Below, one piece after another: positions 1 through 64,000 of a stretch of 64,000 nucleotides of DNA. The position numbers were made by a program, and so were the translations under genes. Positions within the stretch are counted from its first letter, which is position 1; each line of letters starts with the position of its first letter. The notes below the pieces were generated by a model. The model saw nothing but the letters and a program-made list of their open reading frames with translations. It searched no databases and had not been told where the DNA came from. The DNA is from Chthonobacter albigriseus (GTDB lineage: Bacteria; Pseudomonadota; Alphaproteobacteria; Rhizobiales; Pleomorphomonadaceae), in assembly GCF_013839445.1 (NCBI RefSeq), contig NZ_JACDIT010000001.1, positions 1,591,935 through 1,655,934 on the forward strand, written 5' to 3'.

Positions 1-232
1 CCGCGAATCCGCCGACGAGCAGCGCGAGCGAGAAGGCGCCGAACAGGGACGACACCGGCCACGAGAACGACGCCGCGATGTCCCCGGCCAGGATGGCGAA
101 GCTGTAGTAGACCGTGCCGTAGCCGATGATCTGGGTGATCCCGAGGAGCACGACCAGCAGCCCGGGCGTGAGGTCGACCGACAGACGCGCTAGCCTCACC
201 GGCACACCCCCGGCACCCCTGTTCCGACGCAT
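1..232 (-). CDS. MFS transporter, N-terminal fragment (gene runs off the left edge)
   Basis: The leftward frame starting at the ATG at 230-232 gives 77 codons with no stop before the window edge. After a short basic N-terminus comes LSVDLTPGLLVVLGITQIIG, followed by YGTVYYSFAILAGDI and a hydrophobic stretch to the edge. The pattern TQIIGYGTxYYSFAIL is typical of the first transmembrane segment and loop of a family of alphaproteobacterial major facilitator permeases. The nearer upstream ATG at 241-243 is in another frame and hits a stop within 16 codons. Substrate cannot be inferred because the rest of the protein is outside the window. It diverges from the rightward leader ORF and membrane protein that follow. 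Confidence 0.6.
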   Translation of the reverse strand, partial: MRRNRGAGGVPVRLARLSVDLTPGLLVVLLGITQIIGYGTVYYSFAILAGDIAASFSWPVSSLFGAFSLALLVGGFA

Positions 233-357
233 CCGCTGGCCATGTCCCATCCTCCGCCGCCCGCGTCCAGCAAGCGTTCGCGACGGTCCGAACGTCAAGC
301 GCCGCTGCGACGCATCGCCGATCTCTAAAGACTAACCCCAACGGAGGTGACAGCAAC

Positions 358-414
358 ATGACGGCAAGGTCGACGTTCTATAAAAGGGATGGGTTCGCCG
401 GCAGGAGAGGCTAG
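358..414 (+). CDS. 18-codon leader ORF ahead of the LPG-synthase-like gene
   Basis: An ATG sits 8 bases after a near-perfect Shine-Dalgarno sequence (GGAGGTGA, 342-349). The frame reads MTARSTFYKRDGFAGRRG and then TAG at 412-414. The last base of that stop is the first base of the GTG start of the next gene (TAGTG), an arrangement that favours translational coupling. The product is short, basic and resembles nothing I know. It may be a leader peptide controlling the downstream gene, or simply a ribosome-loading device. The downstream gene also has its own weaker site (GGCAGGAGAGG). Confidence 0.45.
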   Translation: MTARSTFYKRDGFAGRRG

Positions 415-1358
415 TGAAGGTCGCAGACTACGTTTGGCCCGTGATCGGCGTTTCCGCGGCGGTGTTTTCCGGCTGGCTGCTCTTCCGGGAGATCCGGACG
501 CTGTCGGTGGAGGACCTCCTCGACAGTTTCCGCGCGATCGACGGCCTGCACTGGCTGCTGTCGGGCCTTTCGGCGCTGGTCGCCTACCTCGCGCTCGCCG
601 CCTACGACGGCCTCGCCTTGCGCCACCTCGGCCGCGTCCTGCCCTGGCCGTACGTGGCGGTGACATCCTTCACCACCTACGCACTCTCGCACAACATCGG
701 CGCCTCGGTCTTCTCCGGGGCCATGGTCCGCTACCGCGCCTACACCGCCCGCGGGCTCACCGGACCGGAGGTCGGCATCCTCGTCGCCTTCTGCTCGATC
801 ACCTTCTTCATCGGCATCGCCGTCCTGACGGCGGCTGTGCTGCTCCTCGCGCCCGACATCGTCGCCCGCATCAGCCCGGAGGCCGACGCCTCCGTCGCGA
901 TCCCGGCCGCGCTGCTCATCCTGGCGCTGCTCGGCGCCTACGTGCTGGCGAGCCTGCTCCATCTGCGCCCGCTCCACCTCGGCCCGGTCCGGATCGTCTA
1001 CCCCCGCCCGCCGATCGTCGCGCTGCAGTTCCTGGTCGCCCCGATCGAGGTCATCGCCGCCGCCGCGATCATCTACTTCGCCCTGCCGGCCGAAGCGAAC
1101 CCAGGGTTCATCGTCGTGCTCGGCATTTTCGTCGCGTCCTTCTCCGCAGCGCTGCTGTCGCATGCGCCCGGTGGACTCGGGATCCTGGAGCTGTTCTTCG
1201 TGCTCGGCCTGTCGGAGATCCCCGAGGCGGACGTGCTCGCCGCACTGCTGATCTTCCGCGCCTTCTACCTCTTGATCCCCTTCGCGATCTCGATCGGCGT
1301 CGTGCTGATCTTTGAACGCAATCAGCTGAAGGCCGTCCAGGCCGGACGGAGCGGCTGA
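414..1358 (+). CDS. Lysylphosphatidylglycerol synthase TM region / UPF0104-family membrane protein
   Basis: This is a 314-residue integral membrane protein with about eight hydrophobic segments. Family hallmarks include ALSHNIGASVFSGAMVRYRAY (about residues 89-108), which resembles the conserved N-x-G-x-x-x-x-G-x-x-x-R-Y element, and SHAPGGLGILELFFVLGL near residue 245, matching the PGGLGxxE motif of the LPG-synthase transmembrane (flippase-like) domain. It lacks the cytosolic C-terminal aminoacyltransferase domain of full-length MprF, so lipid or hopanoid export or modification is more likely than lysyl-PG synthesis. The GTG start at 414 was chosen because it overlaps the leader stop codon and has GGAGAGG upstream. 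It stands alone, next to an unrelated convergent deaminase operon. Confidence 0.75.
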   Translation: MKVADYVWPVIGVSAAVFSGWLLFREIRTLSVEDLLDSFRAIDGLHWLLSGLSALVAYLALAAYDGLALRHLGRVLPWPYVAVTSFTTYALSHNIGASVFSGAMVRYRAYTARGLTGPEVGILVAFCSITFFIGIAVLTAAVLLLAPDIVARISPEADASVAIPAALLILALLGAYVLASLLHLRPLHLGPVRIVYPRPPIVALQFLVAPIEVIAAAAIIYFALPAEANPGFIVVLGIFVASFSAALLSHAPGGLGILELFFVLGLSEIPEADVLAALLIFRAFYLLIPFAISIGVVLIFERNQLKAVQAGRSG

Positions 1359-1390
1359 AGCGTCAGCCGACTTGATCCGCGATGCCGGCC

Positions 1391-2683
1391 TCAGCCGACG
1401 GGCGGCGCGTAGTCGGACGGATCCACCATGCCCGGGCGCCCGTCGAGGAAGAGCGAGGCCCGCTTGGGCGGCGTCTCGGCGATCACCTTGCCCCGCCGCA
1501 CCACCGCGAGCCGCGTCGCCCGCATCCGGATCGCCTCGATCGGGTCGCGCGCCTGCAGGAGCACGAAGTCGGCGTGGCAGCCGGCGGCAAGGCCGTAGCC
1601 CTCCAGCCCCATCACCCGCGCCGGGTTGGTGGTCACCGCCTCGAAACAGAAGGTCATCGCCTCCCGGCTCGTCATCAGGCCGACGTGGAGCCCCATGTGC
1701 GCGACGTCGAGCATGTCCGCCCCGCCGAGCGAGTACCAGGGGTCCATGCAGCAATCCTGGCCGAAGGCGACGTTGACCCCGGCGGCCCTCAGCTCCGGCA
1801 CCCGCGTCATGCCGCGGCGCTTGGGATAGGTGTCGTGCCGCCCCTGCAGCGTGATGTTGATCAACGGGTTCGGGATGGCGTGGAGACCCGCCTCCGCCAT
1901 CAGCGGGATCAGCTTGGAGACGTAGTAGTTGTCCATCGAGTGCATCGACGTCAGGTGCGAGCCGGCGACGCGGCCCTGCAGCCCCAGCCGCTGCGTTTCG
2001 TAGGCGAGCGCCTCCACCTGCCGCGACAGGGGATCGTCGGTCTCGTCGCAGTGCATGTCGACGCGAAGGCCCCGCTCCGCCGCGATCTCGCAGAGCGCCT
2101 TCACTGACGCCGCGCCGTCGGCCATCGTCCGCTCGAAATGCGGGATGCCGCCGACCACGTCGACGCCCATGTCGAGCGCGCGGAGGAGGTTCTCCGCCGA
2201 CTTCGGCGCGCGGAAGTACCCGTCCTGCGGAAACGCCACCAGTTGCAGGTCGATGTAGGGCGCGACCGTCCTCTTCACGTGGAGCAGCGCTTCCACCGCG
2301 GTCAGCCGGTCGTCGCAGATGTCGACGTGGGTGCGGATCGCCAGCAGCCCCTGCGACACCGCGAGGTCGCAGTAGCGCAGCGCCCGTTCCGCCACCGCCT
2401 CCGGCGTCAGGAGCGGCTTCAGCTCGCCCCAGAGTGCGATGCCCTCCAGAAGCGTGCCCGACCGGTTGAGCCGCGGGATGCCGAGCGACAGCGTGGCGTC
2501 CATGTGGAAGTGCACGTCGACGAAGGGCGGCGAAACGAGCAGCCCGCCGGCGTCGATGACCCGGCCCGCCTCCGCCGCGATCCCCGGCGCGATTTCCAGG
2601 ATGCGCCCGCCGGAGACGGCGATGTCCTGGCCGGTCCGGCCGTCGGGCAGCGTCGCGTTTATGACCAGGAGTTCGACGGCCAT
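1391..2683 (-). CDS. CodA-type cytosine/creatinine deaminase-family amidohydrolase
   Basis: This 430-residue amidohydrolase-superfamily protein probably deaminates a cyclic amidine or N-heterocycle in the cytosol. It aligns residue for residue with E. coli CodA at an offset of three: metal and catalytic positions H58, H60 (VDVHFH), Q153, H211, E214 (HCDETDD), H243 and D310, then DPWY. The residue equivalent to CodA D314, which contacts the base, is Cys (C311), so cytosine may not be the true substrate. CodA relatives include creatinine deaminases. The ATG has AGGAG 8 bases upstream, and the gene overlaps the end of the preceding amidohydrolase by 25 bp. It is the last gene of the leftward deaminase/ABC operon, so its substrate is probably what the ABC system imports or a derivative of it. 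Confidence 0.85.
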   Translation of the reverse strand: MAVELLVINATLPDGRTGQDIAVSGGRILEIAPGIAAEAGRVIDAGGLLVSPPFVDVHFHMDATLSLGIPRLNRSGTLLEGIALWGELKPLLTPEAVAERALRYCDLAVSQGLLAIRTHVDICDDRLTAVEALLHVKRTVAPYIDLQLVAFPQDGYFRAPKSAENLLRALDMGVDVVGGIPHFERTMADGAASVKALCEIAAERGLRVDMHCDETDDPLSRQVEALAYETQRLGLQGRVAGSHLTSMHSMDNYYVSKLIPLMAEAGLHAIPNPLINITLQGRHDTYPKRRGMTRVPELRAAGVNVAFGQDCCMDPWYSLGGADMLDVAHMGLHVGLMTSREAMTFCFEAVTTNPARVMGLEGYGLAAGCHADFVLLQARDPIEAIRMRATRLAVVRRGKVIAETPPKRASLFLDGRPGMVDPSDYAPPVG

Positions 2684-4212
2684 CCCTTGCTCTCCTGCGC
2701 ATCCGACGTGAAGGCCGGCTCCGTGCCGAGCCGATGGATGCCGATGTCCATGGCGTTACACCGCTTGTGGATCGCGTGGAAGCTTTCCAGGAAGCGCCAG
2801 TTGATCGCCTCGGTCTGCGTGTGTCTCGCCTGGAACTCCGGCATCAGGTCGCGCAACTCGGCGAGCAGGGCCGCCTCGTTGATCTTCAGGCACTTGCCGT
2901 TCTCCACGACGATCTCGCCATTGACGATCACCTTTTCGATCGACGAGCCGTTCTCCGCGTAGACGAGGTGGTTTCGGATGTCGTGCCGCGGCGTGAAGTT
3001 TGCCGTCCGCATGTCGAGCACCAGCATGTCCGCCTTCATGCCGGGCGCGAAATGCCCGACCTCGTGCTCGATCAGCGCGCTTTTGGCACCGGCGACCGTG
3101 GCCGCGTGGAGCACTTCCGTGGAGGTGACCCAGCGGCCGTAGTCTGCGGTGCCGATCTTGTGGATCAGCCCGGCCGCATGCATCACGTCGAACATCCGAG
3201 GCGTGTCGTTGGTGGAGATGCCGTCCGAGCCGAGCGCGACGTTGACGCCCGCGTCGATCAGCCGGCGCACCGGCGCGATGCCGGCGCCGAGCTTCTGGTT
3301 GGAGATCACGTTGTGGACGATGGAGCAGCCCGCCTCGCCCATCATCGCGATGTCCGCGTCGGTCACCCAGATGGAATGGGCGATGGTGACCCCGGGGTGC
3401 AGGATGCCGAGGTCCTTCATGTAGGCGATCAGCGTCTTGCCGTAGTCCACCGGGCCGGTGACGCCCTGTACCTTCGTCTCCACGATGTGGGTGTGGAAGG
3501 GTGTCTTCGTCTCGCGGGCGTAGGCATCCACCGCCAGCATCAGCTCCGGCGTGCAGCGCTGCGGGGCCGACGGCGCCATCATGAAGCGGATCCGTCCGTC
3601 GAGGCCGTGGAAGCGGTCGAACGCCTCGCGCGCGAAAGCCATGTAGCCGTCGACCGTCGGCGTCGGGTTGGCGTCGACCTCCGCCTGCAGGTCGGCCGGC
3701 ACCATCTCGCGGGCGAAGGGGATGGTGTCCAGGAAGTTCTTGTCGATCACGTGCCCGGACACGGTCGCCCGGATACCGACGTCCCGGTAGGCCTGGACCA
3801 CCGCGCCGAGCTTGGCGATGTCCTGCCGCGGTGCCTCGAACACGTCGTCGGTGAGGCAGGTGGACCCGGTGCGCAACGACTCTGCGCCGACCAGCATGGT
3901 CCGGAGGTAGATCAGCCGCTCCTCCAGCGCCGACGCTCCGAGGATCGGGTAGGCGAGCAGCATCCAGATCTCGAGCGGCATGTTGTCGTAGCGCCCCTTG
4001 TAGAGCGCCTCGCCCGAATGGAGGTGGGCGTTGACGAGCCCCGGCATGACCAGCCGGTCCGTGCCGTCGATGACGGTGTCCGCCGCCACCTGGAGGTTGC
4101 GGCCGATGGCGGCGATGCGGTCGTCCACGATGTGGATGTCGCCGGTGAACGGTTCGGCGCCGTGCGTCCCGCCCATGGCCAGGATGGTCGCGCCCTTGAT
4201 GAGGATCGACAT
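2659..4212 (-). CDS. Amidohydrolase of the MTA/SAH deaminase - guanine deaminase - atrazine hydrolase group
   Basis: This 517-residue zinc-dependent hydrolase has the subtype III deaminase layout: H63 and H65 (NAHLHSGE), H242 and E245 (FHTHIVET), H279 (IAHSIW) and D330 (ALGSDGISTND). Its composite beta-sandwich ends are recognisable at both termini (MSILIKGATILA; EKVIVNGEIVVENGK). These residues support hydrolytic deamination of a purine-like or aminated ring, but the sequence alone does not separate MTA/SAH, guanine, 8-oxoguanine or pterin substrates. The tail beyond residue 460 is longer than usual and carries the overlap with the downstream CodA-like gene. It lies 26 bp after the ABC ATPase gene in the same operon, so it is probably a catabolic step for the imported compound. 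Confidence 0.8.
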   Translation of the reverse strand: MSILIKGATILAMGGTHGAEPFTGDIHIVDDRIAAIGRNLQVAADTVIDGTDRLVMPGLVNAHLHSGEALYKGRYDNMPLEIWMLLAYPILGASALEERLIYLRTMLVGAESLRTGSTCLTDDVFEAPRQDIAKLGAVVQAYRDVGIRATVSGHVIDKNFLDTIPFAREMVPADLQAEVDANPTPTVDGYMAFAREAFDRFHGLDGRIRFMMAPSAPQRCTPELMLAVDAYARETKTPFHTHIVETKVQGVTGPVDYGKTLIAYMKDLGILHPGVTIAHSIWVTDADIAMMGEAGCSIVHNVISNQKLGAGIAPVRRLIDAGVNVALGSDGISTNDTPRMFDVMHAAGLIHKIGTADYGRWVTSTEVLHAATVAGAKSALIEHEVGHFAPGMKADMLVLDMRTANFTPRHDIRNHLVYAENGSSIEKVIVNGEIVVENGKCLKINEAALLAELRDLMPEFQARHTQTEAINWRFLESFHAIHKRCNAMDIGIHRLGTEPAFTSDAQESKGWPSNSWS

Positions 4213-4238
4213 GGAAATGTGCCTTTGGGTTGGAGAGG

Positions 4239-5330
4239 TCAGCCGGGAATGACGAAAGTGTCCTGCGGATGCCAGGCGAGACGGACCTCGTCCCCGCGCG
4301 CCAGCCCGAGGCGGCCGACCTCGTTCTGCTGCTTCTGGACGAACATGCTGCGCCCGTCGGGGAGATCGACGTGGATGGTCACCACCGCGCCGATGAACTC
4401 CTCCGCCGCCACCGTTCCGGTCACCGCGTCGAGCCCCGGCTCGGCCGGGTCGGCGGCGCGCGTGAGGGCGATCTTGTCGGCCGCGATCACGAAGGCGGCG
4501 TCCTGACCCACGGCGATCCCCGTCGCGCCGGCCGAACGGAACCGCCCGAGCGCGTTCTCGATCACGATGCCACCCGCCCCGCTTTCCTTCAGCGTGCCGG
4601 AGAGGATGTTGCTGGCCCCGATGAACTCGGCCACGAAGCGGGTGGCCGGCGCGCGGTAGATGTCCTGCGGCGTGCCGATCTGCTGCACCCGCCCTTCGCT
4701 CATGATGACGATCCGGTTCGCCATCGCGAAGGCTTCCGACTGCGTGTGCGTCACGTAGACGAAGGTGATGCCGAGTTCACCGTGCAGGCGGGCGAGCTCG
4801 GTCTGCATCCTGACGCGAAGATGCGCATCGAGCGCGCTCAAGGGCTCGTCGAGGAGCAGCACCTCCGGCTCCAGCGCCAGTGCCCGGGCGAGCGCGACGC
4901 GCTGCCGCTGTCCGCCGGAGAGCTGGTCGATGCCGCGCCCGGCCATGCCCGCGATGCCAAGCCGGTCCAGCCACTCCATCGCCTTGGCCCGGCGACCGAC
5001 GGCATCCGTCGTGCGCCGCTGCTTGAGCCCGAATTCCACGTTCTCCAGCACGCTGAGGAACGGAAACAGCGCGTAGGACTGCCAGACCATCGGCGTGTCC
5101 CGCTCCCAGGCGGGAACGTCGTTCATCACCCGGCTCCACATCCGGATCTCGCCGGCGGACGGCTTGTCGAGCCCCGCCAGCATCCGGAGCGTGGTGGTCT
5201 TGCCGCAGCCGGACGGCCCCATCAGCGCGATGAACTCGCCCTTGGCGATCTCAAGGTCGATCGAGTGCACGGCGACGCTGTCGCCATAGCTCTTGCGCAC
5301 CTTGTCGAGCGTCATGATCGGTACCGACAT
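4239..5330 (-). CDS. ABC transporter ATP-binding protein, spermidine/putrescine (PotA) type
   Basis: This 363-residue ATPase drives the adjacent importer. It has Walker A GPSGCGKTT (about residue 40), Q-loop WQSYALFP, signature [15 protein letters not shown], Walker B LLLDEPLSALD and H-loop YVTHTQSEA, followed by a C-terminal TOBE region (about 290-360) as in CUT1/POPT ATPases. The H-loop has T in place of the usual D (THTQ), a conservative change. The start is the ATG at 5328-5330, whose A is shared with the TGA of the upstream permease (TGATG). The gene order substrate-binding protein, permease, permease, ATPase is that of Pot systems; nearby deaminases argue for an N-rich solute rather than a simple polyamine. 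Confidence 0.9.
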   Translation of the reverse strand: MSVPIMTLDKVRKSYGDSVAVHSIDLEIAKGEFIALMGPSGCGKTTTLRMLAGLDKPSAGEIRMWSRVMNDVPAWERDTPMVWQSYALFPFLSVLENVEFGLKQRRTTDAVGRRAKAMEWLDRLGIAGMAGRGIDQLSGGQRQRVALARALALEPEVLLLDEPLSALDAHLRVRMQTELARLHGELGITFVYVTHTQSEAFAMANRIVIMSEGRVQQIGTPQDIYRAPATRFVAEFIGASNILSGTLKESGAGGIVIENALGRFRSAGATGIAVGQDAAFVIAADKIALTRAADPAEPGLDAVTGTVAAEEFIGAVVTIHVDLPDGRSMFVQKQQNEVGRLGLARGDEVRLAWHPQDTFVIPG

Positions 5331-6142
5331 CAACCGTCCCCACCCCCTGCGAGCGGCCGCTTGCGCCGCCAGGAAAACACCGCGATCTGGGCGACGACGA
5401 CCAGCGCCACCGTGACCAGGAAGACCAGGCTGCCGACCGCGTTGATGCGCGGGCTGACCTGCCCCTGCAGCATCGCCAGGATCCGCACCGGCAGCGTCTC
5501 GTGAATGCCGGACACGAACCAGGCGATCATGAACTCGTCGAACGAGACCGCCGCCGTGATCGCGAGCGACGACAGGATCGCTGGCTTGCAGAACGGCACG
5601 ATCACCTGCCCCATCGTCGCCCAAGGCGTCGCGCCGAGGTTCCACGCCGCCGGCTCGATCGCCGGGTCTAGGTCGGCAAGTCGGATCCGGATCAGCGCCA
5701 TCGCATAGGGCGCGGCGATCACCACATGGCCCAGGATCACCGCCGTCAGCGTGCCGGAGAGCCCGATCGCTGCCATGAAGGAAAGGTTGGCAATGCCGAG
5801 GATCACCACGGGCACGGTCGGCGGCAGCGAGGCGAGCGCGAGATAGGCACGCTTGCCGGTGAACTGGTAGCGGTAGTCCACATAGGCCGTCGCAAAGCCG
5901 ATGAAGGTCGCGACGACCGCGGTGGTCACCGCCACGATCATCGTGTTGCGGAAGCCGGTGGAGACCGTCTCGTCGGCGAACACCGCCTCGTACCAGGCCA
6001 GGCTGAAGCCGCCCCAGGGCAGCGCCGGGAACCGGTCCACGTTGAAGGAGAAGGCGACCAGCGTCAGGATCGGCGCCAGGATGAACAGGAAGACCAGGAG
6101 CACGTAGCCCATTAGGATCCAGCGGACGGTGGCGGCGTTCAT
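5330..6142 (-). CDS. ABC transporter permease, PotC/PotI type
   Basis: This 270-residue inner-membrane permease has about six hydrophobic segments and a cytoplasmic EAA loop (EPAAWNLGATPWATMGQVIV, about residues 171-190) that docks on the ATPase. The N-terminus (YVLLVFLFILAPILTLVAFS) is typical of PotC/PotI. Its ATG overlaps the stop of the other permease by four bases (ATGA), and its own stop overlaps the ATPase start by one, so the three subunits are translationally coupled. It makes the heterodimeric channel of the importer encoded by this operon. Confidence 0.88.
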   Translation of the reverse strand: MNAATVRWILMGYVLLVFLFILAPILTLVAFSFNVDRFPALPWGGFSLAWYEAVFADETVSTGFRNTMIVAVTTAVVATFIGFATAYVDYRYQFTGKRAYLALASLPPTVPVVILGIANLSFMAAIGLSGTLTAVILGHVVIAAPYAMALIRIRLADLDPAIEPAAWNLGATPWATMGQVIVPFCKPAILSSLAITAAVSFDEFMIAWFVSGIHETLPVRILAMLQGQVSPRINAVGSLVFLVTVALVVVAQIAVFSWRRKRPLAGGGDG

Positions 6143-7014
6143 CGTGCGCCTCCCCGCCGACGGTAGGCGACAGCGGACATCACCGTCAGCGTCGCCATCA
6201 GCGTGATGACCATCACCACTGCGACCACCGCGGCCCGCGGCCAGTTGTTGCCGGATTTCACCTGGTCGGTGATCAGGATCGACAGCGTCGGCGGCTTGGA
6301 CCCGCCGAGGAACAGCGGGCTCACGTAGTCGCCGAAGGCGAACAGGAAGGCGAAGGTGCCGCCGATCACGAGTCCCACCCGCGCGGAAGGTACCACCACC
6401 TTGAACACGGTCTTCAGCGGCCCGCAGCCGAGGTTGTAGGCCGCCTCCACCAGCCGCTTATCGACCATGGAGAGCGAGAACAGCTGGATCAGCAGCACCA
6501 GCGGCAGCGCCAGCGTCACGTAGCCGACCATCGTGGCCGTGGACGTGCCGATGATGTTGACGGGCGAAATGCCGGCGAGCCCGAGCACGCCGTTGATGAT
6601 GCCCTTTTCGGCGAGGATGATCTGCCAGGAGTAGATCCGCACGAGGTAGCTGGTGAAGAACGGCGTGATCAGCGCCACGATCGCCAGCGTGCGCGTCCGC
6701 GGCGAGGCGATGAAGGCGAGCGCATAGGCGGCGGGAAAGGCGATCAGCGTGATCAGCACGGCCGCCACCAGAGCCATCCAGAAGGTGTAGAGGAAGGCGT
6801 CGTAGAAGAAGCCGGAGGAGAAGATCCGGATCCAGTTGTCGGGGATGAAATCCTGCTCGAGCTTGAAGTTCTTCACCCGCCAGAACGTCATCCAGACGAG
6901 CACGACCAGCGGCGCCACGAAGAAGGCGACCTGCCAGACCAGCGACGGCGATGCCCAGAACACCGCGAAGCGGTCGATCCGCGGCCGGCTTCGCTTAGGG
7001 GGTGTGACGTCCAA
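6139..7014 (-). CDS. ABC transporter permease, PotB/PotH type
   Basis: This inner-membrane permease has about 291 residues and six hydrophobic segments. Its EAA-like loop is VEAAYNLGCGPLKTVFKVVV, near residue 195. I chose the TTG at 7012-7014 because GGAG lies 6 bases before it. A TTG at 7030-7032 would add six residues (MSRRSS) but lacks a Shine-Dalgarno sequence, so the start is uncertain. It is separated from the binding-protein gene by 80 bp that hold a 12-bp stem-loop, and overlaps the next permease by four bases. It pairs with that permease to form the membrane channel. Confidence 0.85.
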   Translation of the reverse strand: MDVTPPKRSRPRIDRFAVFWASPSLVWQVAFFVAPLVVLVWMTFWRVKNFKLEQDFIPDNWIRIFSSGFFYDAFLYTFWMALVAAVLITLIAFPAAYALAFIASPRTRTLAIVALITPFFTSYLVRIYSWQIILAEKGIINGVLGLAGISPVNIIGTSTATMVGYVTLALPLVLLIQLFSLSMVDKRLVEAAYNLGCGPLKTVFKVVVPSARVGLVIGGTFAFLFAFGDYVSPLFLGGSKPPTLSILITDQVKSGNNWPRAAVVAVVMVITLMATLTVMSAVAYRRRGGAR

Positions 7015-7045
7015 ACTGGATCTCCGCGACAAGACGTGGACAGCG

Positions 7046-7074
7046 GATCCGCGCCGGGCGAGCCGGCGCGGATC
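7046..7074 (-). terminator. Intercistronic stem-loop after the substrate-binding protein gene
   Basis: GATCCGCGCCGG and CCGGCGCGGATC form a perfect 12-bp stem with loop GCGAG (+ strand). It starts about 20 bases after the stop of the binding-protein gene and lies before the permease gene. No U-run follows on the transcript side, so it is more likely a 3'-end stabiliser or partial terminator that keeps binding-protein mRNA in excess than a full terminator. Confidence 0.6.
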
Positions 7075-7094
7075 TCATGCGCGAGGTCGAAGGA

Positions 7095-8240
7095 TCAGAG
7101 CGACTTGAACTCGGTCCAGACTTCGTTCCAGGTGTCGATGTCCTGCTGGACCGGCGTCTTGCGGATGTGGATCTTGCCGTCCTTGTACTCGTCCATGACG
7201 TTGCGCTCTGTGAAGGTCATGCGCAGGCGCTTGGCTTCAGCCGGAGCGTCGGCGTTGAGCTTCTCCCAGCCCGCCTTGCTCGGGATCGAGGCGTTGTAGG
7301 CCGGCATCAGCGCGGAGGCCATCTGGCCCTCGGCCGAGGTCATGTACTGGATGAAGGCCTTGGCGAGGTCCTTCTTCTCCGACGCGGCCATGATCGACAT
7401 GGACTCCGTCCACTGGATGCCGCCTTCCGCCGGCACCGTCGCGTCGACCGGCACGCCGTCCTTGGCGAGCAGCAGGGTGATCCAGTCGCCGACGCCCGGG
7501 ATCGCCTTGGCGCTGCCGTTGGTGAGCGAGGCGAAGGTGTCGGCCATTGAGTAGAAGGCCGAGGTCTGCGGCTTCAGCGAGAACACCGTCTCCTTCAGCT
7601 TCTCGAACGCCGCAGCGTCGATGTCGAAGGGCGACTTGTTGCCGTTGTAGCAGGACAGGCACCCCATCGACGGCAGGTACCAGTCGAAGAAGCCGACGCC
7701 GCCCTTGATCTTCTCGTCCCACAGGATCTTGTAGGAGGCGACGTCCTCGGCGGTCAGCGCATCCGTGCGGTAGGCGATGCCGAGGTAGCCGAAGCGGATG
7801 ATCAGCGAGTAGAGCTTGTCGTCCAGCCAGTGGCCGGGGAACTTCTGGAACTCGGGGAAGAAGGTGTCGAGCGCGTAGTCCGCCGGGTTCATCTCCTCGA
7901 TGAAACCGCCGTCGCGCAGCATCACCACATACTCCGCGTCCGACAGGACAACGTCGTAGGTGCCCGGGGGCGACTGGTTGACCAGCGCCAGCATGTTCTC
8001 GCCGCCGACATACTCCTTGGCGACGACCTTGACCCCGTACTTGTCCTCGAACGGCTTCACCACCGCCGGATCCGCGTGGCCGGGCCACGACAGAAGGTTC
8101 AGCGTCTTCTCCTGGGCGTAGGCGCGCTCGGACTGCAGACCCGTGGCGGCGGCGACGCCGAGCGCACCGGCGCCCTGCAGGAACTGGCGGCGGCCGATGC
8201 CGCGGCTGAGGAAGGCGAACATATCGATCTTGTCAGTCAT
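7095..8240 (-). CDS. ABC transporter substrate-binding protein, PotD/PotF family, Tat-exported
   Basis: This 381-residue periplasmic binding protein starts with a twin-arginine signal: GIGRRQFLQGAGALGVAAAT (about residues 14-33), ending near AYAQ. The mature part opens TLNLLSWPGHADPAVVKPFE, the classical start of the polyamine-binding PotD/PotF fold (Gly/Trp where PotF has NWxxY). A Tat signal suggests folding before export. The usual acidic amine-binding residues cannot be confirmed by eye, so polyamine specificity is not assured. The ATG is preceded by GAGGGG. The gene follows the GuaD-like deaminase gene by 84 bp holding alternative hairpins, and leads the ABC part of the operon. Confidence 0.88.
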   Translation of the reverse strand: MTDKIDMFAFLSRGIGRRQFLQGAGALGVAAATGLQSERAYAQEKTLNLLSWPGHADPAVVKPFEDKYGVKVVAKEYVGGENMLALVNQSPPGTYDVVLSDAEYVVMLRDGGFIEEMNPADYALDTFFPEFQKFPGHWLDDKLYSLIIRFGYLGIAYRTDALTAEDVASYKILWDEKIKGGVGFFDWYLPSMGCLSCYNGNKSPFDIDAAAFEKLKETVFSLKPQTSAFYSMADTFASLTNGSAKAIPGVGDWITLLLAKDGVPVDATVPAEGGIQWTESMSIMAASEKKDLAKAFIQYMTSAEGQMASALMPAYNASIPSKAGWEKLNADAPAEAKRLRMTFTERNVMDEYKDGKIHIRKTPVQQDIDTWNEVWTEFKSL

Positions 8241-8283
8241 GACTTGCCCCTCTGGTTTGTCTTTTGGGTCTTCGTGGCACGCC

Positions 8284-8321
8284 GGGCCGCCCTCACGCGG
8301 CCCGTCGCGATCGCGGGCCGC
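8284..8321 (-). promoter_or_regulatory. Two mutually exclusive hairpins between deaminase and ABC genes
   Basis: On the + strand GGGCCGC (8284-8290), GCGGCCC (8297-8303) and GGGCCGC (8315-8321) occur in series. The middle arm can pair with either outer arm, giving 7-bp stems with a 6-base or 11-base loop. The array starts 4 bases after the deaminase stop codon. The three-arm layout is that of an attenuator or a tandem 3'-end structure. No U-tract is present, so termination would be Rho-dependent or absent. Confidence 0.4.
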
Positions 8322-8324
8322 CGG

Positions 8325-8810
8325 CTAGAAGGCGGTGAACTCGGGTGACTGCGCCCACTCCCTGAGGACGACGAGCGCCTCCTCCCGGAGCATCGGCTCG
8401 GCCTTCAGAAGGGCGCGGTCGTGCACGTCGTGCCGCACCAGGGTGGTCAGCGGCTCCAGGTCGAAACCGCAGACCTCCTCGGCGTCCTTCAGCGTGCTGG
8501 CGTAGTACATCTTGGTGATGCGGGCCCAGAACATCGCCGCGACGCAGAGCTCGCACGGCTGGCACGAGGTGTAGAGTTCGCAGCCGGAGAGATCCCACGT
8601 ACCGAGCTTGCGGCCGGCATCGCGGATCGCCTCCACCTCGCCGTGGGAGGTCGGGTCGTGGTTCTCCACCACCCGGTTGACGCCTTCGCCGACGATCTCG
8701 CCGTCCTTGACGATGACGCAGCCGAACGGCGCAGCCTTGCTCGCCCGCATCTCGTCGCGGCTGATCTCGATCGCGCGGCGCATGAACTTGAGCTTGTCGG
8801 CCTCTGCCAT
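8325..8810 (-). CDS. GuaD-like nucleobase deaminase (CDA fold)
   Basis: This 161-residue zinc deaminase of the cytidine-deaminase fold closely resembles bacterial guanine deaminase GuaD. The core PFGCVIVKDGEIVGEG leads to NHDPTSHGEVEAI (zinc H56, catalytic E58; the usual HAE is HGE here), then YTSCQPCELC (zinc C86 and C89) and FWARITKMYYA. Guanine to xanthine plus ammonia is the family reaction, but related members act on other purines. The ATG at 8808-8810 has GGAG 8 bases upstream; in-frame ATGs at 8825 and 8864 would lengthen it but lack a Shine-Dalgarno sequence, and the 8864 start would lie inside the probable sigma-54 promoter. It is first in the leftward operon that includes the ABC transporter and two amidohydrolases. 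Confidence 0.85.
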   Translation of the reverse strand: MAEADKLKFMRRAIEISRDEMRASKAAPFGCVIVKDGEIVGEGVNRVVENHDPTSHGEVEAIRDAGRKLGTWDLSGCELYTSCQPCELCVAAMFWARITKMYYASTLKDAEEVCGFDLEPLTTLVRHDVHDRALLKAEPMLREEALVVLREWAQSPEFTAF

Positions 8811-8844
8811 CTCTGTCGCTCCCATGAGTATCGACGAAGGATCT

Positions 8845-8860
8845 AGCAGAAAGCATGCCA
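8845..8860 (-). promoter_or_regulatory. Sigma-54-type promoter for the deaminase/ABC operon
   Basis: Read leftward, the sequence is TGGCATGCTTTCTGCT. It has GG and GC exactly 12 bases apart and matches the -24/-12 consensus TGGCAC-G-N4-TTGCW at all but two positions. It lies 35 bases before the ATG at 8810. The core GGCATGCTTTCTGCTAGA recurs upstream of the creatininase gene. Transcription would need RpoN and an enhancer-binding activator such as NtrC. Confidence 0.6.
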
Positions 8861-9152
8861 GCAACCCCCCGCTGAAAAGCCCGCGGGGTGCAAGTTCAAT
8901 GAAGTCTTCAAATGGCTCGATTAAGTAAAGCTATGCATTCGGGCGCCGTCGGTCCGGCAAGCCCGCCCAGGACGGTCCTGAAAAGGAGATTTCAGCAAAT
9001 TCGCTGATCCGAAAGCCGTTTTTCTGCCTCCGCGTCCCTCCCACAGCGCTTGCGCATCCCGCAGGGGACCGGCCGCGGTTCGTTCAGGACTGTACTGATG
9101 CCTATTCCATGAGCAGTCCGTTGCGTGCCCCCGGCTCCGCGCAGGGGAAGGA
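8861..9152. other. Non-coding interval upstream of the sigma-54 promoter
   Basis: I see no credible gene in this stretch between the deaminase and creatininase genes. It holds two dyads that could bind an activator of the sigma-54 promoter: TGAAGTCTTCA at 8900-8910 (about 40 bases before the -24 element) and CTGAAA-N6-TTTCAG at 8978-8995. A single GGTGCA half-site at 8887-8892 is present, but a full NtrC dyad is not. The region is locally richer in A and T (about 8891-8940) than its surroundings, as expected for a control region. Confidence 0.35.
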
Positions 9153-9186
9153 TCGCCCGTTGATGCTGTCCGTGACCAACGGGCGA
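9153..9186 (-). terminator. Stem-loop after the creatininase gene
   Basis: TCGCCCGTTG (9153-9162) and CAACGGGCGA (9177-9186) form a perfect 10-bp stem with a 14-base loop. It begins 7 bases after the creatininase stop codon on the leftward transcript. It is followed by TCCTTCCCC rather than a pure U-run, so it is a weak intrinsic terminator or a 3' stabiliser. It separates the creatininase transcript from the deaminase operon. Confidence 0.55.
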
Positions 9187-9192
9187 CCTGAA

Positions 9193-9963
9193 TCAGAGGC
9201 CGAATGCCTTCAGTATGGCCGGCGGGATCAGCGCTGCATATTCTTTCATCATTCGCTCACCCTTCTCCACGCTGGCCGAACCGGCCGGCGACAGCGCGCC
9301 CGACGGCGGGATCGCCTCCAGGTCGGCCGGGTAGATGTCGTAGGGCGGGAAGTTGGCCAGCCGTTCCTCGCGGACGCGGGAGAGATCGACCATGCCCGGA
9401 TGCAGCGACATCATCAGCGACGTCTCGAACACCGCGGCGTGCTCCAGGGCCCAGCCCGGGAAGCCGTCCGGGAAGACGATCTTCAGCGTCTCCTCCGACG
9501 TGAACTCGTAGTAGTCGAGCTTCAGGATGGTCATGTCGGTGATGCCTTCGAGCTTCAGCTCGCGCATCGCCACGTCCACACCCTCCGCCAGGAACGGGCC
9601 GTTCTCCATGTGGCCGTTCATCAGCACCAGCCGCCGCACGCCGTGGCGGGCGAACTCCACGATCATGTCGCGGACGAGATGAATGAGCGTCACACCCGAC
9701 AGGCTGGTGGTGCCGATGTAGTGGTTGCCGCCGCCCGACTTCGGCTGCGACCGGGCGCCGTAGTTCACCGCCGGCGCGACGATCGCGTCGATCTGCTCGG
9801 CGACCGCCCGGGAGACTGCCGTTGGCAGCAGCGAGTCCGTGCCGAGGCACATGTGATAGCCGTGCTGCTCGGTCGAGCCGAAAGGCACCAGGACGATTGC
9901 GCCCTTTTCCACCCGGCTCTTGTAGTCCGGCCAGGTCATCTCACCCATCATCACCGTGTTCAT
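9193..9963 (-). CDS. Creatininase-family amidohydrolase
   Basis: This 256-residue protein has the metal ligands of Pseudomonas creatinine amidohydrolase at a constant offset of two: E32, H34 (GSTEQHG), D43 (GTDSLL), H118 and E120 (NGHMEN). It would open a lactam or cyclic amide; creatinine to creatine is the type reaction. The family also contains FAPy deformylase and peptide-processing members, so the substrate is not settled. GHMENG and the downstream AVFETSLMM match the family core. It has its own sigma-54-type promoter at 10002-10017 and lies beside deaminases and an N-solute transporter, which fits a nitrogen-acquisition role. Confidence 0.85.
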   Translation of the reverse strand: MNTVMMGEMTWPDYKSRVEKGAIVLVPFGSTEQHGYHMCLGTDSLLPTAVSRAVAEQIDAIVAPAVNYGARSQPKSGGGNHYIGTTSLSGVTLIHLVRDMIVEFARHGVRRLVLMNGHMENGPFLAEGVDVAMRELKLEGITDMTILKLDYYEFTSEETLKIVFPDGFPGWALEHAAVFETSLMMSLHPGMVDLSRVREERLANFPPYDIYPADLEAIPPSGALSPAGSASVEKGERMMKEYAALIPPAILKAFGL

Positions 9964-10001
9964 ATCCCACCCGTCGGTTTCTTGTTGCGGCCGGTGCCTC
10001 T

Positions 10002-10017
10002 AGCAGAAAGCATGCCG
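10002..10017 (-). promoter_or_regulatory. Sigma-54-type promoter for the creatininase gene
   Basis: Read leftward, the sequence is CGGCATGCTTTCTGCT. The GG and GC pairs are 12 bases apart. The 18 bases covering 9999-10016 are identical to those at 8842-8859, upstream of the GuaD-like gene. The site lies 39 bases before the creatininase ATG, so the predicted leader is about 25-30 bases. The surroundings outside the 18-mer are unrelated, which argues for functional conservation rather than a recent duplication. Confidence 0.6.
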
Positions 10018-10040
10018 CATAGCCGATGGGCGGATTCCGG

Positions 10041-12374
10041 TCAGCGGACGAGGCGGAAGGTTGCTTCGTGCACGCCGGGCCCGAGCCGGATCCGCAGGCC
10101 CGCGGGATCGGCGTCGCCCGAAAGCGGAATACCGGCGAGCATCACGTCCCTGGTGCCCGGGCCGGGCACGAGCGTCGCCCTTGCGCCGGGCGGTACTTCC
10201 GCCCGATAGCGGACGAGGTCGCCCTCCACCGACCAATCCACCCCGATGCGACCCGCGACGGTATCCCGCCGCGCCTTGAGCGGCGACAGCGCGGGAATGA
10301 CCACCGGTTCCAGCAGGATGTGTCTGTAGCCCGGTTCGGTCTCGTCGGGGCGGATGCCTGCCGCGGCTTCGAACAGCCACTGACAGACCGCGCCATAGGC
10401 ATAGTGGTTGTAGGAGTTCATCGAGGGCTCGTATGGCGTTCCGTCCGGCCCCATCGCGTCCCAACGCTCCCAGATCGTGGTCGCGCCCATCCGCACCTGG
10501 TAGAGCCAACCGGGCACCTCCTCCTGCAGCAGGACAGCGGCCGCAAGATCCGCTTCCCCCGCCTTGACGAGGGCCGGCAGCAGCGCCGGCGTGCCGATGA
10601 AGCCGGTGCCGATCCGCCCGCCCGCCCGCGCGATGCTCGCCTTGAAGCAGGCGATCGTGCGCGGCAGGAGGCCCGGCGGGATCAGGTCATGGAGGATCGC
10701 AAGCGCGTAGGAGGTCTGGTCGTCGTAGATGAGCCGCCCGGACGGCTCCATGAAGGTGCGTTGGAAGGCAGCGCGCACCGTTTCCGCAAGGGCGGTCATC
10801 CGGCCGGCGACGTCGCCCGCGCCGACCACCGCGGCAGCCTTGGCCGTCAGGGTGGCGGAGATGAAGAGATAGATCGTCGCCGCTGCGTCCGTGCCGATGG
10901 TCGGCAGCGGATGGTCGGCCGTCCCGGCCGGCTGCAGCCAGTCGCCGAAGGTGAAGCCTCGGTCGTGCCAGCCCGGCGGCGGGCGGACGATCGGCCCATC
11001 GCTGATGCCGTGGACGAAGTCGACCCAGCGCACCATCGCCGGCAGCGCCTCCTCCAGGATCGCGCGATCCCCGTACTGGAGATAGAGCGTCCAGGGCACC
11101 ACGGTGATCGCATCGCCCCAACCGGTGCTCCCGGCGAAGTTCGGCAGGTGCTCGGGGTGAAGCCGGGTCGGATCGGGCACCACGTGCGGGATCGCGCCGT
11201 CGGCGCGTTGGTCGGCCATCACGTCGCGCAGCCACTTGGCGAGGAAGGCATGGCAGTCGAACAGGTGGCAGGCGGCCCCCGCGAAAACCTGGGCATCGCC
11301 GGTCCAGCCCAGCCGCTCGTCGCGCTGCGGACAGTCGGTCGGCACCTCGATGAAGTTCGACCACTGCGACCAGAGGGTGTTCTCGACCAGCCGGTTGACG
11401 AGGGGATGGCCGGTGACCAGTTCGCCCGCGGGTTCCCCGAGCGAGGAGAAGGGAACGAACCGGATCGCCGTGACCTCCGCCCGCCCGCGGATGGTGACCC
11501 GGGCATAGCGGAAGCCCTGGAAGGTGAAAAACGGCCGATAGTGTTCCTCCCCTTCGCCCTTCAGCACGTACTCCACCCGGCTCTCCGCCGAACGGAAGTT
11601 CGCGTTGTCCAGGTCGCCCCCGGCGGTCAGGATCTCCGCGTGCTCGACCACGATCCGGGCGCCTGCCTTCCCGCGCACCGAGAAGGCCACCGTCCCCGAC
11701 GCGTTCTGGCCGAAGTCGTGGATGGTGGACCGGCGGGAGACCGGCCAGGACCGCACCGGGTCGAGCGCAGAAAGGTCGCGCACCGGCCGGGCCTCCTGAC
11801 GCACCAGCACCGACGGATCGAAGGCGATGGCCGCCGTCCCCGCGGATTCAACCAGCCGCTCGCGCCGCGCGTCGTAGACCTCGCCGAAGTAGATCCCGGA
11901 TTTCAGCACGGGCAGCAGGCCGCTGCGCCATGTCGGATCGGTCGCGACCAGAAGGGCGCCCTCTCCGTTACGGATCTCCGCGATGGCGGCGATGTGCTCG
12001 CCCCACGTGTTCAGGATCGCCACCGGCTGCCACATCATCTGAGAACGGAACCAGCCGTCCGCCAGCCAGATCTCGATACGGTTGTCGCCGGGCAGGAGGT
12101 GGTCGGCGACCGCGTAGGTCTGGAAGCTCAGGCGCTTGTCATAGGCCGTCCAGCCGGGTGTGAGCAGGTCGTCGCCCACGCGCTTTCCGTTGATGAAGCA
12201 GCGATAGAGGCCGTGCGCGCTGATCCGCAGCACCTCCGAGCCGACCACCGACGGCAGCCGGAACCGCTGCGAAACGAAGCTCGCCGCCGTGCCGACGCCC
12301 CGGTCGGAAAGCGGCCGGATCATATCGGCCACCCAGGCTGATGCCGGCCGGCTCGGAGCAGCTGGAAAACTCAT
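10041..12374 (-). CDS. Alpha-L-rhamnosidase (GH78)
   Basis: This 777-residue glycoside hydrolase probably releases terminal L-rhamnose from plant or microbial glycosides. The N-terminal jelly-roll domain contains YRCFINGKRVGDDLLTPGWT (about 57-76). The concanavalin-like domain follows (HDFGQNASGTVAF, about 219-231), then the six-hairpin catalytic domain with PTDCPQRDERLGWTGDAQ (345-362; acidic residues D347, D352, E353, D360) and ATTIWERWDAMG further on. No signal peptide is evident, so it would act in the cytosol on imported glycosides. The ATG at 12374 is preceded by GGGAGG at a rather long spacing. It is last in the leftward GntR-TRAP-dehydrogenase unit and 107 bp from the dehydrogenase. 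Confidence 0.85.
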   Translation of the reverse strand: MSFPAAPSRPASAWVADMIRPLSDRGVGTAASFVSQRFRLPSVVGSEVLRISAHGLYRCFINGKRVGDDLLTPGWTAYDKRLSFQTYAVADHLLPGDNRIEIWLADGWFRSQMMWQPVAILNTWGEHIAAIAEIRNGEGALLVATDPTWRSGLLPVLKSGIYFGEVYDARRERLVESAGTAAIAFDPSVLVRQEARPVRDLSALDPVRSWPVSRRSTIHDFGQNASGTVAFSVRGKAGARIVVEHAEILTAGGDLDNANFRSAESRVEYVLKGEGEEHYRPFFTFQGFRYARVTIRGRAEVTAIRFVPFSSLGEPAGELVTGHPLVNRLVENTLWSQWSNFIEVPTDCPQRDERLGWTGDAQVFAGAACHLFDCHAFLAKWLRDVMADQRADGAIPHVVPDPTRLHPEHLPNFAGSTGWGDAITVVPWTLYLQYGDRAILEEALPAMVRWVDFVHGISDGPIVRPPPGWHDRGFTFGDWLQPAGTADHPLPTIGTDAAATIYLFISATLTAKAAAVVGAGDVAGRMTALAETVRAAFQRTFMEPSGRLIYDDQTSYALAILHDLIPPGLLPRTIACFKASIARAGGRIGTGFIGTPALLPALVKAGEADLAAAVLLQEEVPGWLYQVRMGATTIWERWDAMGPDGTPYEPSMNSYNHYAYGAVCQWLFEAAAGIRPDETEPGYRHILLEPVVIPALSPLKARRDTVAGRIGVDWSVEGDLVRYRAEVPPGARATLVPGPGTRDVMLAGIPLSGDADPAGLRIRLGPGVHEATFRLVR

Positions 12375-12481
12375 GACCCGACAAACCTCCCGGGCGAAAC
12401 GCGAGCCCGCTGCCGGTAGGGATAGCGAATCTTTCCAAACAAAGTTCGCAGGGACGCGGCGAAATGCGGTTCGCGTGCCGA

Positions 12482-13507
12482 TCAGGCGTCGAAGGCGAGC
12501 TGGACTTTGAGGGTCTGTTCGGGCCGGTTCTCCAGGAGATCGAAGGCCGCGTGGGCTTCGCCGGCCGGGAAGGTCTGGGTGACTAGCCCTTCCGCGTCGA
12601 GCCGGCCTGCGGCGAGCCATTCCACGACCTGACGGATCAGCCGCGCGTTCAGCCGCGATCCGTGGATCGCAAGCTCCTTCGCTACCACCGCCTGCTGCAC
12701 CAGGGCCGAAGGCTCGGCGGAAAAGCCGAGCAGCCCGATCCGTCCGGCCGGCGCCGCGACACGGACCGCCTCCGAAAGCAGGCTCGGAATTCCGGCGCCG
12801 TCGATCACAAGGCTCGGACCCAGCCCTTCGCCTTCCCCGGCGACAGCCTCCGGCACCGGTTCGCTCGGCGAATGGATCACCCGCTCGGCCCCGAGGGCGG
12901 CGGCGCGGTCGAGCCGCGACCGGTCGATGTCGGCCACGATCACCCGCGCGCCCTTCATGCGCGCGACGAGCATCACGGTGAGGCCGACCGTGCCCGCCCC
13001 ATAGACGAGAACCGTGTCGTCCGGACCGCACCCCGTGTTGGCGAGCACGTTGGCGGCGATGGAGAAGGGCTCCGCCATGGCCGCCGCCGCAAAGGAGAGA
13101 CTCTCCGGCACTCGCACCGCATTGCCCGCCGGCAGCGTGACGTGGCTGCGGAAGCCGCCGTCCCTGTGCACGCCGAACACCTGGAGGTTGGCGCAGACGT
13201 TGGGACGCCCGATCCGGCACGGCCGGCAATGGCCGCAGGCCACCACCGGATCGGCGACAACGGGATCGCCCGCCGCGAGCCCCTCGACGCCCTCACCGAC
13301 CGCCTCGACCACACCCGCGAACTCGTGGCCGATGATCCGCGGATAGACGGCGAAGGGATTGGAGCCGTGCAGGATGTGGATGTCCGAACCGCAGATGCCG
13401 CCCCGCACCACCCGCATCAGCACCGCGCCTGGGCCGGGCTCTTCGATCGGAGCTTCCCCGACGACGAGCTCGCCTGGCCGGCGCACCGAGATGGCGAGCC
13501 CTGTCAC
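12482..13507 (-). CDS. Zinc-dependent dehydrogenase (sorbitol/L-galactonate DH, MDR family)
   Basis: This 341-residue medium-chain dehydrogenase would oxidise a secondary alcohol of a sugar, polyol or aldonate using NAD(P). It has GGICGSDIH (catalytic zinc Cys), IIGHEFAGVV, the four-Cys structural zinc lobe CGHCRPCRIGRPNVC, and a Rossmann motif VYGAGTVGL (about residue 170). It starts at the GTG 13505-13507, which overlaps the DctM stop codon (GTGA), so it is translationally coupled to the TRAP transporter. The next gene is an alpha-L-rhamnosidase. Together these suggest use of a rhamnose-containing glycoside or related sugar acid. The exact substrate is an inference. Confidence 0.82.
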   Translation of the reverse strand: MTGLAISVRRPGELVVGEAPIEEPGPGAVLMRVVRGGICGSDIHILHGSNPFAVYPRIIGHEFAGVVEAVGEGVEGLAAGDPVVADPVVACGHCRPCRIGRPNVCANLQVFGVHRDGGFRSHVTLPAGNAVRVPESLSFAAAAMAEPFSIAANVLANTGCGPDDTVLVYGAGTVGLTVMLVARMKGARVIVADIDRSRLDRAAALGAERVIHSPSEPVPEAVAGEGEGLGPSLVIDGAGIPSLLSEAVRVAAPAGRIGLLGFSAEPSALVQQAVVAKELAIHGSRLNARLIRQVVEWLAAGRLDAEGLVTQTFPAGEAHAAFDLLENRPEQTLKVQLAFDA

Positions 13508-14910
13508 TTGATCAGCCCCATCGCGGTGGGCAGCCACAGGCTGACAGCCGGCACGAAGGTGATGATGAGGAGCGCCACGAACAGCGGCACCAGCCACGGC
13601 AGGATCGCCATGGTGGTGCGTTCCACCGAGAGCTTGGCGACCCGCGACAGCACGAACAGCACCATGCCGAGCGGCGGATGCAGCAGCCCGATCATCAGGT
13701 TGAGGGTCATGATCAGGCCGAACTGCACCGGGTCGATCCCGAGCTTCAGGACGATCGGCAGCAGGATCGGCACCAGGATGGTGATCGCCGCGATGGTGTC
13801 GAGGAAGCATCCCACGAACAGCATCAGGAGGTTCACCAGGATCAGGAACACCCACTTGTTGTCGGTCAGCGAGAAGATGAAGTCGGAGAGCAGCTGCGCG
13901 GCCTGGCTGACCGTCAGGAGCCAGGCGAAGATCGACGCCGCGGTGACGATGAAGAGCACCGACGCCGTCGTCTCGATGGTGTCGAAGCCGGCCTTGGCGA
14001 GCGAGCGGAAGGTCATCGAGCGGTAGCGCACCAGTCCCAGGAACAGCGACCAGATCACCGCCGCAACCGCCGCCTCGGTCGGCGTGAACCAGCCGAGCGT
14101 CATGCCGCCGATCAGGATGATTGGCGTCATCAGCGCCATCACGGCGGAGAAGTCGAAGGTCCAGTCGAGCGCGATGAGAGCGATGAGGGCAAGCCCGACG
14201 GCAAGGTTGACCGAGAGCCCGGCGGCGACAAAGAGATAGACCGCGACCGGGAAGGCCAGCACCACGCCGATCTCGACGGAGGCGGCCAGGAGCTTGCGCA
14301 TCTCGAACGGCGCATCCGATCCCCAACCCCGTCGGTAGGCGAACACCGCGACCGTCCCCATCATCAGGAAGGTCATCACCAGTCCCGGCAGGATGCCGGC
14401 CATGAACAGGGCCCCGATCGAAACGTTGGCCATCATCCCGTAGATGACGAAGGGCAGCGACGGCGGGAAGATCGGCCCGAGCGTCGCCGACGCCGCGGTG
14501 ACGCCAACCGCCGCCTCGACCGGATAGCCGTGGTCCTTCATCGCCTTGATCTCGATGGTGCCGATGCCGGCGGCGTCGGCGAGCGCCGTCCCGGACATGC
14601 CGGAGAAGATCACCGAGCCCACGATGTTGACCTGCGCGAGCCCGCCTTTCATCCAGCCGACGAGGGCGACGGCGAAGGCGTAGATCCGGCCGGTGACGCC
14701 GGCGATGTTCATCAGGTTGCCGGCCAGGATGAAGAACGGCACCGCGAGCAGCGGAAAGCTCTCCACGCCGGCGATCATCCGCTGGGCGACGATGATGTCC
14801 GGCGCCGCCCCGTAGATGACGAGATAGAGCACCGAGGCGACAGCCATCGCGATGGCGACGGGAACCCCGATGAGCATGAAGACGAGGAAGGATCCGATGA
14901 GCAGCAGCAT
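13504..14910 (-). CDS. TRAP transporter large permease (DctM)
   Basis: This 468-residue, strongly hydrophobic protein has about twelve membrane segments and is the transport subunit of a Na+-driven TRAP importer. DctM features include VPFFILAGNLMNIAGVT, SGMSGTALADAAGIG, FPPSLPFVIYG and the repeat-like GGMTLGWFTPTEAAVAA (about 285-301). It is longer than the usual 425-430 residues because of an extended central loop around 180-240. It begins three bases after dctQ and overlaps the dehydrogenase start. Confidence 0.9.
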   Translation of the reverse strand: MLLLIGSFLVFMLIGVPVAIAMAVASVLYLVIYGAAPDIIVAQRMIAGVESFPLLAVPFFILAGNLMNIAGVTGRIYAFAVALVGWMKGGLAQVNIVGSVIFSGMSGTALADAAGIGTIEIKAMKDHGYPVEAAVGVTAASATLGPIFPPSLPFVIYGMMANVSIGALFMAGILPGLVMTFLMMGTVAVFAYRRGWGSDAPFEMRKLLAASVEIGVVLAFPVAVYLFVAAGLSVNLAVGLALIALIALDWTFDFSAVMALMTPIILIGGMTLGWFTPTEAAVAAVIWSLFLGLVRYRSMTFRSLAKAGFDTIETTASVLFIVTAASIFAWLLTVSQAAQLLSDFIFSLTDNKWVFLILVNLLMLFVGCFLDTIAAITILVPILLPIVLKLGIDPVQFGLIMTLNLMIGLLHPPLGMVLFVLSRVAKLSVERTTMAILPWLVPLFVALLIITFVPAVSLWLPTAMGLIK

Positions 14911-14913
14911 GCC

Positions 14914-15486
14914 TCAGCTCCCGATCTGGTCGAAGGCCGCGGGACGCTCGAGCACCGAGTAGCCGCGCCGCATGTTCTGGATGAAGACCTGGATGGACCT
15001 GAGGAGCATCAGCAGGAAGGCCGCGAAGATCGTGTAGAAGATGACGTTGCGCGGCAGATTGACCGTCACCATCCGCTCGCGGTGGACGACCGCGGCGTAG
15101 CGCCAGAACAGGATCGTGGCGTAGATGAAGAAGGCGATCCGGACCACGTCGACGACGATGGCGAGGATCCGCGCCGAGCGGGGCGACAGGTAGTGGTAGA
15201 GCACGTCGACCTGGATGTGCCGCGACTGGCGCACGCACATCACCGCGCCGAGGAACACCACCAGCACCAGGAGGTTGATGGCGATCTCCTCGGTCCAGGC
15301 AAGGCTGTTGTTGAGGATGTAGCGCGTGAAGAACTGCAGGAAGACGCAGAGCGTCATTCCCCAGAACAGCGCCTGGGTCACCCAATCCTCGATCGCATAG
15401 GGCTTGAGGTCGACCGGGGCGGTCTCCTCCTCGAAGACATGCGCCAGTTCTTCCGCCGTGATCGGCGTGTGGATCTCTTCGGCCAT
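14914..15486 (-). CDS. TRAP transporter small permease (DctQ)
   Basis: This 190-residue protein has four membrane spans and the DctQ signature FFTRYILNNSLAWTEEIAIN (about residues 52-71), with VRQSRHIQVDVL after the second span. It bridges the periplasmic binding protein and the DctM channel. The N-terminal 35 residues are polar and acidic, longer than average. No strong Shine-Dalgarno precedes the ATG; the gene follows the dctP stem-loop. Confidence 0.88.
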   Translation of the reverse strand: MAEEIHTPITAEELAHVFEEETAPVDLKPYAIEDWVTQALFWGMTLCVFLQFFTRYILNNSLAWTEEIAINLLVLVVFLGAVMCVRQSRHIQVDVLYHYLSPRSARILAIVVDVVRIAFFIYATILFWRYAAVVHRERMVTVNLPRNVIFYTIFAAFLLMLLRSIQVFIQNMRRGYSVLERPAAFDQIGS

Positions 15487-15516
15487 GGGTGGGAATCCGG
15501 ACGAGGGTGGAAGGGG

Positions 15517-15545
15517 GGACCGGGACGGGCAACGTGTCCCGGTCC
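15517..15545 (-). terminator. Intercistronic stem-loop between dctP and dctQ
   Basis: GGACCGGGAC (15517-15526) and GTCCCGGTCC (15536-15545) form a perfect 10-bp stem with a 9-base loop. It begins about 8 bases after the dctP stop codon. There is no U-run. It is the same arrangement seen after other binding-protein genes in this window. Confidence 0.6.
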
Positions 15546-15553
15546 GGCTCTCG

Positions 15554-16531
15554 TCACTGGATCGCGCGGATCGCTTCCCAGTCGGCCTTGTCGTAGCCGA
15601 ATTCCTCCATCGAGACCTTTTCCATCACGGCCTTCTCGAAGTCGGCCTTGTCAACCTCCGTGACGGTCAGGCCACGGTCCTTGAAGCCCTGCACGAGCGC
15701 AGCTTCGCGCTCCACAATGATCTTCGCGGTGCGGGCGGCTGCCTCCTGCATCACCTCGGTGAAGATCGCCTTTTCCTCGTCGCTGAGCTGGCCCCAGAGA
15801 TTGCTGGACACCACGGTGTTGAGGTGGTCGACGATGTGCCCGGTGAGGGCGATGTACTTCTGCACTTCGAAGAACTTCTTCGCCTCGATGGTGGTGAGCG
15901 GGTTCTCCTGCGCTTCCACGGTGCCGTTCTGCAGGGCGAGGTAGACCTCCGCGAAGGCGATCGGCGCGGTGTTGGCGCCGCAGGCCCGCGGCATGGCGAG
16001 ATAGGCCGGCACGTCGGGCACCCGCATCTTTAGGCCCTGCATGTCGGCGCAGGCCTTGATCTCACGGTTCGACGTGGTCTGCCGCGTGCCGTAGTAGCTG
16101 ACCGCGGTGATGTGATGGCCGGAGGCCTCCTCGTAACCGGCAGCGAGCTTCTTGAAGACGTCGCTCTTGGTGTAGGCGATCAGGTGGTTGGCATCCCGGA
16201 AGATGTAGGGGAAGTAGGTGACGCCGATCGGCGCATACTCGCGCGCGGCGAAGCTCGATCCGGAGATGATGATGTCGACCGTCCCGAGCGTCAGGCCCTG
16301 GTTGATGTCCGCTTCCTTGCCGAGCTGCGAGGCCGGGAACACGTCGATCTTGTAGCGACCGTCCGTGCGCTTGGCGATTTCCTCGGCGGCCCAGACCGAT
16401 TCCGTGTGGAAGGGCTCGGAGGTCTCGTAGACGTGCGCCCATTTGAGGGCCGTCTGCGCGAAGGACGACGTTGCCGAGACGACGACGAGGGCGGCCGCCC
16501 CGACCAGGGCCGCGAGTTTGTTGGTGTGCAT
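15554..16531 (-). CDS. TRAP transporter substrate-binding protein (DctP)
   Basis: This 325-residue periplasmic protein has a Sec signal peptide (MHTNKLAALVGAAALVVVSA to SSFAQ). DctP features include the conserved specificity Arg in LKMRVPDVPAYLAM, GANTAPIAFAEVYLALQNG and TVEAQENPL. The conserved arginine binds a carboxylate, so the solute is probably a sugar acid or other organic acid. The ATG at 16529-16531 has GGGAGG at good spacing; a start 14 codons upstream would spoil the signal peptide. It lies 91 bp after the GntR regulator gene, with a stem-loop between them. Confidence 0.88.
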   Translation of the reverse strand: MHTNKLAALVGAAALVVVSATSSFAQTALKWAHVYETSEPFHTESVWAAEEIAKRTDGRYKIDVFPASQLGKEADINQGLTLGTVDIIISGSSFAAREYAPIGVTYFPYIFRDANHLIAYTKSDVFKKLAAGYEEASGHHITAVSYYGTRQTTSNREIKACADMQGLKMRVPDVPAYLAMPRACGANTAPIAFAEVYLALQNGTVEAQENPLTTIEAKKFFEVQKYIALTGHIVDHLNTVVSSNLWGQLSDEEKAIFTEVMQEAAARTAKIIVEREAALVQGFKDRGLTVTEVDKADFEKAVMEKVSMEEFGYDKADWEAIRAIQ

Positions 16532-16595
16532 AGGCTTTCCTCCCGATGATGTCCCGGCCGGTGGCGCCCCCACGCCCCGGCCTTCGTTTTTCAGA

Positions 16596-16619
16596 CCGCG
16601 TCCGTCACCAGGGACGCGG
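16596..16619 (-). terminator. Stem-loop between gntR and dctP
   Basis: CCGCGTCC (16596-16603) and GGACGCGG (16612-16619) form an 8-bp stem, and the flanking AGACC and GGTCT could extend it across a bulge. It lies 4 bases past the gntR stop codon on the leftward strand. The bases after it on the transcript are TCTGAAAAACG, so it is not a classical terminator. It could lower read-through from gntR into the TRAP genes. Confidence 0.4.
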
Positions 16620-16622
16620 GGT

Positions 16623-17315
16623 CTACTCGCTGAAGTTCAGCGAGAAGCGGTCTTGGCTCCGTTCCAAATGGAACCGCATGGCGCTCCGGGCGGCGACCTC
16701 GTCGCCGGCCGCAATGGCGTCGCGGACGGCGCGGTGCTCAAGAAGCGCCGCGCGCCAGGTTTCCGGGTTCTCGAAATAGCTGGAGAGCCGGGCGAAGTAG
16801 GGATTGATCCGCTGATCGAACAGCTCGCCGATGAAGCGGACCATGACGGCGTTGCCGAGGATGCCGGCAACCGTGGTGTGGAAAGCCCGGTCGAGCGAAA
16901 GCGTCTCGGCGGAGGGATGAGCCGAATGCTCCATCCGATCCAGAACGTCGTCGAGCGCTTCCACGTCGTCGGGTCCGGCCAGGCGGGCAGCCTCCGCGGC
17001 CACCGCGCCCTCGATGAAGGCGCGGGCCCGCAGGAGCTCGAACGGACCCTCGATCGCCTCGCGGATGCGGGGCACCGGCTGTGGCCGGACCTTCACAAAG
17101 ATGCCCGCGCCGACGCGGATGGTGATGAGCCCTTCGACCTCCAGCGCGATCAGCGCTTCACGGACCGTCGGGCGGGACAGGCCGAGCTGTTCGGCGAGGT
17201 CGCGCTCGGACGGAAGCCGCGCGCCCGGGGCAAACTCGCCGCTTTCGATCAGGGCGCGAAGCTGGTCGGCAACCTGCCGGTAGAGCCTTCGCGGTTCGAC
17301 GGCCTTGACGGGCAC
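16623..17315 (-). CDS. FadR-type GntR transcriptional regulator (FCD domain)
   Basis: This regulator has about 230 residues. The N-terminal winged helix reads RRLYRQVADQLRALIESGEF, then LPSERDLAEQLGLSRPTVREAL, and the C-terminal FCD effector domain has the usual acidic and His metal positions (DRAFHTTVAG; HRAVRDAI; HLERSQDRF). I prefer the GTG at 17313-17315 because AGGGAGGAG lies 9 bases upstream; GTG or ATG codons at 17348 and 17342 would add 9-11 residues without a Shine-Dalgarno. A palindrome matching the FadR-family operator consensus lies just upstream, implying autoregulation. It probably senses the TRAP substrate or a metabolite of the adjacent pathway. Confidence 0.85.
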   Translation of the reverse strand: MPVKAVEPRRLYRQVADQLRALIESGEFAPGARLPSERDLAEQLGLSRPTVREALIALEVEGLITIRVGAGIFVKVRPQPVPRIREAIEGPFELLRARAFIEGAVAAEAARLAGPDDVEALDDVLDRMEHSAHPSAETLSLDRAFHTTVAGILGNAVMVRFIGELFDQRINPYFARLSSYFENPETWRAALLEHRAVRDAIAAGDEVAARSAMRFHLERSQDRFSLNFSE

Positions 17316-17351
17316 GGGGTCGATCTCCTCCCTGCCGACCATCCCCACGAC

Positions 17352-17362
17352 TGGTCAGACCA
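17352..17362. promoter_or_regulatory. GntR/FadR-type operator upstream of gntR
   Basis: TGGTCAGACCA is a perfect dyad around a central A and fits the FadR-subfamily consensus TNGTNNNACNA. It lies 37 bases before the preferred gntR start. A second dyad, TGCAT-G-ATGCA at 17385-17395, is further upstream. Binding by the adjacent regulator would repress its own gene and, through read-through, the TRAP-dehydrogenase-rhamnosidase genes. Confidence 0.6.
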
Positions 17363-17464
17363 TTTGTCCAAAGGCTCCTACAGTTGCATGATGCAGTCAA
17401 GTATGAACGTCGGAAAGCAGTCTCATCGGGGGCAGCGGCCGGGGACTCCAGGCCCTGGAAACGT

Positions 17465-18541
17465 TCAATAGCCGGTCCGGACCCGCCGGCCTTCTCGGTC
17501 GAACACGTGCAACGCCGAGGCGGGCGCGGCGACTGTCAGCCGTTCGCCGGCGTTGAGCTTGGTGCGACCTGGAATGCGGTAGACGAGGTCGCCGCCGCCG
17601 TCGATCGCCCCGTGCACGTAGCTCTCGGCGCCGACGAGTTCGACCGCGGTCACCGTCGTCGCCGCGGTCAGCCCGGTGACAGCCTCGCCGGTCCTGGCGA
17701 GCACGAAGTCCTCCGGCCGGACGCCGATCGTGCCGGCACCGTCGAGCGGTAGGGATGCGGTGACGTCGATCCCGTTCGCCACGGAAAGCCCGGCCCCGGT
17801 GCTTGCCGCGGAAAGGAGATTCATGCCGGGCGAACCGATGAACCCAGCGACGAACACCGTCTCCGGCTTCTCGTAGAGATCGATCGGCGTGCCCCGCTGC
17901 TCGATCCGCCCGCCGTTCAGCACGACGAGCGTGTCGGCGAGCGTCATCGCTTCCAGCTGGTCGTGCGTGACGTAGACGCTCGTCGTGGCGAAGGCCCGCT
18001 GCAGCCGCCGGATCTCGATGCGCATCTGCACCCTGAGCTTGGCGTCCAAGTTGGAAAGCGGCTCGTCGAAAAGATAGGCGGCGGGCTCGCGGACGATCGC
18101 CCGCCCCATCGCCACGCGCTGGCGTTGCCCGCCGGAGAGCTGGCGCGGCTTGCGGTCGAGCAGCGGTCCGATCTCCAGAGCCCGCGCCGCCTCGGCCACC
18201 CGGCGGTCGATTTCCGCGCGCGGCGTGCCGCGGTTCTTCAGCCCGTATTCCAGGTTCTGCCGCACCGTCATGTGCGGATAGAGCGCGTAGTTCTGGAACA
18301 CCATCGCGATGTCGCGGTCGGCCGGGTCGAGTTCGTTGACGACGCGCCCGCCGATCGAGATCTCCCCCGCCGAGATGCTCTCCAGCCCGGCGATCATCCG
18401 CAGCAGCGTGGACTTCCCGCAGCCGGACGGCCCGACCAGCACCAGGAGCTCGCCGTCCTCGATGTCGAGCGAGATGCCGCGCACGGCCTCCACCCCGCCC
18501 GGGTAGACCTTCTTGACGTCGCTGAGCACGATGCCGGCCAT
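17465..18541 (-). CDS. ugpC: sn-glycerol-3-phosphate ABC transporter ATPase (UgpC-type)
   Basis: This 358-residue CUT1-family ATPase has Walker [11 protein letters not shown]-loop [10 protein letters not shown], signature [15 protein letters not shown], Walker [16 protein letters not shown] and H-loop YVTHDQLEA. The C-terminal TOBE domain (about 235-358) carries [11 protein letters not shown]1 ATPases can be shared between systems, so the assignment rests on its place as the last gene after ugpB, ugpA and ugpE. It energises uptake of glycerol-3-phosphate or glycerophosphodiesters, and occasionally related sugars. The start has GGAG about 10 bases upstream and lies 4 bp after ugpE. Confidence 0.88.
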
Positions 18542-18545
18542 GAAC

Positions 18546-19394
18546 TCACTTCTCCGTCTCGACGAGGCCCTTGACGAACCATCGCTGCATCAGGACCACC
18601 ACCAGGATCGGCGGCAGGATGGCGAGCATCGAGGTCACCATCACCATGTCCCAGGGCGTGTCGGCGTCGGCGAACGAGACCATCTTGCGCAGCGCGATGA
18701 TGATGGTCGTCATCTGGTTGTCGTTGGTGACCAGAAGCGGCCAGAGGTACTGCGTCCAGCCGTAGATGAAGAGGATGACGAACAGCGCCGCGATGTTCGT
18801 CTTGGAAAGCGGCAGCAGGATATCGCGGAAGAACTTCATCGGCCCCGCCGCGTCCACGCGCGCCGCCTCGACCAGCTCGGGCGGAATGGTGAGAAAGAAC
18901 TGCCGGAACAGGAAGGTGGCGGTGGCCGAGGCCATCAGCGGCAAGGTCAGGCCGGTGTAGGTGTCGATCAGCCCGAGGTCGACGATCACCTTGTAGGTCG
19001 GCAGGATGCGGACCTCCACCGGCAGCATCAGCGTGATGAAGATCATCCAGAAGAACACCATCCGCCCGGGAAAACGGAAGAACACGATGGCGAAGGCGGA
19101 GAGGATCGAGATCACGATCTTGCCCACCGCGATGGCGAGCGCCACCACGGTGGAATTGAACAGGAGCCGCCCCAGACTGACGCCGCCGATCCGGTCGAGC
19201 CCGCCGAACACCGCGCGCCCGTAGTTGTCGGCGAAGGCGTCCCCGGGCAGCAGCGGCAGCGGCGGGCTGAGGATGGTGCGCACCGTCTGGGTCGACGCCA
19301 CGAAGGTGTACCAGATGGGAAACGCCACCACGAGCACGCCGATGACGAGCCAGAAATAGGCGAGCGCCGTGGAGAGCGGCCGGTTCTCGATCAT
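18546..19394 (-). CDS. ugpE: Glycerol-3-phosphate ABC transporter permease UgpE
   Basis: This 282-residue inner-membrane permease has about six spans and the MalG/UgpE EAA loop [20 protein letters not shown] (about residues 176-195). The N-terminal [20 protein letters not shown] and periplasmic [17 protein letters not shown] match UgpE. GAGG precedes the ATG at 10 bases. It forms the channel with UgpA and lies 12 bp after it, in the usual order B-A-E-C. Confidence 0.88.
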
Positions 19395-19406
19395 CGCGGA
19401 GCGCCC

Positions 19407-20360
19407 TCACCCATAGTGCACCCGCCGGTCCACGTAGCGGAACTGGATCGCCGTGAGGCCGATCACGATCACCATCAGGATCACCGACTGGGCGGCCGAA
19501 CTGCCGAAGTTCAGATTCACGAAGCCGTCATTGTAGACCTTGTAGACCAGCGTTTCCGTTGCCTTCGCCGGCCCGCCGCCGGTCACGGCGTGGATGATCC
19601 CGAAGGTGTCGAAGAAGGCGTAGACCGTGTTGACGACCAAGAGGAAGAAGGACGTCGGCGCCAAGAGCGGGAACACCACGGTCCAGAACCGCTTGGCGCC
19701 ACGCGCGCCGTCGATCGCCGCCGCCTCGATGAGCGACTTGGGAATTGCCTGCAGCCCGGCGACGAAGAACAGGAAATTGTAGCTGATCTGCTTCCAGGAC
19801 GCCGCGACCACCACCAGCACCATCGCCTGATCGCCGTTGAGCAGCGGGTCCCAGTCGTAGCCGGCGCGCCGAAGCATGTAGGCGAACGAGCCCATCGCCG
19901 GGTTGAACATGAACAGCCACAACATGCCGGCGACCGCAGGGGCGACCGCATACGGCCAGATCAGCAGGGTGCGGAAGAATGTCTTGCCGCGCACGATCCG
20001 CTCGGCCGACGTCGCCAGCACCAGCGCGACGCACATCGAAAGCGCCGCCGTCGCCAGACTGAACACGGCCGTGACCTGCATCGCATTGAGGTAGCTCGGG
20101 TCGTCGAATACGGCGCGGAAGTTGGCGAGGCCGACGAAGCTGGTCTTCAGCCCGAAAGCGTCCTCCCGCAAGGCCGACTGGTAGAGCGCCTGGCTCGCCG
20201 GCCAGAAGAAGAACACGAGGGTCAGCGCGATCTGCGGCGCCAGCAGCAGATAGGGCAGCACCTTGTTCGGAAACACGACGCGGGGTTGGGCCAAAGGGGG
20301 GATCCGGCGGCTGGAGGCGCGAGAGGCGGCGGCCCGCCAGGGAGACGGGCCGCCTTCCAT
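19407..20360 (-). CDS. ugpA: Glycerol-3-phosphate ABC transporter permease UgpA
   Basis: This inner-membrane permease has six spans, the core [20 protein letters not shown] (from about residue 28) and EAA loop [20 protein letters not shown]. Homologues usually begin only a few residues before VVFPNK. The start is doubtful: the ATG at 20358-20360 gives an extra 27 basic residues, has no Shine-Dalgarno and would put a 9-bp hairpin inside the coding region, whereas a GTG at 20274-20276 fits the family length but also lacks a Shine-Dalgarno. I kept the ATG. It pairs with UgpE. Confidence 0.82.
20328..20354 (-). terminator. Stem-loop at the ugpB-ugpA junction
   Basis: GGCGGCCCG (20328-20336) and CGGGCCGCC (20346-20354) form a perfect 9-bp stem with a 9-base loop. 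It falls between the ugpB stop and the conserved beginning of UgpA, the same position as the stem-loops after the other binding-protein genes. Its presence suggests that the first 27 codons assigned to ugpA may be non-coding. Confidence 0.5.
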
Positions 20361-20382
20361 CACAGGTCAAGAATGCGGCCGG

Positions 20383-21690
20383 TCAGCCGCCGACGGCATC
20401 GCGGATCGCCGCGTTGGCCCGCTCCACGCCCTTGTCGAGGGCGGTCTTGGCGTCCTGCGAGCCGTTGAGCATGGCCTCGAACTCCTCGTTGAGGATGTCG
20501 CGGACCTGCGGCAGGTTCGGCAGGCGCACCCCGCGCGAGTTCTCCGTCGGCTCCTTGCCCATCATCTGTGTGATCGGGATCTCACGGCCGGGGTTCTTCT
20601 CGTAGAAACCCGAAGCCTTGGTCGCCTCGTAGGCCGCCATCGTCACCGGCAGGTAGCCGGACACCTGGTGCAGCCGGGCCTGGATCTCGGTCTGCGACAG
20701 GAAGTTGAAGAACTCGGCGACGCCCTTGTACTGCGCCTCGTCCAGCCCGCCGAACACCCAGAGGCTGGCGCCCCCCGGGATCGTGTTCTGCGGTCCACTG
20801 CCTTCGTAGTAGGGCAACTGGCCGAGGCCGTAGTTGAGCCCGGACTTGATCACGTCGCCGAGGCCGCCGGACGACTCCGTCATGATCGCGCATTCGCCGG
20901 AGAGGAACAGCTGCTTGGCTTCAGACGTCCGGCCGCCGTAACGGAAGACGCCTTCCTTGGCCAGATCGGCGATCGCCTGGAAATGCTCGACGAAGATGCC
21001 CTCGTTGATCTTCAGCTCGGGCGTACCGCCGGCAAGACCGTTCTCCTCGGTGGCATAGGAGACGTTGTTCCAGGCGGCGAAGTTCTCCGTGTGGATCCAG
21101 GTCAGCCACGTTGAGGTGTAGCCGCAGGGAGCGGCACCGCTTTCCTTGATCTTGCGGGCGGCGGCGAACACCTCCGGCCAGGTCTTCGGCGGCGATTCCG
21201 CGTCGAGCCCGGCCTTCTGGAAGGCGTCCTTGTTGTAGTAGAGGATCGGCGACGAGGAATTGTAGGGGAAGGACAGCATCGTGCCGTCCGGCCGCGAGTA
21301 GTAGGCCGCGATGCCGGCCAGGTACTGCGACTTGTCGAAGGCGTAGCCGCCGCCTTCCAGAACCTCGGCGACCGGCTTGACCGCGCCCTCGGCCGCCATC
21401 ATCACGCCGGTTCCGACGTCGAACACCTGCATGATGGCAGGCTGGCTGCCGGCCCGGAAGGCGGCGATACCCGCGTTCAGGGTCTCCGGATAGGTCCCCT
21501 TGAACACCGGCACGATCTTGTAGTCGGCCTGCTTCTCGTTGAATTCCTTGGCGAGGGTTTCCACCACCTCGTTGTTGGCGCCGGTCATGGCGTGCCACCA
21601 CTGCAGCTCGGTGGCGGCCGCCGCAGGCAGCGCCTGGGCGGCGATCAGCGCAAGCACGGCCGAGCCGTGAGCAAGAGCTCGAAGAAGCAT
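20383..21690 (-). CDS. ugpB: Glycerol-3-phosphate-binding protein UgpB
   Basis: This 435-residue periplasmic binding protein has a Sec signal (MLLRALAHGSAVLALIAAQA ending ALPAAAA). UgpB features include TELQWWHAMTGANNEVVETL, in which the WW-H element binds the phosphoglycerol ligand, YPETLNAGIAAFRAGSQPAI, FPYNSSSPILYYNKDAF and PGGASLWVFGG. The ATG at 21688-21690 has GGAGG 9 bases upstream; upstream in-frame codons precede the signal peptide and are rejected. First gene of the ugp operon; the promoter region is 21691-21909. No clear Pho box was found by eye. Confidence 0.9.
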   Translation of the reverse strand: MLLRALAHGSAVLALIAAQALPAAAATELQWWHAMTGANNEVVETLAKEFNEKQADYKIVPVFKGTYPETLNAGIAAFRAGSQPAIMQVFDVGTGVMMAAEGAVKPVAEVLEGGGYAFDKSQYLAGIAAYYSRPDGTMLSFPYNSSSPILYYNKDAFQKAGLDAESPPKTWPEVFAAARKIKESGAAPCGYTSTWLTWIHTENFAAWNNVSYATEENGLAGGTPELKINEGIFVEHFQAIADLAKEGVFRYGGRTSEAKQLFLSGECAIMTESSGGLGDVIKSGLNYGLGQLPYYEGSGPQNTIPGGASLWVFGGLDEAQYKGVAEFFNFLSQTEIQARLHQVSGYLPVTMAAYEATKASGFYEKNPGREIPITQMMGKEPTENSRGVRLPNLPQVRDILNEEFEAMLNGSQDAKTALDKGVERANAAIRDAVGG

Positions 21691-21909
21691 AAGGGGGGTC
21701 CTCCCGTCTTGATCATCCCGCAGCGGCCGTCGGCCGGCGGGTTGCCCTATCATTCACCGATGACGGTTGCGCGACGCCGCCCCCCAAGGACCGCGCGCTC
21801 CGCCCGAACGTGAGCTAGATCATTGTTGTCACATATGTATGCGGAAAACTAGATAGGTTTGTGAACGTCGGCAAGCGACCTCCCGGTTTTCCACCGGACC
21901 GGCCGGCGG

Positions 21910-21925
21910 CGGGCGCTTCGGCCCG
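21910..21925 (-). terminator. Small stem-loop after the Lrp gene
   Basis: CGGGC-GCTTCG-GCCCG forms a 5-bp GC stem with a loop containing the stable UUCG motif, 7 bases after the lrp-family stop codon. A second small stem, CCGGT-N5-ACCGG, lies a little further on. No U-run follows, so the termination role is tentative. The rest of the interval down to ugpB contains an A/T-rich patch (21820-21860) likely to hold the ugpB promoter. Confidence 0.35.
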
Positions 21926-21931
21926 TCCCAC

Positions 21932-22393
21932 TCACCGGATCGGCAGGACGTTGGTGTATTTCACCTGGCTGAGGGCGAAGCTGGATTCGATGGAGGCGAC
22001 GCCTTCCAGGCGGGACATCCGGGTCTTGATGAAGGCCTCGTAGCTCTCAAGGTCGGGAACGACGACGCGGAGCAGGTAGTCGCGTTGGCCGGTCATCAGG
22101 TAGCATTCCACGACCTCCGGCCAGCGGTTGATGGCGGCCGAGAATCGCTCCAACTCCTCCTCGCGCTGCCGCTCCAGGCGGACCGAGAGGAACACGCTGA
22201 TCGGCAGGCCGACGCTCTTCTGATCGACCAGGGCGACGTATCCCTTCAGGATGCCCTTCTCCTCCAGGATGCGGATCCGCCGCAAGCAGGGAGATGGTGA
22301 CAGCCCTGCGGCGTCGGCGATGGCCTGCGCGGTCATGTGGGCGTCCCGCTGCAGCAGTTCGAGGATCTTGACGTCGATGCGGTCCAAGGCCAT
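21932..22393 (-). CDS. Lrp/AsnC-family transcriptional regulator
   Basis: This 153-residue regulator has an N-terminal winged helix (LDRIDVKILELLQRDAHMTA, then SPSPCLRRIRILEEKGIL) and a C-terminal RAM ligand domain (VVECYLMTGQRDYLLRVVV). It is divergent from a pyruvate-dehydrogenase-E1-like gene. The same pairing, Lrp-type MdeR with E1-like MdeB, is known in the methionine catabolic locus of Pseudomonas putida, so it probably senses an amino acid and activates the divergent gene. No Shine-Dalgarno stands out before the ATG. Confidence 0.88.
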   Translation of the reverse strand: MALDRIDVKILELLQRDAHMTAQAIADAAGLSPSPCLRRIRILEEKGILKGYVALVDQKSVGLPISVFLSVRLERQREEELERFSAAINRWPEVVECYLMTGQRDYLLRVVVPDLESYEAFIKTRMSRLEGVASIESSFALSQVKYTNVLPIR

Positions 22394-22489
22394 TGGCTTC
22401 TACGCCCTCTGTTCGTCCTTGTTTTAGCTGAATCTGCCAAGAACGCACCGGCGTCCTGCCGCGTTTGGTCAAAAACACCGCTTGACCCA

Positions 22490-22502
22490 CCCTATGATAG
22501 GG
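22490..22502. promoter_or_regulatory. Dyad in the lrp / E1 divergent promoter
   Basis: CCCTAT-G-ATAGGG is a perfect 13-base dyad centred 35 bases before the E1 start codon, and it contains a TATGAT -10-like hexamer. In a 137-bp interval between a divergent Lrp regulator and its probable target it is a good candidate operator, although it is not a textbook Lrp box. Confidence 0.4.
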
Positions 22503-22530
22503 CGAGGACGCGGGTGACGGAGGGACCGGC

Positions 22531-24921
22531 ATGGACCAGGCGGCGTTGAACATGATCGCGGAGCTCGAGCGCAAAGTGCTCTGGCTCTCGGCCTGGATGA
22601 TCCACAACGCCAACCACCTGCGCCCGAATCCGGACGGCCTGAAGGTCGGCGGTCACCAGGCCTCGTCGGCGTCGATGGCGACAATCCTGACCGCGCTCTA
22701 CTTCGCCGCTCTACGTCCCGAAGACCGGGTGGCGGTGAAGCCGCACGCTAGCCCGGCCTACCACGCCGTCCAGTATCTGCTCGGTCGCCAGACCCGGCAG
22801 AAGCTCATCGATTTTCGCGCCCTCGGCGGCGCCCAGTCCTATCCCTCGCGCACCAAGGACACCGACGACGTCGACTTCTCCACCGGGTCCGTCGGCCTCG
22901 GCGTGGCGCAAACGCTTTTCTCAAGCCTCGTCCAGGACTACGTCCATGCCCACGGCTGGGCCGCCGATCGTCCCGAAGGACGCATGGTGGCGCTGCTCGG
23001 CGATGCCGAACTGGACGAGGGCAACATTTTCGAGGCCCTTCTGGAGGGCTGGAAACAGGGCCTTCGCAACACCTGGTGGGTGGTCGACTACAACCGCCAG
23101 AGCCTCGACGCCGTGTCGCGCGAGGGACTGTGGGAACGCCTCGACGGCGCTTTTCACGCGGTCGGCTGGGACGTGGTGATCCTGAAATACGGCTCGCTCC
23201 AGGAAGCCGCCTTCCGCGAGCCGGGCGGTGAACGGCTTCGCGCCTGGATCGATGCGTGTCCGAACCCGCTCTATTCGGCGCTGACGTTCCAGGGCGGCGC
23301 GGCGTGGCGCAAGCGCCTGTCCGCCGAGATCGGATCTGAACCGGGCGTCGCCGATCTCCTAGGCCGCCGCAGCGACGACGAACTCGCCACACTGATGGGC
23401 AACCTCGGCGGACACGACCTGCCGACGCTGCTCGCAGCCTTCGAAGCCGCGCGCCGGCACGACCGGCCAACGTGCTTCATCGCCTATACGATCAAGGGCC
23501 ATGGCCTGCCGCTCGCCGGCCACCGCGACAATCACGCCGGCCTGATGACGCCGGCCCAGATGGAAACACTGCGCGGGCGGATGGGCGTCCGCCCCGGCCA
23601 GGAGTGGGAGCCTTTCGAGGGCCTCGCCGTGGATCCGGAGGCGTTGCAGGCTTTCCTTTCCAACGTGCCGTTCGCGGCAGACGGCGTCCGCCGGACCACA
23701 GCGCCGGCCATACCCGTGCCGTTGGCCCTGGATTTCCCGGCGCAGCCCGCGGTCTCCACCCAGCAGGCCTTCGGCCAGATCCTCAACGAGATCGCCCGGG
23801 GCAGCACCGCGCTTGCCGATAGGATCGTCACGACATCGCCCGACGTGACCGTCTCCACCAACCTCGGACCTTGGGTGAACCGCCGCGGCCTCTACGGGCG
23901 GGAAAGCCAGGCCGACCTATTCCGCCAGGAGCAGATCCCCTCCACCAACCGGTGGGAGTTCTCGCCGCGCGGCCAGCACATCGAGCTCGGCATCGCCGAG
24001 ATGAACCTGATGACGCTGCTCTCCGCGCTCGGCCTGTCGCACAGCCTCAACGGCGAACGGCTGCTGCCGATCGGCACGCTCTACGACCCCTTCATCTGCC
24101 GGTCGCTCGATGCCCTCAACTACGCCTGCTATCAGGACGCCCGCTTCATCGTGGTGGCGACGCCGTCGGGCCTGACGCTGGCACCGGAGGGCGGCGCCCA
24201 CCAGTCGATCTCTACGCCGCTGATCGGCATGGCCCAGCCCGGCCTCGCCTCCTTCGAACCGGCCTTCGCCGACGAGCTGGCGGTGATCCTGCGCCACGCG
24301 CTCGACTACATGCAGCGGGAGGGCGCGGGCGAACCGGACCCGCGTACCAGCTTGAAGGACGATGCCGGCGGATCGGTCTACCTGCGGCTCTCCACCCGCA
24401 CGCTGGAGCAGCCGCGCCGCGCGCTCGACACGGACCTTGCGCGTGACGTCGTCGACGGCGGCTATTGGATGCGCCGTCCGGGTCCGAACCCGGAACTGAT
24501 CGTCGCCTACTCAGGCGCTGTCGCGCCGGAGGCGATCGAGGCGGTGGGCCTGATGGGCGAGGACCGGCGCGACGTCGGCCTGCTTGCGGTGACGTCGGCG
24601 GACCGGCTCTACGCCGGCTGGTCGGAGGCCAGGCGCCTGCGCCGGGCGGGGAGAACCGCCGGCAGCCACATCGAGACCCTGCTCGCCGGCGTGCCGCGGC
24701 ATTGCCCGATCGTCACCGTCGTAGACGCCCACCCGGCGACGCTGGCCTGGATCGGCGGCGTGCACGGGCACCGCGTGGAAGCGCTTGGCGTCGAGAGCTT
24801 CGGCCAGAGCGGCACGGTGCCGGATCTCTATGCTGCCTATGGGCTGGATGCGTCGTCCATCATGGCGGCGGCGGAATCGCTCTTTCCCGCTCGCCCGATC
24901 CGTCTGCGCGCCGTCACCTGA
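22531..24921 (+). CDS. Pyruvate dehydrogenase E1-like 2-oxoacid dehydrogenase (MdeB-like)
   Basis: This 796-residue homodimer-type (AceE-like) thiamine-diphosphate E1 subunit probably decarboxylates a 2-oxo acid and passes the acyl group to a lipoyl E2 encoded elsewhere. The TPP/Mg motif is LLGDAELDEGN with VVDYNRQS about 20 residues later (residues about 150-190), and the pyrimidine domain contains IELGIAEMNLMTLLSALGLS. It is shorter than AceE (about 890 residues), consistent with the MdeB/2-oxobutyrate dehydrogenase relatives. GGAGGG precedes the ATG. The divergent Lrp gene suggests amino-acid-linked induction, but no methionine gamma-lyase (MdeA) gene is in the window. Canonical pyruvate dehydrogenase is less likely because no E2 or E3 gene is adjacent. 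Confidence 0.82.
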   Translation: MDQAALNMIAELERKVLWLSAWMIHNANHLRPNPDGLKVGGHQASSASMATILTALYFAALRPEDRVAVKPHASPAYHAVQYLLGRQTRQKLIDFRALGGAQSYPSRTKDTDDVDFSTGSVGLGVAQTLFSSLVQDYVHAHGWAADRPEGRMVALLGDAELDEGNIFEALLEGWKQGLRNTWWVVDYNRQSLDAVSREGLWERLDGAFHAVGWDVVILKYGSLQEAAFREPGGERLRAWIDACPNPLYSALTFQGGAAWRKRLSAEIGSEPGVADLLGRRSDDELATLMGNLGGHDLPTLLAAFEAARRHDRPTCFIAYTIKGHGLPLAGHRDNHAGLMTPAQMETLRGRMGVRPGQEWEPFEGLAVDPEALQAFLSNVPFAADGVRRTTAPAIPVPLALDFPAQPAVSTQQAFGQILNEIARGSTALADRIVTTSPDVTVSTNLGPWVNRRGLYGRESQADLFRQEQIPSTNRWEFSPRGQHIELGIAEMNLMTLLSALGLSHSLNGERLLPIGTLYDPFICRSLDALNYACYQDARFIVVATPSGLTLAPEGGAHQSISTPLIGMAQPGLASFEPAFADELAVILRHALDYMQREGAGEPDPRTSLKDDAGGSVYLRLSTRTLEQPRRALDTDLARDVVDGGYWMRRPGPNPELIVAYSGAVAPEAIEAVGLMGEDRRDVGLLAVTSADRLYAGWSEARRLRRAGRTAGSHIETLLAGVPRHCPIVTVVDAHPATLAWIGGVHGHRVEALGVESFGQSGTVPDLYAAYGLDASSIMAAAESLFPARPIRLRAVT

Positions 24922-24929
24922 CCCGGCGG

Positions 24930-25946
24930 TCAACCGACCGAGACAATCGCCTTGATGAGGCCCGTCTTGACGCTGGCCCACGCCGGAAGATCGCGTGCGA
25001 CCGTATCGAGCGAGGTCCGATGCGTGATCATTGCATCCACCGGCACGCTGCCGTTGCGGATGGACGCCATGACATGCTCGAAGTCTTCGCGGACCGCGTT
25101 GCGGCTGGCGATCACCATCATCTCCCGCTTATGGAATTCCGGGTCGGAGAAAGTGATGTCGTCGCGCACCACGCTGAGAAGGACGAGCACGCCGCCATGC
25201 GCCACATGGCCGAATGCCGCCTGCATGGATGCGGCGGCGCCGGTCGCGTCGTAGACGACGTCAAACCCTTCCCCGCCAGTCAACGCGGCAATCCGGTCGG
25301 CAAGGTCGTCGTCGACCAGAAGCGTGCTCGACAGGCCGAGGGTTTGCGCCGCGAAGGCCAGCCGTTCGGCGCTTGTGTCGAGCAGCGTGACCTGCTGGCC
25401 GGCAATGCGGGCGAAGAGAGCCGTGCCCAGGCCGATCGGACCGGCGCCGATCACCAGGGCGGAAGACCCGGCGGGGGCCCCCGACCTGCGGACTCCATGA
25501 GCTCCGATCGCCAGGAACTCGACGGTGGCGGCCTGTTCCAGGCCGATGTCGCCCGCCGGATAGAGGTTTGCGGCCGGCACCAGGATTCGCTCGCACATGG
25601 CTCCGTCGGTGTGGACGCCCAGCACCTGGATGCGGGTGCAGCAGTTCGGCTTGCCTTTCCGGCACGCGCCGCAGGTGCCGCACGAAATATAGGGGTTGAT
25701 CACCACCGGCGTTCCGGGCGCAAGTGCCACGCCGGCCCCGACGGCCAGAACCCGACCGGAAACCTCGTGCCCCATCACGCGCGGATACTGCAGGAACGGA
25801 TGCTTGCCACCGTAGATGTGGTAATCCGTTCCACAGATCCCGACGGTGCTGACCCCGACCAGAGCCCAGCCCGGGCCTGGCGCATCCGGCTCGGGTCGTT
25901 CCCCGAGCGTGAGCCGGCCGGGCGCTTCGCAGACGATGGCTTTCAT
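24930..25946 (-). CDS. Zinc-dependent dehydrogenase (threonine/L-galactonate/sugar alcohol DH family)
   Basis: This 338-residue medium-chain dehydrogenase has catalytic zinc GICGTDYH, VMGHEVSGRV, structural zinc lobe CGTCGACRKGKPNCC and Rossmann motif VIGAGPIGLG. It would oxidise a sugar, sugar acid or polyol with NAD(P). It is the last gene of a leftward operon with an Rbs-type ABC importer (permease 23 bp upstream), so its substrate is probably the imported sugar or derivative. It resembles the dehydrogenase at 12482 in architecture, but the two are clearly distinct paralogues. Confidence 0.82.
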   Translation of the reverse strand: MKAIVCEAPGRLTLGERPEPDAPGPGWALVGVSTVGICGTDYHIYGGKHPFLQYPRVMGHEVSGRVLAVGAGVALAPGTPVVINPYISCGTCGACRKGKPNCCTRIQVLGVHTDGAMCERILVPAANLYPAGDIGLEQAATVEFLAIGAHGVRRSGAPAGSSALVIGAGPIGLGTALFARIAGQQVTLLDTSAERLAFAAQTLGLSSTLLVDDDLADRIAALTGGEGFDVVYDATGAAASMQAAFGHVAHGGVLVLLSVVRDDITFSDPEFHKREMMVIASRNAVREDFEHVMASIRNGSVPVDAMITHRTSLDTVARDLPAWASVKTGLIKAIVSVG

Positions 25947-25968
25947 GGGCTTTGTCCGTTCCGGTTCG

Positions 25969-26940
25969 TCACGACCGCCCGCGCCGGCGGAGCTGGTCGA
26001 AGTAGACGATCACGATGATCAGGACGCCGGTGATGATGCGCTGCCAGAACGAGTTCACGTTGAGGAGGTTCGCGCCGTTGTTGATGGTGGCGAGGATGAA
26101 CGCGCCGAGCAGCGGTCCGTGGATGGAGCCGACGGCGCCGAACAGCGACGTGCCGCCGATCACCGACGAGGCGATCGCCTGGAGTTCCCACCCTTCCGCC
26201 TGGGTGGCGTTGCCGATGCCGATGCGTGCGGCCAGCAACAGCCCCACGAAGGACGCGCAGAGCGCCGACAGCGTGTAGGCCAGATAGATCATCCGCCGGA
26301 CGTTGACGCCGGAAAGCCGCGCCGCCTCCGCATTGGAGCCGACGGAGAACAGGTACCGGCCCCACCGGCTGTGGTGCAGGAACACGTAGGACGGCACACC
26401 CACGAGGATCACCATCCAGAACAGGCTCGGCACGCCGAGGAAGTCGGCACGCGAGAAGGCGGTGAACGTGTCGTTGGTGATCGAGATCGTCGCGCCGTTG
26501 GTCATCAGCAGGCCGATGCCGCGCAGCGACGTCAGGGTGGCGAGTGTGATGATGAAGGGCGGCAGGCCGAGCCGGACGATGCCGAAGCCGTGGAACAGGC
26601 CGATCGCGACGCCGATGCCGAGCGTGATCAGGCACGCCGCCCAGATCGGGAAGCCGGCTTCCAGCAGCATCGCCGCCACCACGCTGGTGAAGCCGACGAT
26701 GGCGCCGACCGACAGGTCGATGCCGCCGGTGATGATGACGAAGGTCTGGCCGATCGCCAGGATCGCCGTCATCGACCCCTGCCTCAGCAGGTTGGAGATG
26801 TTGTTGGTGCTCCAGAAGTTCGGCGTGGCGAAGGCCAGGATCGCCCAAAGCAGGAGAAGCAGCCCGAGCAGGGTGAGCCCGAACAGGAACTGGATCTGGC
26901 CGCGTCGGCGCGATTGGGTCTTGATGTTCACGTCAGTCAT
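25969..26940 (-). CDS. Sugar ABC transporter permease (RbsC type, CUT2)
   Basis: This 323-residue inner-membrane permease has 8-10 hydrophobic segments. Signatures of the RbsC family are present: QTFVIITGGIDLSVGAIVG (about residues 63-81), FNGLG-like HGFGIVRLGLPPFIITLATL and GWELQAIASSVIGGTSLFG near residue 240. It serves as homodimeric channel for the ATPase upstream. It lies 12 bp after the ATPase gene. Confidence 0.9.
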   Translation of the reverse strand: MTDVNIKTQSRRRGQIQFLFGLTLLGLLLLLWAILAFATPNFWSTNNISNLLRQGSMTAILAIGQTFVIITGGIDLSVGAIVGFTSVVAAMLLEAGFPIWAACLITLGIGVAIGLFHGFGIVRLGLPPFIITLATLTSLRGIGLLMTNGATISITNDTFTAFSRADFLGVPSLFWMVILVGVPSYVFLHHSRWGRYLFSVGSNAEAARLSGVNVRRMIYLAYTLSALCASFVGLLLAARIGIGNATQAEGWELQAIASSVIGGTSLFGAVGSIHGPLLGAFILATINNGANLLNVNSFWQRIITGVLIIVIVYFDQLRRRGRS

Positions 26941-26952
26941 TCGGTTGCCCCC

Positions 26953-28470
26953 TTAGACGCCGATGGCCCGGGCCAGGATCTCTTCGTGCGAAACGCTGTG
27001 GTAGCCGTGGCTCGACACCAGACGGCCGCGCCGGAACACATGCAGCGTGTCGGACAGCTCATAGGCTTCCGGCAGGTAGGACGAGATCAGGATGATCCCC
27101 GCGCCCTGCCGCAGCAGGTCGGAGAACAACCGGTAGATCTCGGCCTTGGTGCCGACGTCGACGCCCACGGTCGGCTCGTCGAAGATGAACAGCTTGGCGC
27201 CGTGGTTGAGCCACTTGCCGACCACGATCTTCTGCTGGTTGCCGCCCGACAGGCTGGACGCGAGCGCCGAGCGGGTCGGGGTCTTGATCCGGAGGCCTGC
27301 GATCTGCCGGTCCGCCGCTTCCGCCTCGCCTCCGCCATAGAGCAGCCCGCCGTTGCTGAGGCGCTCGTAGATCGGCAGGTTGAGATTGAGCCCGACCGGC
27401 AGGTTGAGGCAGAGGCCCTGGTCGCGCCGGCTCTCCGGCGCAAGGGCGATGCCGAGGTCGATGGCGTCGCGCTCCGAACGGATGTCGACCGGCTTGCCGT
27501 CCCACTTGATCGTGCCGGCGCTCCGCTTGTGGCGGCCGAACACCGTGGTGACGAACTCGCTGCGACCGGCCCCGATCAGGCCGTAGAGGCCCACGATCTC
27601 GCCCTCGCGGACCGTGATCGAGATGTCCTCGAACCCGGCCCCGCTGAGCCCCGTGGTCTCCAGGATCGGGCGGCCCGGCGTGTAGTGTTCCTTGTGGTAG
27701 ATCTGCTCGATCGAGCGGTTGATCATCATGGCGATCAACTCGGTCTCGTTCGTCTGCCCGATGGTGCGGGTGCCGACCAGCGTGCCGTCGCGCAGCACCG
27801 AGACGCGCGTCGCCAGTTCGAACACCTCCTCCATGCGGTGGCTGATGTAGACGATGGTGACGCCGTCCTTCTCCAGCCGGCGGATCAGGGCGAACAGCTG
27901 CGCCGCCTCGCGCCGCGTGAGATAGGCGGTGGGCTCGTCGAAAATGAGGAATCGGGTACCGCGGATCGCCGCGCGCGCCGCCGCGATGAGCTGCTGCTGG
28001 CCGATTGTGAGGTCGCCGAGCAGAACGTCGGCCGGCAGGTCGAAGCCGAGGTCGTGCAGGATCTGCTGCGCGTCGGCCTCCATGCGCCGACGCTGCATCA
28101 GGCCGTAGCGCACCTTCTCCTCGCCGAGGAACATGTTGGCGGCCACGGACAGGTGCCGGCAGAGCACGACCTCCTGGTGGACCGCGTTGATCCCGAGCGC
28201 CATCGCCTCCGTGGGAGATGCCAGGGCAACCGGCTGGCCCTGCCAGAACACCTCGCCCGATGTGCGCGGGATGACGCCGGTGAGGAGCTTGATCAGCGTG
28301 GACTTGCCCGCGCCGTTCTCCCCGACGATGGCGTGGATCTCGCCTGCGTGGAAGACCAGATCGGCCGGCTTCAGCGCGTGCGTGCCGACGTAGCGCTTCT
28401 CCAGGCCGCGCAGTTCCAGGATAGGCACGCCGCGCGGCGGCTGCGTCTTCGGATCGGGGTGATCGAGCAT
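26953..28470 (-). CDS. Sugar ABC transporter ATPase (RbsA type, two NBDs)
   Basis: This 505-residue protein contains two nucleotide-binding domains. The first has Walker A GENGAGKSTL (about residue 54), a divergent signature LTIGQQQLI and Walker B LIFDEPTAYL. The second has a degenerate Walker A region (GLIGAGRSE), the full signature LSGGNQQKIVVGKWL and Walker B FIFDEPTVGVD. Catalytic asymmetry of this kind is normal for RbsA/MglA. It powers uptake through the RbsC-type permease. The start at 28470 follows the binding-protein gene by 133 bp containing a GC-rich stem-loop. Confidence 0.92.
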   Translation of the reverse strand: MLDHPDPKTQPPRGVPILELRGLEKRYVGTHALKPADLVFHAGEIHAIVGENGAGKSTLIKLLTGVIPRTSGEVFWQGQPVALASPTEAMALGINAVHQEVVLCRHLSVAANMFLGEEKVRYGLMQRRRMEADAQQILHDLGFDLPADVLLGDLTIGQQQLIAAARAAIRGTRFLIFDEPTAYLTRREAAQLFALIRRLEKDGVTIVYISHRMEEVFELATRVSVLRDGTLVGTRTIGQTNETELIAMMINRSIEQIYHKEHYTPGRPILETTGLSGAGFEDISITVREGEIVGLYGLIGAGRSEFVTTVFGRHKRSAGTIKWDGKPVDIRSERDAIDLGIALAPESRRDQGLCLNLPVGLNLNLPIYERLSNGGLLYGGGEAEAADRQIAGLRIKTPTRSALASSLSGGNQQKIVVGKWLNHGAKLFIFDEPTVGVDVGTKAEIYRLFSDLLRQGAGIILISSYLPEAYELSDTLHVFRRGRLVSSHGYHSVSHEEILARAIGV

Positions 28471-28536
28471 GAGCCGTTACCGTGGCCGGAAAGACAGGGG
28501 GCGGCGGTCACCGCTGCTCCCCGACGCCGGACCGGC

Positions 28537-28553
28537 CGGGCCTTTGGGGCCCG
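28537..28553 (-). terminator. GC-rich stem-loop after the sugar-binding protein gene
   Basis: CGGGCC-TTTGG-GGCCCG forms a 6-bp stem, and surrounding GC-rich arms (about 28530-28562) could lengthen it with bulges. It lies in the 133-bp gap between the binding-protein gene and the ATPase gene. It matches the pattern of other operons here and may limit read-through to the membrane subunits. Confidence 0.5.
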
Positions 28554-28603
28554 CCCGGCGGCGACCGGTCGGAGTGGAGGAGACCGCCCTGGTCGCGGAA
28601 GGC

Positions 28604-29593
28604 TCAGTCGAGCTTCGGGTTCAGCAGGGCGCTGATCTTCTCATCGCCCATGTTCGCCTTGGTCACGAGGTTGGCGCCCGTGTCGACGAACTTCTCGACG
28701 GCTTCGCCCTTGGAGGCGGCGAGGGCGGTCTTGATGCCGTCGTAGCCCATCCGGTACGGATCCTGAACCACCAGGCCGGCGATCACGCCGTCGGTGAGGA
28801 ACTTGACCAGCTTGTCGTCGCTGTCGAAGCCGATCAGCTTGATGTTGTCCTGGGCATTGTTCTCGGCGATCGCCTGGCCTGCGCCCTGCGCCATGATCAG
28901 GTTGGACGCGAACACGCCGCGCAGGTTCGGGTTGGCGGTGATCAGGTCGGTCATGATGTTGAGGCCGGTGGTCGCCTGGCCGTCCGCCACCTTGTCGGCC
29001 ACGAGCTTCAGACCCGGATACTTGGCCGCCAGCTGCTCCTTGAAGCCCTGGGCACGCTGATCGAGCGAGCCGACGCCCGGCAGCGACGTGATCAGAGCCA
29101 CTTCGCCCTCGGCCGCGCCGTACTTCTCGGTGATCGCAGCGGCGAGACCGTCGGCGGCGACGCGACCGCCCTGAACGTTGTCCGTGGTGAGGAACGAGGT
29201 GAAGGCCTGGCTGTCGGCGCCGCTGTCGATGCCGATGATCTTCACCGACTTCGCCGCTTCGTCGATCGGCTTGCCGAGCGCCTTGAACTCGGTCGGCGAG
29301 ATCACGACGGCAGCCGGGTTGCCCGACACCGCGTTTTCAAGGATCGAGATCTGGCCGTTGATGTCGGCTTCCGACTGGGCGCCGAGTTCCGGCACGTTGA
29401 CGCCGAGGTCCTTGCCGGCCTTGCGGGCGCCGGCGAGCACGATCTGCCAGTAGAAGGAGGTCGTGTCCTTGACGATGATGGGAATCGTCACGTCCTGCGC
29501 TGCGGCCGGTCCGACCGGAGCAGCGGCGAAGGCGAGCGACAGCGCGGCAACGCCAAGGAACAGGCGGCGCGACAGGGTGCTTACGGATTTCAT
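28604..29593 (-). CDS. Sugar-binding periplasmic protein (RbsB/peripla_BP_4 type)
   Basis: This 329-residue binding protein has a signal peptide (LSRRLFLGVAALSLAFAAAP, cleavage near AAAQ). RbsB-like features are TTSFYWQIVLAGARKAGKDL, VISPTEF, GIDSGADSQAFTSFLTTDN, ASNLIMAQGAGQAI and VQDPYRMGYDGI. It captures a sugar or polyol for the ABC importer that follows. The ATG at 29591-29593 has GGAGG 9 bases upstream. The divergent GntR gene starts 245 bp away and several dyads lie between them, so it is probably the main regulated promoter of the operon. Confidence 0.9.
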   Translation of the reverse strand: MKSVSTLSRRLFLGVAALSLAFAAAPVGPAAAQDVTIPIIVKDTTSFYWQIVLAGARKAGKDLGVNVPELGAQSEADINGQISILENAVSGNPAAVVISPTEFKALGKPIDEAAKSVKIIGIDSGADSQAFTSFLTTDNVQGGRVAADGLAAAITEKYGAAEGEVALITSLPGVGSLDQRAQGFKEQLAAKYPGLKLVADKVADGQATTGLNIMTDLITANPNLRGVFASNLIMAQGAGQAIAENNAQDNIKLIGFDSDDKLVKFLTDGVIAGLVVQDPYRMGYDGIKTALAASKGEAVEKFVDTGANLVTKANMGDEKISALLNPKLD

Positions 29594-29633
29594 TCGGTTT
29601 TTCCTCCCTAAAGCCCTCTTCGGGGCGTCTTGC

Positions 29634-29667
29634 AGCTTGTTGACTTTTATCGTTAAAAAGACAAGCT
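29634..29667. promoter_or_regulatory. Imperfect dyad upstream of the sugar-binding protein gene
   Basis: AGCTTGT at 29634-29640 and ACAAGCT at 29661-29667 flank CTTTT...AAAAG. The two arms match over 12 bases if three bases (TGA) are bulged. It contains CTTTTATCG (29644-29652), a half-site also seen as CTTGTATCG near the divergent regulator gene. It lies about 40-75 bases before the binding-protein start, where an operator would overlap the promoter. Confidence 0.5.
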
Positions 29668-29763
29668 CCCGGCAAGCTAGTTCATTCCACCGGGGGATGC
29701 AAGCGCTGCTCCTCCGCAGCGCCCGGCACGACCGGGACCGCCCCCATGAACTTTTGTACTTTA

Positions 29764-29804
29764 CCGATACAAGACAGATTTGGTCAATGCTATCCTTGTA
29801 TCGG
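29764..29804. promoter_or_regulatory. Inverted repeat upstream of the dual-winged-helix GntR gene
   Basis: CCGATACAAG (29764-29773) and CTTGTATCGG (29795-29804) are perfect 10-base inverted arms separated by 21 bases, i.e. about three helical turns centre to centre. They share the half-site CTTnTATCG with the dyad at 29634-29667. The repeat ends 33 bases before the regulator start codon and suggests autoregulation with looping or side-by-side binding. Confidence 0.55.
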
Positions 29805-29837
29805 GCGCCGCCGTGCGGAAACGGCACCGGGGACGCA

Positions 29838-30716
29838 ATGGCCAGGCAGAACACCACCTTCAAGAACGCCTACAACCGGACCCTGGCCCTGCTCAGCGCC
29901 GGCGGGCTGGAGACGTCCGAGCCCGCACTCGGCCGAACGCTGGGCGTCAGCCGGACGACCGTGCGCGCCGTGCTGTCCCGGCTTGCCGAACGGGGCATCG
30001 TCGTCAGCGAGGGTCGTCGCCGCTCGATCCTGCGCGCCCCGGCCGACGACGACTACTTCGCCGAGGCCGAGACCGATCCGCTCTCCAATGTCATCGAACG
30101 CACCTTCATGAAGCGCATCCTCGAAGCGGATGCCAAGGCCGGAACCCATGTCAACGAACTCGAGCTCGCCCGGGAGATCGGCGTAGCCACCTCCAGCGTC
30201 CGCGAGTTCCTGATCCGCTTCAGCCGCTTCGGCCTGATCGAAAAGCGGCCCAACAGCCACTGGGTGCTGAAGGGCTTCAACCGCGCCTTCGCAGACGAAC
30301 TGGCCGAAGTCCGCGAGATGTTCGAGATGCGCTCGGCCCTCGCTTTCGCCGCCTTGCCGAAGGACAATCCGCTTTGGGGGCGGCTCGATCTTCTGGAAGC
30401 CGAGCACCGGGGTCTCCTCGACACGATCGGTCAGCACTTCGCCGGCTTCTCCGAACTGGACGAGCGGTTTCACCGGCTGATCCATGCCGCGTCACGCAAC
30501 CGCTTCATCATCGACTTCTACGACGTGATCGCCATGGTGTTTCACTACCATTACCAGTGGAACAAGCAGAACGAGCGGGAGCGCAACGAGCAGGCGATCC
30601 ACGAGCATCTCGCCTACATCGCCGCCCTGCGCAGCGGCGACGTCCGGCGGGTTCGGGATGCATGCGCAACACACTTGGAGTCCGCCCGCGCGACCCTCCT
30701 CGCCTCGACAGTATGA
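29838..30716 (+). CDS. GntR-family (FCD) regulator with two N-terminal winged helices
   Basis: This 292-residue regulator carries two consecutive DNA-binding-like modules. The first (about 10-65) has PALGRTLGVSRTTVRAVLSR and a wing ending SILRAP. The second (about 90-150) has LELAREIGVATSSVREFLIR, LIEKRPNSHWVLK. An FCD-type helical ligand domain follows (LDERFHRLIHAASRN, HYHYQWNKQ, HEHLAYIAALRSGD). The start ATG at 29838 was chosen because upstream codons run through the operator region. It is divergent from the Rbs-type sugar operon and probably controls it in response to the sugar or its oxidation product. A single winged helix is the norm for this family, so the duplication is notable. Confidence 0.8.
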   Translation: MARQNTTFKNAYNRTLALLSAGGLETSEPALGRTLGVSRTTVRAVLSRLAERGIVVSEGRRRSILRAPADDDYFAEAETDPLSNVIERTFMKRILEADAKAGTHVNELELAREIGVATSSVREFLIRFSRFGLIEKRPNSHWVLKGFNRAFADELAEVREMFEMRSALAFAALPKDNPLWGRLDLLEAEHRGLLDTIGQHFAGFSELDERFHRLIHAASRNRFIIDFYDVIAMVFHYHYQWNKQNERERNEQAIHEHLAYIAALRSGDVRRVRDACATHLESARATLLASTV

Positions 30717-30731
30717 CCGACCCAACGGTCA
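30714..30731. terminator. Short dyad spanning two convergent stop codons
   Basis: TGACCG (30714-30719) and CGGTCA (30726-30731) form a 6-bp stem with a 6-base loop. It covers the stop codons of the GntR regulator and the convergent oxidoreductase, which are only 12 bases apart. It is a plausible but weak bidirectional terminator. Confidence 0.35.
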
Positions 30732-32105
30732 GCCCGGCTTCAACTCGCCGAGGATGGTGGGGATGAGCTCCGACACGGTCGGATGGATCGGCACCGCTTG
30801 CTGCAGGGTCGTGTAGGGCACCTTGGCGTTCATCACGTCGAGCACCCCGTGGATGGCCTCGTCGCCGCCGACCCCGAGAATGGCGCCACCGAGGATCATC
30901 CGGGTCTCGGCGTCGACCACCACCTTCATCAGCCCGTCCGTCTCGCCCTTCTCCACAGCGCGGCTCACCCGCGTCATCGGCCGGGAGCCGACCAGGATGC
31001 GACGGCCCGCACGGCGGGCCTCCGTCTCCGTCATCCCCACCCGCCCGAGCGGGGGATCTGTATAGAGTGCGTAGGCCGGGATGCGGTCGCTGACCTTCCG
31101 GTTTCCACCGTCGAGCAGGTTGGCCGCCACGATCTCGAAATCGTTGTAGCTGGTGTGGGTGAAGGCGCCTCGCCCGTTGCAGTCGCCGAGGGCGAACACA
31201 CCGGGTACGTTGGTCTCCAGGCGGTCGTCGACCGTGATGAACCCACGGCTGTCGCTGCGGATACCCGCCGCGTCGAGCCCGAGGTCGTCGGTGTTGGGCC
31301 GCCGCCCGACCGCCACGAGGACATGGCTGCCTTCGATCGTGCGCGCCCCTGATCCGGCGCCGGCGGTCACCGCGACAGCTGCGCCGCGCTTTTCGAAGGA
31401 GAGGGGCTCAGCCCCGAGGACCACCCGGATTCCCTCGTCCTCCAGGAAGCCCTTCACCGCGTCCGAGATCTCCTCGTCCTCCCGCGCGATCAGGCGCGAC
31501 CCACGTTCCAGGATCGTCACGTCGCTACCGAAGCGCCGGAACATCTGCGCGAACTCGAGCGCTACATAGCTGCCGCCGACCACCACCAGATGACCGGGCA
31601 GGACGTCGAGGTCGAGGATGGACGTGCTCGTGAGATGCGGCACCCGGTCCAGCCCCGGCATGTCCGGCACGACGGCCCGGCCGCCGACGTTGATGAAGAT
31701 CCGCTCCGCCGTGATCGCCGTGCCGTCCACATCGACGGTCTTTGGCCCGACGAAACGGGCGTGGCCGCGGATCAGCGTGCAACCCGCCATCCCCGCGATC
31801 CACGTTTCCAGGTTGCCCCGCGAAGTCCCGCTGACGGCATCCTTGCGCGCCTTCACCGCCCGCATGTCCACCGTCACGCCGCCTTGAAGGACGACGCCGA
31901 AATCGCCAGCCCGGCGGGCGACGTGGGCGGCCTTGGCGCTGGCGATCATCGTCTTCGTCGGCGTGCAGCCCGCGTTGACGCAGGTTCCTCCGACAAGATG
32001 GCGCTCGATCAGCGCGACGGTCATGCCCGCGTCGGTCAAGCGCCCGGCGAGCGGGGGACCGGCCTGGCCGGCGCCGATCACGATGGCGTCGAAGCGCTCC
32101 GTCAT
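30729..32105 (-). CDS. FAD-dependent pyridine nucleotide-disulfide oxidoreductase (mercuric reductase-like)
   Basis: This 458-residue flavoprotein has an FAD-binding GxGxxG (VIGAGQAGPPLAGRL), redox-active disulfide GTCVNAGCTP (Cys about 43 and 48), an NAD(P) motif VVGGSYVALEFAQ and a second FAD contact VFALGDCNGRGAF. Its C-terminal HPTVSELIPT provides the catalytic His-Glu. It lacks the paired C-terminal cysteines of mercuric reductase and the context of lipoamide dehydrogenase (no E2), so the electron acceptor is unknown. It overlaps the DUF4126 gene upstream by four bases. Confidence 0.82.
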   Translation of the reverse strand: MTERFDAIVIGAGQAGPPLAGRLTDAGMTVALIERHLVGGTCVNAGCTPTKTMIASAKAAHVARRAGDFGVVLQGGVTVDMRAVKARKDAVSGTSRGNLETWIAGMAGCTLIRGHARFVGPKTVDVDGTAITAERIFINVGGRAVVPDMPGLDRVPHLTSTSILDLDVLPGHLVVVGGSYVALEFAQMFRRFGSDVTILERGSRLIAREDEEISDAVKGFLEDEGIRVVLGAEPLSFEKRGAAVAVTAGAGSGARTIEGSHVLVAVGRRPNTDDLGLDAAGIRSDSRGFITVDDRLETNVPGVFALGDCNGRGAFTHTSYNDFEIVAANLLDGGNRKVSDRIPAYALYTDPPLGRVGMTETEARRAGRRILVGSRPMTRVSRAVEKGETDGLMKVVVDAETRMILGGAILGVGGDEAIHGVLDVMNAKVPYTTLQQAVPIHPTVSELIPTILGELKPG

Positions 32106-32572
32106 GAGAAGCCTCCGACCGCCGCAAGCGCCAGCACGATGGCGACCGCATCCTCCAGGAGAGCGATCGGCAGGTCGCGCCCGCCGGTGGCCGCAACCAG
32201 CCGTCTGCGGGCCTCGGCGCCCCCGAGCGTGCCGATCACTGCCCCGACCACGCCTGCGATCAGCCCGATGGCGATTACACCGCCGGAGATCCCGATCGCC
32301 GCGCCGGAAACCGCACCGCTGACCAGCCTGGCCCCGAACTGCATCGGCACCTTGCGGCTCGGCGTAGACGGCAGCTGGTCGGTCACATACTCCACCAGGG
32401 CCAGTGCGGTGAACACATAGGGTGTCCAGCGGAAGCCCAGAAAGGCCAGGGCGCTGTCGCCGAGGTCCAGCCAGCCGAGCGCCGCGGCCCAGCTGACGGC
32501 TGCCAGGGGTGTGAACGCGCGGAGCCCGGCGCTGATGCCGATCACCAGCGCAGCCAACAGGATCGATGCCAT
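32102..32572 (-). CDS. DUF4126-family membrane protein
   Basis: This 156-residue protein is very hydrophobic, with about four to five membrane segments. ISAGLRAFTPLAAVSWAAAL (about 13-32) and GALVSGA-like GARLVSGAVSGAAIGISGG are hallmarks of DUF4126. Function is unknown. The ATG at 32570-32572 was chosen because it directly precedes the conserved hydrophobic start. Its stop overlaps the ATG of the FAD oxidoreductase (ATGA), so the two are co-translated and may work in the same membrane redox process, which is inference. Confidence 0.7.
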   Translation of the reverse strand: MASILLAALVIGISAGLRAFTPLAAVSWAAALGWLDLGDSALAFLGFRWTPYVFTALALVEYVTDQLPSTPSRKVPMQFGARLVSGAVSGAAIGISGGVIAIGLIAGVVGAVIGTLGGAEARRRLVAATGGRDLPIALLEDAVAIVLALAAVGGFS

Positions 32573-32920
32573 CTGGTTTCGCCCGTTTGGAAGCCCCCTC
32601 GCAACTATGGTTGAAAATGCATGGATCGCAAGCCGAACCGCGTCGGCAGCTGGCGGTGCGGCGAGCCGGTCACGTCTCCGCTCTGGCGTGATTTCAGTCG
32701 ACCTTGGACGGAACCTTCTCCCCATCAGGCGATTGGGCGGGCGGGAGAACAGGACTGGTTTCACTGGGACAACACACTCCAGGCATGCCCGGTATGGGCT
32801 GATCGGCTTGGTGGCGGACGGCTGTCGATTGGGCGTCCGGTGCTGTCCCACAGCAGAACGGGATTGAGGTTGGAGCGCCTTCGACCATCCGACCTCCGCC
32901 CGCAATCGGGAGGAAAGAAC
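32573..32920. other. 348-bp non-coding divergent region
   Basis: No convincing gene lies between the leftward DUF4126 gene and the rightward TRAP operon. It presumably holds both promoters. I found only a weak dyad, CGGACG-N13-CGTCCG near 32815-32839, and no match to sigma-54, FadR-type or LacI-type sites. Base composition is slightly less GC-rich from about 32745 to 32800. Confidence 0.3.
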
Positions 32921-33934
32921 ATGATGAAACGGCTCCTCGCCGCGGCCGTCGTCGCAGCACTAGGGTCCACCGCAGCCTTCGCGCAGCAGACCTATGATCT
33001 GAAGTTCCAGAGCAGCGACACGTCCGGCACAGCCGCCTTCGAAGTGCAGCAGGGCTGGGCCAAGCACCTCTCCGAGGTTTCCGGCGGGCGGATCAACGTC
33101 CAGATGCTGCCGGTCGGCTCGATCGTCGAATACAACGAGACCCTGGACGCCGTCGGCGCCGGCATTCTCGACGGACACATCACCGACAGCTCCTATTTCA
33201 CCGGAAAGGACCCCGCCTTCGCGCTGATCGGCAACCCGGTGGGCGCCTATTCCACGGCCGAGGAACTGCGCGGCTTCTTCGACGACGGCGGCGGCAAGGA
33301 ACTCTACAACGAGATCCTGAACCCTTACGGCGTGCAGTTCATCGGCGCGGCCGCGCAGACGGCGGAAGCAATCCCCTCCAAGGTGCCGATCGACGGTGTG
33401 GACGATCTCAAGGGAGTCAAGATGCGCGCGCCGGAAGGCATGGTGCAGTCGGCCTTTGCCGCTGCCGGTGCCTCGCCCGTCAACCTGCCGCAGTCGGAGG
33501 TCTTCACCTCGCTCGACAAGGGTGTGATCAGTGCCGCCGACGCCACCACCCTCGCCACCAACGACTCCATGGGCCTGCACGATGTCGCCAAGCATCCGAT
33601 CTGGCCTGGGTTCCACTCGCTGCCGCTCAACGAAGTCTCGATGAACAAGGCCAAGTGGGACTCCATGCCCGATGATCTGAAGCAGATCATGACGGAGTCG
33701 GTCACCTTCTATGCGGACGACCTCGCCAAGCGGATCCGCGAGCGCGACGAGATGGTGGCCCAGAAGCTCCGCGAGCGCGGCGATGTCACGATCCACAGCT
33801 GGTCTGAGGAGGAGAAGAAGAAGTTCCGCCAGATCGCGCAGGACCAGTGGCAGAGCTTCTCCGAGCGCTCCGAGAACGCCAAGAAGGTTTTCGACAAGCT
33901 GACGGCCTACCTGAAGCAGGAAGGTCGCCTCTGA
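32921..33934 (+). CDS. TRAP transporter substrate-binding protein (DctP), second system
   Basis: This 337-residue periplasmic protein has a short signal peptide (MMKRLLAAAVVAALGSTAAF, cleavage at AFAQ). The mature domain starts TYDLKFQSSDTSGT and has the conserved Arg region VKMRAPEGMVQSAFAAAGAS, which binds the carboxylate of an organic acid. Sequence character (no Rxxx-QENP element of the sialic/sugar-acid type; DATTLATNDSMGLHDVAKH) places it in a different DctP branch from the protein at 15554. GGAGG precedes the first of two ATGs. A perfect 10-bp stem-loop follows it. Confidence 0.85.
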   Translation: MMKRLLAAAVVAALGSTAAFAQQTYDLKFQSSDTSGTAAFEVQQGWAKHLSEVSGGRINVQMLPVGSIVEYNETLDAVGAGILDGHITDSSYFTGKDPAFALIGNPVGAYSTAEELRGFFDDGGGKELYNEILNPYGVQFIGAAAQTAEAIPSKVPIDGVDDLKGVKMRAPEGMVQSAFAAAGASPVNLPQSEVFTSLDKGVISAADATTLATNDSMGLHDVAKHPIWPGFHSLPLNEVSMNKAKWDSMPDDLKQIMTESVTFYADDLAKRIRERDEMVAQKLRERGDVTIHSWSEEEKKKFRQIAQDQWQSFSERSENAKKVFDKLTAYLKQEGRL

Positions 33935-33958
33935 GCGGTTCTCCCGTCGCCGAAGCGA

Positions 33959-33983
33959 CCGGCCGGGCCTCCAGCCCGGCCGG
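33959..33983 (+). terminator. Intercistronic stem-loop between dctP and dctQ (second TRAP)
   Basis: CCGGCCGGGC and GCCCGGCCGG form a perfect 10-bp GC stem with loop CTCCA, 24 bases after the dctP stop and 21 before dctQ. There is no U-tract. It is the clearest of the binding-protein-gene stem-loops in this window. Confidence 0.6.
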
Positions 33984-34004
33984 ACCACCGGAGAAGACCC
34001 CACG

Positions 34005-34595
34005 ATGACCCTCGACGACCAACCGCGACCCGTGGCGGCCGACGAACCGCAGGATCCGTTGTCGGCAGCGCTGATGCCGCTCGCGCCGATCTTCGCCGCC
34101 GGATTCCTTCTCGTCACGGTCTTCAGCTTCTACGAAGTCGTGATGCGCTACGTCTTCAACGCACCCACCAACTGGGTGCACGAGACGACGATCGCCCTGA
34201 CGGCGCTCTGCTTTGCCTACGGCGGCGCCTACTGCCTGGCGACGGACCGGCACATCAGGGTCGTCCTGCTCTACGAATGGGTGTCGCCCGCAACGCGGCG
34301 GATCCTCGACATCGCCATCAGCCTCATCGGTGCGGCCTCCTGCGGTCTGATGGCATGGGCAGCCTTCAGTCTCGCCCAGAAGGCGTTCTACATGCCCGGC
34401 GGCCAGTTCCGGATCGAAACGAGCGGCAGCGCCTGGAATCCGCCGACGCCTGCCATCGTCAAGGGCACCCTTTTCGTCCTCCTCTGCGTCATGTGCGTGC
34501 AGTTCCTCCTGCAGGCGGTGTGGCACATCCGTCGCGACCCGTTCATAGACGCCCACCACGGCATCCCCGGAGAGGGGCGGTTCGACGATGTTTGA
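34005..34595 (+). CDS. TRAP transporter small permease (DctQ), second system
   Basis: This 196-residue protein has four membrane spans. The DctQ motif VMRYVFNAPTNWVHETTIAL (about residues 46-65) and the post-span CLATDRHIRVVLL are present. It overlaps the start of dctM by eight bases. Compared with the other DctQ here, its C-terminus is longer and polar (HIRRDPFIDAHHGIPGEGRF). Confidence 0.88.
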   Translation: MTLDDQPRPVAADEPQDPLSAALMPLAPIFAAGFLLVTVFSFYEVVMRYVFNAPTNWVHETTIALTALCFAYGGAYCLATDRHIRVVLLYEWVSPATRRILDIAISLIGAASCGLMAWAAFSLAQKAFYMPGGQFRIETSGSAWNPPTPAIVKGTLFVLLCVMCVQFLLQAVWHIRRDPFIDAHHGIPGEGRFDDV

Positions 34596-35904
34596 CCTCC
34601 AGGCGCTTGGGATCGGCGGCGGCAGCCTCGCCATGTTCGGATTGCTGCTGCTGCTCCTCGTGACCGGCATGCAGCTCGCCTTCGTGACCATCCTGGTCGC
34701 GCTGATCTTCGCGCTCGGCTGGTTCGGCCCCATGGCGGTGCCCATTGTCACCACGCGAATCTATTCATTCCTCACGCAATACGTCTTCGTCTCCGTGCCG
34801 ATGTTCGTGCTGATGGCGTCGGTGCTCGACCGCTCGGGTATCGCCCGCGACCTGTTCGATGCCATGCGGCTGTTCGCCGGCCGGATCCGCGGCGGCGTCG
34901 GTGTCCAGACCCTTCTGGTCGCGGTGGTGCTGGCTGCGATGTCCGGCATCATCGGCGGCGAGATCGTCCTGCTCGGCCTGCTCGCCTTGCCCCAGATGCT
35001 CCGCCTCGGCTACGACCGCCGGCTCGCCATCGGCATCGTCTGCGCCGGCGGCGCGCTCGGCACCATGATCCCGCCCTCCATCGTGCTGATCATCTACGGC
35101 CTGTCCGCCAACGTCTCCATCGGCGAGCTTTTCACGGCCTCCTTCGTGCCCGGCCTGCTGCTCGCCGGGCTCTACATCGCCTATGTGCTGATTCTGGGCC
35201 TCATCGCCCCGCACAAGGTCCCCGTCCCGGACCGCACCGTGAAGGTGGACAGGGCCGAGAAGCTGCGGCTCCTCAAGGGGCTCGTGCTCCCGCTTCTCGT
35301 GGTTGTCTTCGTTCTCGGGTCGATCTACGGCGGCATCGCCTCCGTGACCGAGGCGTCCGCGATCGGCGTCGTCGGCGTCGTGCTGTCGACGATCCTGCGC
35401 GGCGAGTTCTCGTTCCGCATGATGATGGACGCCGCGCTGCAGACGCTCCGCACCTGCGGCATGATCGTCTGGATCGGCGTCGGGGCCACCGCCCTCATCG
35501 GCGTCTACAACCTGATGGGCGGCATCGACTTCATCAAGGAACTGCTCCTCGGCGTCTCGGACACCCCGATCGTCATCATCCTGGTGATGATGCTGATCCT
35601 GGGCGTGCTGGGGATGTTCCTGGACTGGGTGGGCATCGCGCTGCTGACCATCCCTATCTTCGTGCCGATCGTCGTCTCGCTCGGATACGACCCGATCTGG
35701 TTCGGCGTGCTGTTCTCGCTCAACATGCAGGTATCATTTCTGTCGCCGCCCTTCGGCCCGGCCGCCTTCTACCTCAAGAGCGTGGCCCCGCCCGACATTT
35801 CGCTGGGGACGATCTTCCGCTCGCTGGTTCCGTTCATCGGTCTGCAGCTGGTCGCCCTGGCGCTGGTCATCATGTTCCCGTCGCTGGCTCTCTGGTACCG
35901 CTGA
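34588..35904 (+). CDS. TRAP transporter large permease (DctM), second system
   Basis: This 438-residue multi-span permease has DctM features VSVPMFVLMASVLDRSGIAR, SGIIGGEIVLLGLLALPQML, IPPSIVLIIYGLSANVSIGE, GGIASVTEASAIGVVGVVL and FLSPPFGPAAFYLKS. It couples Na+ to import of the DctP ligand. It ends the TRAP operon, 107 bp before a two-component regulator gene on the same strand. Whether that pair controls the TRAP or the MoxR operon is not evident. Confidence 0.9.
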   Translation: MFDLQALGIGGGSLAMFGLLLLLLVTGMQLAFVTILVALIFALGWFGPMAVPIVTTRIYSFLTQYVFVSVPMFVLMASVLDRSGIARDLFDAMRLFAGRIRGGVGVQTLLVAVVLAAMSGIIGGEIVLLGLLALPQMLRLGYDRRLAIGIVCAGGALGTMIPPSIVLIIYGLSANVSIGELFTASFVPGLLLAGLYIAYVLILGLIAPHKVPVPDRTVKVDRAEKLRLLKGLVLPLLVVVFVLGSIYGGIASVTEASAIGVVGVVLSTILRGEFSFRMMMDAALQTLRTCGMIVWIGVGATALIGVYNLMGGIDFIKELLLGVSDTPIVIILVMMLILGVLGMFLDWVGIALLTIPIFVPIVVSLGYDPIWFGVLFSLNMQVSFLSPPFGPAAFYLKSVAPPDISLGTIFRSLVPFIGLQLVALALVIMFPSLALWYR

Positions 35905-35961
35905 GCAGCGGGCCGGCGCGCTCCGGCTCGTGCCCGGACGGTGTCGGGATCTGCAGGCCGA

Positions 35962-35976
35962 GAGCCATTTTGGCTC
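35962..35976. promoter_or_regulatory. Dyad upstream of the NarL-type regulator gene
   Basis: GAGCCA-TTT-TGGCTC is a perfect inverted repeat ending 35 bases before the response-regulator start. It may be an operator for autoregulation or a small hairpin in the leader. Nothing else links it to a known factor. Confidence 0.35.
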
Positions 35977-36011
35977 ATTGTGCGGCCGCGCGGTCGCTGT
36001 ATCGTCGGGCG

Positions 36012-36647
36012 ATGTCCTTGATCCGCATTCTGCTCGTCGATGATCATCCGATTGTCCGCGAGGGTTATCGACGGCTGCTGGGCGGCCAACCGGGTATGGC
36101 GGTCGTGGCGGAAGCCGGCGACGGCAGGGCGGCGCTCGCCGCTTTCCTGGAGCACGCGCCCGACATCGTGCTGATGGACCTGTCGATGCCCGGCACCGGA
36201 GGGCTGCCCGCCCTGGAGGCGATCCTCGCCCGCGATCCCCAGGCGCGCGCCATCGTCGTCTCCATGCACCAGGGCGCGATCTTCGCCCAACGCGCCATCG
36301 CCGCGGGCGCCCGCGGCTTCATCTCCAAGAGCAGCCCTCCGGAGGAACTGGTCCGCGCCATCGACACGGTCATGGCCGGGCGGCGGGTGCTGTCGTCCGA
36401 CATGGCGCAGGAGATCGCCCACACCTCGCTCAGCGGCGACGAGGTTGCGACGCTCACGCCCCGCGAGCGGGAGATCCTGACGATGCTGGCCCGCGGCATG
36501 AACGGCCGCTCCATCGCCCGCAGCCTCGGACTGTCGTCGAAAACCGTCCAGAACAACCTGTCCCAGATCCGGGCGAAGCTGAACGCCTCGGGCGACGCCG
36601 ATCTCGTGCTGAAGGCGCAGCGGGCCGGCCTGGCCGAGGCGCCATGA
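36012..36647 (+). CDS. NarL/FixJ-type response regulator (MoxX-like)
   Basis: This 211-residue regulator has a receiver domain with D10, D11, phosphoacceptor D56 (VLMDLSMPG), S84 and K106 (FISKSS), and a LuxR-type helix-turn-helix (LTPREREILTMLARGMNGRS, SKTVQNNLSQIRAKL). The ATG at 36012 fits the receiver start; an upstream in-frame ATG at 35970 would run through the dyad. It overlaps the kinase gene by four bases, so the two form one two-component system. NarL-type regulators of this kind (MoxX/MxaB) control methanol oxidation genes in methylotrophs, and the downstream MoxR operon makes this comparison apt. Confidence 0.85.
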   Translation: MSLIRILLVDDHPIVREGYRRLLGGQPGMAVVAEAGDGRAALAAFLEHAPDIVLMDLSMPGTGGLPALEAILARDPQARAIVVSMHQGAIFAQRAIAAGARGFISKSSPPEELVRAIDTVMAGRRVLSSDMAQEIAHTSLSGDEVATLTPREREILTMLARGMNGRSIARSLGLSSKTVQNNLSQIRAKLNASGDADLVLKAQRAGLAEAP

Positions 36648-37972
36648 TCCGCGGGCTCCTGCCTCAGCTCGTTCTGCGGATGCTGCTGGCCGGGTTGGCC
36701 ACGGTCGTCTTCGCGGCGGGCTGGGTGCTGTGGGACACCGCCCGTGCGGCGCGGCGCGATGCCGAGCAGACCGCGCAGCGGGTCGCGGTGGCGATCGATG
36801 CCCGCCCGGACTTCATCGGCCTCGCCTTCGGCGGCGTCGCACCCACGCCCGTCTTCCGGGATTGGCAGGCATTCCCCGCTTGGACGCTGATCGCACCGGG
36901 GATCTGCGTCGAGTTCGGCGGCGAGGATCGGCCGAGCCACCGCCGGTGCGGCCCCTATGTCGTCTCCGACACGGCCGTGCCGGACTGGTTCGTCTGGCTC
37001 TCGCAGGCCACCGGGTTGGTGCCCGACCCTGTCACCGTACCGGTGCGGACGCGCTTCATCTCCGACGGCCGGGTGACGGCCTTCGCGGATGCCGCGGTGA
37101 TAACGGCCCGCGCCTGGGAACGCGCCGGCGACCTGATGCGCGTGGCGATCGGCATGGCCGTGGCCGGCGCGATCCTCACCGGGCTGGTGGTCGCGCGCCT
37201 GCTCGCGCCGTTCCGCACCATTCTGCAGGGGATCGAGCGCCTCCAGCACGGCGACTTTTCCCGACGCCAGCAGCGGCTGCACGTGGCCGAGTTCGACCGG
37301 CTCAGCCTGGCGCTGAACGAAACCGCGGCCGCCCTGCAGGACGCCCGTGACGCACGGACGGAGCTGACGCGCCGCCTGTTCACCGTGCAGGAGAGCGAGC
37401 GCCGCGCGCTTGCCCGTGAACTCCACGACGAGTTCGGCCAGTGCCTGACCGCGACCCGCGCACTCGCCGCGGCGATTTCCCAGTCGGGAGAGCGCACAGC
37501 CGGTGACGGCGAGCGTATCGCCGAGATCAGCGGCCAGATGATGGATAGCCTCCGGGCGGAGTTGTCCCGCCTGCGGCCGCCGGATCTCGACGAGCTCGGC
37601 CTCAGCCCGGCGCTGAATCGCCTCGTCGCCGACTGGCGCAACCGGTTGCCGTCCGTGCGCTTCGTGATGGACCTCAAGGGCGATCTCGATACGGTCTCCG
37701 ACGAACTGGCCCTCAGTCTTTATCGCATCGCGCAGGAATGCCTGACCAACGCAATCCGGCATGGATCGCCCGCCACCGTCACGCTCGTCCTGGAGGTGAC
37801 GGAGGACATCCTCCTCTCCGTCACCGACGACGGCGGCACGCGGGCCGGTTCGCCTGCCGGCGACGGCTTCGGCCTCCTCGGAATCCAGGAGCGGGTCGGC
37901 GCGCTTGGCGGCCAGTTCTCCCTCGAGCCTGCCGAGAACGGCATGCGTGCCGTCACCAGGCTGCCGAAATAG
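36644..37972 (+). CDS. Sensor histidine kinase, HisKA_3 type (MoxY-like)
   Basis: This 442-residue kinase has two membrane spans (about 10-30 and 165-188) enclosing a roughly 135-residue periplasmic sensor region with a Cys pair (C88, C102), a HAMP linker (about 186-235), the dimerisation/phosphoacceptor helix SERRALARELHDEFGQCL (H261) and an ATPase domain with QECLTNAIRHG (N369) and GFGLLGIQERVGALGG. It phosphorylates the NarL-type partner encoded just upstream. The periplasmic domain is not one I recognise. Confidence 0.85.
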   Translation: MIRGLLPQLVLRMLLAGLATVVFAAGWVLWDTARAARRDAEQTAQRVAVAIDARPDFIGLAFGGVAPTPVFRDWQAFPAWTLIAPGICVEFGGEDRPSHRRCGPYVVSDTAVPDWFVWLSQATGLVPDPVTVPVRTRFISDGRVTAFADAAVITARAWERAGDLMRVAIGMAVAGAILTGLVVARLLAPFRTILQGIERLQHGDFSRRQQRLHVAEFDRLSLALNETAAALQDARDARTELTRRLFTVQESERRALARELHDEFGQCLTATRALAAAISQSGERTAGDGERIAEISGQMMDSLRAELSRLRPPDLDELGLSPALNRLVADWRNRLPSVRFVMDLKGDLDTVSDELALSLYRIAQECLTNAIRHGSPATVTLVLEVTEDILLSVTDDGGTRAGSPAGDGFGLLGIQERVGALGGQFSLEPAENGMRAVTRLPK

Positions 37973-38070
37973 ATTGCGACCCGGGTGATCTTCCCGGCTG
38001 CTCCGGGATGCCGTCTCTGGCGTCGGCCGGCGCGGCGAGCCATGCTCCGGACACTCAGGAGGTCGTCCGC

Positions 38071-39021
38071 ATGAATCACATGGCACACCCGATCGCGCGC
38101 CTCGGCACGGAGGTCGCCGCCGGCCTCGTCGGTCACGAGGTGATGGTCGAGCGCCTGCTGGTCGCTCTCCTCGCCGGAGGTCACGTCCTGATCGAAGGAC
38201 CGCCCGGCATCGCCAAGACCCGCGCCGTCAAGCGGCTGGCGGCCTACCTCCCCGGGAGCCATGCGCGGATCCAGTGCACGCCGGACCTGATGCCTTCCGA
38301 CCTCACCGGCACCCAGGTGTACCGGCCGGAGACGGGATCCTTCGACTTCGTGCCGGGCCCTCTCTTCCATTCCCTCGTGCTCGTCGACGAGATCAACCGC
38401 GCGCCGCCGAAGGTGCAGTCCGCGCTCTTGGAGGCCATGGCCGAAAGCCAGGTGACCTCCTCCGGCGTGACCCGCCGCCTGCCGGATCCCTTCATGGTCG
38501 TCGCGACCCAGAATCCGATCGAGCACGAAGGCACCTTCCCGCTGCCCGAAGCCCAGATGGACCGCTTTCTGCTGCACATCTCGCTCGGCCTGCCGCTCGC
38601 CGATCAGGAGCGCGCGATCCTCGATCTGGTTGCCGCAGAACGGATCGCGCCGCCGACGGCAGAAGCCGAGCCGATGTCCGTCGACACCATCCACCGTGCC
38701 CGGCTGGAGGCTGCCGGCGTGCACCTGTCGCCGGCGCTCAAGGACTTCATCGTCCGCCTCGTGATGGCCTCTCGACCCGGCGGCGCGGTCGCCGAATGGG
38801 TGGAGCACGCCATCTCGCCGCGCGGCACACTGGCCCTGGCCGCCGCCGTCCAGGCTCGAGCCTGGCTGCAGGGTCGCGACTATGGCCTGCCCGAGGACGT
38901 CGTCGCGCTCGCGCCCGACGCGCTGGCGCATCGGCTGATCCCCACCTGGGCGGCCAACGCCGAAGGGCGGACCGGCCGAAGTCTCGTCGCCGACATCCTG
39001 CGGACCGTGGAGCCATGGTGA
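38071..39021 (+). CDS. MoxR-type AAA+ ATPase
   Basis: This 316-residue AAA ATPase has Walker A EGPPGIAKTRAVK, Walker B SLVLVDEINRAPPKVQSALL, sensor 1 VATQNPIEHEGTFPLPEAQM and sensor/Arg finger DRFLLHI. MoxR proteins work as chaperones with VWA-domain partners, inserting metals or maturing enzymes such as methanol dehydrogenase. AGGAGG lies 8 bases before the ATG. It begins a run of seven overlapping genes with the mxaR-S-A-C-K-L / Bat layout. Confidence 0.9.
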   Translation: MNHMAHPIARLGTEVAAGLVGHEVMVERLLVALLAGGHVLIEGPPGIAKTRAVKRLAAYLPGSHARIQCTPDLMPSDLTGTQVYRPETGSFDFVPGPLFHSLVLVDEINRAPPKVQSALLEAMAESQVTSSGVTRRLPDPFMVVATQNPIEHEGTFPLPEAQMDRFLLHISLGLPLADQERAILDLVAAERIAPPTAEAEPMSVDTIHRARLEAAGVHLSPALKDFIVRLVMASRPGGAVAEWVEHAISPRGTLALAAAVQARAWLQGRDYGLPEDVVALAPDALAHRLIPTWAANAEGRTGRSLVADILRTVEPW

Positions 39022-39854
39022 CGGGGCCGCTGGACCGGCCCGGCATCCGCCTGACTGCGCCGGAACTGATCGCACTGCGGGAGACCGGCCTTGCCACGGG
39101 TCGCCATCGCCCGGCGACCCGGCGGCCCGGCGCGGTGCCCGCCAAACCGCCCGGAGCGGGTATCGACCTGCGCGAGATCAGGGCCTTCGTGGACGGCGAC
39201 GACGCCCGCCGCATCGACCCCGCCGCGACGGCCCGCACTGGTCTGCCGCACATCCGCAGCTTCCACGAGGACCGCGACGACACGGTGCTGCTGATCGCGG
39301 ACTTCCGTCCCGCGATGCTGTGGGGCACCAGGACCGCCCTGCGCTCGGTGCGCGGCGCGCGCGCCGTCGCCGAGCGTGGCTGGCGGGCTGTCGCCCGTGG
39401 CGCATCCGTCTCCGCCATGGGCATCGACGCGGTCGGCGTGTCCAGCCTGCCGCTCGGCGCAGGCGCCGCGCACATGAACCGGATCGCCTGGATGCTGGCG
39501 AGCCTGCACGACCGCGCGCTCTCGGCCCGAAGGGAGACCCCGGATCTTGCCGCCGCGCTCACCCGTGCCGCGAGCCTTGCCCCGCCCGGCGCGGAGGTGG
39601 TCCTGGCGGCCGGGGCGGACAGCATTGCCGCCGCCGACGAGCCGGCGCTCGCCCGCCTCGCGCGTCGGCGTCGCGTGACGCTGCTGCTGCCGCTCGACCC
39701 CGCCGAAATCGCGCCGCCTGCCGCGCCGGTGCCGATCCGCTGCGGCCCGCTCGGCCGGGTAGCGAGGCTGGTCGCTTTCGACCCCGTGCCGCTCGCCCGG
39801 CACCTGCGGACCCTCAACGTCATGCTCGAGATCGTCACCGATGACACAGGCTGA
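39015..39854 (+). CDS. DUF58-domain protein (MxaS-like)
   Basis: This 279-residue protein contains the DUF58 motif DGDDARRIDPAATARTGLPH, with RSFHEDRDDTVLLIADFRPA immediately after (about residues 60-105), where the usual W of RIDW is P. DUF58 proteins accompany MoxR ATPases. The second half (about 155-270) is an Ala-rich, VWA-like fold. It overlaps moxR by seven bases. It is probably cytoplasmic or membrane-associated and part of the maturation machine. Confidence 0.82.
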   Translation: MVTGPLDRPGIRLTAPELIALRETGLATGRHRPATRRPGAVPAKPPGAGIDLREIRAFVDGDDARRIDPAATARTGLPHIRSFHEDRDDTVLLIADFRPAMLWGTRTALRSVRGARAVAERGWRAVARGASVSAMGIDAVGVSSLPLGAGAAHMNRIAWMLASLHDRALSARRETPDLAAALTRAASLAPPGAEVVLAAGADSIAAADEPALARLARRRRVTLLLPLDPAEIAPPAAPVPIRCGPLGRVARLVAFDPVPLARHLRTLNVMLEIVTDDTG

Positions 39855-40182
39855 GCTGATCCAGGCCCTTCCGGCGGGGCGATTGCCACCGTCGCTGATC
39901 GAGCTCGGCGCGGCCGATCTGCTCGCCCTGTTCGGCGTCGGGTTGGTCCTCGGTGCCATCCTGGCTGCCATCCTCGCCCCCTTCCTCAAGCGCACGCCGT
40001 CCCGCCGCGCCCGGGTTCGTGCGACCCGCGGTCTTGCCCCGCAGGAACGGGTTCTGGCCGTGGCGAAGCTGCTGGGCGAGATGCCGGAGCCATTGCGGCC
40101 GTCCGCCTACGTCCCCTGGCCGTCGGTCACCGACGCGGAGATCGAGCATGCCGCGATGACGGCGAGGCTGAGACGTCGATGA
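39841..40182 (+). CDS. Small single-span membrane protein of the MoxR operon
   Basis: This 113-residue protein has one clear membrane helix (LLALFGVGLVLGAILAAILA, about 27-46) followed by a basic cytoplasmic stretch (KRTPSRRARVRA) and a soluble C-terminal domain. Its place between DUF58 and the first VWA gene is that of DUF4381/MxaA-type proteins in related operons, but I see no clear match. It overlaps both neighbours. Confidence 0.65.
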   Translation: MTQAELIQALPAGRLPPSLIELGAADLLALFGVGLVLGAILAAILAPFLKRTPSRRARVRATRGLAPQERVLAVAKLLGEMPEPLRPSAYVPWPSVTDAEIEHAAMTARLRRR

Positions 40183-41120
40183 GCTTCGCATTTCCCTGGG
40201 CCCTGCTGCTCTTCCTGCTGCCATGGCTGGCGCGACGCGTCCTGACGGCCCGCTCCGCCGCCGACGCCGCCCTGGTCGTTTCGCAGAGCGCCTTCTCGGC
40301 GGCGTTGCCAGCCGGAGCGCATGGCGGCCGTGTCGGCGCCACGTTGGCCGCCGGCGCCTGGATCGCTCTCGTCCTGTCGCTCGCCGGCCCGCGCTTGCCG
40401 GTGACCACCGACCTCGTCACCGCGTCCGGCCGCGAGATCATCCTGGCGCTCGACCTCTCCGGCAGCATGGTCAAGGAAGACTTCGTCCTCGACGGCAAGC
40501 CGCTGACCCGCCTCGACGCGGTCAAACGCGTCGCCTCCCGCTTCGTCAGGACCCGCAAGGGCGACCGCGTCGGCCTGGTCATCTTCGGCGACCGGGCCTA
40601 TGTCGCCCAGCCCCCCACCTTCGACGTCGCTGCCGTGGCAGGCGCCATCGAGACCGCCCAGATCGGCATCTCCGGCCGCTCGACCGCGATCTCGGACGGC
40701 CTGGGACTGGCCGCCAAGCGCCTGACCGAAAGCGATGCGACCACCAAGGTCGTCGTCCTTCTGTCGGACGGCGTCGACACCTCAGGCAAGGTCCGCGCGA
40801 ACGATGCCGCCGGCCTCGCGGCGCGCCACGGCATCCGGGTGCACACCATCGCCCTCGGCCCGGAGGACCTGGAGAACCAGCCGATGTCCCGCGATGCGGT
40901 GGACGCCGCAACCCTGCGCGCCGTGGCTGAAGCCGGTGGCGGCGAGAGCTTCCGCGTCCGCACCATGGCCGACCTCGACGCGATGGCGGCCTCGCTGGAC
41001 CGGCTGGAGCCCAATCCGATGCGCCGCCCACCGATGCAGGTCTGGCGCGACCTCTGGATGTGGCCCGGTGGCGCGGCCCTCGCCTTCGCCTTGATCCTCG
41101 CCGTGCGGAGGGCTCCATGA
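40179..41120 (+). CDS. VWA-domain protein, BatA/MxaC-like
   Basis: This 313-residue protein is anchored by hydrophobic segments at the N-terminus (about 3-17 and 55-75) and the C-terminus (about 292-310). Between them is a von Willebrand A domain with MIDAS motif DLSGS (about residues 91-95; LALDLSGSMVKEDF) and the later STAISDGLGLA and LLSDGVDTSGK elements. BatA/MxaC proteins bind divalent metal through MIDAS and work with MoxR at the membrane. The stop overlaps the start of the next VWA gene (ATGA). Confidence 0.88.
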   Translation: MSFAFPWALLLFLLPWLARRVLTARSAADAALVVSQSAFSAALPAGAHGGRVGATLAAGAWIALVLSLAGPRLPVTTDLVTASGREIILALDLSGSMVKEDFVLDGKPLTRLDAVKRVASRFVRTRKGDRVGLVIFGDRAYVAQPPTFDVAAVAGAIETAQIGISGRSTAISDGLGLAAKRLTESDATTKVVVLLSDGVDTSGKVRANDAAGLAARHGIRVHTIALGPEDLENQPMSRDAVDAATLRAVAEAGGGESFRVRTMADLDAMAASLDRLEPNPMRRPPMQVWRDLWMWPGGAALAFALILAVRRAP

Positions 41121-42001
41121 GCACCCTCGTTCTGTTGCGGCCCTGGTGGCTGCTGGTCCTTCCCGTCGTGGCCGCCCTGGCGCTCTGGCGCTGGCAGCGC
41201 GGGCCGTCAGCGGGCGGCTGGGAAACGGTGATGCCGCCGGCCATGCTAGCGGCGATGCGGGCGCTCGGCCATCTCAAGGGAGAGACGCGCCGTGGCGGCT
41301 TCGCGCCGGTGGCGGCCGCCGCGATGATCACAGTCGGGCTCGCCGGCCCTGCGGTTCCGCGGAGCGACGCGCCGCTCCTCGCCGAGTCCGGCGCGCTCCT
41401 CGTCGCCATCGACATGTCGCCCTCGGTCGCGAGCGGCCCGGGGCTGGCCGATGCGCAGGCCGCCGCCGCCGACGTCCTGTCGGCGGCAGGTGGCCGTCCC
41501 GTGGGGCTGATCCTGTTTTCCGGCGAAGCCTACGAGGCCGCTGCCCCGACCGCCGATCCGGCGACGCTTGAGAGTCTGATCGCCGTTCTCGGTCCGGAAA
41601 CGATGCCCGGCAAGGGAAGCCGGCCCGCCGCCGCCCTGGCGTTGGCCCGCCAGATGTTCGCGGGCAACCGCGACGCCGATCTCGTCCTGATCTCGGACGG
41701 GGGTGGTCTTGACGACGCCTTCGTCGCCGAAGCGGAACGCCTCGTTGCCGGGGGCGCTCGCCTGTTCGTCCTCACTGTCGATAGCACTGCGGAAGGAGCG
41801 GCCGGTCCCGACCGCCTCGCCGCGCATGCCACCGCCGCCGCCACGGCACTCGATCCGGCCGCAGTGCTCGACCGGCTTTCCGGACCGGGGGCGCTCGGCC
41901 GCGATCCTTCCGTCGCCGCCCTGCGGTTCAGGGACCTCGGACCGCTCGTCGCGGGTTTCGCCCTCGTCCCGCTGGCCGTCCTGTTCCGGAGGCGAGCATG
42001 A
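41117..42001 (+). CDS. Second VWA-domain protein, BatB/MxaL-like
   Basis: This 294-residue membrane-anchored protein has an N-terminal span, a VWA domain with a MIDAS of the form DMSPS (DxSxS kept), LVLISDGGGLDD, and a C-terminal span (LGPLVAGFALVPLAVLF). It pairs naturally with the VWA protein upstream. The domain is shorter than in BatA and rich in Ala and Gly. It overlaps the following gene by four bases. Confidence 0.82.
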   Translation: MSTLVLLRPWWLLVLPVVAALALWRWQRGPSAGGWETVMPPAMLAAMRALGHLKGETRRGGFAPVAAAAMITVGLAGPAVPRSDAPLLAESGALLVAIDMSPSVASGPGLADAQAAAADVLSAAGGRPVGLILFSGEAYEAAAPTADPATLESLIAVLGPETMPGKGSRPAAALALARQMFAGNRDADLVLISDGGGLDDAFVAEAERLVAGGARLFVLTVDSTAEGAAGPDRLAAHATAAATALDPAAVLDRLSGPGALGRDPSVAALRFRDLGPLVAGFALVPLAVLFRRRA

Positions 42002-42612
42002 ACAGGACGATGCTTGTCGCCCTTGCCGGTCTCGCCTGCATCGCCCTCGGAGGCCCCGCCGCCTGGGGTCGCCTGGCGTTCCACCTCGGCCTGCCCGGCG
42101 CTTCGATGATCCTCGATGATCCCGCCGCCCATGGTCTGGCCCTCTATCGCAGCGGCGACTTCGCGGCGGCCGACGCTGCGTTCGAGCGGGCCGGACGCGG
42201 CCAGACCTTCAACCGCGCCCTGACGCTGGCCGCCGTGGGCCGACATTCCCTGTCGGTCGCCTACCTCGACGCCGTGCTCTTCGCAACTCCGGGCGATGCC
42301 GAGGCGCGCCGCGTCCGCGATCTCGTCGACGGAATGGTTGAGAAGACGCGAGGCGAAGGCGTGGTCCCGGGTCGGATCGCAGGTCTCGGCGGCCTCTCGG
42401 TCTCCACGGACACCAATGCGCAGGGCATGCCCAGCACGCCGGATCCGGAATGGAAGAAGCCGATCGAGGCTAGAGGCTTCGTGGCGACCGACGCCTGGCT
42501 GGAGACCATCACCGACGATCCCGGCGAGTTCCTGCGTCTCCGGCTCGAGAAGGAGCACGAACGGCGGGCCGGCCTCGGTCTCGTCCGACCCCTGGAGGGT
42601 GACCCATGGTGA
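41998..42612 (+). CDS. TPR-like membrane-anchored protein (MxaK/BatC-like)
   Basis: This 204-residue protein has an N-terminal signal anchor (MLVALAGLACIALGGPAAW) and a single TPR-like helical pair (HGLALYRSGDFAAADAAFER and TFNRALTLAAVGRHSLSVAY). The C-terminus DDPGEFLRLRLEKEHERR resembles the end of MxaK/BatC-type partners. The middle section (about 125-165) is low in helix and proline-containing. It probably acts in the periplasm as an adaptor. It overlaps the BatD-like gene by seven bases. Confidence 0.65.
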   Translation: MNRTMLVALAGLACIALGGPAAWGRLAFHLGLPGASMILDDPAAHGLALYRSGDFAAADAAFERAGRGQTFNRALTLAAVGRHSLSVAYLDAVLFATPGDAEARRVRDLVDGMVEKTRGEGVVPGRIAGLGGLSVSTDTNAQGMPSTPDPEWKKPIEARGFVATDAWLETITDDPGEFLRLRLEKEHERRAGLGLVRPLEGDPW

Positions 42613-43799
42613 TCCGCCTCGCCCTCCTCTTCATTCTCGTCGCCGGCGGAGCCCGCGCGGACACGTTGCGCCTTGTCGTGCCGGCCGTAGCGCCCGTAGC
42701 GGGCGAGATGATCCCGGTCACGCTGCGAGGCGAATACACCAGCCTGATCACCCTGGAGAAACTGACGTTCCCTTCGTCGGACGCCTACGACTGGATGCAG
42801 ATTTCCCGGGACGCCTGGTCGGAGGAGCGGATCGACGGTCGCACGGTCCGGGTCTTCCAGCGACGCCTCGCCGTCTTCCCGCGCCGGGCCGGGCCGCTGG
42901 CAATCGGGCCGGTCACCCACCACCTGACCGTGACCGGGGGCAGCGCGGCCCGGGAGTCGCTGGACGTCGTCGCCGAGGCGGTGACGCTTGCGATCGCGCC
43001 CTTCCCTGCCGAAGTGCCGCATCTCGCCGCCCGCGCCCTGATAGTCGAGGACGACCTCTCCGCCCGCCCGGGTGAACTCGGTGACGGCGAGACGCTGGTC
43101 CGCCGGGTGACCTTGCGCGTGGACGGAGCACTTCCGCAGCAACTGCCGCCACGCCCCTCCATGCGCGAGCCGTGGTTGATCAGCTTCACCGCGCCGGAGA
43201 TCCGCGAGATCAGGCCGACACCGGAGGGACCTCTCACCACCGTCGTCTGGGAATGGCACCTCCGCCCGCGGACGGGCGAACCGGGCGTTCTGCCCGCGGT
43301 GGAGATTCCCTGGTTCGACACCGGCGCACGCACGATGCGGGTTGCACAGATCCCGGCCATACCCTTCGGCTACGTCAGCTTCGGCGAGAACCGCGGCGGG
43401 ACCGACGCTCTGCCGCCCCGGCAGATCGGCATGGCCGTCCTGGCCCTCGTCGCCGGCCTGCTGGCAGGGTTTTCCGCCTTGCTGATCGGCAGAAGCCCGA
43501 GCCGGGGGGCGGAGATTCTGAAAACGGTTCGCCGTCTGTGGCCGCTGGACCCGACCCGACGCGCCCTGCGGCAAGCAGCCCAGACCGGCGACCTCCTGGC
43601 CCTGAGGCGAGCGGCCGACCGGTATCTGCGCCGCCGGAGAGATCTGGGCCTTCCGGTGACGGGCCGCGAAACCTCAAAGCTCGACGCGGCTCTCTTCGGT
43701 CCCGCGTCCGGAGCCATCGGCTTCGACCCGGCCACCGATCTGGGTGAGATCCTCCGTCACCACGGGGCGACCGCAGACGGAATGCCACGGACGCGCTAG
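42606..43799 (+). CDS. BatD-like periplasmic/membrane protein
   Basis: This 397-residue protein has a signal peptide (MVIRLALLFILVAGGARA) and immunoglobulin-like beta-rich modules typical of the BatD family (VAPVAGEMIPVTLRGEY; RRVTLRVDGALPQQLPPRPS). A single span follows (MAVLALVAGLLAGFSALLIG, about 279-298) with a cytoplasmic tail of about 100 residues containing RRAADRYLRRRRDLG. It closes the MoxR operon, and its stop codon lies within a 17-bp terminator stem. Function is not established beyond association with MoxR/VWA machines. Confidence 0.72.
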   Translation: MVIRLALLFILVAGGARADTLRLVVPAVAPVAGEMIPVTLRGEYTSLITLEKLTFPSSDAYDWMQISRDAWSEERIDGRTVRVFQRRLAVFPRRAGPLAIGPVTHHLTVTGGSAARESLDVVAEAVTLAIAPFPAEVPHLAARALIVEDDLSARPGELGDGETLVRRVTLRVDGALPQQLPPRPSMREPWLISFTAPEIREIRPTPEGPLTTVVWEWHLRPRTGEPGVLPAVEIPWFDTGARTMRVAQIPAIPFGYVSFGENRGGTDALPPRQIGMAVLALVAGLLAGFSALLIGRSPSRGAEILKTVRRLWPLDPTRRALRQAAQTGDLLALRRAADRYLRRRRDLGLPVTGRETSKLDAALFGPASGAIGFDPATDLGEILRHHGATADGMPRTR

Positions 43800-43825
43800 C
43801 GATCGGTGTCGCTGGCGCGTCCGTG
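43786..43825. terminator. Strong bidirectional stem-loop between convergent genes
   Basis: CACGGACGCGC (43786-43796) with GCGCGTCCGTG (43815-43825), and AGCGA (43798-43802) with TCGCT (43809-43813), form a 17-bp stem with one T-G position and a six-base loop TCGGTG. It overlaps the stop codon of the BatD-like gene and ends 15 bases before the stop of the convergent membrane-protein gene. It lacks flanking T-runs, but its length and position make it the best terminator candidate in the window. Confidence 0.7.
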
Positions 43826-43840
43826 ACGAGTGGCTTTCGG

Positions 43841-44800
43841 TTACCGTCCGGTGCGCGACCGGAGATAGCCGACCGTCACCGTCGGATCGACGGTGCCCCA
43901 ACGCCCGCCGAACCATCCGGCCACCGCTCCGAGAAGCAGCGCGATCGCGGAGAACAGGGCCGCGGTGGAAACCGCAGATGCAGCCGTATCGGCCGCTTCG
44001 GTGGCCTGCTGCTTCGCCTGCTCGACGGTCTGGCGATACTGCTGCTCGTACTGCTGGACTTCGGTTCTGGCCTGCTCCACCGGGATCTGACGGGCCTGCG
44101 CCAGAGTCTGCGCCGCAGTTTCGCGGGCCTGCTCGGCTTGGGCTTCGTCCCCGGTCACGAGCGCGCGGACGGCCGAAACCGCAGCGTCCCGGATGGCCGC
44201 CGGATCCTGTCCGCCGGTTGCCGAGCGAACCTGGTCTTCGATGGCCGAGAACGGGTCTGCGGCTTCGGTCAACCCGGGAGCAGCCGCTTCGACCGCCGTT
44301 TGGGCCGCGCCGCCCGCCGTCTGGGCGACATTGCCGAGGGCGTTCGAGACGGTTCCGTAGAGGCCGCCAAGGACTCCGCCGAGCGTCGAGGTCAGCAGGT
44401 AGAAGATGACGAGGGTGGTAAGGGCCCACGACGTCAGGCCATGCCAGCCGGCTGTGGATTCCTTCGGCTTTCCGGCGAGTCGGCCTGCCGTATAACCGCC
44501 GGCCAGCGATGCGATGATCCCCGCGATCGTCCACCAGATGCCGGCGCCGATGGAGAACGAGCTGACGGCAGGGCTGTCGCCGCCGACCGGATCGATGCTG
44601 GCTGCCCCGACCCCGATCCCGAACAGGTTCAGGATGAGATGCGTGACCAGGCTGACGACCACGCCTGCGAGAACGGCCCCCCAGGAAACTTTGTTGAGCA
44701 TGATCGAGCGGGCATCCTCGGCCGGGGTGACCGGTGAAATGTGAGGAGCATCATCGTCGCCTAGGGTCCTTGGCGTCGATGGGTGGTTCGTGGCTGTCAT
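43841..44800 (-). CDS. Four-span membrane protein with Gln/Ala-rich stalk (PhnA-like annotation group)
   Basis: This 319-residue protein has a polar N-terminus (1-33), membrane helices at about 35-60, 75-98 and 110-150, an acidic Ala/Gln-rich region predicted as long helix (about 155-280, with AQAEQARETAAQTLAQARQI), and a final span followed by GGRWGTVDPT. Similar proteins in Rhizobiales are called PhnA-like or hypothetical membrane proteins; I do not know a function. The ATG at 44800 has GGAG 9 bases upstream. It is monocistronic, convergent with the MoxR operon. Confidence 0.6.
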   Translation of the reverse strand: MTATNHPSTPRTLGDDDAPHISPVTPAEDARSIMLNKVSWGAVLAGVVVSLVTHLILNLFGIGVGAASIDPVGGDSPAVSSFSIGAGIWWTIAGIIASLAGGYTAGRLAGKPKESTAGWHGLTSWALTTLVIFYLLTSTLGGVLGGLYGTVSNALGNVAQTAGGAAQTAVEAAAPGLTEAADPFSAIEDQVRSATGGQDPAAIRDAAVSAVRALVTGDEAQAEQARETAAQTLAQARQIPVEQARTEVQQYEQQYRQTVEQAKQQATEAADTAASAVSTAALFSAIALLLGAVAGWFGGRWGTVDPTVTVGYLRSRTGR

Positions 44801-45009
44801 GGAAGCGTCTCCCGACGAATTTGGACTAGGTGCAGTGGTCTTCGAACATCTGGCGACTCCGATCGTTCCTGCCGAGCGGTTGTCGTCGGGGGCAACAGTC
44901 CGCAGTTCCTCCGGCCCATGTGAGCCGATCGATTGCGGTGCGGGCAGGCCGAGCCCTATCCTTGGCTTCAAGCGAGGCGACAACGCCGCTTATGATCGGG
45001 ATTGCAGGA

Positions 45010-46971
45010 ATGGATACGGCTCCCCTCTGGACACCGTCGCCCGACAGGGCGGCAGCGGCGGCGATCAACCGCTTTCGCGGCGTCTGCGAGCAGCGCGCCG
45101 GGAGGACGCTTCCGGATACCGTGGCGTTGCATGCATGGTCCGTGGCGGAACCGGCCGCCTTCTGGGAAGCCGTTTGGGACGTCTGCGGCGTGATCGGCGA
45201 AAAGGGCCCCCGCAAGCTGGTGGACGGCGAGCGGATGCCGGGAGCCCGCTTCTTCCCGGACGCGACCTTGAACTTTGCGGAGAACCTGCTCGCCAGGCCA
45301 GGCCCGGACAGTGCGGACGCGCTTGTCTTCCGGGCCGAGGACAAGACCGCGGGACGGCTTTCCTGGAGAGACCTGACGGCGCTGGTCTCCCGACTTCAAC
45401 AGGCGCTCGCGGCCGCAGGCGTCGGCGTGGGAGACCGCGTGGCCGCCCTGCTACCGAACATCCCGGAGGCGGTCGCGGCCATGCTGGCGGCAACCTCGCT
45501 GGGTGCGGTCTGGTCGTCGGCCTCGCCTGATTTCGGTCCGCGCGGCGTCACCGACCGTTTCGGCCAGATCGAGCCGAAGGTTCTCCTCACCGCCGACGGC
45601 TATTGGTACGGCGGCAAATCGATCCCGATCGGCGGCAAGCTGACGGAGATCCTGCCGCACCTGCCCACCGTCCGGATCGTGGTGGTGATCGACATCCTCG
45701 GCGCGGCCGGCGAGGTCGCAAACCGCTTGCCGAACGCGGTGACGTTCGCCGATTTCATCCGTCCTTTCGGGCCCAAGCTCCTGGACTTCGTGCGGTTGCC
45801 GTTCGACCAGCCGCTCTACATCCTCTTTTCCTCCGGCACGACCGGCGTGCCCAAGTGCATCGTCCACCGGGCAGGCGGGGTGCTGCTCCAGCACCTGAAG
45901 GAGCATGCCCTTCACGCCGACATCCGACCGGGCGACCGGATCTTCTACTTCACCACGCTCGGCTGGATGATGTGGAACTGGCTGGTCTCAGGATTGGCGG
46001 TCGGCGCGACGTTGCTGCTCTACGACGGCTCGCCGTTCCATCCCGGACCTGAAGCGCTGTTCGACTACGCGGACGCCGAAGGCATGACCTTCTTCGGCAC
46101 CTCCGCCAAGTACATCGACGCGGTTCGGAAGTCCGGCCTCGTCCCGCGGCGGACGCACGCGCTCGACACCGTTCGAGCGATGGGCTCGACCGGATCGCCC
46201 CTGTCGCCGGAGAGCTTCGATTTCGTCTACCGTCACATCAAACCGGACATCCACCTCTCCTCGCTGTCCGGCGGCACCGACATCGTCTCCTGCTTCGTCC
46301 TCGGCGACCCCACGCGCCCGGTGTTCAAGGGCGAGATCCAAGGCCCCGGGCTCGGCCTCGACGTGCAGGTCTGGACGGAGGACGGCAGGCGGGCGGGCGT
46401 GGGAGTGAAGGGTGAACTCGTCTGCGTGAACCCCTTTCCGGCGATGCCGCTCGGGTTCTGGAACGATCCCGGAGAGACCAGGTACCGCTCCGCCTACTTC
46501 GAGCGCTTCGAAGGCGTATGGTGCCATGGCGACTTCGCGGAGTTGACGGTGCATGGCGGCTTCATCATCCATGGACGATCGGACGCCACGCTGAACCCCG
46601 GCGGCGTGCGCATCGGCACCGCCGAGATCTACGCCCAGGTGGAGCAGGTCCCCGAGGTGGTGGAGGCGCTCGCGATCGGGCAGGAGTTCGACGGCGACGT
46701 CCGCGTCGTCCTCTTCGTCCGTCTTCGGACCGGCGCTGTGCTCGACGCCGATCTCGACCGCCGGATCCGGGAAAGGATCCGTACCGGCGCCTCCCCCCGG
46801 CACGTCCCCGCGAAGATCCTCGCCGTCGCCGACATTCCGCGCACCAAGTCCGGCAAGATCACCGAACTCGCCGTGCGCGACGTGGTGCATGGTCGGCCCG
46901 TCAGCAACAAGGAGGCTCTCGCCAACCCCGAGGCGCTGGACCTGTTCAGGGACCTGCCGGAGCTCTCCTAG
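45010..46971 (+). CDS. Acetoacetate-CoA ligase
   Basis: This 653-residue ANL-superfamily ligase converts acetoacetate, ATP and CoA to acetoacetyl-CoA, feeding PHB or ketone-body metabolism in the cytosol. The N-terminus [19 protein letters not shown] is diagnostic for the acetoacetyl-CoA synthetase branch. Core motifs are [19 protein letters not shown] (P-loop), [47 protein letters not shown] and the catalytic lysine in [10 protein letters not shown] chose the ATG at 45010 because it gives the family N-terminus exactly; an ATG at 44992 adds six residues. The promoter would lie in the 209-bp gap after the divergent membrane protein. Confidence 0.92.
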
Positions 46972-47007
46972 ACGAAGCGGCGTCCGGCCAGCCGGCCTCC
47001 GTGTTTC

Positions 47008-47760
47008 CTAGTGGCCGGGCCGGTGCGGCGCTTTCTTTTTCCGCCGGCGCGCGACGATGTTCAGCCCCTCGACGAGCGCCGAGAAAGCCATCGCCGCGTA
47101 GATGTAGCCCTTCGGAACATGCACGCCGAAGCCCTCCGCGATCAGCGTGGTGCCAATCAGGAGGAGAAACCCGAGCGCCAGCATCACGACGGTCGGATTG
47201 GCCTGGATGAAGTTGGCGAGCGGATTGGCCGCGAGCAGCATCACCGCCACCGCGGTCAGGACGGCGATGACCATGACCGGAATGTGCTCCGTCATGCCCA
47301 CGGCCGTGATGATGCTGTCGATCGAGAACACCAGATCCAGGATGAGGATCTGCGTGACCGCCGCCCCGAACGTGATGCCAGCCGCCTTGGCGTCGAACAG
47401 GTCGCCTTCGGGGTCCGGATCGACGTTATGGTGGATCTCCTTGGTCGCCTTCCACACCAGGAAGAGCCCGCCTGCGATGAGGATCATGTCCTTCCAGGAG
47501 AACGGCTGCCCGAACACGGTGAAGACCGGTTCCGTCAGCTGAACGATCCATGCGACGGTCCCCAGCAGCCCGAGCCGCAGGATGAGCGCGAGCCCGATAC
47601 CCACGCGGCGGCCGCGTTCACGCTGACCTTCGGGAAGCTTGTTGGTCAGGATCGAGATGAAGATCAGGTTGTCGATGCCGAGCACCACCTCCATCACGAT
47701 CAGAGTGGCAAGGGCGATCCAGACAGTCGGATCCACGGCCAGAGAACTGATGTAGTCCAT
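47008..47760 (-). CDS. TerC-family integral membrane protein
   Basis: This 250-residue protein has seven membrane segments. The family signature [18 protein letters not shown] (about residues 21-38) and a matching second-half motif [18 protein letters not shown] (about 140-157) both carry the conserved Asp residues thought to bind metal. TerC proteins export Mn2+ or help metalate exported enzymes. I looked for a Mn2+ riboswitch upstream and did not see one. It is convergent with the acetoacetate-CoA ligase gene; its 5' neighbour is the LacI regulator gene. Confidence 0.88.
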
Positions 47761-47865
47761 CCATACCTGCTTTCGGAAGAAGAGGTGCGGTTATCGCAGA
47801 TCCCGCAAGGCATGGTCGACAACAAAGTGACCCTCCCGAAAGATCCTCCACGGTTGCCGCCGGCT

Positions 47866-48903
47866 TTAAGCGTCTTTGAGTGCCGGGCTGACCCGAACGG
47901 ACCGCCGCCAGATCGGCTCCGCTTTGACAAGGCGGGATGGAACGGGTCCAACGCCCTCCGTCGAACTGCCGATCTGCCCCATGATGCAGGAGACCAGTTC
48001 AGATACCGGCTGGCGGAATGTGGTCAGTTCGTAGGACGCCCAGCCGGCCTGTTCGATGTCGTCGAAACCCACCACGCTGAAAGCCTCGGGAATGCGCAGG
48101 CCGAGGTCATGACGGGCAGCATCCATGAACCCGAGTGCGAGGAGATCGGTCACGCAGAAGGCGGCGTCCGGCCGGTCGGCGCCGGCGAGCAGCGCGCGCG
48201 CACTCGCCGCGCCGGAGGCGTAGCTGGTCGGTCCCGCGCGGTGCGGCAGGGTCTCCAGGCCCAGCTTGGTGGCTTCCCGAATGAAGGCCTCCTCACGCGC
48301 GACGAGGCTAGCGGTTCCCGCTGTCGATGACACGACGGCGATCCGCCGGCAGCCGGCCCGCGCCAACATGGCGGCGGCGTCCCGCGCTGCGCCTTCGTTG
48401 TCGATCGACACCGTTCCGACGCCTTCGATCTGCTCGGAGCGGTTCAACAGCACAAGCCTCTGACCATTGTCCAGGCACGTCGTCACGATCGATGCCGGCG
48501 GCGAACCGGAAAGGATCACGCTGGCCTCCGCCCGGTAGTTGAGCGTCATCCGCAGGGCATGCTCCACCGACACCGGATCGCCGGCACAGTTCAGCACCAT
48601 GGCGATCCGGCCGGCGTCCTGCAGTGCCAGCGTCAGCCCGTCGAGCATGGCCGCCTGGAGCGGCGTGCCGATGCCGGAGGCGATCAGGCAAACGATTCCG
48701 CTCTCGTTCCGGATCAGCCCCCGTGCGAGGTGGTTGACGTGGTAGCCGAGTGCCGCCGCCGCACGCAGCACCTTGTCGCGCGTCTCCGGCGAAACGCTTG
48801 CCCCGTCGGTGAAGGTCCGCGACACCGCGGATCGGGAAACACCGGCCTTTTCCGCAACCTTCTGGGCGTTCACCGTGGGCTTCCGTCTCACCACGGCCGT
48901 CAT
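47866..48903 (-). CDS. LacI-family transcriptional regulator
   Basis: This 345-residue repressor has the N-terminal headpiece VNAQKVAEKAGVSRSAVSRT (about 11-30) with the hinge GYHVNHLARGL, then a periplasmic-binding-like effector domain (IVCLIASGIGTPLQAAMLDG; GTVSIDNEGAARDAAAML; AFCVTDLLALGFMDAARHDL; FSVVGFDDIEQAGWASYELT). It is divergent from a phosphatase and organophosphate-type ABC operon, with two palindromes in the 161-bp gap, and very probably represses both directions until a sugar-like or sugar-phosphate ligand binds. Confidence 0.88.
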   Translation of the reverse strand: MTAVVRRKPTVNAQKVAEKAGVSRSAVSRTFTDGASVSPETRDKVLRAAAALGYHVNHLARGLIRNESGIVCLIASGIGTPLQAAMLDGLTLALQDAGRIAMVLNCAGDPVSVEHALRMTLNYRAEASVILSGSPPASIVTTCLDNGQRLVLLNRSEQIEGVGTVSIDNEGAARDAAAMLARAGCRRIAVVSSTAGTASLVAREEAFIREATKLGLETLPHRAGPTSYASGAASARALLAGADRPDAAFCVTDLLALGFMDAARHDLGLRIPEAFSVVGFDDIEQAGWASYELTTFRQPVSELVSCIMGQIGSSTEGVGPVPSRLVKAEPIWRRSVRVSPALKDA

Positions 48904-48927
48904 CCAAACCTCGTCTTCTGAAGTGCA

Positions 48928-48943
48928 ATGCTGTTCACAGCAT
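48928..48943. promoter_or_regulatory. Palindrome near the LacI gene start
   Basis: ATGCTGT-TC-ACAGCAT has perfect 7-base arms and lies 25-40 bases before the lacI-type start codon. Its position suits an autoregulatory operator. Its arms differ from those of the palindrome at 49024. Confidence 0.5.
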
Positions 48944-49023
48944 GCCCGGCATCAATCGTGGACGTCAAGCGAATGGTACGGAGTTGGCCGGTCACGCGCG
49001 CGGATTCGCACCTTGTATCGATC

Positions 49024-49037
49024 TGCACAGCTGTGCA
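49024..49037. promoter_or_regulatory. Palindrome upstream of the phosphatase-ABC operon
   Basis: TGCACAGCTGTGCA is a perfect 14-base palindrome ending 27 bases before the phosphatase ATG. An even-length, centre-symmetric site of this size is typical of LacI-family operators, although the central CG common in that family is replaced by GC. Binding here would block the rightward promoter. Confidence 0.55.
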
Positions 49038-49064
49038 AAGATGAAGTCAGACTGGAGCTATCCC

Positions 49065-49889
49065 ATGACTTCGACCTCGACCGACCTGGACAGCCGTTTC
49101 GTCAGCCTGCAGGGCGTCATGCGCCAGGCGGGCATCCTGGCCCTGGAGGGCTTCCGCAAGGCGAAGTCGGTCCCGACCGCGATGAAGGGCCCGCAGGACT
49201 ACCTGACCGAGACCGATGCGGCGGTCGAGCGACTGCTGCGCCGGGAACTGGCTGCGCTCCATCCCGGTGACGGCTTCATCGGCGAGGAGGAGGGTGGCGG
49301 ACCGGCCGGGAATGTCTGGGTTGCCGATCCGATCGACGGGACGGCGAACTTCGCCCGCGGGATACCCCACTTCTGCATCTCGCTCGCCTTCGTCGGCGAC
49401 GGCGTGACAGAACTGGGGGCGATCTACAATCCTGCCCTGGAGGAGCTGTGGCTCGCCCGGCGCGGGGCGGGCGCTTCGCTGAACGGCGCGCCGATCGCCG
49501 TCGCCGACACCCGCGATTTCCAGGCGGCGAGCATCGAGCTCGGTTGGTCGACCCGAATCCCCAACACCGCCTATCTGGACGTGGCCGGCGATCTGCTCGC
49601 GCTCGGCGCTAACGTCCGCCGTGCCGGCTCCGGCGCGCTCGGCCTTGCCTATGTGGCGGACGGTCGCCAGGACGGCTACGCCGAACTGCACATGAACCCC
49701 TGGGATTGCCTTGCCGGATTGCTGCTCGTCGCCGAGGCCGGAGGGAGGGTGAACGACTTCCTGGCGAACGGGTCGGGCCTTGCATCCGGCAATCCCGTTC
49801 TCGCCGTCACGCCTGCGCTGGCAGCGAGCGTTTCGGCGGCGACGGGGATCCCGCTCGCGCCGGACGCGACCGTCGACCGGGCCGCCTGA
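49065..49889 (+). CDS. Inositol-monophosphatase-family phosphatase
   Basis: This 274-residue Mg2+-dependent phosphatase has the motifs GEEEGG (metal Glu about 74-76), VADPIDGTANFARGIPHFCI (D88, D91, G92, T93) and MNPWDCLAGLLLVAEAGG (third metal Asp). The family includes inositol-, histidinol-, fructose-1,6- and 3'-phosphoadenosine phosphatases. The ATG at 49065 has GGAG 7 bases upstream; the earlier ATG at 49041 has none. Co-localisation with an organophosphate-type ABC importer suggests it dephosphorylates the imported sugar phosphate, which is inference. Confidence 0.85.
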   Translation: MTSTSTDLDSRFVSLQGVMRQAGILALEGFRKAKSVPTAMKGPQDYLTETDAAVERLLRRELAALHPGDGFIGEEEGGGPAGNVWVADPIDGTANFARGIPHFCISLAFVGDGVTELGAIYNPALEELWLARRGAGASLNGAPIAVADTRDFQAASIELGWSTRIPNTAYLDVAGDLLALGANVRRAGSGALGLAYVADGRQDGYAELHMNPWDCLAGLLLVAEAGGRVNDFLANGSGLASGNPVLAVTPALAASVSAATGIPLAPDATVDRAA

Positions 49890-50172
49890 TCTCCCGATCG
49901 TCCTCCGCCCGCGTTTCTAGCACCGGGCCGACGTCTTGCGTCGCATCCGTTCGCTCGATGTGGCTTCGTTCGGCACCCGGAACGGCGGGCGATCCTTCTC
50001 CCCCGGTTGTTAACAGAGTTACAGCCGTCACCGGTCTCCTGAAATCCTGAGTTTACAAGAGGCGGAGAACCTCGCTTCCAGTCCGCGCTTCGGAGGAGGC
50101 CGGACCTGGAGGAGATGGGCCGAAACCGGACCGGGATGCACCAGGGTCGGACGGCACTCAAGGGAGAACGAC

Positions 50173-51207
50173 ATGAGATCGAACCGCTTCAACCGCACCC
50201 TCATGGCCGCCGCGGCGGTTTCCGCGTTCTGGGCGGGGTCGGGGCAGGCTGCCGCCGAGTCGCTCACGCTCTACTGCAGTGTGCAGGAGGAGTGGTGCCA
50301 AGCCATGGTCAACGCGTTCACTGCCGAAACCGGCATCGACGTGGCGATGACCCGCAAGAGCTCCGGTGAGACCTTTGCCCAGATCCAGGCCGAGTCCGGC
50401 AACCCCAAGGGCGACGTCTGGTGGGGCGGCACCGGCGACCCGCATCTGCAGGCCGCCGAGGAAGGCCTGACGGAGGAGTACCAGTCTCCCCGTCTGGCCG
50501 AATTGCAGCCGTGGGCCCGGCAGCAGGCGGAAAGCTCGAAGAGCCGCACCGTCGGCATCTACGCCGGAGCGCTCGGCTTCGTCTACAACACCGAGATCGT
50601 CGCGGAGAAGAAGCTGCCCGAGCCGGCCTGCTGGGCCGATCTGGTGAAACCGGAATACAAGGGCGAGATCCAGATCGCCAACCCGAACTCGTCGGGCACC
50701 TCCTACACGGCTCTTGCGACCCTGGTGCAGTTGCTGGGTGAGCAACCGGCCTTCGACTATCTCGCCCAGCTCAACGCCAATGTGAACCAGTACACCAAGT
50801 CGGGCGCCGCTCCGGCGACCGCCGCCGCCCGGGGAGAGACCGCGATCGGCATCGTCTTCATGCACGACGGTGTCACACAGGTCGTCGGCGGCTTCCCGGT
50901 CAAGGTGGTCGCCCCCTGCGAGGGCACTGGCTACGAGATCGGCTCCATGAGCCTGATCAAGGGCGGTCCCAACCCGGACGCTGCGAAGAAGTGGTACGAC
51001 TGGGCACTGTCGCCGGCGGCCCAGGAGATCGGCGCCACCGCCAACAGCTTCCAGGTGCCGTCGAACACCGGCGCGAAGACCCCGCCGGAGGCACCCAGCC
51101 TCGATACGGTGAAGCTGATCGACTACGACTTCGCGAAGTACGGTTCGTCCGATGAGCGCAAGCGGCTCCTGGGACGGTGGGACTCGGAGATCGGCTCCAA
51201 GAACTGA
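50173..51207 (+). CDS. ABC transporter substrate-binding protein, AfuA/FbpA superfamily
   Basis: This 344-residue periplasmic binding protein has a signal peptide (FNRTLMAAAAVSAFWAGSGQ ending QAAAE). The pattern SSGETFAQIQAES, WWGGTGDPHLQAAEEGL and ANPNSSGTSYTALATLVQLL matches the branch that includes AfuA (hexose phosphate) and phosphonate binders. The paired tyrosines that ligate Fe3+ in FbpA are not evident, so organic phosphate is more likely than iron. GGGAG precedes the ATG. It is 283 bp after the phosphatase; that gap shows no clear gene and may hold a second promoter near TTGTTAACAG (50007-50016). Confidence 0.82.
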   Translation: MRSNRFNRTLMAAAAVSAFWAGSGQAAAESLTLYCSVQEEWCQAMVNAFTAETGIDVAMTRKSSGETFAQIQAESGNPKGDVWWGGTGDPHLQAAEEGLTEEYQSPRLAELQPWARQQAESSKSRTVGIYAGALGFVYNTEIVAEKKLPEPACWADLVKPEYKGEIQIANPNSSGTSYTALATLVQLLGEQPAFDYLAQLNANVNQYTKSGAAPATAAARGETAIGIVFMHDGVTQVVGGFPVKVVAPCEGTGYEIGSMSLIKGGPNPDAAKKWYDWALSPAAQEIGATANSFQVPSNTGAKTPPEAPSLDTVKLIDYDFAKYGSSDERKRLLGRWDSEIGSKN

Positions 51208-51213
51208 GGATCG

Positions 51214-51243
51214 GCGGCGGCGCCCCTCGGGGATCGCCGCCGC
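51214..51243 (+). terminator. Stem-loop after the AfuA-like binding-protein gene
   Basis: GCGGCGGCG (51214-51222) and CGCCGCCGC (51235-51243) form a perfect 9-bp stem; the loop contains a further CCCC/GGGG pairing. It starts 7 bases after the stop codon and lies before the permease gene. No U-run. Confidence 0.55.
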
Positions 51244-51336
51244 ATCCTTCCGTCCGCGGGTCCGCGCTCCGTCGGCCTGGTGCGGCCGGTTTCGCGCGGG
51301 TCGGTCCGCCATCCCGTTCACCCGGAATCTGCTCCC

Positions 51337-53502
51337 ATGAACCGCAGTCACGTTCTGTGGCTTGTCGCGGCCTGGCTCGGCTTCGCCGTGCTCCCGTGGC
51401 ACGTTCCGTCCTCCCGCTTCGCCCACGAGGTGCCGTGGCCGTCCGGGTTGATGCTGTCCTTGACGGGCGCCGAGCCCTGGCTGGTTCCGATCGCGCTGGT
51501 GCTCGTTCTGCCGGCCATGGCGTTGGCCGCCGAGGGCATCGGTCGCGCCAATCTTCTTGTCGCGTCCGGATGCGCCGGGCTCGTCGCCCTCCTCGCCCAA
51601 GGCTTCCTGGTGGGCTTGGACGGTTGGGCGTTTGCGGCGCTGGACGAGGCCTTCGGAGCCGTCGAGGGACAGGCGGGACTGGGCCTCGGGGCCCTGGTGA
51701 CGGCATTTGCGTTGCTTTTCCTGCTGACGACCGGGCTCGCCGGCCGGGGCGCCATGAAGGGCGACCGCTTCACCACCGGAGCGATCGGCCTAGTCGTTTC
51801 GTCGATTCTCGTCTTCGTGTTCTTTCCCGTGGCCCACATCCTCGCCGGTGCCGCGACGCCGGACGGCGACATGTCCGGCATGGCCGCTTTCGTGGCGCGG
51901 CTGACGGCGGCCGATATCTGGTCACTCGCCTGCCTTGCAGGGGAAGGCCGCTGCGGTGTCGCCTGGACCAGCGTCTTCGTCGCCACCCTGACCGGCATCG
52001 TGACGACCCTGCTCGGCCTTGCCTTCGCCCTTGTCGCGACCCGCACGAATTTCCCGTTCAAGCGCGCGCTGCGCCTGCTGACGGTGCTGCCGATCATCAC
52101 GCCCCCCTTTGTCATCGGCCTTGCGGTGATCCTGCTGTTCGGCCGCAACGGCACGGTGACGCTCGCCCTCTCCGACTGGTTCGGACTGACCTCGACGCGC
52201 TGGATCTACGGCCTGCCCGGCATCCTGCTCACCCAGGCGCTCGCCTTCACGCCGATCGCCTTCCTGGTCATGGTAGGCATCGTGCAGGGCATCTCGCCGT
52301 CGATGGAGGAGGCTGCCCAGACGCTAAGGGCGGACCGTTGGCGCACCTTCCGGCGCGTGACCTGGCCGTTGCTGCGCCCGGGCCTCGCCAACGCCTTCCT
52401 GATCGGCTTTATCGAAAGCCTCGCCGATTTCGGCAATCCGCTTGTCCTCGGCGGCAACTACGAGGTGCTCTCCACCAAGATCTTCTACGCCGTCGTCGGC
52501 GCGCAGCACGATCCAGGCCGGGCGGCGGCACTGGCGATCGTGCTGCTTTCGCTCTGCATCGGCGCGTTCATGGCGCAGCGCCTGTGGCTCGGCCGCCGCA
52601 GCTACACCACCATGTCCGGCAAGGGCGATGCCGGCCTGCCGGCGGCGCTGCCCGGTTGGTTGAAGGCGTCGATCTACGCCGTCGCCCTTCCCTGGGCAGC
52701 CTTCACCTTCCTGCTCTACGTGCTCATCCTGTTCGGCGGCTTCGTGGTCAACTGGGGCCGCGACAACAGTTTCACGCTGCGCCACTACGAGACCGGCTTC
52801 GGTCTGGCCTGGGGCGAGCATGGCCTGCAGTGGACCGGACGGGCCTGGAACTCGCTGTTCACCACCCTCGAGATCGCCGCGGTCTCCGCGCCGTTGACCG
52901 CAGGGATGGGCCTTCTGACGGCCTATCTCCTCGTTCGCCAACGCTTCGCGGGCCAAGGCGCCTTCGAGTTCATGACGCTGCTGAGCTTCGCAATTCCCGG
53001 CACCGTCATCGGCGTCAGCTACATCCTGGCCTACAACGAGCCGCCGGTGGAACTGACGGGCACGGCGGTGATCCTCGTGCTCTGCTTCATCTTCCGCAAC
53101 ATGCCCGTGTCGATCCGGGCGGGCGTCGCGGCGATGAGCCAGATCGACCGCAGCCTCGACGAATGCGCGTTGACCTTGCGCTCGGGCAGTGCGCGAACGG
53201 TGCGCCGGGTGATCATCCCTCTCCTACGGCCGGCGATCGTCGCCGCGCTCGTCTACTCCTTCGTGCGGGCGATCACCTCCGTGTCGGCGGTGATCTTCCT
53301 GGTTTCCGCCCGCCACGACCTCGCGACCTCCTACATCGTCGGCCGCGTCGAGGCAGGCGACTTCGGACTCGCCATCGCCTATTCCTCGGTCCTGATCGTC
53401 CTGATGGGCCTCGGAATTCTCTTCATCCAGTGGATCGTGGGCGAACGGCGGCTGTCTCGCCGCTCGAGCGCCGACCTCAAGCCCTTCAAGGTGACCGCAT
53501 GA
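51337..53502 (+). CDS. ABC transporter permease, fused two-domain AfuB/FbpB type
   Basis: This 721-residue membrane protein contains two BPD_transp_1 domains in one chain. The EAA loops are EEAAQTLRADRWRTFRRVTW (about 324-343) and DECALTLRSGSARTVRRVII (about 608-627). The first ~170 residues add four or five extra hydrophobic segments with no transport motif. The fused arrangement occurs in the AfuB/FbpB family. The ATG at 51337 has a poor Shine-Dalgarno, and an in-frame start may lie upstream. Its stop overlaps the ATPase gene by four bases. Confidence 0.85.
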   Translation: MNRSHVLWLVAAWLGFAVLPWHVPSSRFAHEVPWPSGLMLSLTGAEPWLVPIALVLVLPAMALAAEGIGRANLLVASGCAGLVALLAQGFLVGLDGWAFAALDEAFGAVEGQAGLGLGALVTAFALLFLLTTGLAGRGAMKGDRFTTGAIGLVVSSILVFVFFPVAHILAGAATPDGDMSGMAAFVARLTAADIWSLACLAGEGRCGVAWTSVFVATLTGIVTTLLGLAFALVATRTNFPFKRALRLLTVLPIITPPFVIGLAVILLFGRNGTVTLALSDWFGLTSTRWIYGLPGILLTQALAFTPIAFLVMVGIVQGISPSMEEAAQTLRADRWRTFRRVTWPLLRPGLANAFLIGFIESLADFGNPLVLGGNYEVLSTKIFYAVVGAQHDPGRAAALAIVLLSLCIGAFMAQRLWLGRRSYTTMSGKGDAGLPAALPGWLKASIYAVALPWAAFTFLLYVLILFGGFVVNWGRDNSFTLRHYETGFGLAWGEHGLQWTGRAWNSLFTTLEIAAVSAPLTAGMGLLTAYLLVRQRFAGQGAFEFMTLLSFAIPGTVIGVSYILAYNEPPVELTGTAVILVLCFIFRNMPVSIRAGVAAMSQIDRSLDECALTLRSGSARTVRRVIIPLLRPAIVAALVYSFVRAITSVSAVIFLVSARHDLATSYIVGRVEAGDFGLAIAYSSVLIVLMGLGILFIQWIVGERRLSRRSSADLKPFKVTA

Positions 53503-54566
53503 CCATCGCTCCCAAACCCGGCGGCGTCGAGTTCCGCAACGTCTCCCGACGCTACGGGGCCGTGGTGGCGGTCGACAACGTCAGTTTCGTCGTCGATCCC
53601 GGCACGCTCGTGACGCTTCTCGGCCCGTCGGGCTGCGGCAAGACCACCACGTTGCGCATGATCGCCGGCCTGGAGAGCGCGTCCTCAGGCACCATCATGA
53701 TCGGTGGCAAGGACGTGACCCGCTTGCCGGCGACCGACCGCAACGTGACCATGGTGTTTCAGAGCTACGCTCTGTTCCCGCACATGACCGTGCTGGAGAA
53801 CGTCGGCTTCGGCCTGGAGGTATCCCCCCTCTCCCGGTCCGAGCGGGAGGCGCGCAGTTCGGAAGGGCTCCGCCTCGTCGGCCTCGCCGGCTACGAAAAG
53901 CGGCTGCCGAGCGAGCTTTCCGGGGGTCAGCAGCAGCGTGTGGCCGTGGCCCGGGCGCTCGTGCTCGAACCGGAGGTGCTGCTCTTCGACGAACCCCTGT
54001 CGAACCTCGACGCCAAGCTCCGCCGGCGCATGCGCGACGACATCCGCGACCTCCAGCGCTCGCTCGGCCTCACTTCGGTCTACGTCACCCACGACCAGGA
54101 GGAGGCGCTCGCCGTCTCCGACCGGATCATCGTCATGAACCGGGCGGTCATCGCGCAGGAGGGCTCGCCGCGCGACCTCTATCAGCGTCCCGCCGACCGC
54201 TTCGTAGCCGACTTCATCGGAGGCGCCAACCTGATCGACGGCGTGGTCACCGGCCGTGACGGGCCCACCGCCACCGTCCGGGTCGGCGCGATGACCCTCG
54301 ACGTCCAGGCCCCGGGAATCGCGACGGGCGACGTGGTCGTGGCCGTCCGGCCGCAGGCGATCCGGGTCGAGCCCGTGGCATCGGACGCCACGCTGGAAGT
54401 CACGGTGCGGAAGGCCACGTATCTGGGCTCGCACATGGAATATGCTCTCGACAGCGCGGTCGGCGAACTCTTCGCCGTGGACCAGGACGTGTCGCGGGCC
54501 GTGTCCACGGGATCCCTGGCGCACGTGCGCTTCGATCCCCGAGGGATCGCGCTGGTTGGCCGGTGA
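53499..54566 (+). CDS. ABC transporter ATP-binding protein, AfuC/FbpC type
   Basis: This 355-residue ATPase has Walker A GPSGCGKTT, Q-loop FQSYALFPHM, signature LSGGQQQRVAVARAL, Walker [16 protein letters not shown] and H-loop YVTHDQEEA. A regulatory C-terminal domain (about 240-355) has TOBE-like elements and VAVRPQAIRVEP. It is translationally coupled to the fused permease (ATGA). Together with the SBP and phosphatase it forms an uptake unit under the divergent LacI regulator. Confidence 0.9.
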   Translation: MTIAPKPGGVEFRNVSRRYGAVVAVDNVSFVVDPGTLVTLLGPSGCGKTTTLRMIAGLESASSGTIMIGGKDVTRLPATDRNVTMVFQSYALFPHMTVLENVGFGLEVSPLSRSEREARSSEGLRLVGLAGYEKRLPSELSGGQQQRVAVARALVLEPEVLLFDEPLSNLDAKLRRRMRDDIRDLQRSLGLTSVYVTHDQEEALAVSDRIIVMNRAVIAQEGSPRDLYQRPADRFVADFIGGANLIDGVVTGRDGPTATVRVGAMTLDVQAPGIATGDVVVAVRPQAIRVEPVASDATLEVTVRKATYLGSHMEYALDSAVGELFAVDQDVSRAVSTGSLAHVRFDPRGIALVGR

Positions 54567-54593
54567 CGGCCGCAGCAAGCGGCGAGGTTGATC

Positions 54594-57257
54594 ATGCGCC
54601 AGGGGACGACGGGCGTGAACAGCATCTACCGTCGGCTCATGCTGACGCTGGGCGCGCTTGTCGCGCTGACCCTGGCCGTCGGCACGGTCGGCTGGGTGGG
54701 CTTCACCTCCACTGAGAGCACCCTGGAGACCGCTCAAGCAGAGAGCATGGCAGACCTTCGCCAGGTTATGACGCTCGCCGAACGCAGCGCCAGCCTGGCG
54801 GCCAAGGCGCCAACCATCGCCGACGTGAGGACGCCGCAGGCCCTGGCTGAAGGCCGCAAGGATCTGGAGGCGCGTCTGGCGGAGTTCATGGCGCTCGCGG
54901 CGTCGCTTCGGTCCACCAAGGACCCGGTTTCACCGGCGCGCGTTCCTTCGATCGTCCGCCTTGCCGACAGGCTCGAGGGCATCGTCGTCAATCTCATCGC
55001 GGTCACCGGTGAGGGGCTGGACGCCCGTCGCCGCCTCGGCGAGCACCGGCTCGCCCTGGTCGAACTGAGCGACCGGCTGGTCGAAGCGGAAGCATTGCTG
55101 CCCTCCTTGCCGGATCCCGGTCGGGCGTCCCGCGCAGTCGAGGCCGCCCGCCGGGCTCTCTCCGCGGCGCGAGCCGGGATGATCGCCGCCGACACCCCCT
55201 CCGTCGACGACGCCCGGGCCGACTTCGTGCGTTCGGCCGCCAACTACCGTCGCCTCGCCATGGAAGCCGGTCCGGGTACGGACCCGTCGGCGCTCGCTGC
55301 CATGGACACCGCTATCCAGGCCCTTGGCGACCTCTTCGCCGCCCGGCGCCTGGAGATCAGCGCCAACCTGCGGATCCGCATCTTCCTGGCCGCCGTGGAT
55401 ACCTCCTCCACCCATCTCACCTCCATGGTGAGGGGCCTTGCCGCCACGGTGGAGCAGGCCGCCCTCGCCCGCGGCGAGCGTTCCGCCGAGGCGTTGCGCC
55501 GTGGCAAGATGGCGATGCTTCTGTTCGCCGGCCTCTGTCTTGTCGCTGCGCTGGTTGCCGCCAGCACCCTGATGCGCGACGTCGTCACCAATCTGCGCGG
55601 GGCGACGAGCGCGCTCACGCGCCTCGCCGCGGGCGACTTCGGCGCGGAAGCGCCTGGCGCCGAGCGGCCCGACGAGATCGGCGAACTCGCTCGCGCCTTT
55701 GCCGTGTTTCGCGCCCAGGCGATCGAACGCGACGAGTTCGCCCGGCGCGAGGCGGAGAACGCCGCCCGCCTCACCGCCATCTTCGACAACATGACCGGCG
55801 GGCTTGCCCTGTTCGACCGGGACGGCCGCCTGAAGACCTGGAACCCGAGCTTCGTCAGCCTGAGCGGCTTGGCCGCCGATCACGTGCAGACCGGAGCGGC
55901 GCTCGACCACCTGCTGGAGGATCTCTTCGGCCGCGGTGTCGAGACCCGGTCCTTCGACGGCCGCGCCCTTGGAGGCCGCTCGCTCGACCTCGCGCGCCTC
56001 GCCCGCAGCCGGGCCATGCAGAGTGTCGTGCTCGAACAGCACTACCCGGACGGCACCGTCGTCGAGATCCGCACCAACGCGATGCCGAACGGCGAGTGGC
56101 TCGCCAGCCTTTTCGACCTCACCGACCGCAAGATGATGGAGCGCCAGCTCGGTCATGCCCAGCGCATGGAGGCGATCGGCCAACTCACCGGTGGCATCGC
56201 CCATGACTTCAACAACGTGTTGGCGGCCATCAGCGGCAATCTGCAGATGATCATCGACGAATCCGAACTCGGATCCACAACGCGCACCCGTGCGCTGCGC
56301 GCCCTCGACGCGGCCGAGAGTGGCGGGGCGACCACCCAGCGCCTGCTCGCCTTCGCCCGGCGCCAGCCACTGGAGCCGGAACCGACCGATCTCAATACCC
56401 TGGTGGCTGACGTCGCGGACCTCCTGGTCTACGGCCTCGGGGCCGGGATCGACATCGCGCTGTCCCTCGACGACGACCTGCCGCCCGCCATGATCGACCC
56501 CGAGCGCATGGAGACGGCACTCATCAACCTGATCTTCAACGCGCGCGATTCCATATCCGGGCCCGGCCGGATCACCATCGCCACCGAGGCGGCGCCGGAC
56601 GGTGGGATCCGGCTTTCGGTTCGCGACACCGGATCGGGCATGGCGCCCGAGGTGGCGGCGCGGGCTTTCGAGCCGTTCTTCACCACCAAGCCATTTGGCG
56701 CGGGCAGCGGACTCGGCCTGTCGATGGTCTACGGTTTCGTGCGCCAGTCCGGCGGCAGCATCGCAATCGACAGCGAGGTCGGAAACGGAACCGTCATGAC
56801 CGTCACCCTGCCGGCCGCGTCGGCCGAAGCCGAGGCCGAGCCGGAGACCTTCGCACGGGTGATGCCGCCCCCTTCCGGAGCGCATGTCCTCGTGGTGGAG
56901 GACGACCCGCGCGTGCGGCCCGCGACCGCCGAGCTGGTCGCCAGCCTCGGCTACCGGGTGACGGACGTCGCCACCGCGGAGGCCGCGCTGGCGGTGCTCG
57001 ACCGGGATGTCGTCGATCTCCTCTTCACCGACGTCAGCCTCGGCCCGGGTCCGGACGGGCCGGCGCTCGCTGGACTGGCCCGCGCCCACTGTCCGGGGCT
57101 GCCGGTCGTCTACTGCTCGGGCTTCCCCCGCGGCGCGGACCTCGACGGCACCGTCCTCGACAAACCCTTCCGGCGCGACAGGCTCGCAGCGGCCTTGGCC
57201 GCGGCCCTGCAGGATCAGCCCGAACCGATCGGCTTCACATCCGCGTCGAACACATAG
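54594..57257 (+). CDS. Hybrid sensor histidine kinase (HAMP-PAS-HisKA-HATPase-REC)
   Basis: This 887-residue membrane kinase has a first span at about 13-37, a mostly helical periplasmic sensor (about 38-305), a second span (MAMLLFAGLCLVAALVAAST), HAMP (about 325-380), PAS (DNMTGGLALFDRDGRLKTWN), the phosphoacceptor helix GQLTGGIAHDFNNVLAAISG (H537), ATPase boxes (LINLIFNARDSI; DTGSGMAPEV; GSGLGLSMVYGF) and a C-terminal receiver (VVEDD; D813 in LLFTDVSLG; K857). It resembles TorS-type sensors. I chose the ATG at 54594, preceded by GGCGAGG. Its last 43 bases overlap the convergent response-regulator gene, its probable partner. Confidence 0.85.
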   Translation: MRQGTTGVNSIYRRLMLTLGALVALTLAVGTVGWVGFTSTESTLETAQAESMADLRQVMTLAERSASLAAKAPTIADVRTPQALAEGRKDLEARLAEFMALAASLRSTKDPVSPARVPSIVRLADRLEGIVVNLIAVTGEGLDARRRLGEHRLALVELSDRLVEAEALLPSLPDPGRASRAVEAARRALSAARAGMIAADTPSVDDARADFVRSAANYRRLAMEAGPGTDPSALAAMDTAIQALGDLFAARRLEISANLRIRIFLAAVDTSSTHLTSMVRGLAATVEQAALARGERSAEALRRGKMAMLLFAGLCLVAALVAASTLMRDVVTNLRGATSALTRLAAGDFGAEAPGAERPDEIGELARAFAVFRAQAIERDEFARREAENAARLTAIFDNMTGGLALFDRDGRLKTWNPSFVSLSGLAADHVQTGAALDHLLEDLFGRGVETRSFDGRALGGRSLDLARLARSRAMQSVVLEQHYPDGTVVEIRTNAMPNGEWLASLFDLTDRKMMERQLGHAQRMEAIGQLTGGIAHDFNNVLAAISGNLQMIIDESELGSTTRTRALRALDAAESGGATTQRLLAFARRQPLEPEPTDLNTLVADVADLLVYGLGAGIDIALSLDDDLPPAMIDPERMETALINLIFNARDSISGPGRITIATEAAPDGGIRLSVRDTGSGMAPEVAARAFEPFFTTKPFGAGSGLGLSMVYGFVRQSGGSIAIDSEVGNGTVMTVTLPAASAEAEAEPETFARVMPPPSGAHVLVVEDDPRVRPATAELVASLGYRVTDVATAEAALAVLDRDVVDLLFTDVSLGPGPDGPALAGLARAHCPGLPVVYCSGFPRGADLDGTVLDKPFRRDRLAAALAAALQDQPEPIGFTSASNT

Positions 57258-57955
57258 CCGACCCCCCGCTCGGTGCGGATGTAGCGTGGCGATCCGGGCG
57301 TCGGCTCGATCTTCCGACGCAGCCGCAGTACGAGAACGTCCACGGTCCGGTCGAACACATCGCCGCCCGCCCGGTGCGTCAGGTCCAGCAACTGGTCTCG
57401 GCTGAGCACGCGCCCGCTCGACCGGACCATGGCGGTCAACAGGTCGAACTCGGCCACGGTCAACGGCACCGCATCGCCGGACGGGGCGATCAGCCGACGC
57501 CCGTCGAGGTCGAGCACATGGCCGTCGAAGCGATAGCCGTGCCGGGTGGCTGCGGGCGGCGGCGCCGTCTCCCGTCCCCGGCGGCGCAGCACGGCCTTGA
57601 TGCGGGCGAGGAGTTCGCGGGCGTTGAAGGGTTTCACCACGTAGTCGTCCGCGCCGATCTCCAGCCCGAGAATGCGGTCGATGTCGCCCCCGCGTCCGGT
57701 CAGCATGATGATCGGCACATCGCTGGTCGCCCGGATCGTTCCCGCCAGGCCCAGCCCGTCCCGATCCGGCAGCTTCAGGTCCAGAACGATCAGATCGGGC
57801 GGATACGGCCCATCCAGCATAGCCAGGAGCGCGGCCGCGTCTCCCAGCGCGACCGCCGAGTACCCCTCGGTTCGGACGAGATCCGCCACAGTCTCGCGCA
57901 CGACCGGGTCGTCCTCGACGATGGCGATGCGTGCGGCTGGGTTGGCTCCGAGCAC
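57215..57955 (-). CDS. OmpR-type response regulator
   Basis: This 246-residue regulator has a receiver domain (E14, D15, D16; phosphoacceptor D59 in LIVLDLKLPD; T86; K108 in VVKPF) and an OmpR-like winged helix (LTVAEFDLLTAMVRSSGRVL; DRTVDVLVLRLRRKIEP; IRTERGVGYVF). It belongs to the TorR/OmpR group. I chose the GTG at 57953-57955, since GGGAGGAAAGGC lies immediately upstream; an ATG at 58033 would add 26 residues unlike any receiver. It is convergent with and overlaps the hybrid kinase gene. It is not KdpE by context. Confidence 0.85.
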   Translation of the reverse strand: MLGANPAARIAIVEDDPVVRETVADLVRTEGYSAVALGDAAALLAMLDGPYPPDLIVLDLKLPDRDGLGLAGTIRATSDVPIIMLTGRGGDIDRILGLEIGADDYVVKPFNARELLARIKAVLRRRGRETAPPPAATRHGYRFDGHVLDLDGRRLIAPSGDAVPLTVAEFDLLTAMVRSSGRVLSRDQLLDLTHRAGGDVFDRTVDVLVLRLRRKIEPTPGSPRYIRTERGVGYVFDADVKPIGSG

Positions 57956-58032
57956 GCCTTTCCTCCCTGGCCTATGGCCTTCTTTTGAGACACTCTTCCA
58001 CACCGCGGCCGGCAACGGAAGCGAACTCGGCA

Positions 58033-58632
58033 ATGGCGGGGGCCGGCGAGGTGCATGTCTTGAATACGGTTGTCTTCGTCACCCACCCCGAGGTCGCGGT
58101 CGATCCGTCGATCCCGGTGCCGCGCTGGCAGCTGTCGCCCGCCGGCCTTGCCCGCATGCGGATCTTCGTGGCGGGGGAGGTCTGCGCCGCGGTGCGCACC
58201 GTCGTCGCGAGCACGGAGTGCAAGGCCATCGAGGCGGCCGGCCTGCTCGCAGGTCGCCTGGGTCTGCCCGTTTCGGTCCACGAGGGGCTGGGCGAGAACG
58301 ACCGCAGCGCGACCGGTTTCGTGCCGCCCGCCGAGTTCGAGGCTCTGGCCGACGCCTTCTTCGCAAGGCCGGAGGAAAGCGTCCGCGGCTGGGAACGCGC
58401 CATCGACGCGCAAGCCCGGGTCGTCGCAGCGGTGGATGCCGTGCTCGCCGCCGCCGGACCGGGCGACGTGGCGATCGTCGCCCACGGCGCTGTCGGCACG
58501 CTGCTCGGCTGCCACCTTGCGGCGCGGCCGATCGATCGCCGCCACGATCAACCGTTCCAGGGCCACTACTTCGCCTTCGAGCGGGACACCCGCCGTCCCA
58601 TCCACGACTGGCGACCGATCGCGCCGCGTTGA
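58033..58632 (+). CDS. Histidine-phosphatase-like protein with altered catalytic arginines
   Basis: This 199-residue protein has the histidine-phosphatase fold layout: FVTHPEVAVD at the phosphate loop (H18, where the usual RHG is THP), STECKAIEAA where SxxxRAxxTA is expected (K64 for R), and IVAHGAVGTLLG with the second His (H151). Both catalytic His remain, but the two substrate-binding Arg are replaced by Thr and Lys, so activity on ordinary phosphomonoesters is doubtful. The start is uncertain; a GTG at 58051-58053 is an alternative. It is 22 bp upstream of the beta-helix gene. Confidence 0.65.
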   Translation: MAGAGEVHVLNTVVFVTHPEVAVDPSIPVPRWQLSPAGLARMRIFVAGEVCAAVRTVVASTECKAIEAAGLLAGRLGLPVSVHEGLGENDRSATGFVPPAEFEALADAFFARPEESVRGWERAIDAQARVVAAVDAVLAAAGPGDVAIVAHGAVGTLLGCHLAARPIDRRHDQPFQGHYFAFERDTRRPIHDWRPIAPR

Positions 58633-58654
58633 CGAGCCTTATGGAACCGATTGA

Positions 58655-59275
58655 ATGCCGACACAGCAGCCCGGAGACGACGCGCGCAGTGCCTTGGGTT
58701 TCCTGAGCGTCACCGAAACCGCGGCGCTCGCGACGCAGGGCGTCCTCGTTCCGTCGCCGCACGCCGTCCTGGTCTCGCCCGGCGCACGGCTCGCACCCGG
58801 TGTCGTGCTCTGGCCAGGCGTGATCGTCTCGGTCGATGCCGGAAGCCGCATCGACATCCAGGCCGGAACGCAGCTCCACGCGGGCACCCGGCTGGCCGCC
58901 ACTGGCGGCGGCATCGTCGAGATCGGCGAAGGAGCCGAGATCGGTGAGGAAGGGGGCTTCACGATCAAGGCCGAGGCCGGTCATGCCATTCGGATCGGCT
59001 GCGGCGCCCGTCTGCTGGGCGGCGGCGCGATGACCTTCTCCAACGAGATCGGCGACGGTGCCCAGGTGCTTGGACCGATCCGCATGCAGAACTGCAGTCT
59101 CGCCGGTGGAGGAAGCTGGCGCGAGCCGGACCCTGATGTGCGGGGGGCCGTCCTGAAAGGGTCCGGCGTCGCGCGCGGCATCACCCTTGAAAGAGGCGAC
59201 GTGATCCAGGCCTTTGGCCTTTTCGCGCTGGAACCTGTCCGCCGACAGGTCGAGTTTCATCCAAAGCCGCTTTGA
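58655..59275 (+). CDS. Left-handed beta-helix (hexapeptide-repeat-like) protein
   Basis: This 206-residue protein is built from imperfect [LIV]-G-x-x-x-x repeats: VLVSPGARLAPGVVLWPG, VDAGSRIDIQAGTQLHAG and VEIGEGAEIGEEGGFTI (about 38-105), then GCGARLLGGGAM and EIGDGAQVLGPIRM. This is the hexapeptide acyltransferase/cyclic hydrolase-like fold, but no catalytic His of an acyltransferase is obvious. The C-terminal third is not repetitive (VLKGSGVARGITLERGDVIQ). Its close spacing to the histidine-phosphatase-like gene suggests a shared job that I cannot name. Confidence 0.6.
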   Translation: MPTQQPGDDARSALGFLSVTETAALATQGVLVPSPHAVLVSPGARLAPGVVLWPGVIVSVDAGSRIDIQAGTQLHAGTRLAATGGGIVEIGEGAEIGEEGGFTIKAEAGHAIRIGCGARLLGGGAMTFSNEIGDGAQVLGPIRMQNCSLAGGGSWREPDPDVRGAVLKGSGVARGITLERGDVIQAFGLFALEPVRRQVEFHPKPL

Positions 59276-59400
59276 GGCGGGTTCTCCCGAGTGCCCGACC
59301 CGAGTGCCGGTCGCCGCCGGAAGCGGTCATGGGGCGATCGTGTCGTACCTCCCCTTCAATTCCACATGGATCCTTTATGCCGTTCGGGCCTAGTGGATCA

Positions 59401-59422
59401 GATGCCTGAACAAGGAGGCATC
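59401..59422 (+). promoter_or_regulatory. Hairpin overlapping the Shine-Dalgarno of the kdp leader gene
   Basis: GATGCCT (59401-59407) can pair with AGGCATC (59416-59422), placing part of the Shine-Dalgarno AAGGAGG (59412-59418) in the loop and stem just before the ATG at 59424. When folded it would hinder translation of the first micro-protein of the kdp operon. The upstream 120 bases must hold the kdp promoter but I see no clear KdpE site. Confidence 0.45.
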
Positions 59423-59423
59423 C

Positions 59424-59507
59424 ATGCTGGATATCGTCTACCTGACCGTCGGTCTCGGTTTCTTCGCGCTGATGGCGCTCTACGCCCGCTGGGCGGCCCG
59501 GGCCTGA
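59424..59507 (+). CDS. 27-residue membrane micro-protein upstream of kdpF
   Basis: Reads MLDIVYLTVGLGFFALMALY followed by a short basic tail ending ARA. It is a single hydrophobic helix with excellent Shine-Dalgarno AAGGAGG. Its stop is seven bases before the kdpF ATG. Similar micro-proteins precede kdpF in many alphaproteobacteria, usually left unannotated; the role is unknown, possibly an extra small Kdp subunit. Confidence 0.6.
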   Translation: MLDIVYLTVGLGFFALMALYARWAARA

Positions 59508-59514
59508 GGCGACC

Positions 59515-59601
59515 ATGCTCGACCTCGTCCTCGGCGCAGCCGTCGCTGCCGCCCTCGCCCTCTATCTCGTCGCCGTGCTGATCCGGCCCGAGCGATTCTG
59601 A
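59515..59601 (+). CDS. kdpF: KdpF, small subunit of the K+-transporting ATPase
   Basis: This 28-residue single-span protein ends with the conserved KdpF signature LIRPERF after a hydrophobic helix rich in Ala and Leu. KdpF stabilises the KdpFABC complex in the inner membrane, where it behaves like a bound lipid. It lies 28 bp upstream of kdpA. Confidence 0.85.
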
Positions 59602-59629
59602 TCCTCCCTTCTCTTCGAAAGCGACTGCC

Positions 59630-61339
59630 ATGACCCTCGTCGGCTGGCTTCAGATCGCGCTCGTCTTCGGCCTCGTCCTTGCCGCAGCCGCTCCGCTCGG
59701 GGCGTTCATGGCCAAGGTGCATGCCGGCGAGCGCACGGTCCTATCCCCCGTTCTCGGCCCGATCGAGCGGCGGCTCTACAGCGCCGCCGGCGTCGATCCC
59801 GCCCGCGAGCAGGGCTGGCTCGGCTACACCCTCGGGATGCTCGTCTTCAACGCGGCCGGCTTCGCGCTGCTCTACGCCATCCTGAGGCTGCAGGGCGTGA
59901 TGCCCTTCAATCCGCAGGGGTTCGGCGGCCTCGCCCCGGACCTTGCCTTCAACACCGCCGTCAGCTTCGTCACCAACACCAACTGGCAGAACTACGCCGG
60001 CGAGAGCACCATGAGCCACTTCAGCCAGATGGCCGGGCTCACGGTGCAGAACTTCCTCAGCGCCGCCACCGGCATGGCGCTGGCGGTTGCGCTGGTGCGG
60101 GCCTTCTCACGGTCTGGCGCAGCGACCGTGGGCAATGTCTTCGCCGATATCACGCGGTCGACGCTTTACGTCCTTCTTCCGCTCGCCCTGGTCACTGCCC
60201 TCATCCAGGTGGCGCTCGGCACGCCGCAGACGCTGGACGGATCGGTCGTGGCGACCACCGTTGAAGGCGGGCAGCAGACGCTGGCGCTCGGCCCGGTGGC
60301 AAGCCAGATCGCCATCAAGCAGCTCGGCACCAACGGCGGCGGCTTTTTCAACGCCAACGCGGCGCATCCCTTCGAGAACCCAAACGCCCTCTCCAACATG
60401 CTGACCATATGGCAGATGCTGGTGGTCTCCACCGCGCTGGTCTTCGCCTTCGGCCGGCTCGTCGGCGACAAGCGCCAGGGCCGGGCGGTTCTCGCCGCCA
60501 TGGGCATTCTGCTCGTGACCGCCGTGGGCCTCTGCTACTGGGCCGAAAGCGCCGGCACACCGCTGCTCGCTGGCGCAGGGCTCGACCCGGCCGGCGGCAA
60601 CATGGAAGGCAAGGAGGTCCGCTTCGGGATCGCCATGTCCGCCATGTTCGCGGCCGTCACGACCGGCCTCTCCGACGGCGCTGTCAACGCGATGCACGGC
60701 TCCTTCACGCCGCTCGGCGGGATGGTGCCGATGGTGTTGATCCAGCTGGGCGAGATCCTGCCCGGCGGCGTCGGCTCCGGCCTCTACGGGATGTTGGTGG
60801 TGGCGATCCTGGCGGTCTTCGTGGCGGGCCTGATGGTTGGCCGCACGCCGGAGTACCTGGGCAAGAAAATCGAGGCGAAGGAGGTCAAGATGGCCATGCT
60901 CGCCATCCTTGTCCTTCCGGCGGCCATCCTTGGTTTCTCCGCCGTATCCGCGGTGATCCCGGCCGGCCTCGCCGGGCCAGGCAATGCGGGCCCGCACGGG
61001 CTGTCGGAGATCCTTTACGCCTACTCGTCGGCGGCGGGCAACAACGGGTCGGCCTTCGGATCGCTCTCGGGCAACACGACCTGGTACAACATCACCCTCG
61101 CCGTCGCGATGCTCCTCGGCCGGTTTGCCTACATCGTCCCGATGATGGCGATCGCCGGTTCCCTGGTCGTCAAGCCGAGGCTTGCTGCGTCGTCCGGGAC
61201 GTTCCCGACCCACGGGCCGCTCTTCGTGGGTCTTCTCGTCGGCATCATCCTTGTCCTCGGCGGTCTCCAGTTCTTTCCCGCTCTCGCCCTCGGCCCGATC
61301 GCCGAGCACGTTGAGATGCAGGCGGGCACGCTGTTCTGA
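59630..61339 (+). CDS. kdpA: KdpA, K+-channel-like subunit of the K+-transporting ATPase
   Basis: This 569-residue inner-membrane protein has about ten spans. Selectivity-filter segments are visible: [55 protein letters not shown] and [20 protein letters not shown]. It selects K+ from the periplasm and passes it through an intersubunit tunnel to KdpB. Length is normal (about 560). It is 28 bp after kdpF and 25 bp before kdpB. Confidence 0.95.
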
Positions 61340-61364
61340 CCGGTCCAGAAGGAGTTCACCCCCC

Positions 61365-63416
61365 ATGTCCTCCAAAGCCGTGGCATCCGTCGCATCCGCC
61401 GACCTCGTCGGCCGGGCCACCGTCGACGCCTTCAAGAAGCTCAACCCGAAGACACTCGCGAAGAACCCGGTGATCTTCGTCACCGAGGTGGTCGCCGCGC
61501 TCGTCACGATCCTGTTCGTCCGCGACCTCGCCACCGGCGGTCCGGTGCTCTTCACCGGGCAGATCACCGCCTGGCTGTGGTTCACAGTGCTCTTCGCCAA
61601 CTTCGCCGAAGCGATCGCCGAGGGCCGCGGCCGGGCGCAGGCCGACAGCCTGCGCAAGGCGCGCACCGACACGCTCGCCAAGCGTTTGCTCCACGAAGGC
61701 GACCGCAACCTCTGGAGCACGGTTTCCGCCCTTGACCTGGACGTGGGCGACCACGTGATCGTCGAGGCCGGCGACCTCATTCCCGGCGACGGCGAGATCG
61801 TGGAGGGCATCGCCTCGGTAAACGAGGCGGCCGTGACGGGCGAGTCCGCGCCCGTCATCCGCGAAGCCGGCGGCGACCGCTCAGGCGTCACGGGAGGCAC
61901 CACCGTCCTCTCCGACTGGATCGTCGTGCGCATCACGGCCGCGCCGGGCTCGTCCTTTCTGGACCGCATGATCGCGCTCGTGGAAGGCGCCGAACGGCAG
62001 AAGACGCCGAACGAGATCGCCCTCACCATCCTCCTCGTCGGCATGACGCTGATCTTCCTGATCGCCGTCGTGACCCTGTCCGGGCTCGGGGCCTATTCCG
62101 GTGCGGCCGTCTCCGTGCCGATCCTCGTCGCCCTCCTCGTCACGCTGATCCCGACCACAATTGGCGGGCTTCTCTCCGCCATCGGCATCGCCGGCATGGA
62201 CCGGCTCATCCGGTTCAACGTGATGGCCATGTCCGGCCGCGCGGTCGAAGCGGCCGGCGACGTGGATACCCTGCTCCTGGACAAGACGGGTACGATCACC
62301 TTCGGCAACCGCATGGCATCAGAGATCATCGCCATGCCGGGCGTCACCGAAAGGCAGGCGGCGGAGGCGGCGCTGCTGGCGAGCCTCGCGGACGATACCG
62401 CCGAGGGCAAGTCGATCGTCAAGCTGGTCGCCGAGCACTACGGCGTCGCGACGCCGCAGGCCCGGCCGGAGGGAGCTGCCTTCATCGACTTCTCGGCCGC
62501 GACCCGGCTGTCGGGCGTGGACATCGGGACGCGCCGCGTCCGCAAAGGCGCGGTGGATGCCGTCCGACGCTTCGTCGCGGAGGGCCGGTCCGCGGTCACT
62601 GAACCGCCGGCCTTCGCCCAGGCGGTGGAGCGGATCGCCCGGTCCGGCGGCACGCCGCTCGGCCTTGCGGAGGATGGACGAATCCTCGGCGTCATCCACC
62701 TCAAGGACGTCGTGAAGCCCGACATCAAGGCCCGTTTCGCCGAACTCCGGCGGATGGGCATCCGCACCGTGATGGTGACCGGCGACAACCCGGTCACGGC
62801 GGCAGCCATCGCGTCGGAAGCCGGCGTCGACGACTTCATCGCGGAGGCGACGCCGCAGGACAAGCTGGCTTACATCCGCGCCGAACAGGCCAAGGGACGT
62901 CTGGTCGCCATGTGCGGCGACGGCACCAACGACGCTCCCGCCCTCGCCCAGGCCGACGTCGGCGTCGCGATGCAGTCCGGCACCCAGGCCGCCCGCGAGG
63001 CCGGCAACATGGTCGACCTCGACAGCGATCCGACGAAGCTCATCGAGATCGTCGGCATCGGCAAGCAGCTTCTGATGACGCGCGGTTCGCTGACCACCTT
63101 CTCGATCGCCAACGACGTCGCCAAGTATTTCGCGATCATCCCGGCGCTGTTCGTCGCCGCGATCCCGGAACTCGGCGTCCTCAACGTTATGGGCCTCGCG
63201 ACGCCGGAGAGCGCGATCCTCTCGGCGGTGATCTTCAACGCGCTGATCATCATCGCGCTGATCCCGCTCGCCCTTCGCGGCGTTCCCTATCGGGCAGCGG
63301 ACGCCGCTTCCATCCTCTCCCGCAATCTTGCGATCTACGGCCTCGGTGGTCTGATCGTGCCCTTCGTCGGCATCAAGATCATCGACATGATCATCGCCGC
63401 GATGGGCCTCGCCTGA
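61365..63416 (+). CDS. kdpB: KdpB, P-type ATPase subunit
   Basis: This 683-residue P-type ATPase has the phosphorylation site DKTGT (D306), TGES (A-domain; S161 matches the regulatory serine), [19 protein letters not shown] (hinge), and the K+-path motif [18 protein letters not shown]. It hydrolyses ATP to move K+ received from KdpA. GGAG precedes the ATG. The operon order F-A-B-C is standard. Confidence 0.95.
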
Positions 63417-63428
63417 AGGATCGAACCC

Positions 63429-64000
63429 ATGACTCTCGCACAGCGCATCGAAACATCGGCGCAACCGGACGGCCCCTCGACCCTCACCGCGCAGGCCAGG
63501 CCTGCCATCGTGCTCGTCGCCGCCTTCACCCTCCTCCTCGGCTTCGCCTATCCGCTGGCCGTGACCGGGATCGCACAGGCCGTGTTCCCCGTTGAGGCGA
63601 ACGGCAGCCTTGTCACGCGGGACGCAACGGTGATCGGATCCGCCCTCATCGGGCAGACCTTCACGCGGCCGGAATACTTCCAGCCCCGACCGTCGGCGGC
63701 CGGAGCGGGGTATGACGGCCTGGCGTCCTCCGGTTCCAATCTTGGCCCGACATCGCAGAAGCTCTCCGACCGCATCGGAGAGAGCGTGGCGGCTCAAAGA
63801 GCGGACGGCGTAACGGGCACTCTTCCAGCCGACGCGGTCACCGCTTCGGGCAGCGGCCTCGACCCGCACGTCTCACCGGACTACGCTCTCATCCAGGTGC
63901 CCCGGGTCGCCAAGGCCCGCGGTCTGCCGGAGGCGGACGTGAGAGCTATGGTGACCGGAGCGGTCGAAGCCCCCGTGTTCGGGTTGATTGGCGAACCACG
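63429..64000 (+). CDS. kdpC: KdpC, accessory subunit (truncated by the window edge)
   Basis: The 190 codons present cover nearly the whole expected protein. After a polar N-terminus comes a membrane helix (AIVLVAAFTLLLGFAYPLAV), then the KdpC hallmarks GSALIGQTFTRPEYFQPRPS, GYDGLASSGSNLGPTS and SGSGLDPHVSPDYALIQVPR. The frame is open at base 64000, where about five to ten residues and the stop should follow. kdpDE genes may lie beyond the edge. Confidence 0.93.
   Translation, partial: MTLAQRIETSAQPDGPSTLTAQARPAIVLVAAFTLLLGFAYPLAVTGIAQAVFPVEANGSLVTRDATVIGSALIGQTFTRPEYFQPRPSAAGAGYDGLASSGSNLGPTSQKLSDRIGESVAAQRADGVTGTLPADAVTASGSGLDPHVSPDYALIQVPRVAKARGLPEADVRAMVTGAVEAPVFGLIGEP

Follow-up and report, generated by a model that had tools for sequence, protein, structure and literature searches.

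Why should a creatininase-family gene and a neighboring operon headed by a GuaD-like deaminase gene be preceded by the same 18 bases? The question arises from a 64,000-nucleotide stretch of the Chthonobacter albigriseus genome, referred to here as the window, for which a sequence-only reading had pointed out two identical 18-mers in the same orientation, 32 and 36 bases ahead of two leftward starts. It had interpreted them as RpoN promoters that place a GuaD-like operon and a creatininase gene in one regulon under NtrC-type control.

Results

The repeat and its distances are as described: TCTAGCAGAAAGCATGCC lies at 8842–8859 and 9999–10016 on the same strand, with the ATGs of guaD and of the creatininase-family gene (crn) at 8810 and 9963, respectively, and an in-frame ATG at 8825 as an alternative guaD start. 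A genome-wide pattern search finds two exact copies in the entire 4.64-Mb genome, both in the window, and no further exact target; the reversed control pattern matches twice genome-wide. A third place resembling the 18-mer, at window positions 54734–54751, has three mismatches and has lost one G of the GG; it does not rise above the reversed control and was set aside. The pair is the sole direct 18-base repeat of the window. First-order Markov simulation with the same dinucleotide make-up yields a mean of 0.85 such repeats per 64 kb and at least one in 15 of 40 runs, so the repeat by itself is not significant; its placement is. Identity in the flanks is at chance level (15/59 upstream, 8/31 downstream), confirming that they are unrelated, as the sequence-only reading had stated. 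Its further step, that the match is not a duplication remnant, does not follow, since the identity includes spacer and TAGA bases, more than sigma-54 needs, and an old short duplication is still compatible with the unrelated flanks. The element also contains a direct repeat, TGCT-TTC-TGCT.

Read leftward, the two sites are TGGCATGCTTTCTGCT and CGGCATGCTTTCTGCT, both with the GG-N10-GC arrangement of a −24/−12 promoter. The core of the guaD operon (TGGCATGCTTTCTGCTAGA; 8842–8860, reverse strand) has its −24 GG at 8858–8859 and its −12 GC at 8846–8847 and matches TGGCAYG-N4-YTGCW without mismatch; the crn core (CGGCATGCTTTCTGCTAGA; 9999–10017, reverse strand) has one mismatch. Scored with a sigma-54 matrix, the guaD and crn sites rank first and second, respectively, among all window positions on both strands, which bears out the proposed fit to the RpoN consensus; because the matrix follows a published consensus and its weights are only approximate, we rely on ranks rather than absolute scores. 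Matrix scoring covered the window and the retrieved loci, and the genome-wide promoter search used consensus patterns: these give 90 matches against 261 for the reversed control, that is, no enrichment, and several exact matches apparently fall within reading frames or at their borders. The interval 8700–10300 yielded no sigma-70-like promoter. With initiation placed 12 bases past the −12 element, transcription is predicted to start at about 8834 (guaD) and 9991 (crn), so that the leaders would be roughly 24 and 28 bases long. That both cores are sigma-54 promoters is well supported at the level of sequence, and we hold it with high confidence; with identical cores ahead of each, the operon and crn are most likely switched on together.

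The genes of the guaD operon are closely spaced and all leftward. Its first gene encodes the GuaD-like deaminase (8325–8810; guanine deaminase 1wkq, E 3e-30), followed by genes for a PotD-like substrate-binding protein (7095–8240), two ABC transporter permeases (PotB/H-like, 6139–7032; PotC/I-like, 5330–6142), a PotA-like ATPase (4239–5330; ABC_tran plus TOBE_2), a TRZ/ATZ-type amidohydrolase (2659–4212), and a cytosine-deaminase-like amidohydrolase (1391–2683; E. coli cytosine deaminase, E 1e-104). On the same strand, crn (9193–9963) is probably a separate transcription unit, since a strong hairpin, a probable terminator, lies just 3' of its stop codon (9153–9190, reverse strand; −23.3 kcal/mol, z −2.85). 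The next gene upstream of crn, oriented the same way, is alpha-L-rhamnosidase-like (10041–13229). The DNA upstream of crn is the end of this rhamnosidase gene, and any enhancer site for crn would lie inside that gene's 3' end or elsewhere.

How far can the crn product be named? It scores 343 bits against TIGR04448 (cut-off 235), and Glu34, His36, Asp45, His120, and Glu122 of the Pseudomonas creatininase, which we take to be the metal ligands, align to identical residues. Tyr121 and Trp154, presumably residues of the substrate pocket, are replaced by Met and Tyr, respectively. Because these two residues differ, we call the product creatininase-family only, in place of the "creatininase" of the sequence-only reading; creatinine is a possible substrate of the pathway.

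A link between the two units that is independent of the 18-mer comes from gene order in relatives. Among 84,980 species genomes searched, an equivalent operon occurs in Ancylobacter, other Xanthobacteraceae, Roseovarius sp. A-2, and one Rhodobacteraceae genome, usually in the order guaD–sbp–permease–permease–ATPase–ATZ–creatininase; the cytosine-deaminase-like gene then closes the operon in Roseovarius, the Rhodobacteraceae genome, and a further genome, G238. The creatininase-family gene is inside the operon at 13 loci (Ancylobacter, other Xanthobacteraceae, Roseovarius, and Rhodobacteraceae) and in G238, which indicates that it belongs to the guaD-operon pathway and supports the functional link drawn in the earlier reading. 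Compared with the operons of Ancylobacter, Roseovarius sp. A-2, and G238 (L047–L059 and L172), the window matches in gene content and almost entirely in gene order, its proteins being about 45–82% identical, but here crn is placed immediately upstream of the operon, not within it, and has a core copy of its own. In the congener G001 (locus L139) the operon genes are rearranged again.

What do the relatives carry in place of the 18-mer? Allowing up to three mismatches, the 18-mer is absent from the operon heads of all relatives examined. Several of them have a different −24/−12 element at the equivalent place, 37–58 bases before the start codon. At L172 of G238, whose binding protein is 82% identical, TGGCACGAAGGTTGCA lies 37 bases ahead of guaD and has the top matrix score among 2.9 million positions; at L139, from the same genus as the window, TGGCATGGCGCTTGCT lies 52 bases ahead of guaD. 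At a paralogous transporter (L170/L145) the element is TGGCACGGASCGTGCT, at about −58 from the probable start of the binding-protein gene; written out for this genome and for the congener G001 (L145), it reads TGGCACGGAGCGTGCT and TGGCACGGACCGTGCT, respectively. L154 carries TGGCATGAATTCTGCT at a comparable position. Such variation of the spacer around constant −24/−12 bases, at the same place, is the pattern expected from selection for sigma-54 recognition; if the element were instead an operator recognized by a different protein, conservation should fall on different bases. A recognizable element was not seen at the operon head in Roseovarius, Rhodobacteraceae, or most Ancylobacter loci, and among L047–L059 and L172 only L172 has a clear one before guaD; control of this kind is therefore not universal. 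Elsewhere in the order, the window's own copy excepted, no sigma-54 element was found just before creatininase genes, and a palindrome search upstream gave no motif common to the promoters.

L139 offers a variant of its own: at 9870–9990, a divergent ATZ-type amidohydrolase gene and guaD share one short intergenic region with back-to-back sigma-54-like elements, CGGCACGAGGATTGCT lying ahead of the gene divergent from guaD.

The genome encodes a single RpoN (PF04552, E 3.5e-70). NtrC (TIGR01818, 730 bits, cut-off 559), NtrX, and FlbD are above their family cut-offs, and there is a further GAFTGA-bearing response regulator besides NtrC and FlbD. Another response regulator resembling sigma-54 activators (L131, G000:C1:251414-251869) has an AAA domain without GAFTGA and is therefore probably not a sigma-54 activator. 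As a positive control, sigma-54-like sites were found at two of the three P-II loci of the genome, classical targets, with scores of 14.0 and 13.5. Several sites resembling the NtrC motif TGC-N11-GCA (PMC10746234) also occur at the P-II loci. Near the two promoters there is a sole candidate, a pattern match at 9099–9115 upstream of guaD, whose significance is weak against a background of 0.09 per 500 bases; within 500 bases upstream of crn there is none. Set against these sparse dyads, RpoN and the elements in relatives leave sigma-54 well supported and NtrC a reasonable guess. Of the proposed NtrC-type regulon, the sigma-54 elements ahead of both units hold, but NtrC control of guaD and crn is only plausible from the sequence.

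Discussion

In our model, the two 18-mers would be binding cores for sigma-54 RNA polymerase, each with a −24 GG, a −12 GC, and a T-rich spacer. They would serve two leftward units of one pathway, crn alone (9193–9963) and guaD–sbp–permease–permease–ATPase–amidohydrolase–cytosine-deaminase-like (1391–8825). At each site RpoN holoenzyme would form a closed complex, which an enhancer-binding activator, most likely NtrC responding to nitrogen shortage, would open. The proteins that take up an organic nitrogen compound and deaminate it or open its ring would then be produced together, the candidate substrate being creatinine-like or another cyclic amidine.

Where might the second core have come from? 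In relatives, crn in the operon would be served by one promoter, and in this lineage crn lies outside with a copy of the core. Given the identical spacer and TAGA, we favor a short copy over convergence, although the flanks differ too much for copying to be demonstrated. We speculate that this is lineage-specific rewiring, in which a gene leaving its operon acquired the operon's sigma-54 core as an 18-base copy, promoter copying rather than operon membership thereby preserving co-expression, and that the operon degrades an unrecognized cyclic nitrogen compound under nitrogen control; this fuller account is tentative, and we would put it somewhat below an even chance.

The alternative that survives best concerns the activator. 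An enhancer-binding protein that is not NtrC, for example the unassigned response regulator at G000:C16:86399, may open the sigma-54 promoters in response to a cue different from general nitrogen shortage. We take this as a serious possibility, if not the expected outcome: the absence of a convincing NtrC dyad at crn and the doubtful one at guaD speak for it, as does the third GAFTGA-bearing activator. NtrC, however, is the only one of the genome's activators whose role in nitrogen control is established, every product of the two units looks nitrogen-releasing, and NtrC sites can be weak or distant.

It is very unlikely that the 18-mer is instead the operator of a local repressor or activator, or another shared regulatory motif, with an accidental fit to sigma-54. 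An operator could account for the identity across the spacer and the TAGA bases not required by sigma-54, and the internal TGCT-TTC-TGCT repeat would suit it, but relatives retain the −24/−12 bases and not the remainder, the distance to the start codon suits a promoter core in every case, and no other promoter was seen nearby. Least credible of all is a chance repeat or a functionless fragment of a short duplication, which the simulated frequency of 18-base repeats would allow but which sits poorly with matching distances before two units whose genes share one operon in relatives, with copies that are the window's best promoter scores, and with flanks that hold no remnant identity.

Read as sigma-54 promoters, the two cores fit what is known of such targets. 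A survey gives the consensus TGGCAC-N5-7-TTGCT and, for alpha-, beta-, and gammaproteobacteria, counts genes of COG0687 (spermidine/putrescine-binding) and COG0402 (deaminase) among the targets of sigma-54 (PMC12316311). The window's promoters resemble those surveyed in GG-N10-GC, in TGGCAYG-N4-YTGCW, and in these target classes; they differ in being identical to each other over 18 bases, non-consensus positions included, and their activator is putative. In Corynebacterium glutamicum ATCC 14067, AmtR controls creatine/creatinine genes (PMC8864220). There, too, several separate creatine or creatinine units, including the creatininase-family crnA, are under nitrogen control through one shared short site; unlike the arrangement proposed here, AmtR is a TetR-type repressor and sigma-54 is not involved, and the transporter and downstream enzymes differ. 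In the literature library searched, no paper linked sigma-54 to creatininase. The guaD/crn pair makes a credible example of nitrogen-type gene control, though an ordinary one of a known kind.

The relevance of the locus lies in what it delimits. It would provide a well-delimited, testable nitrogen regulon for an uncharacterized but conserved alphaproteobacterial uptake-and-deamination operon. A creatininase-family gene is tied to this operon in two ways, through the gene order of relatives and through its identical promoter core, which narrows the search for the substrate, and the pair may represent a case of co-regulation outliving an operon.

Two minor observations concern the transporter genes. 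At L170 and L016 (G000:C14:310025-314522) there is a second binding protein of the PotD type, a paralog with 56% identity, and close to it a GuaD-like gene (50%). In the window itself, a 21-base exact inverted match, CGTGGTGGTCTTGCCGCAGCC, joins 5190–5210 and 53631–53651; at 5190 it encodes the Walker A motif of the ABC ATPase, and the match is therefore probably a conserved-motif coincidence.
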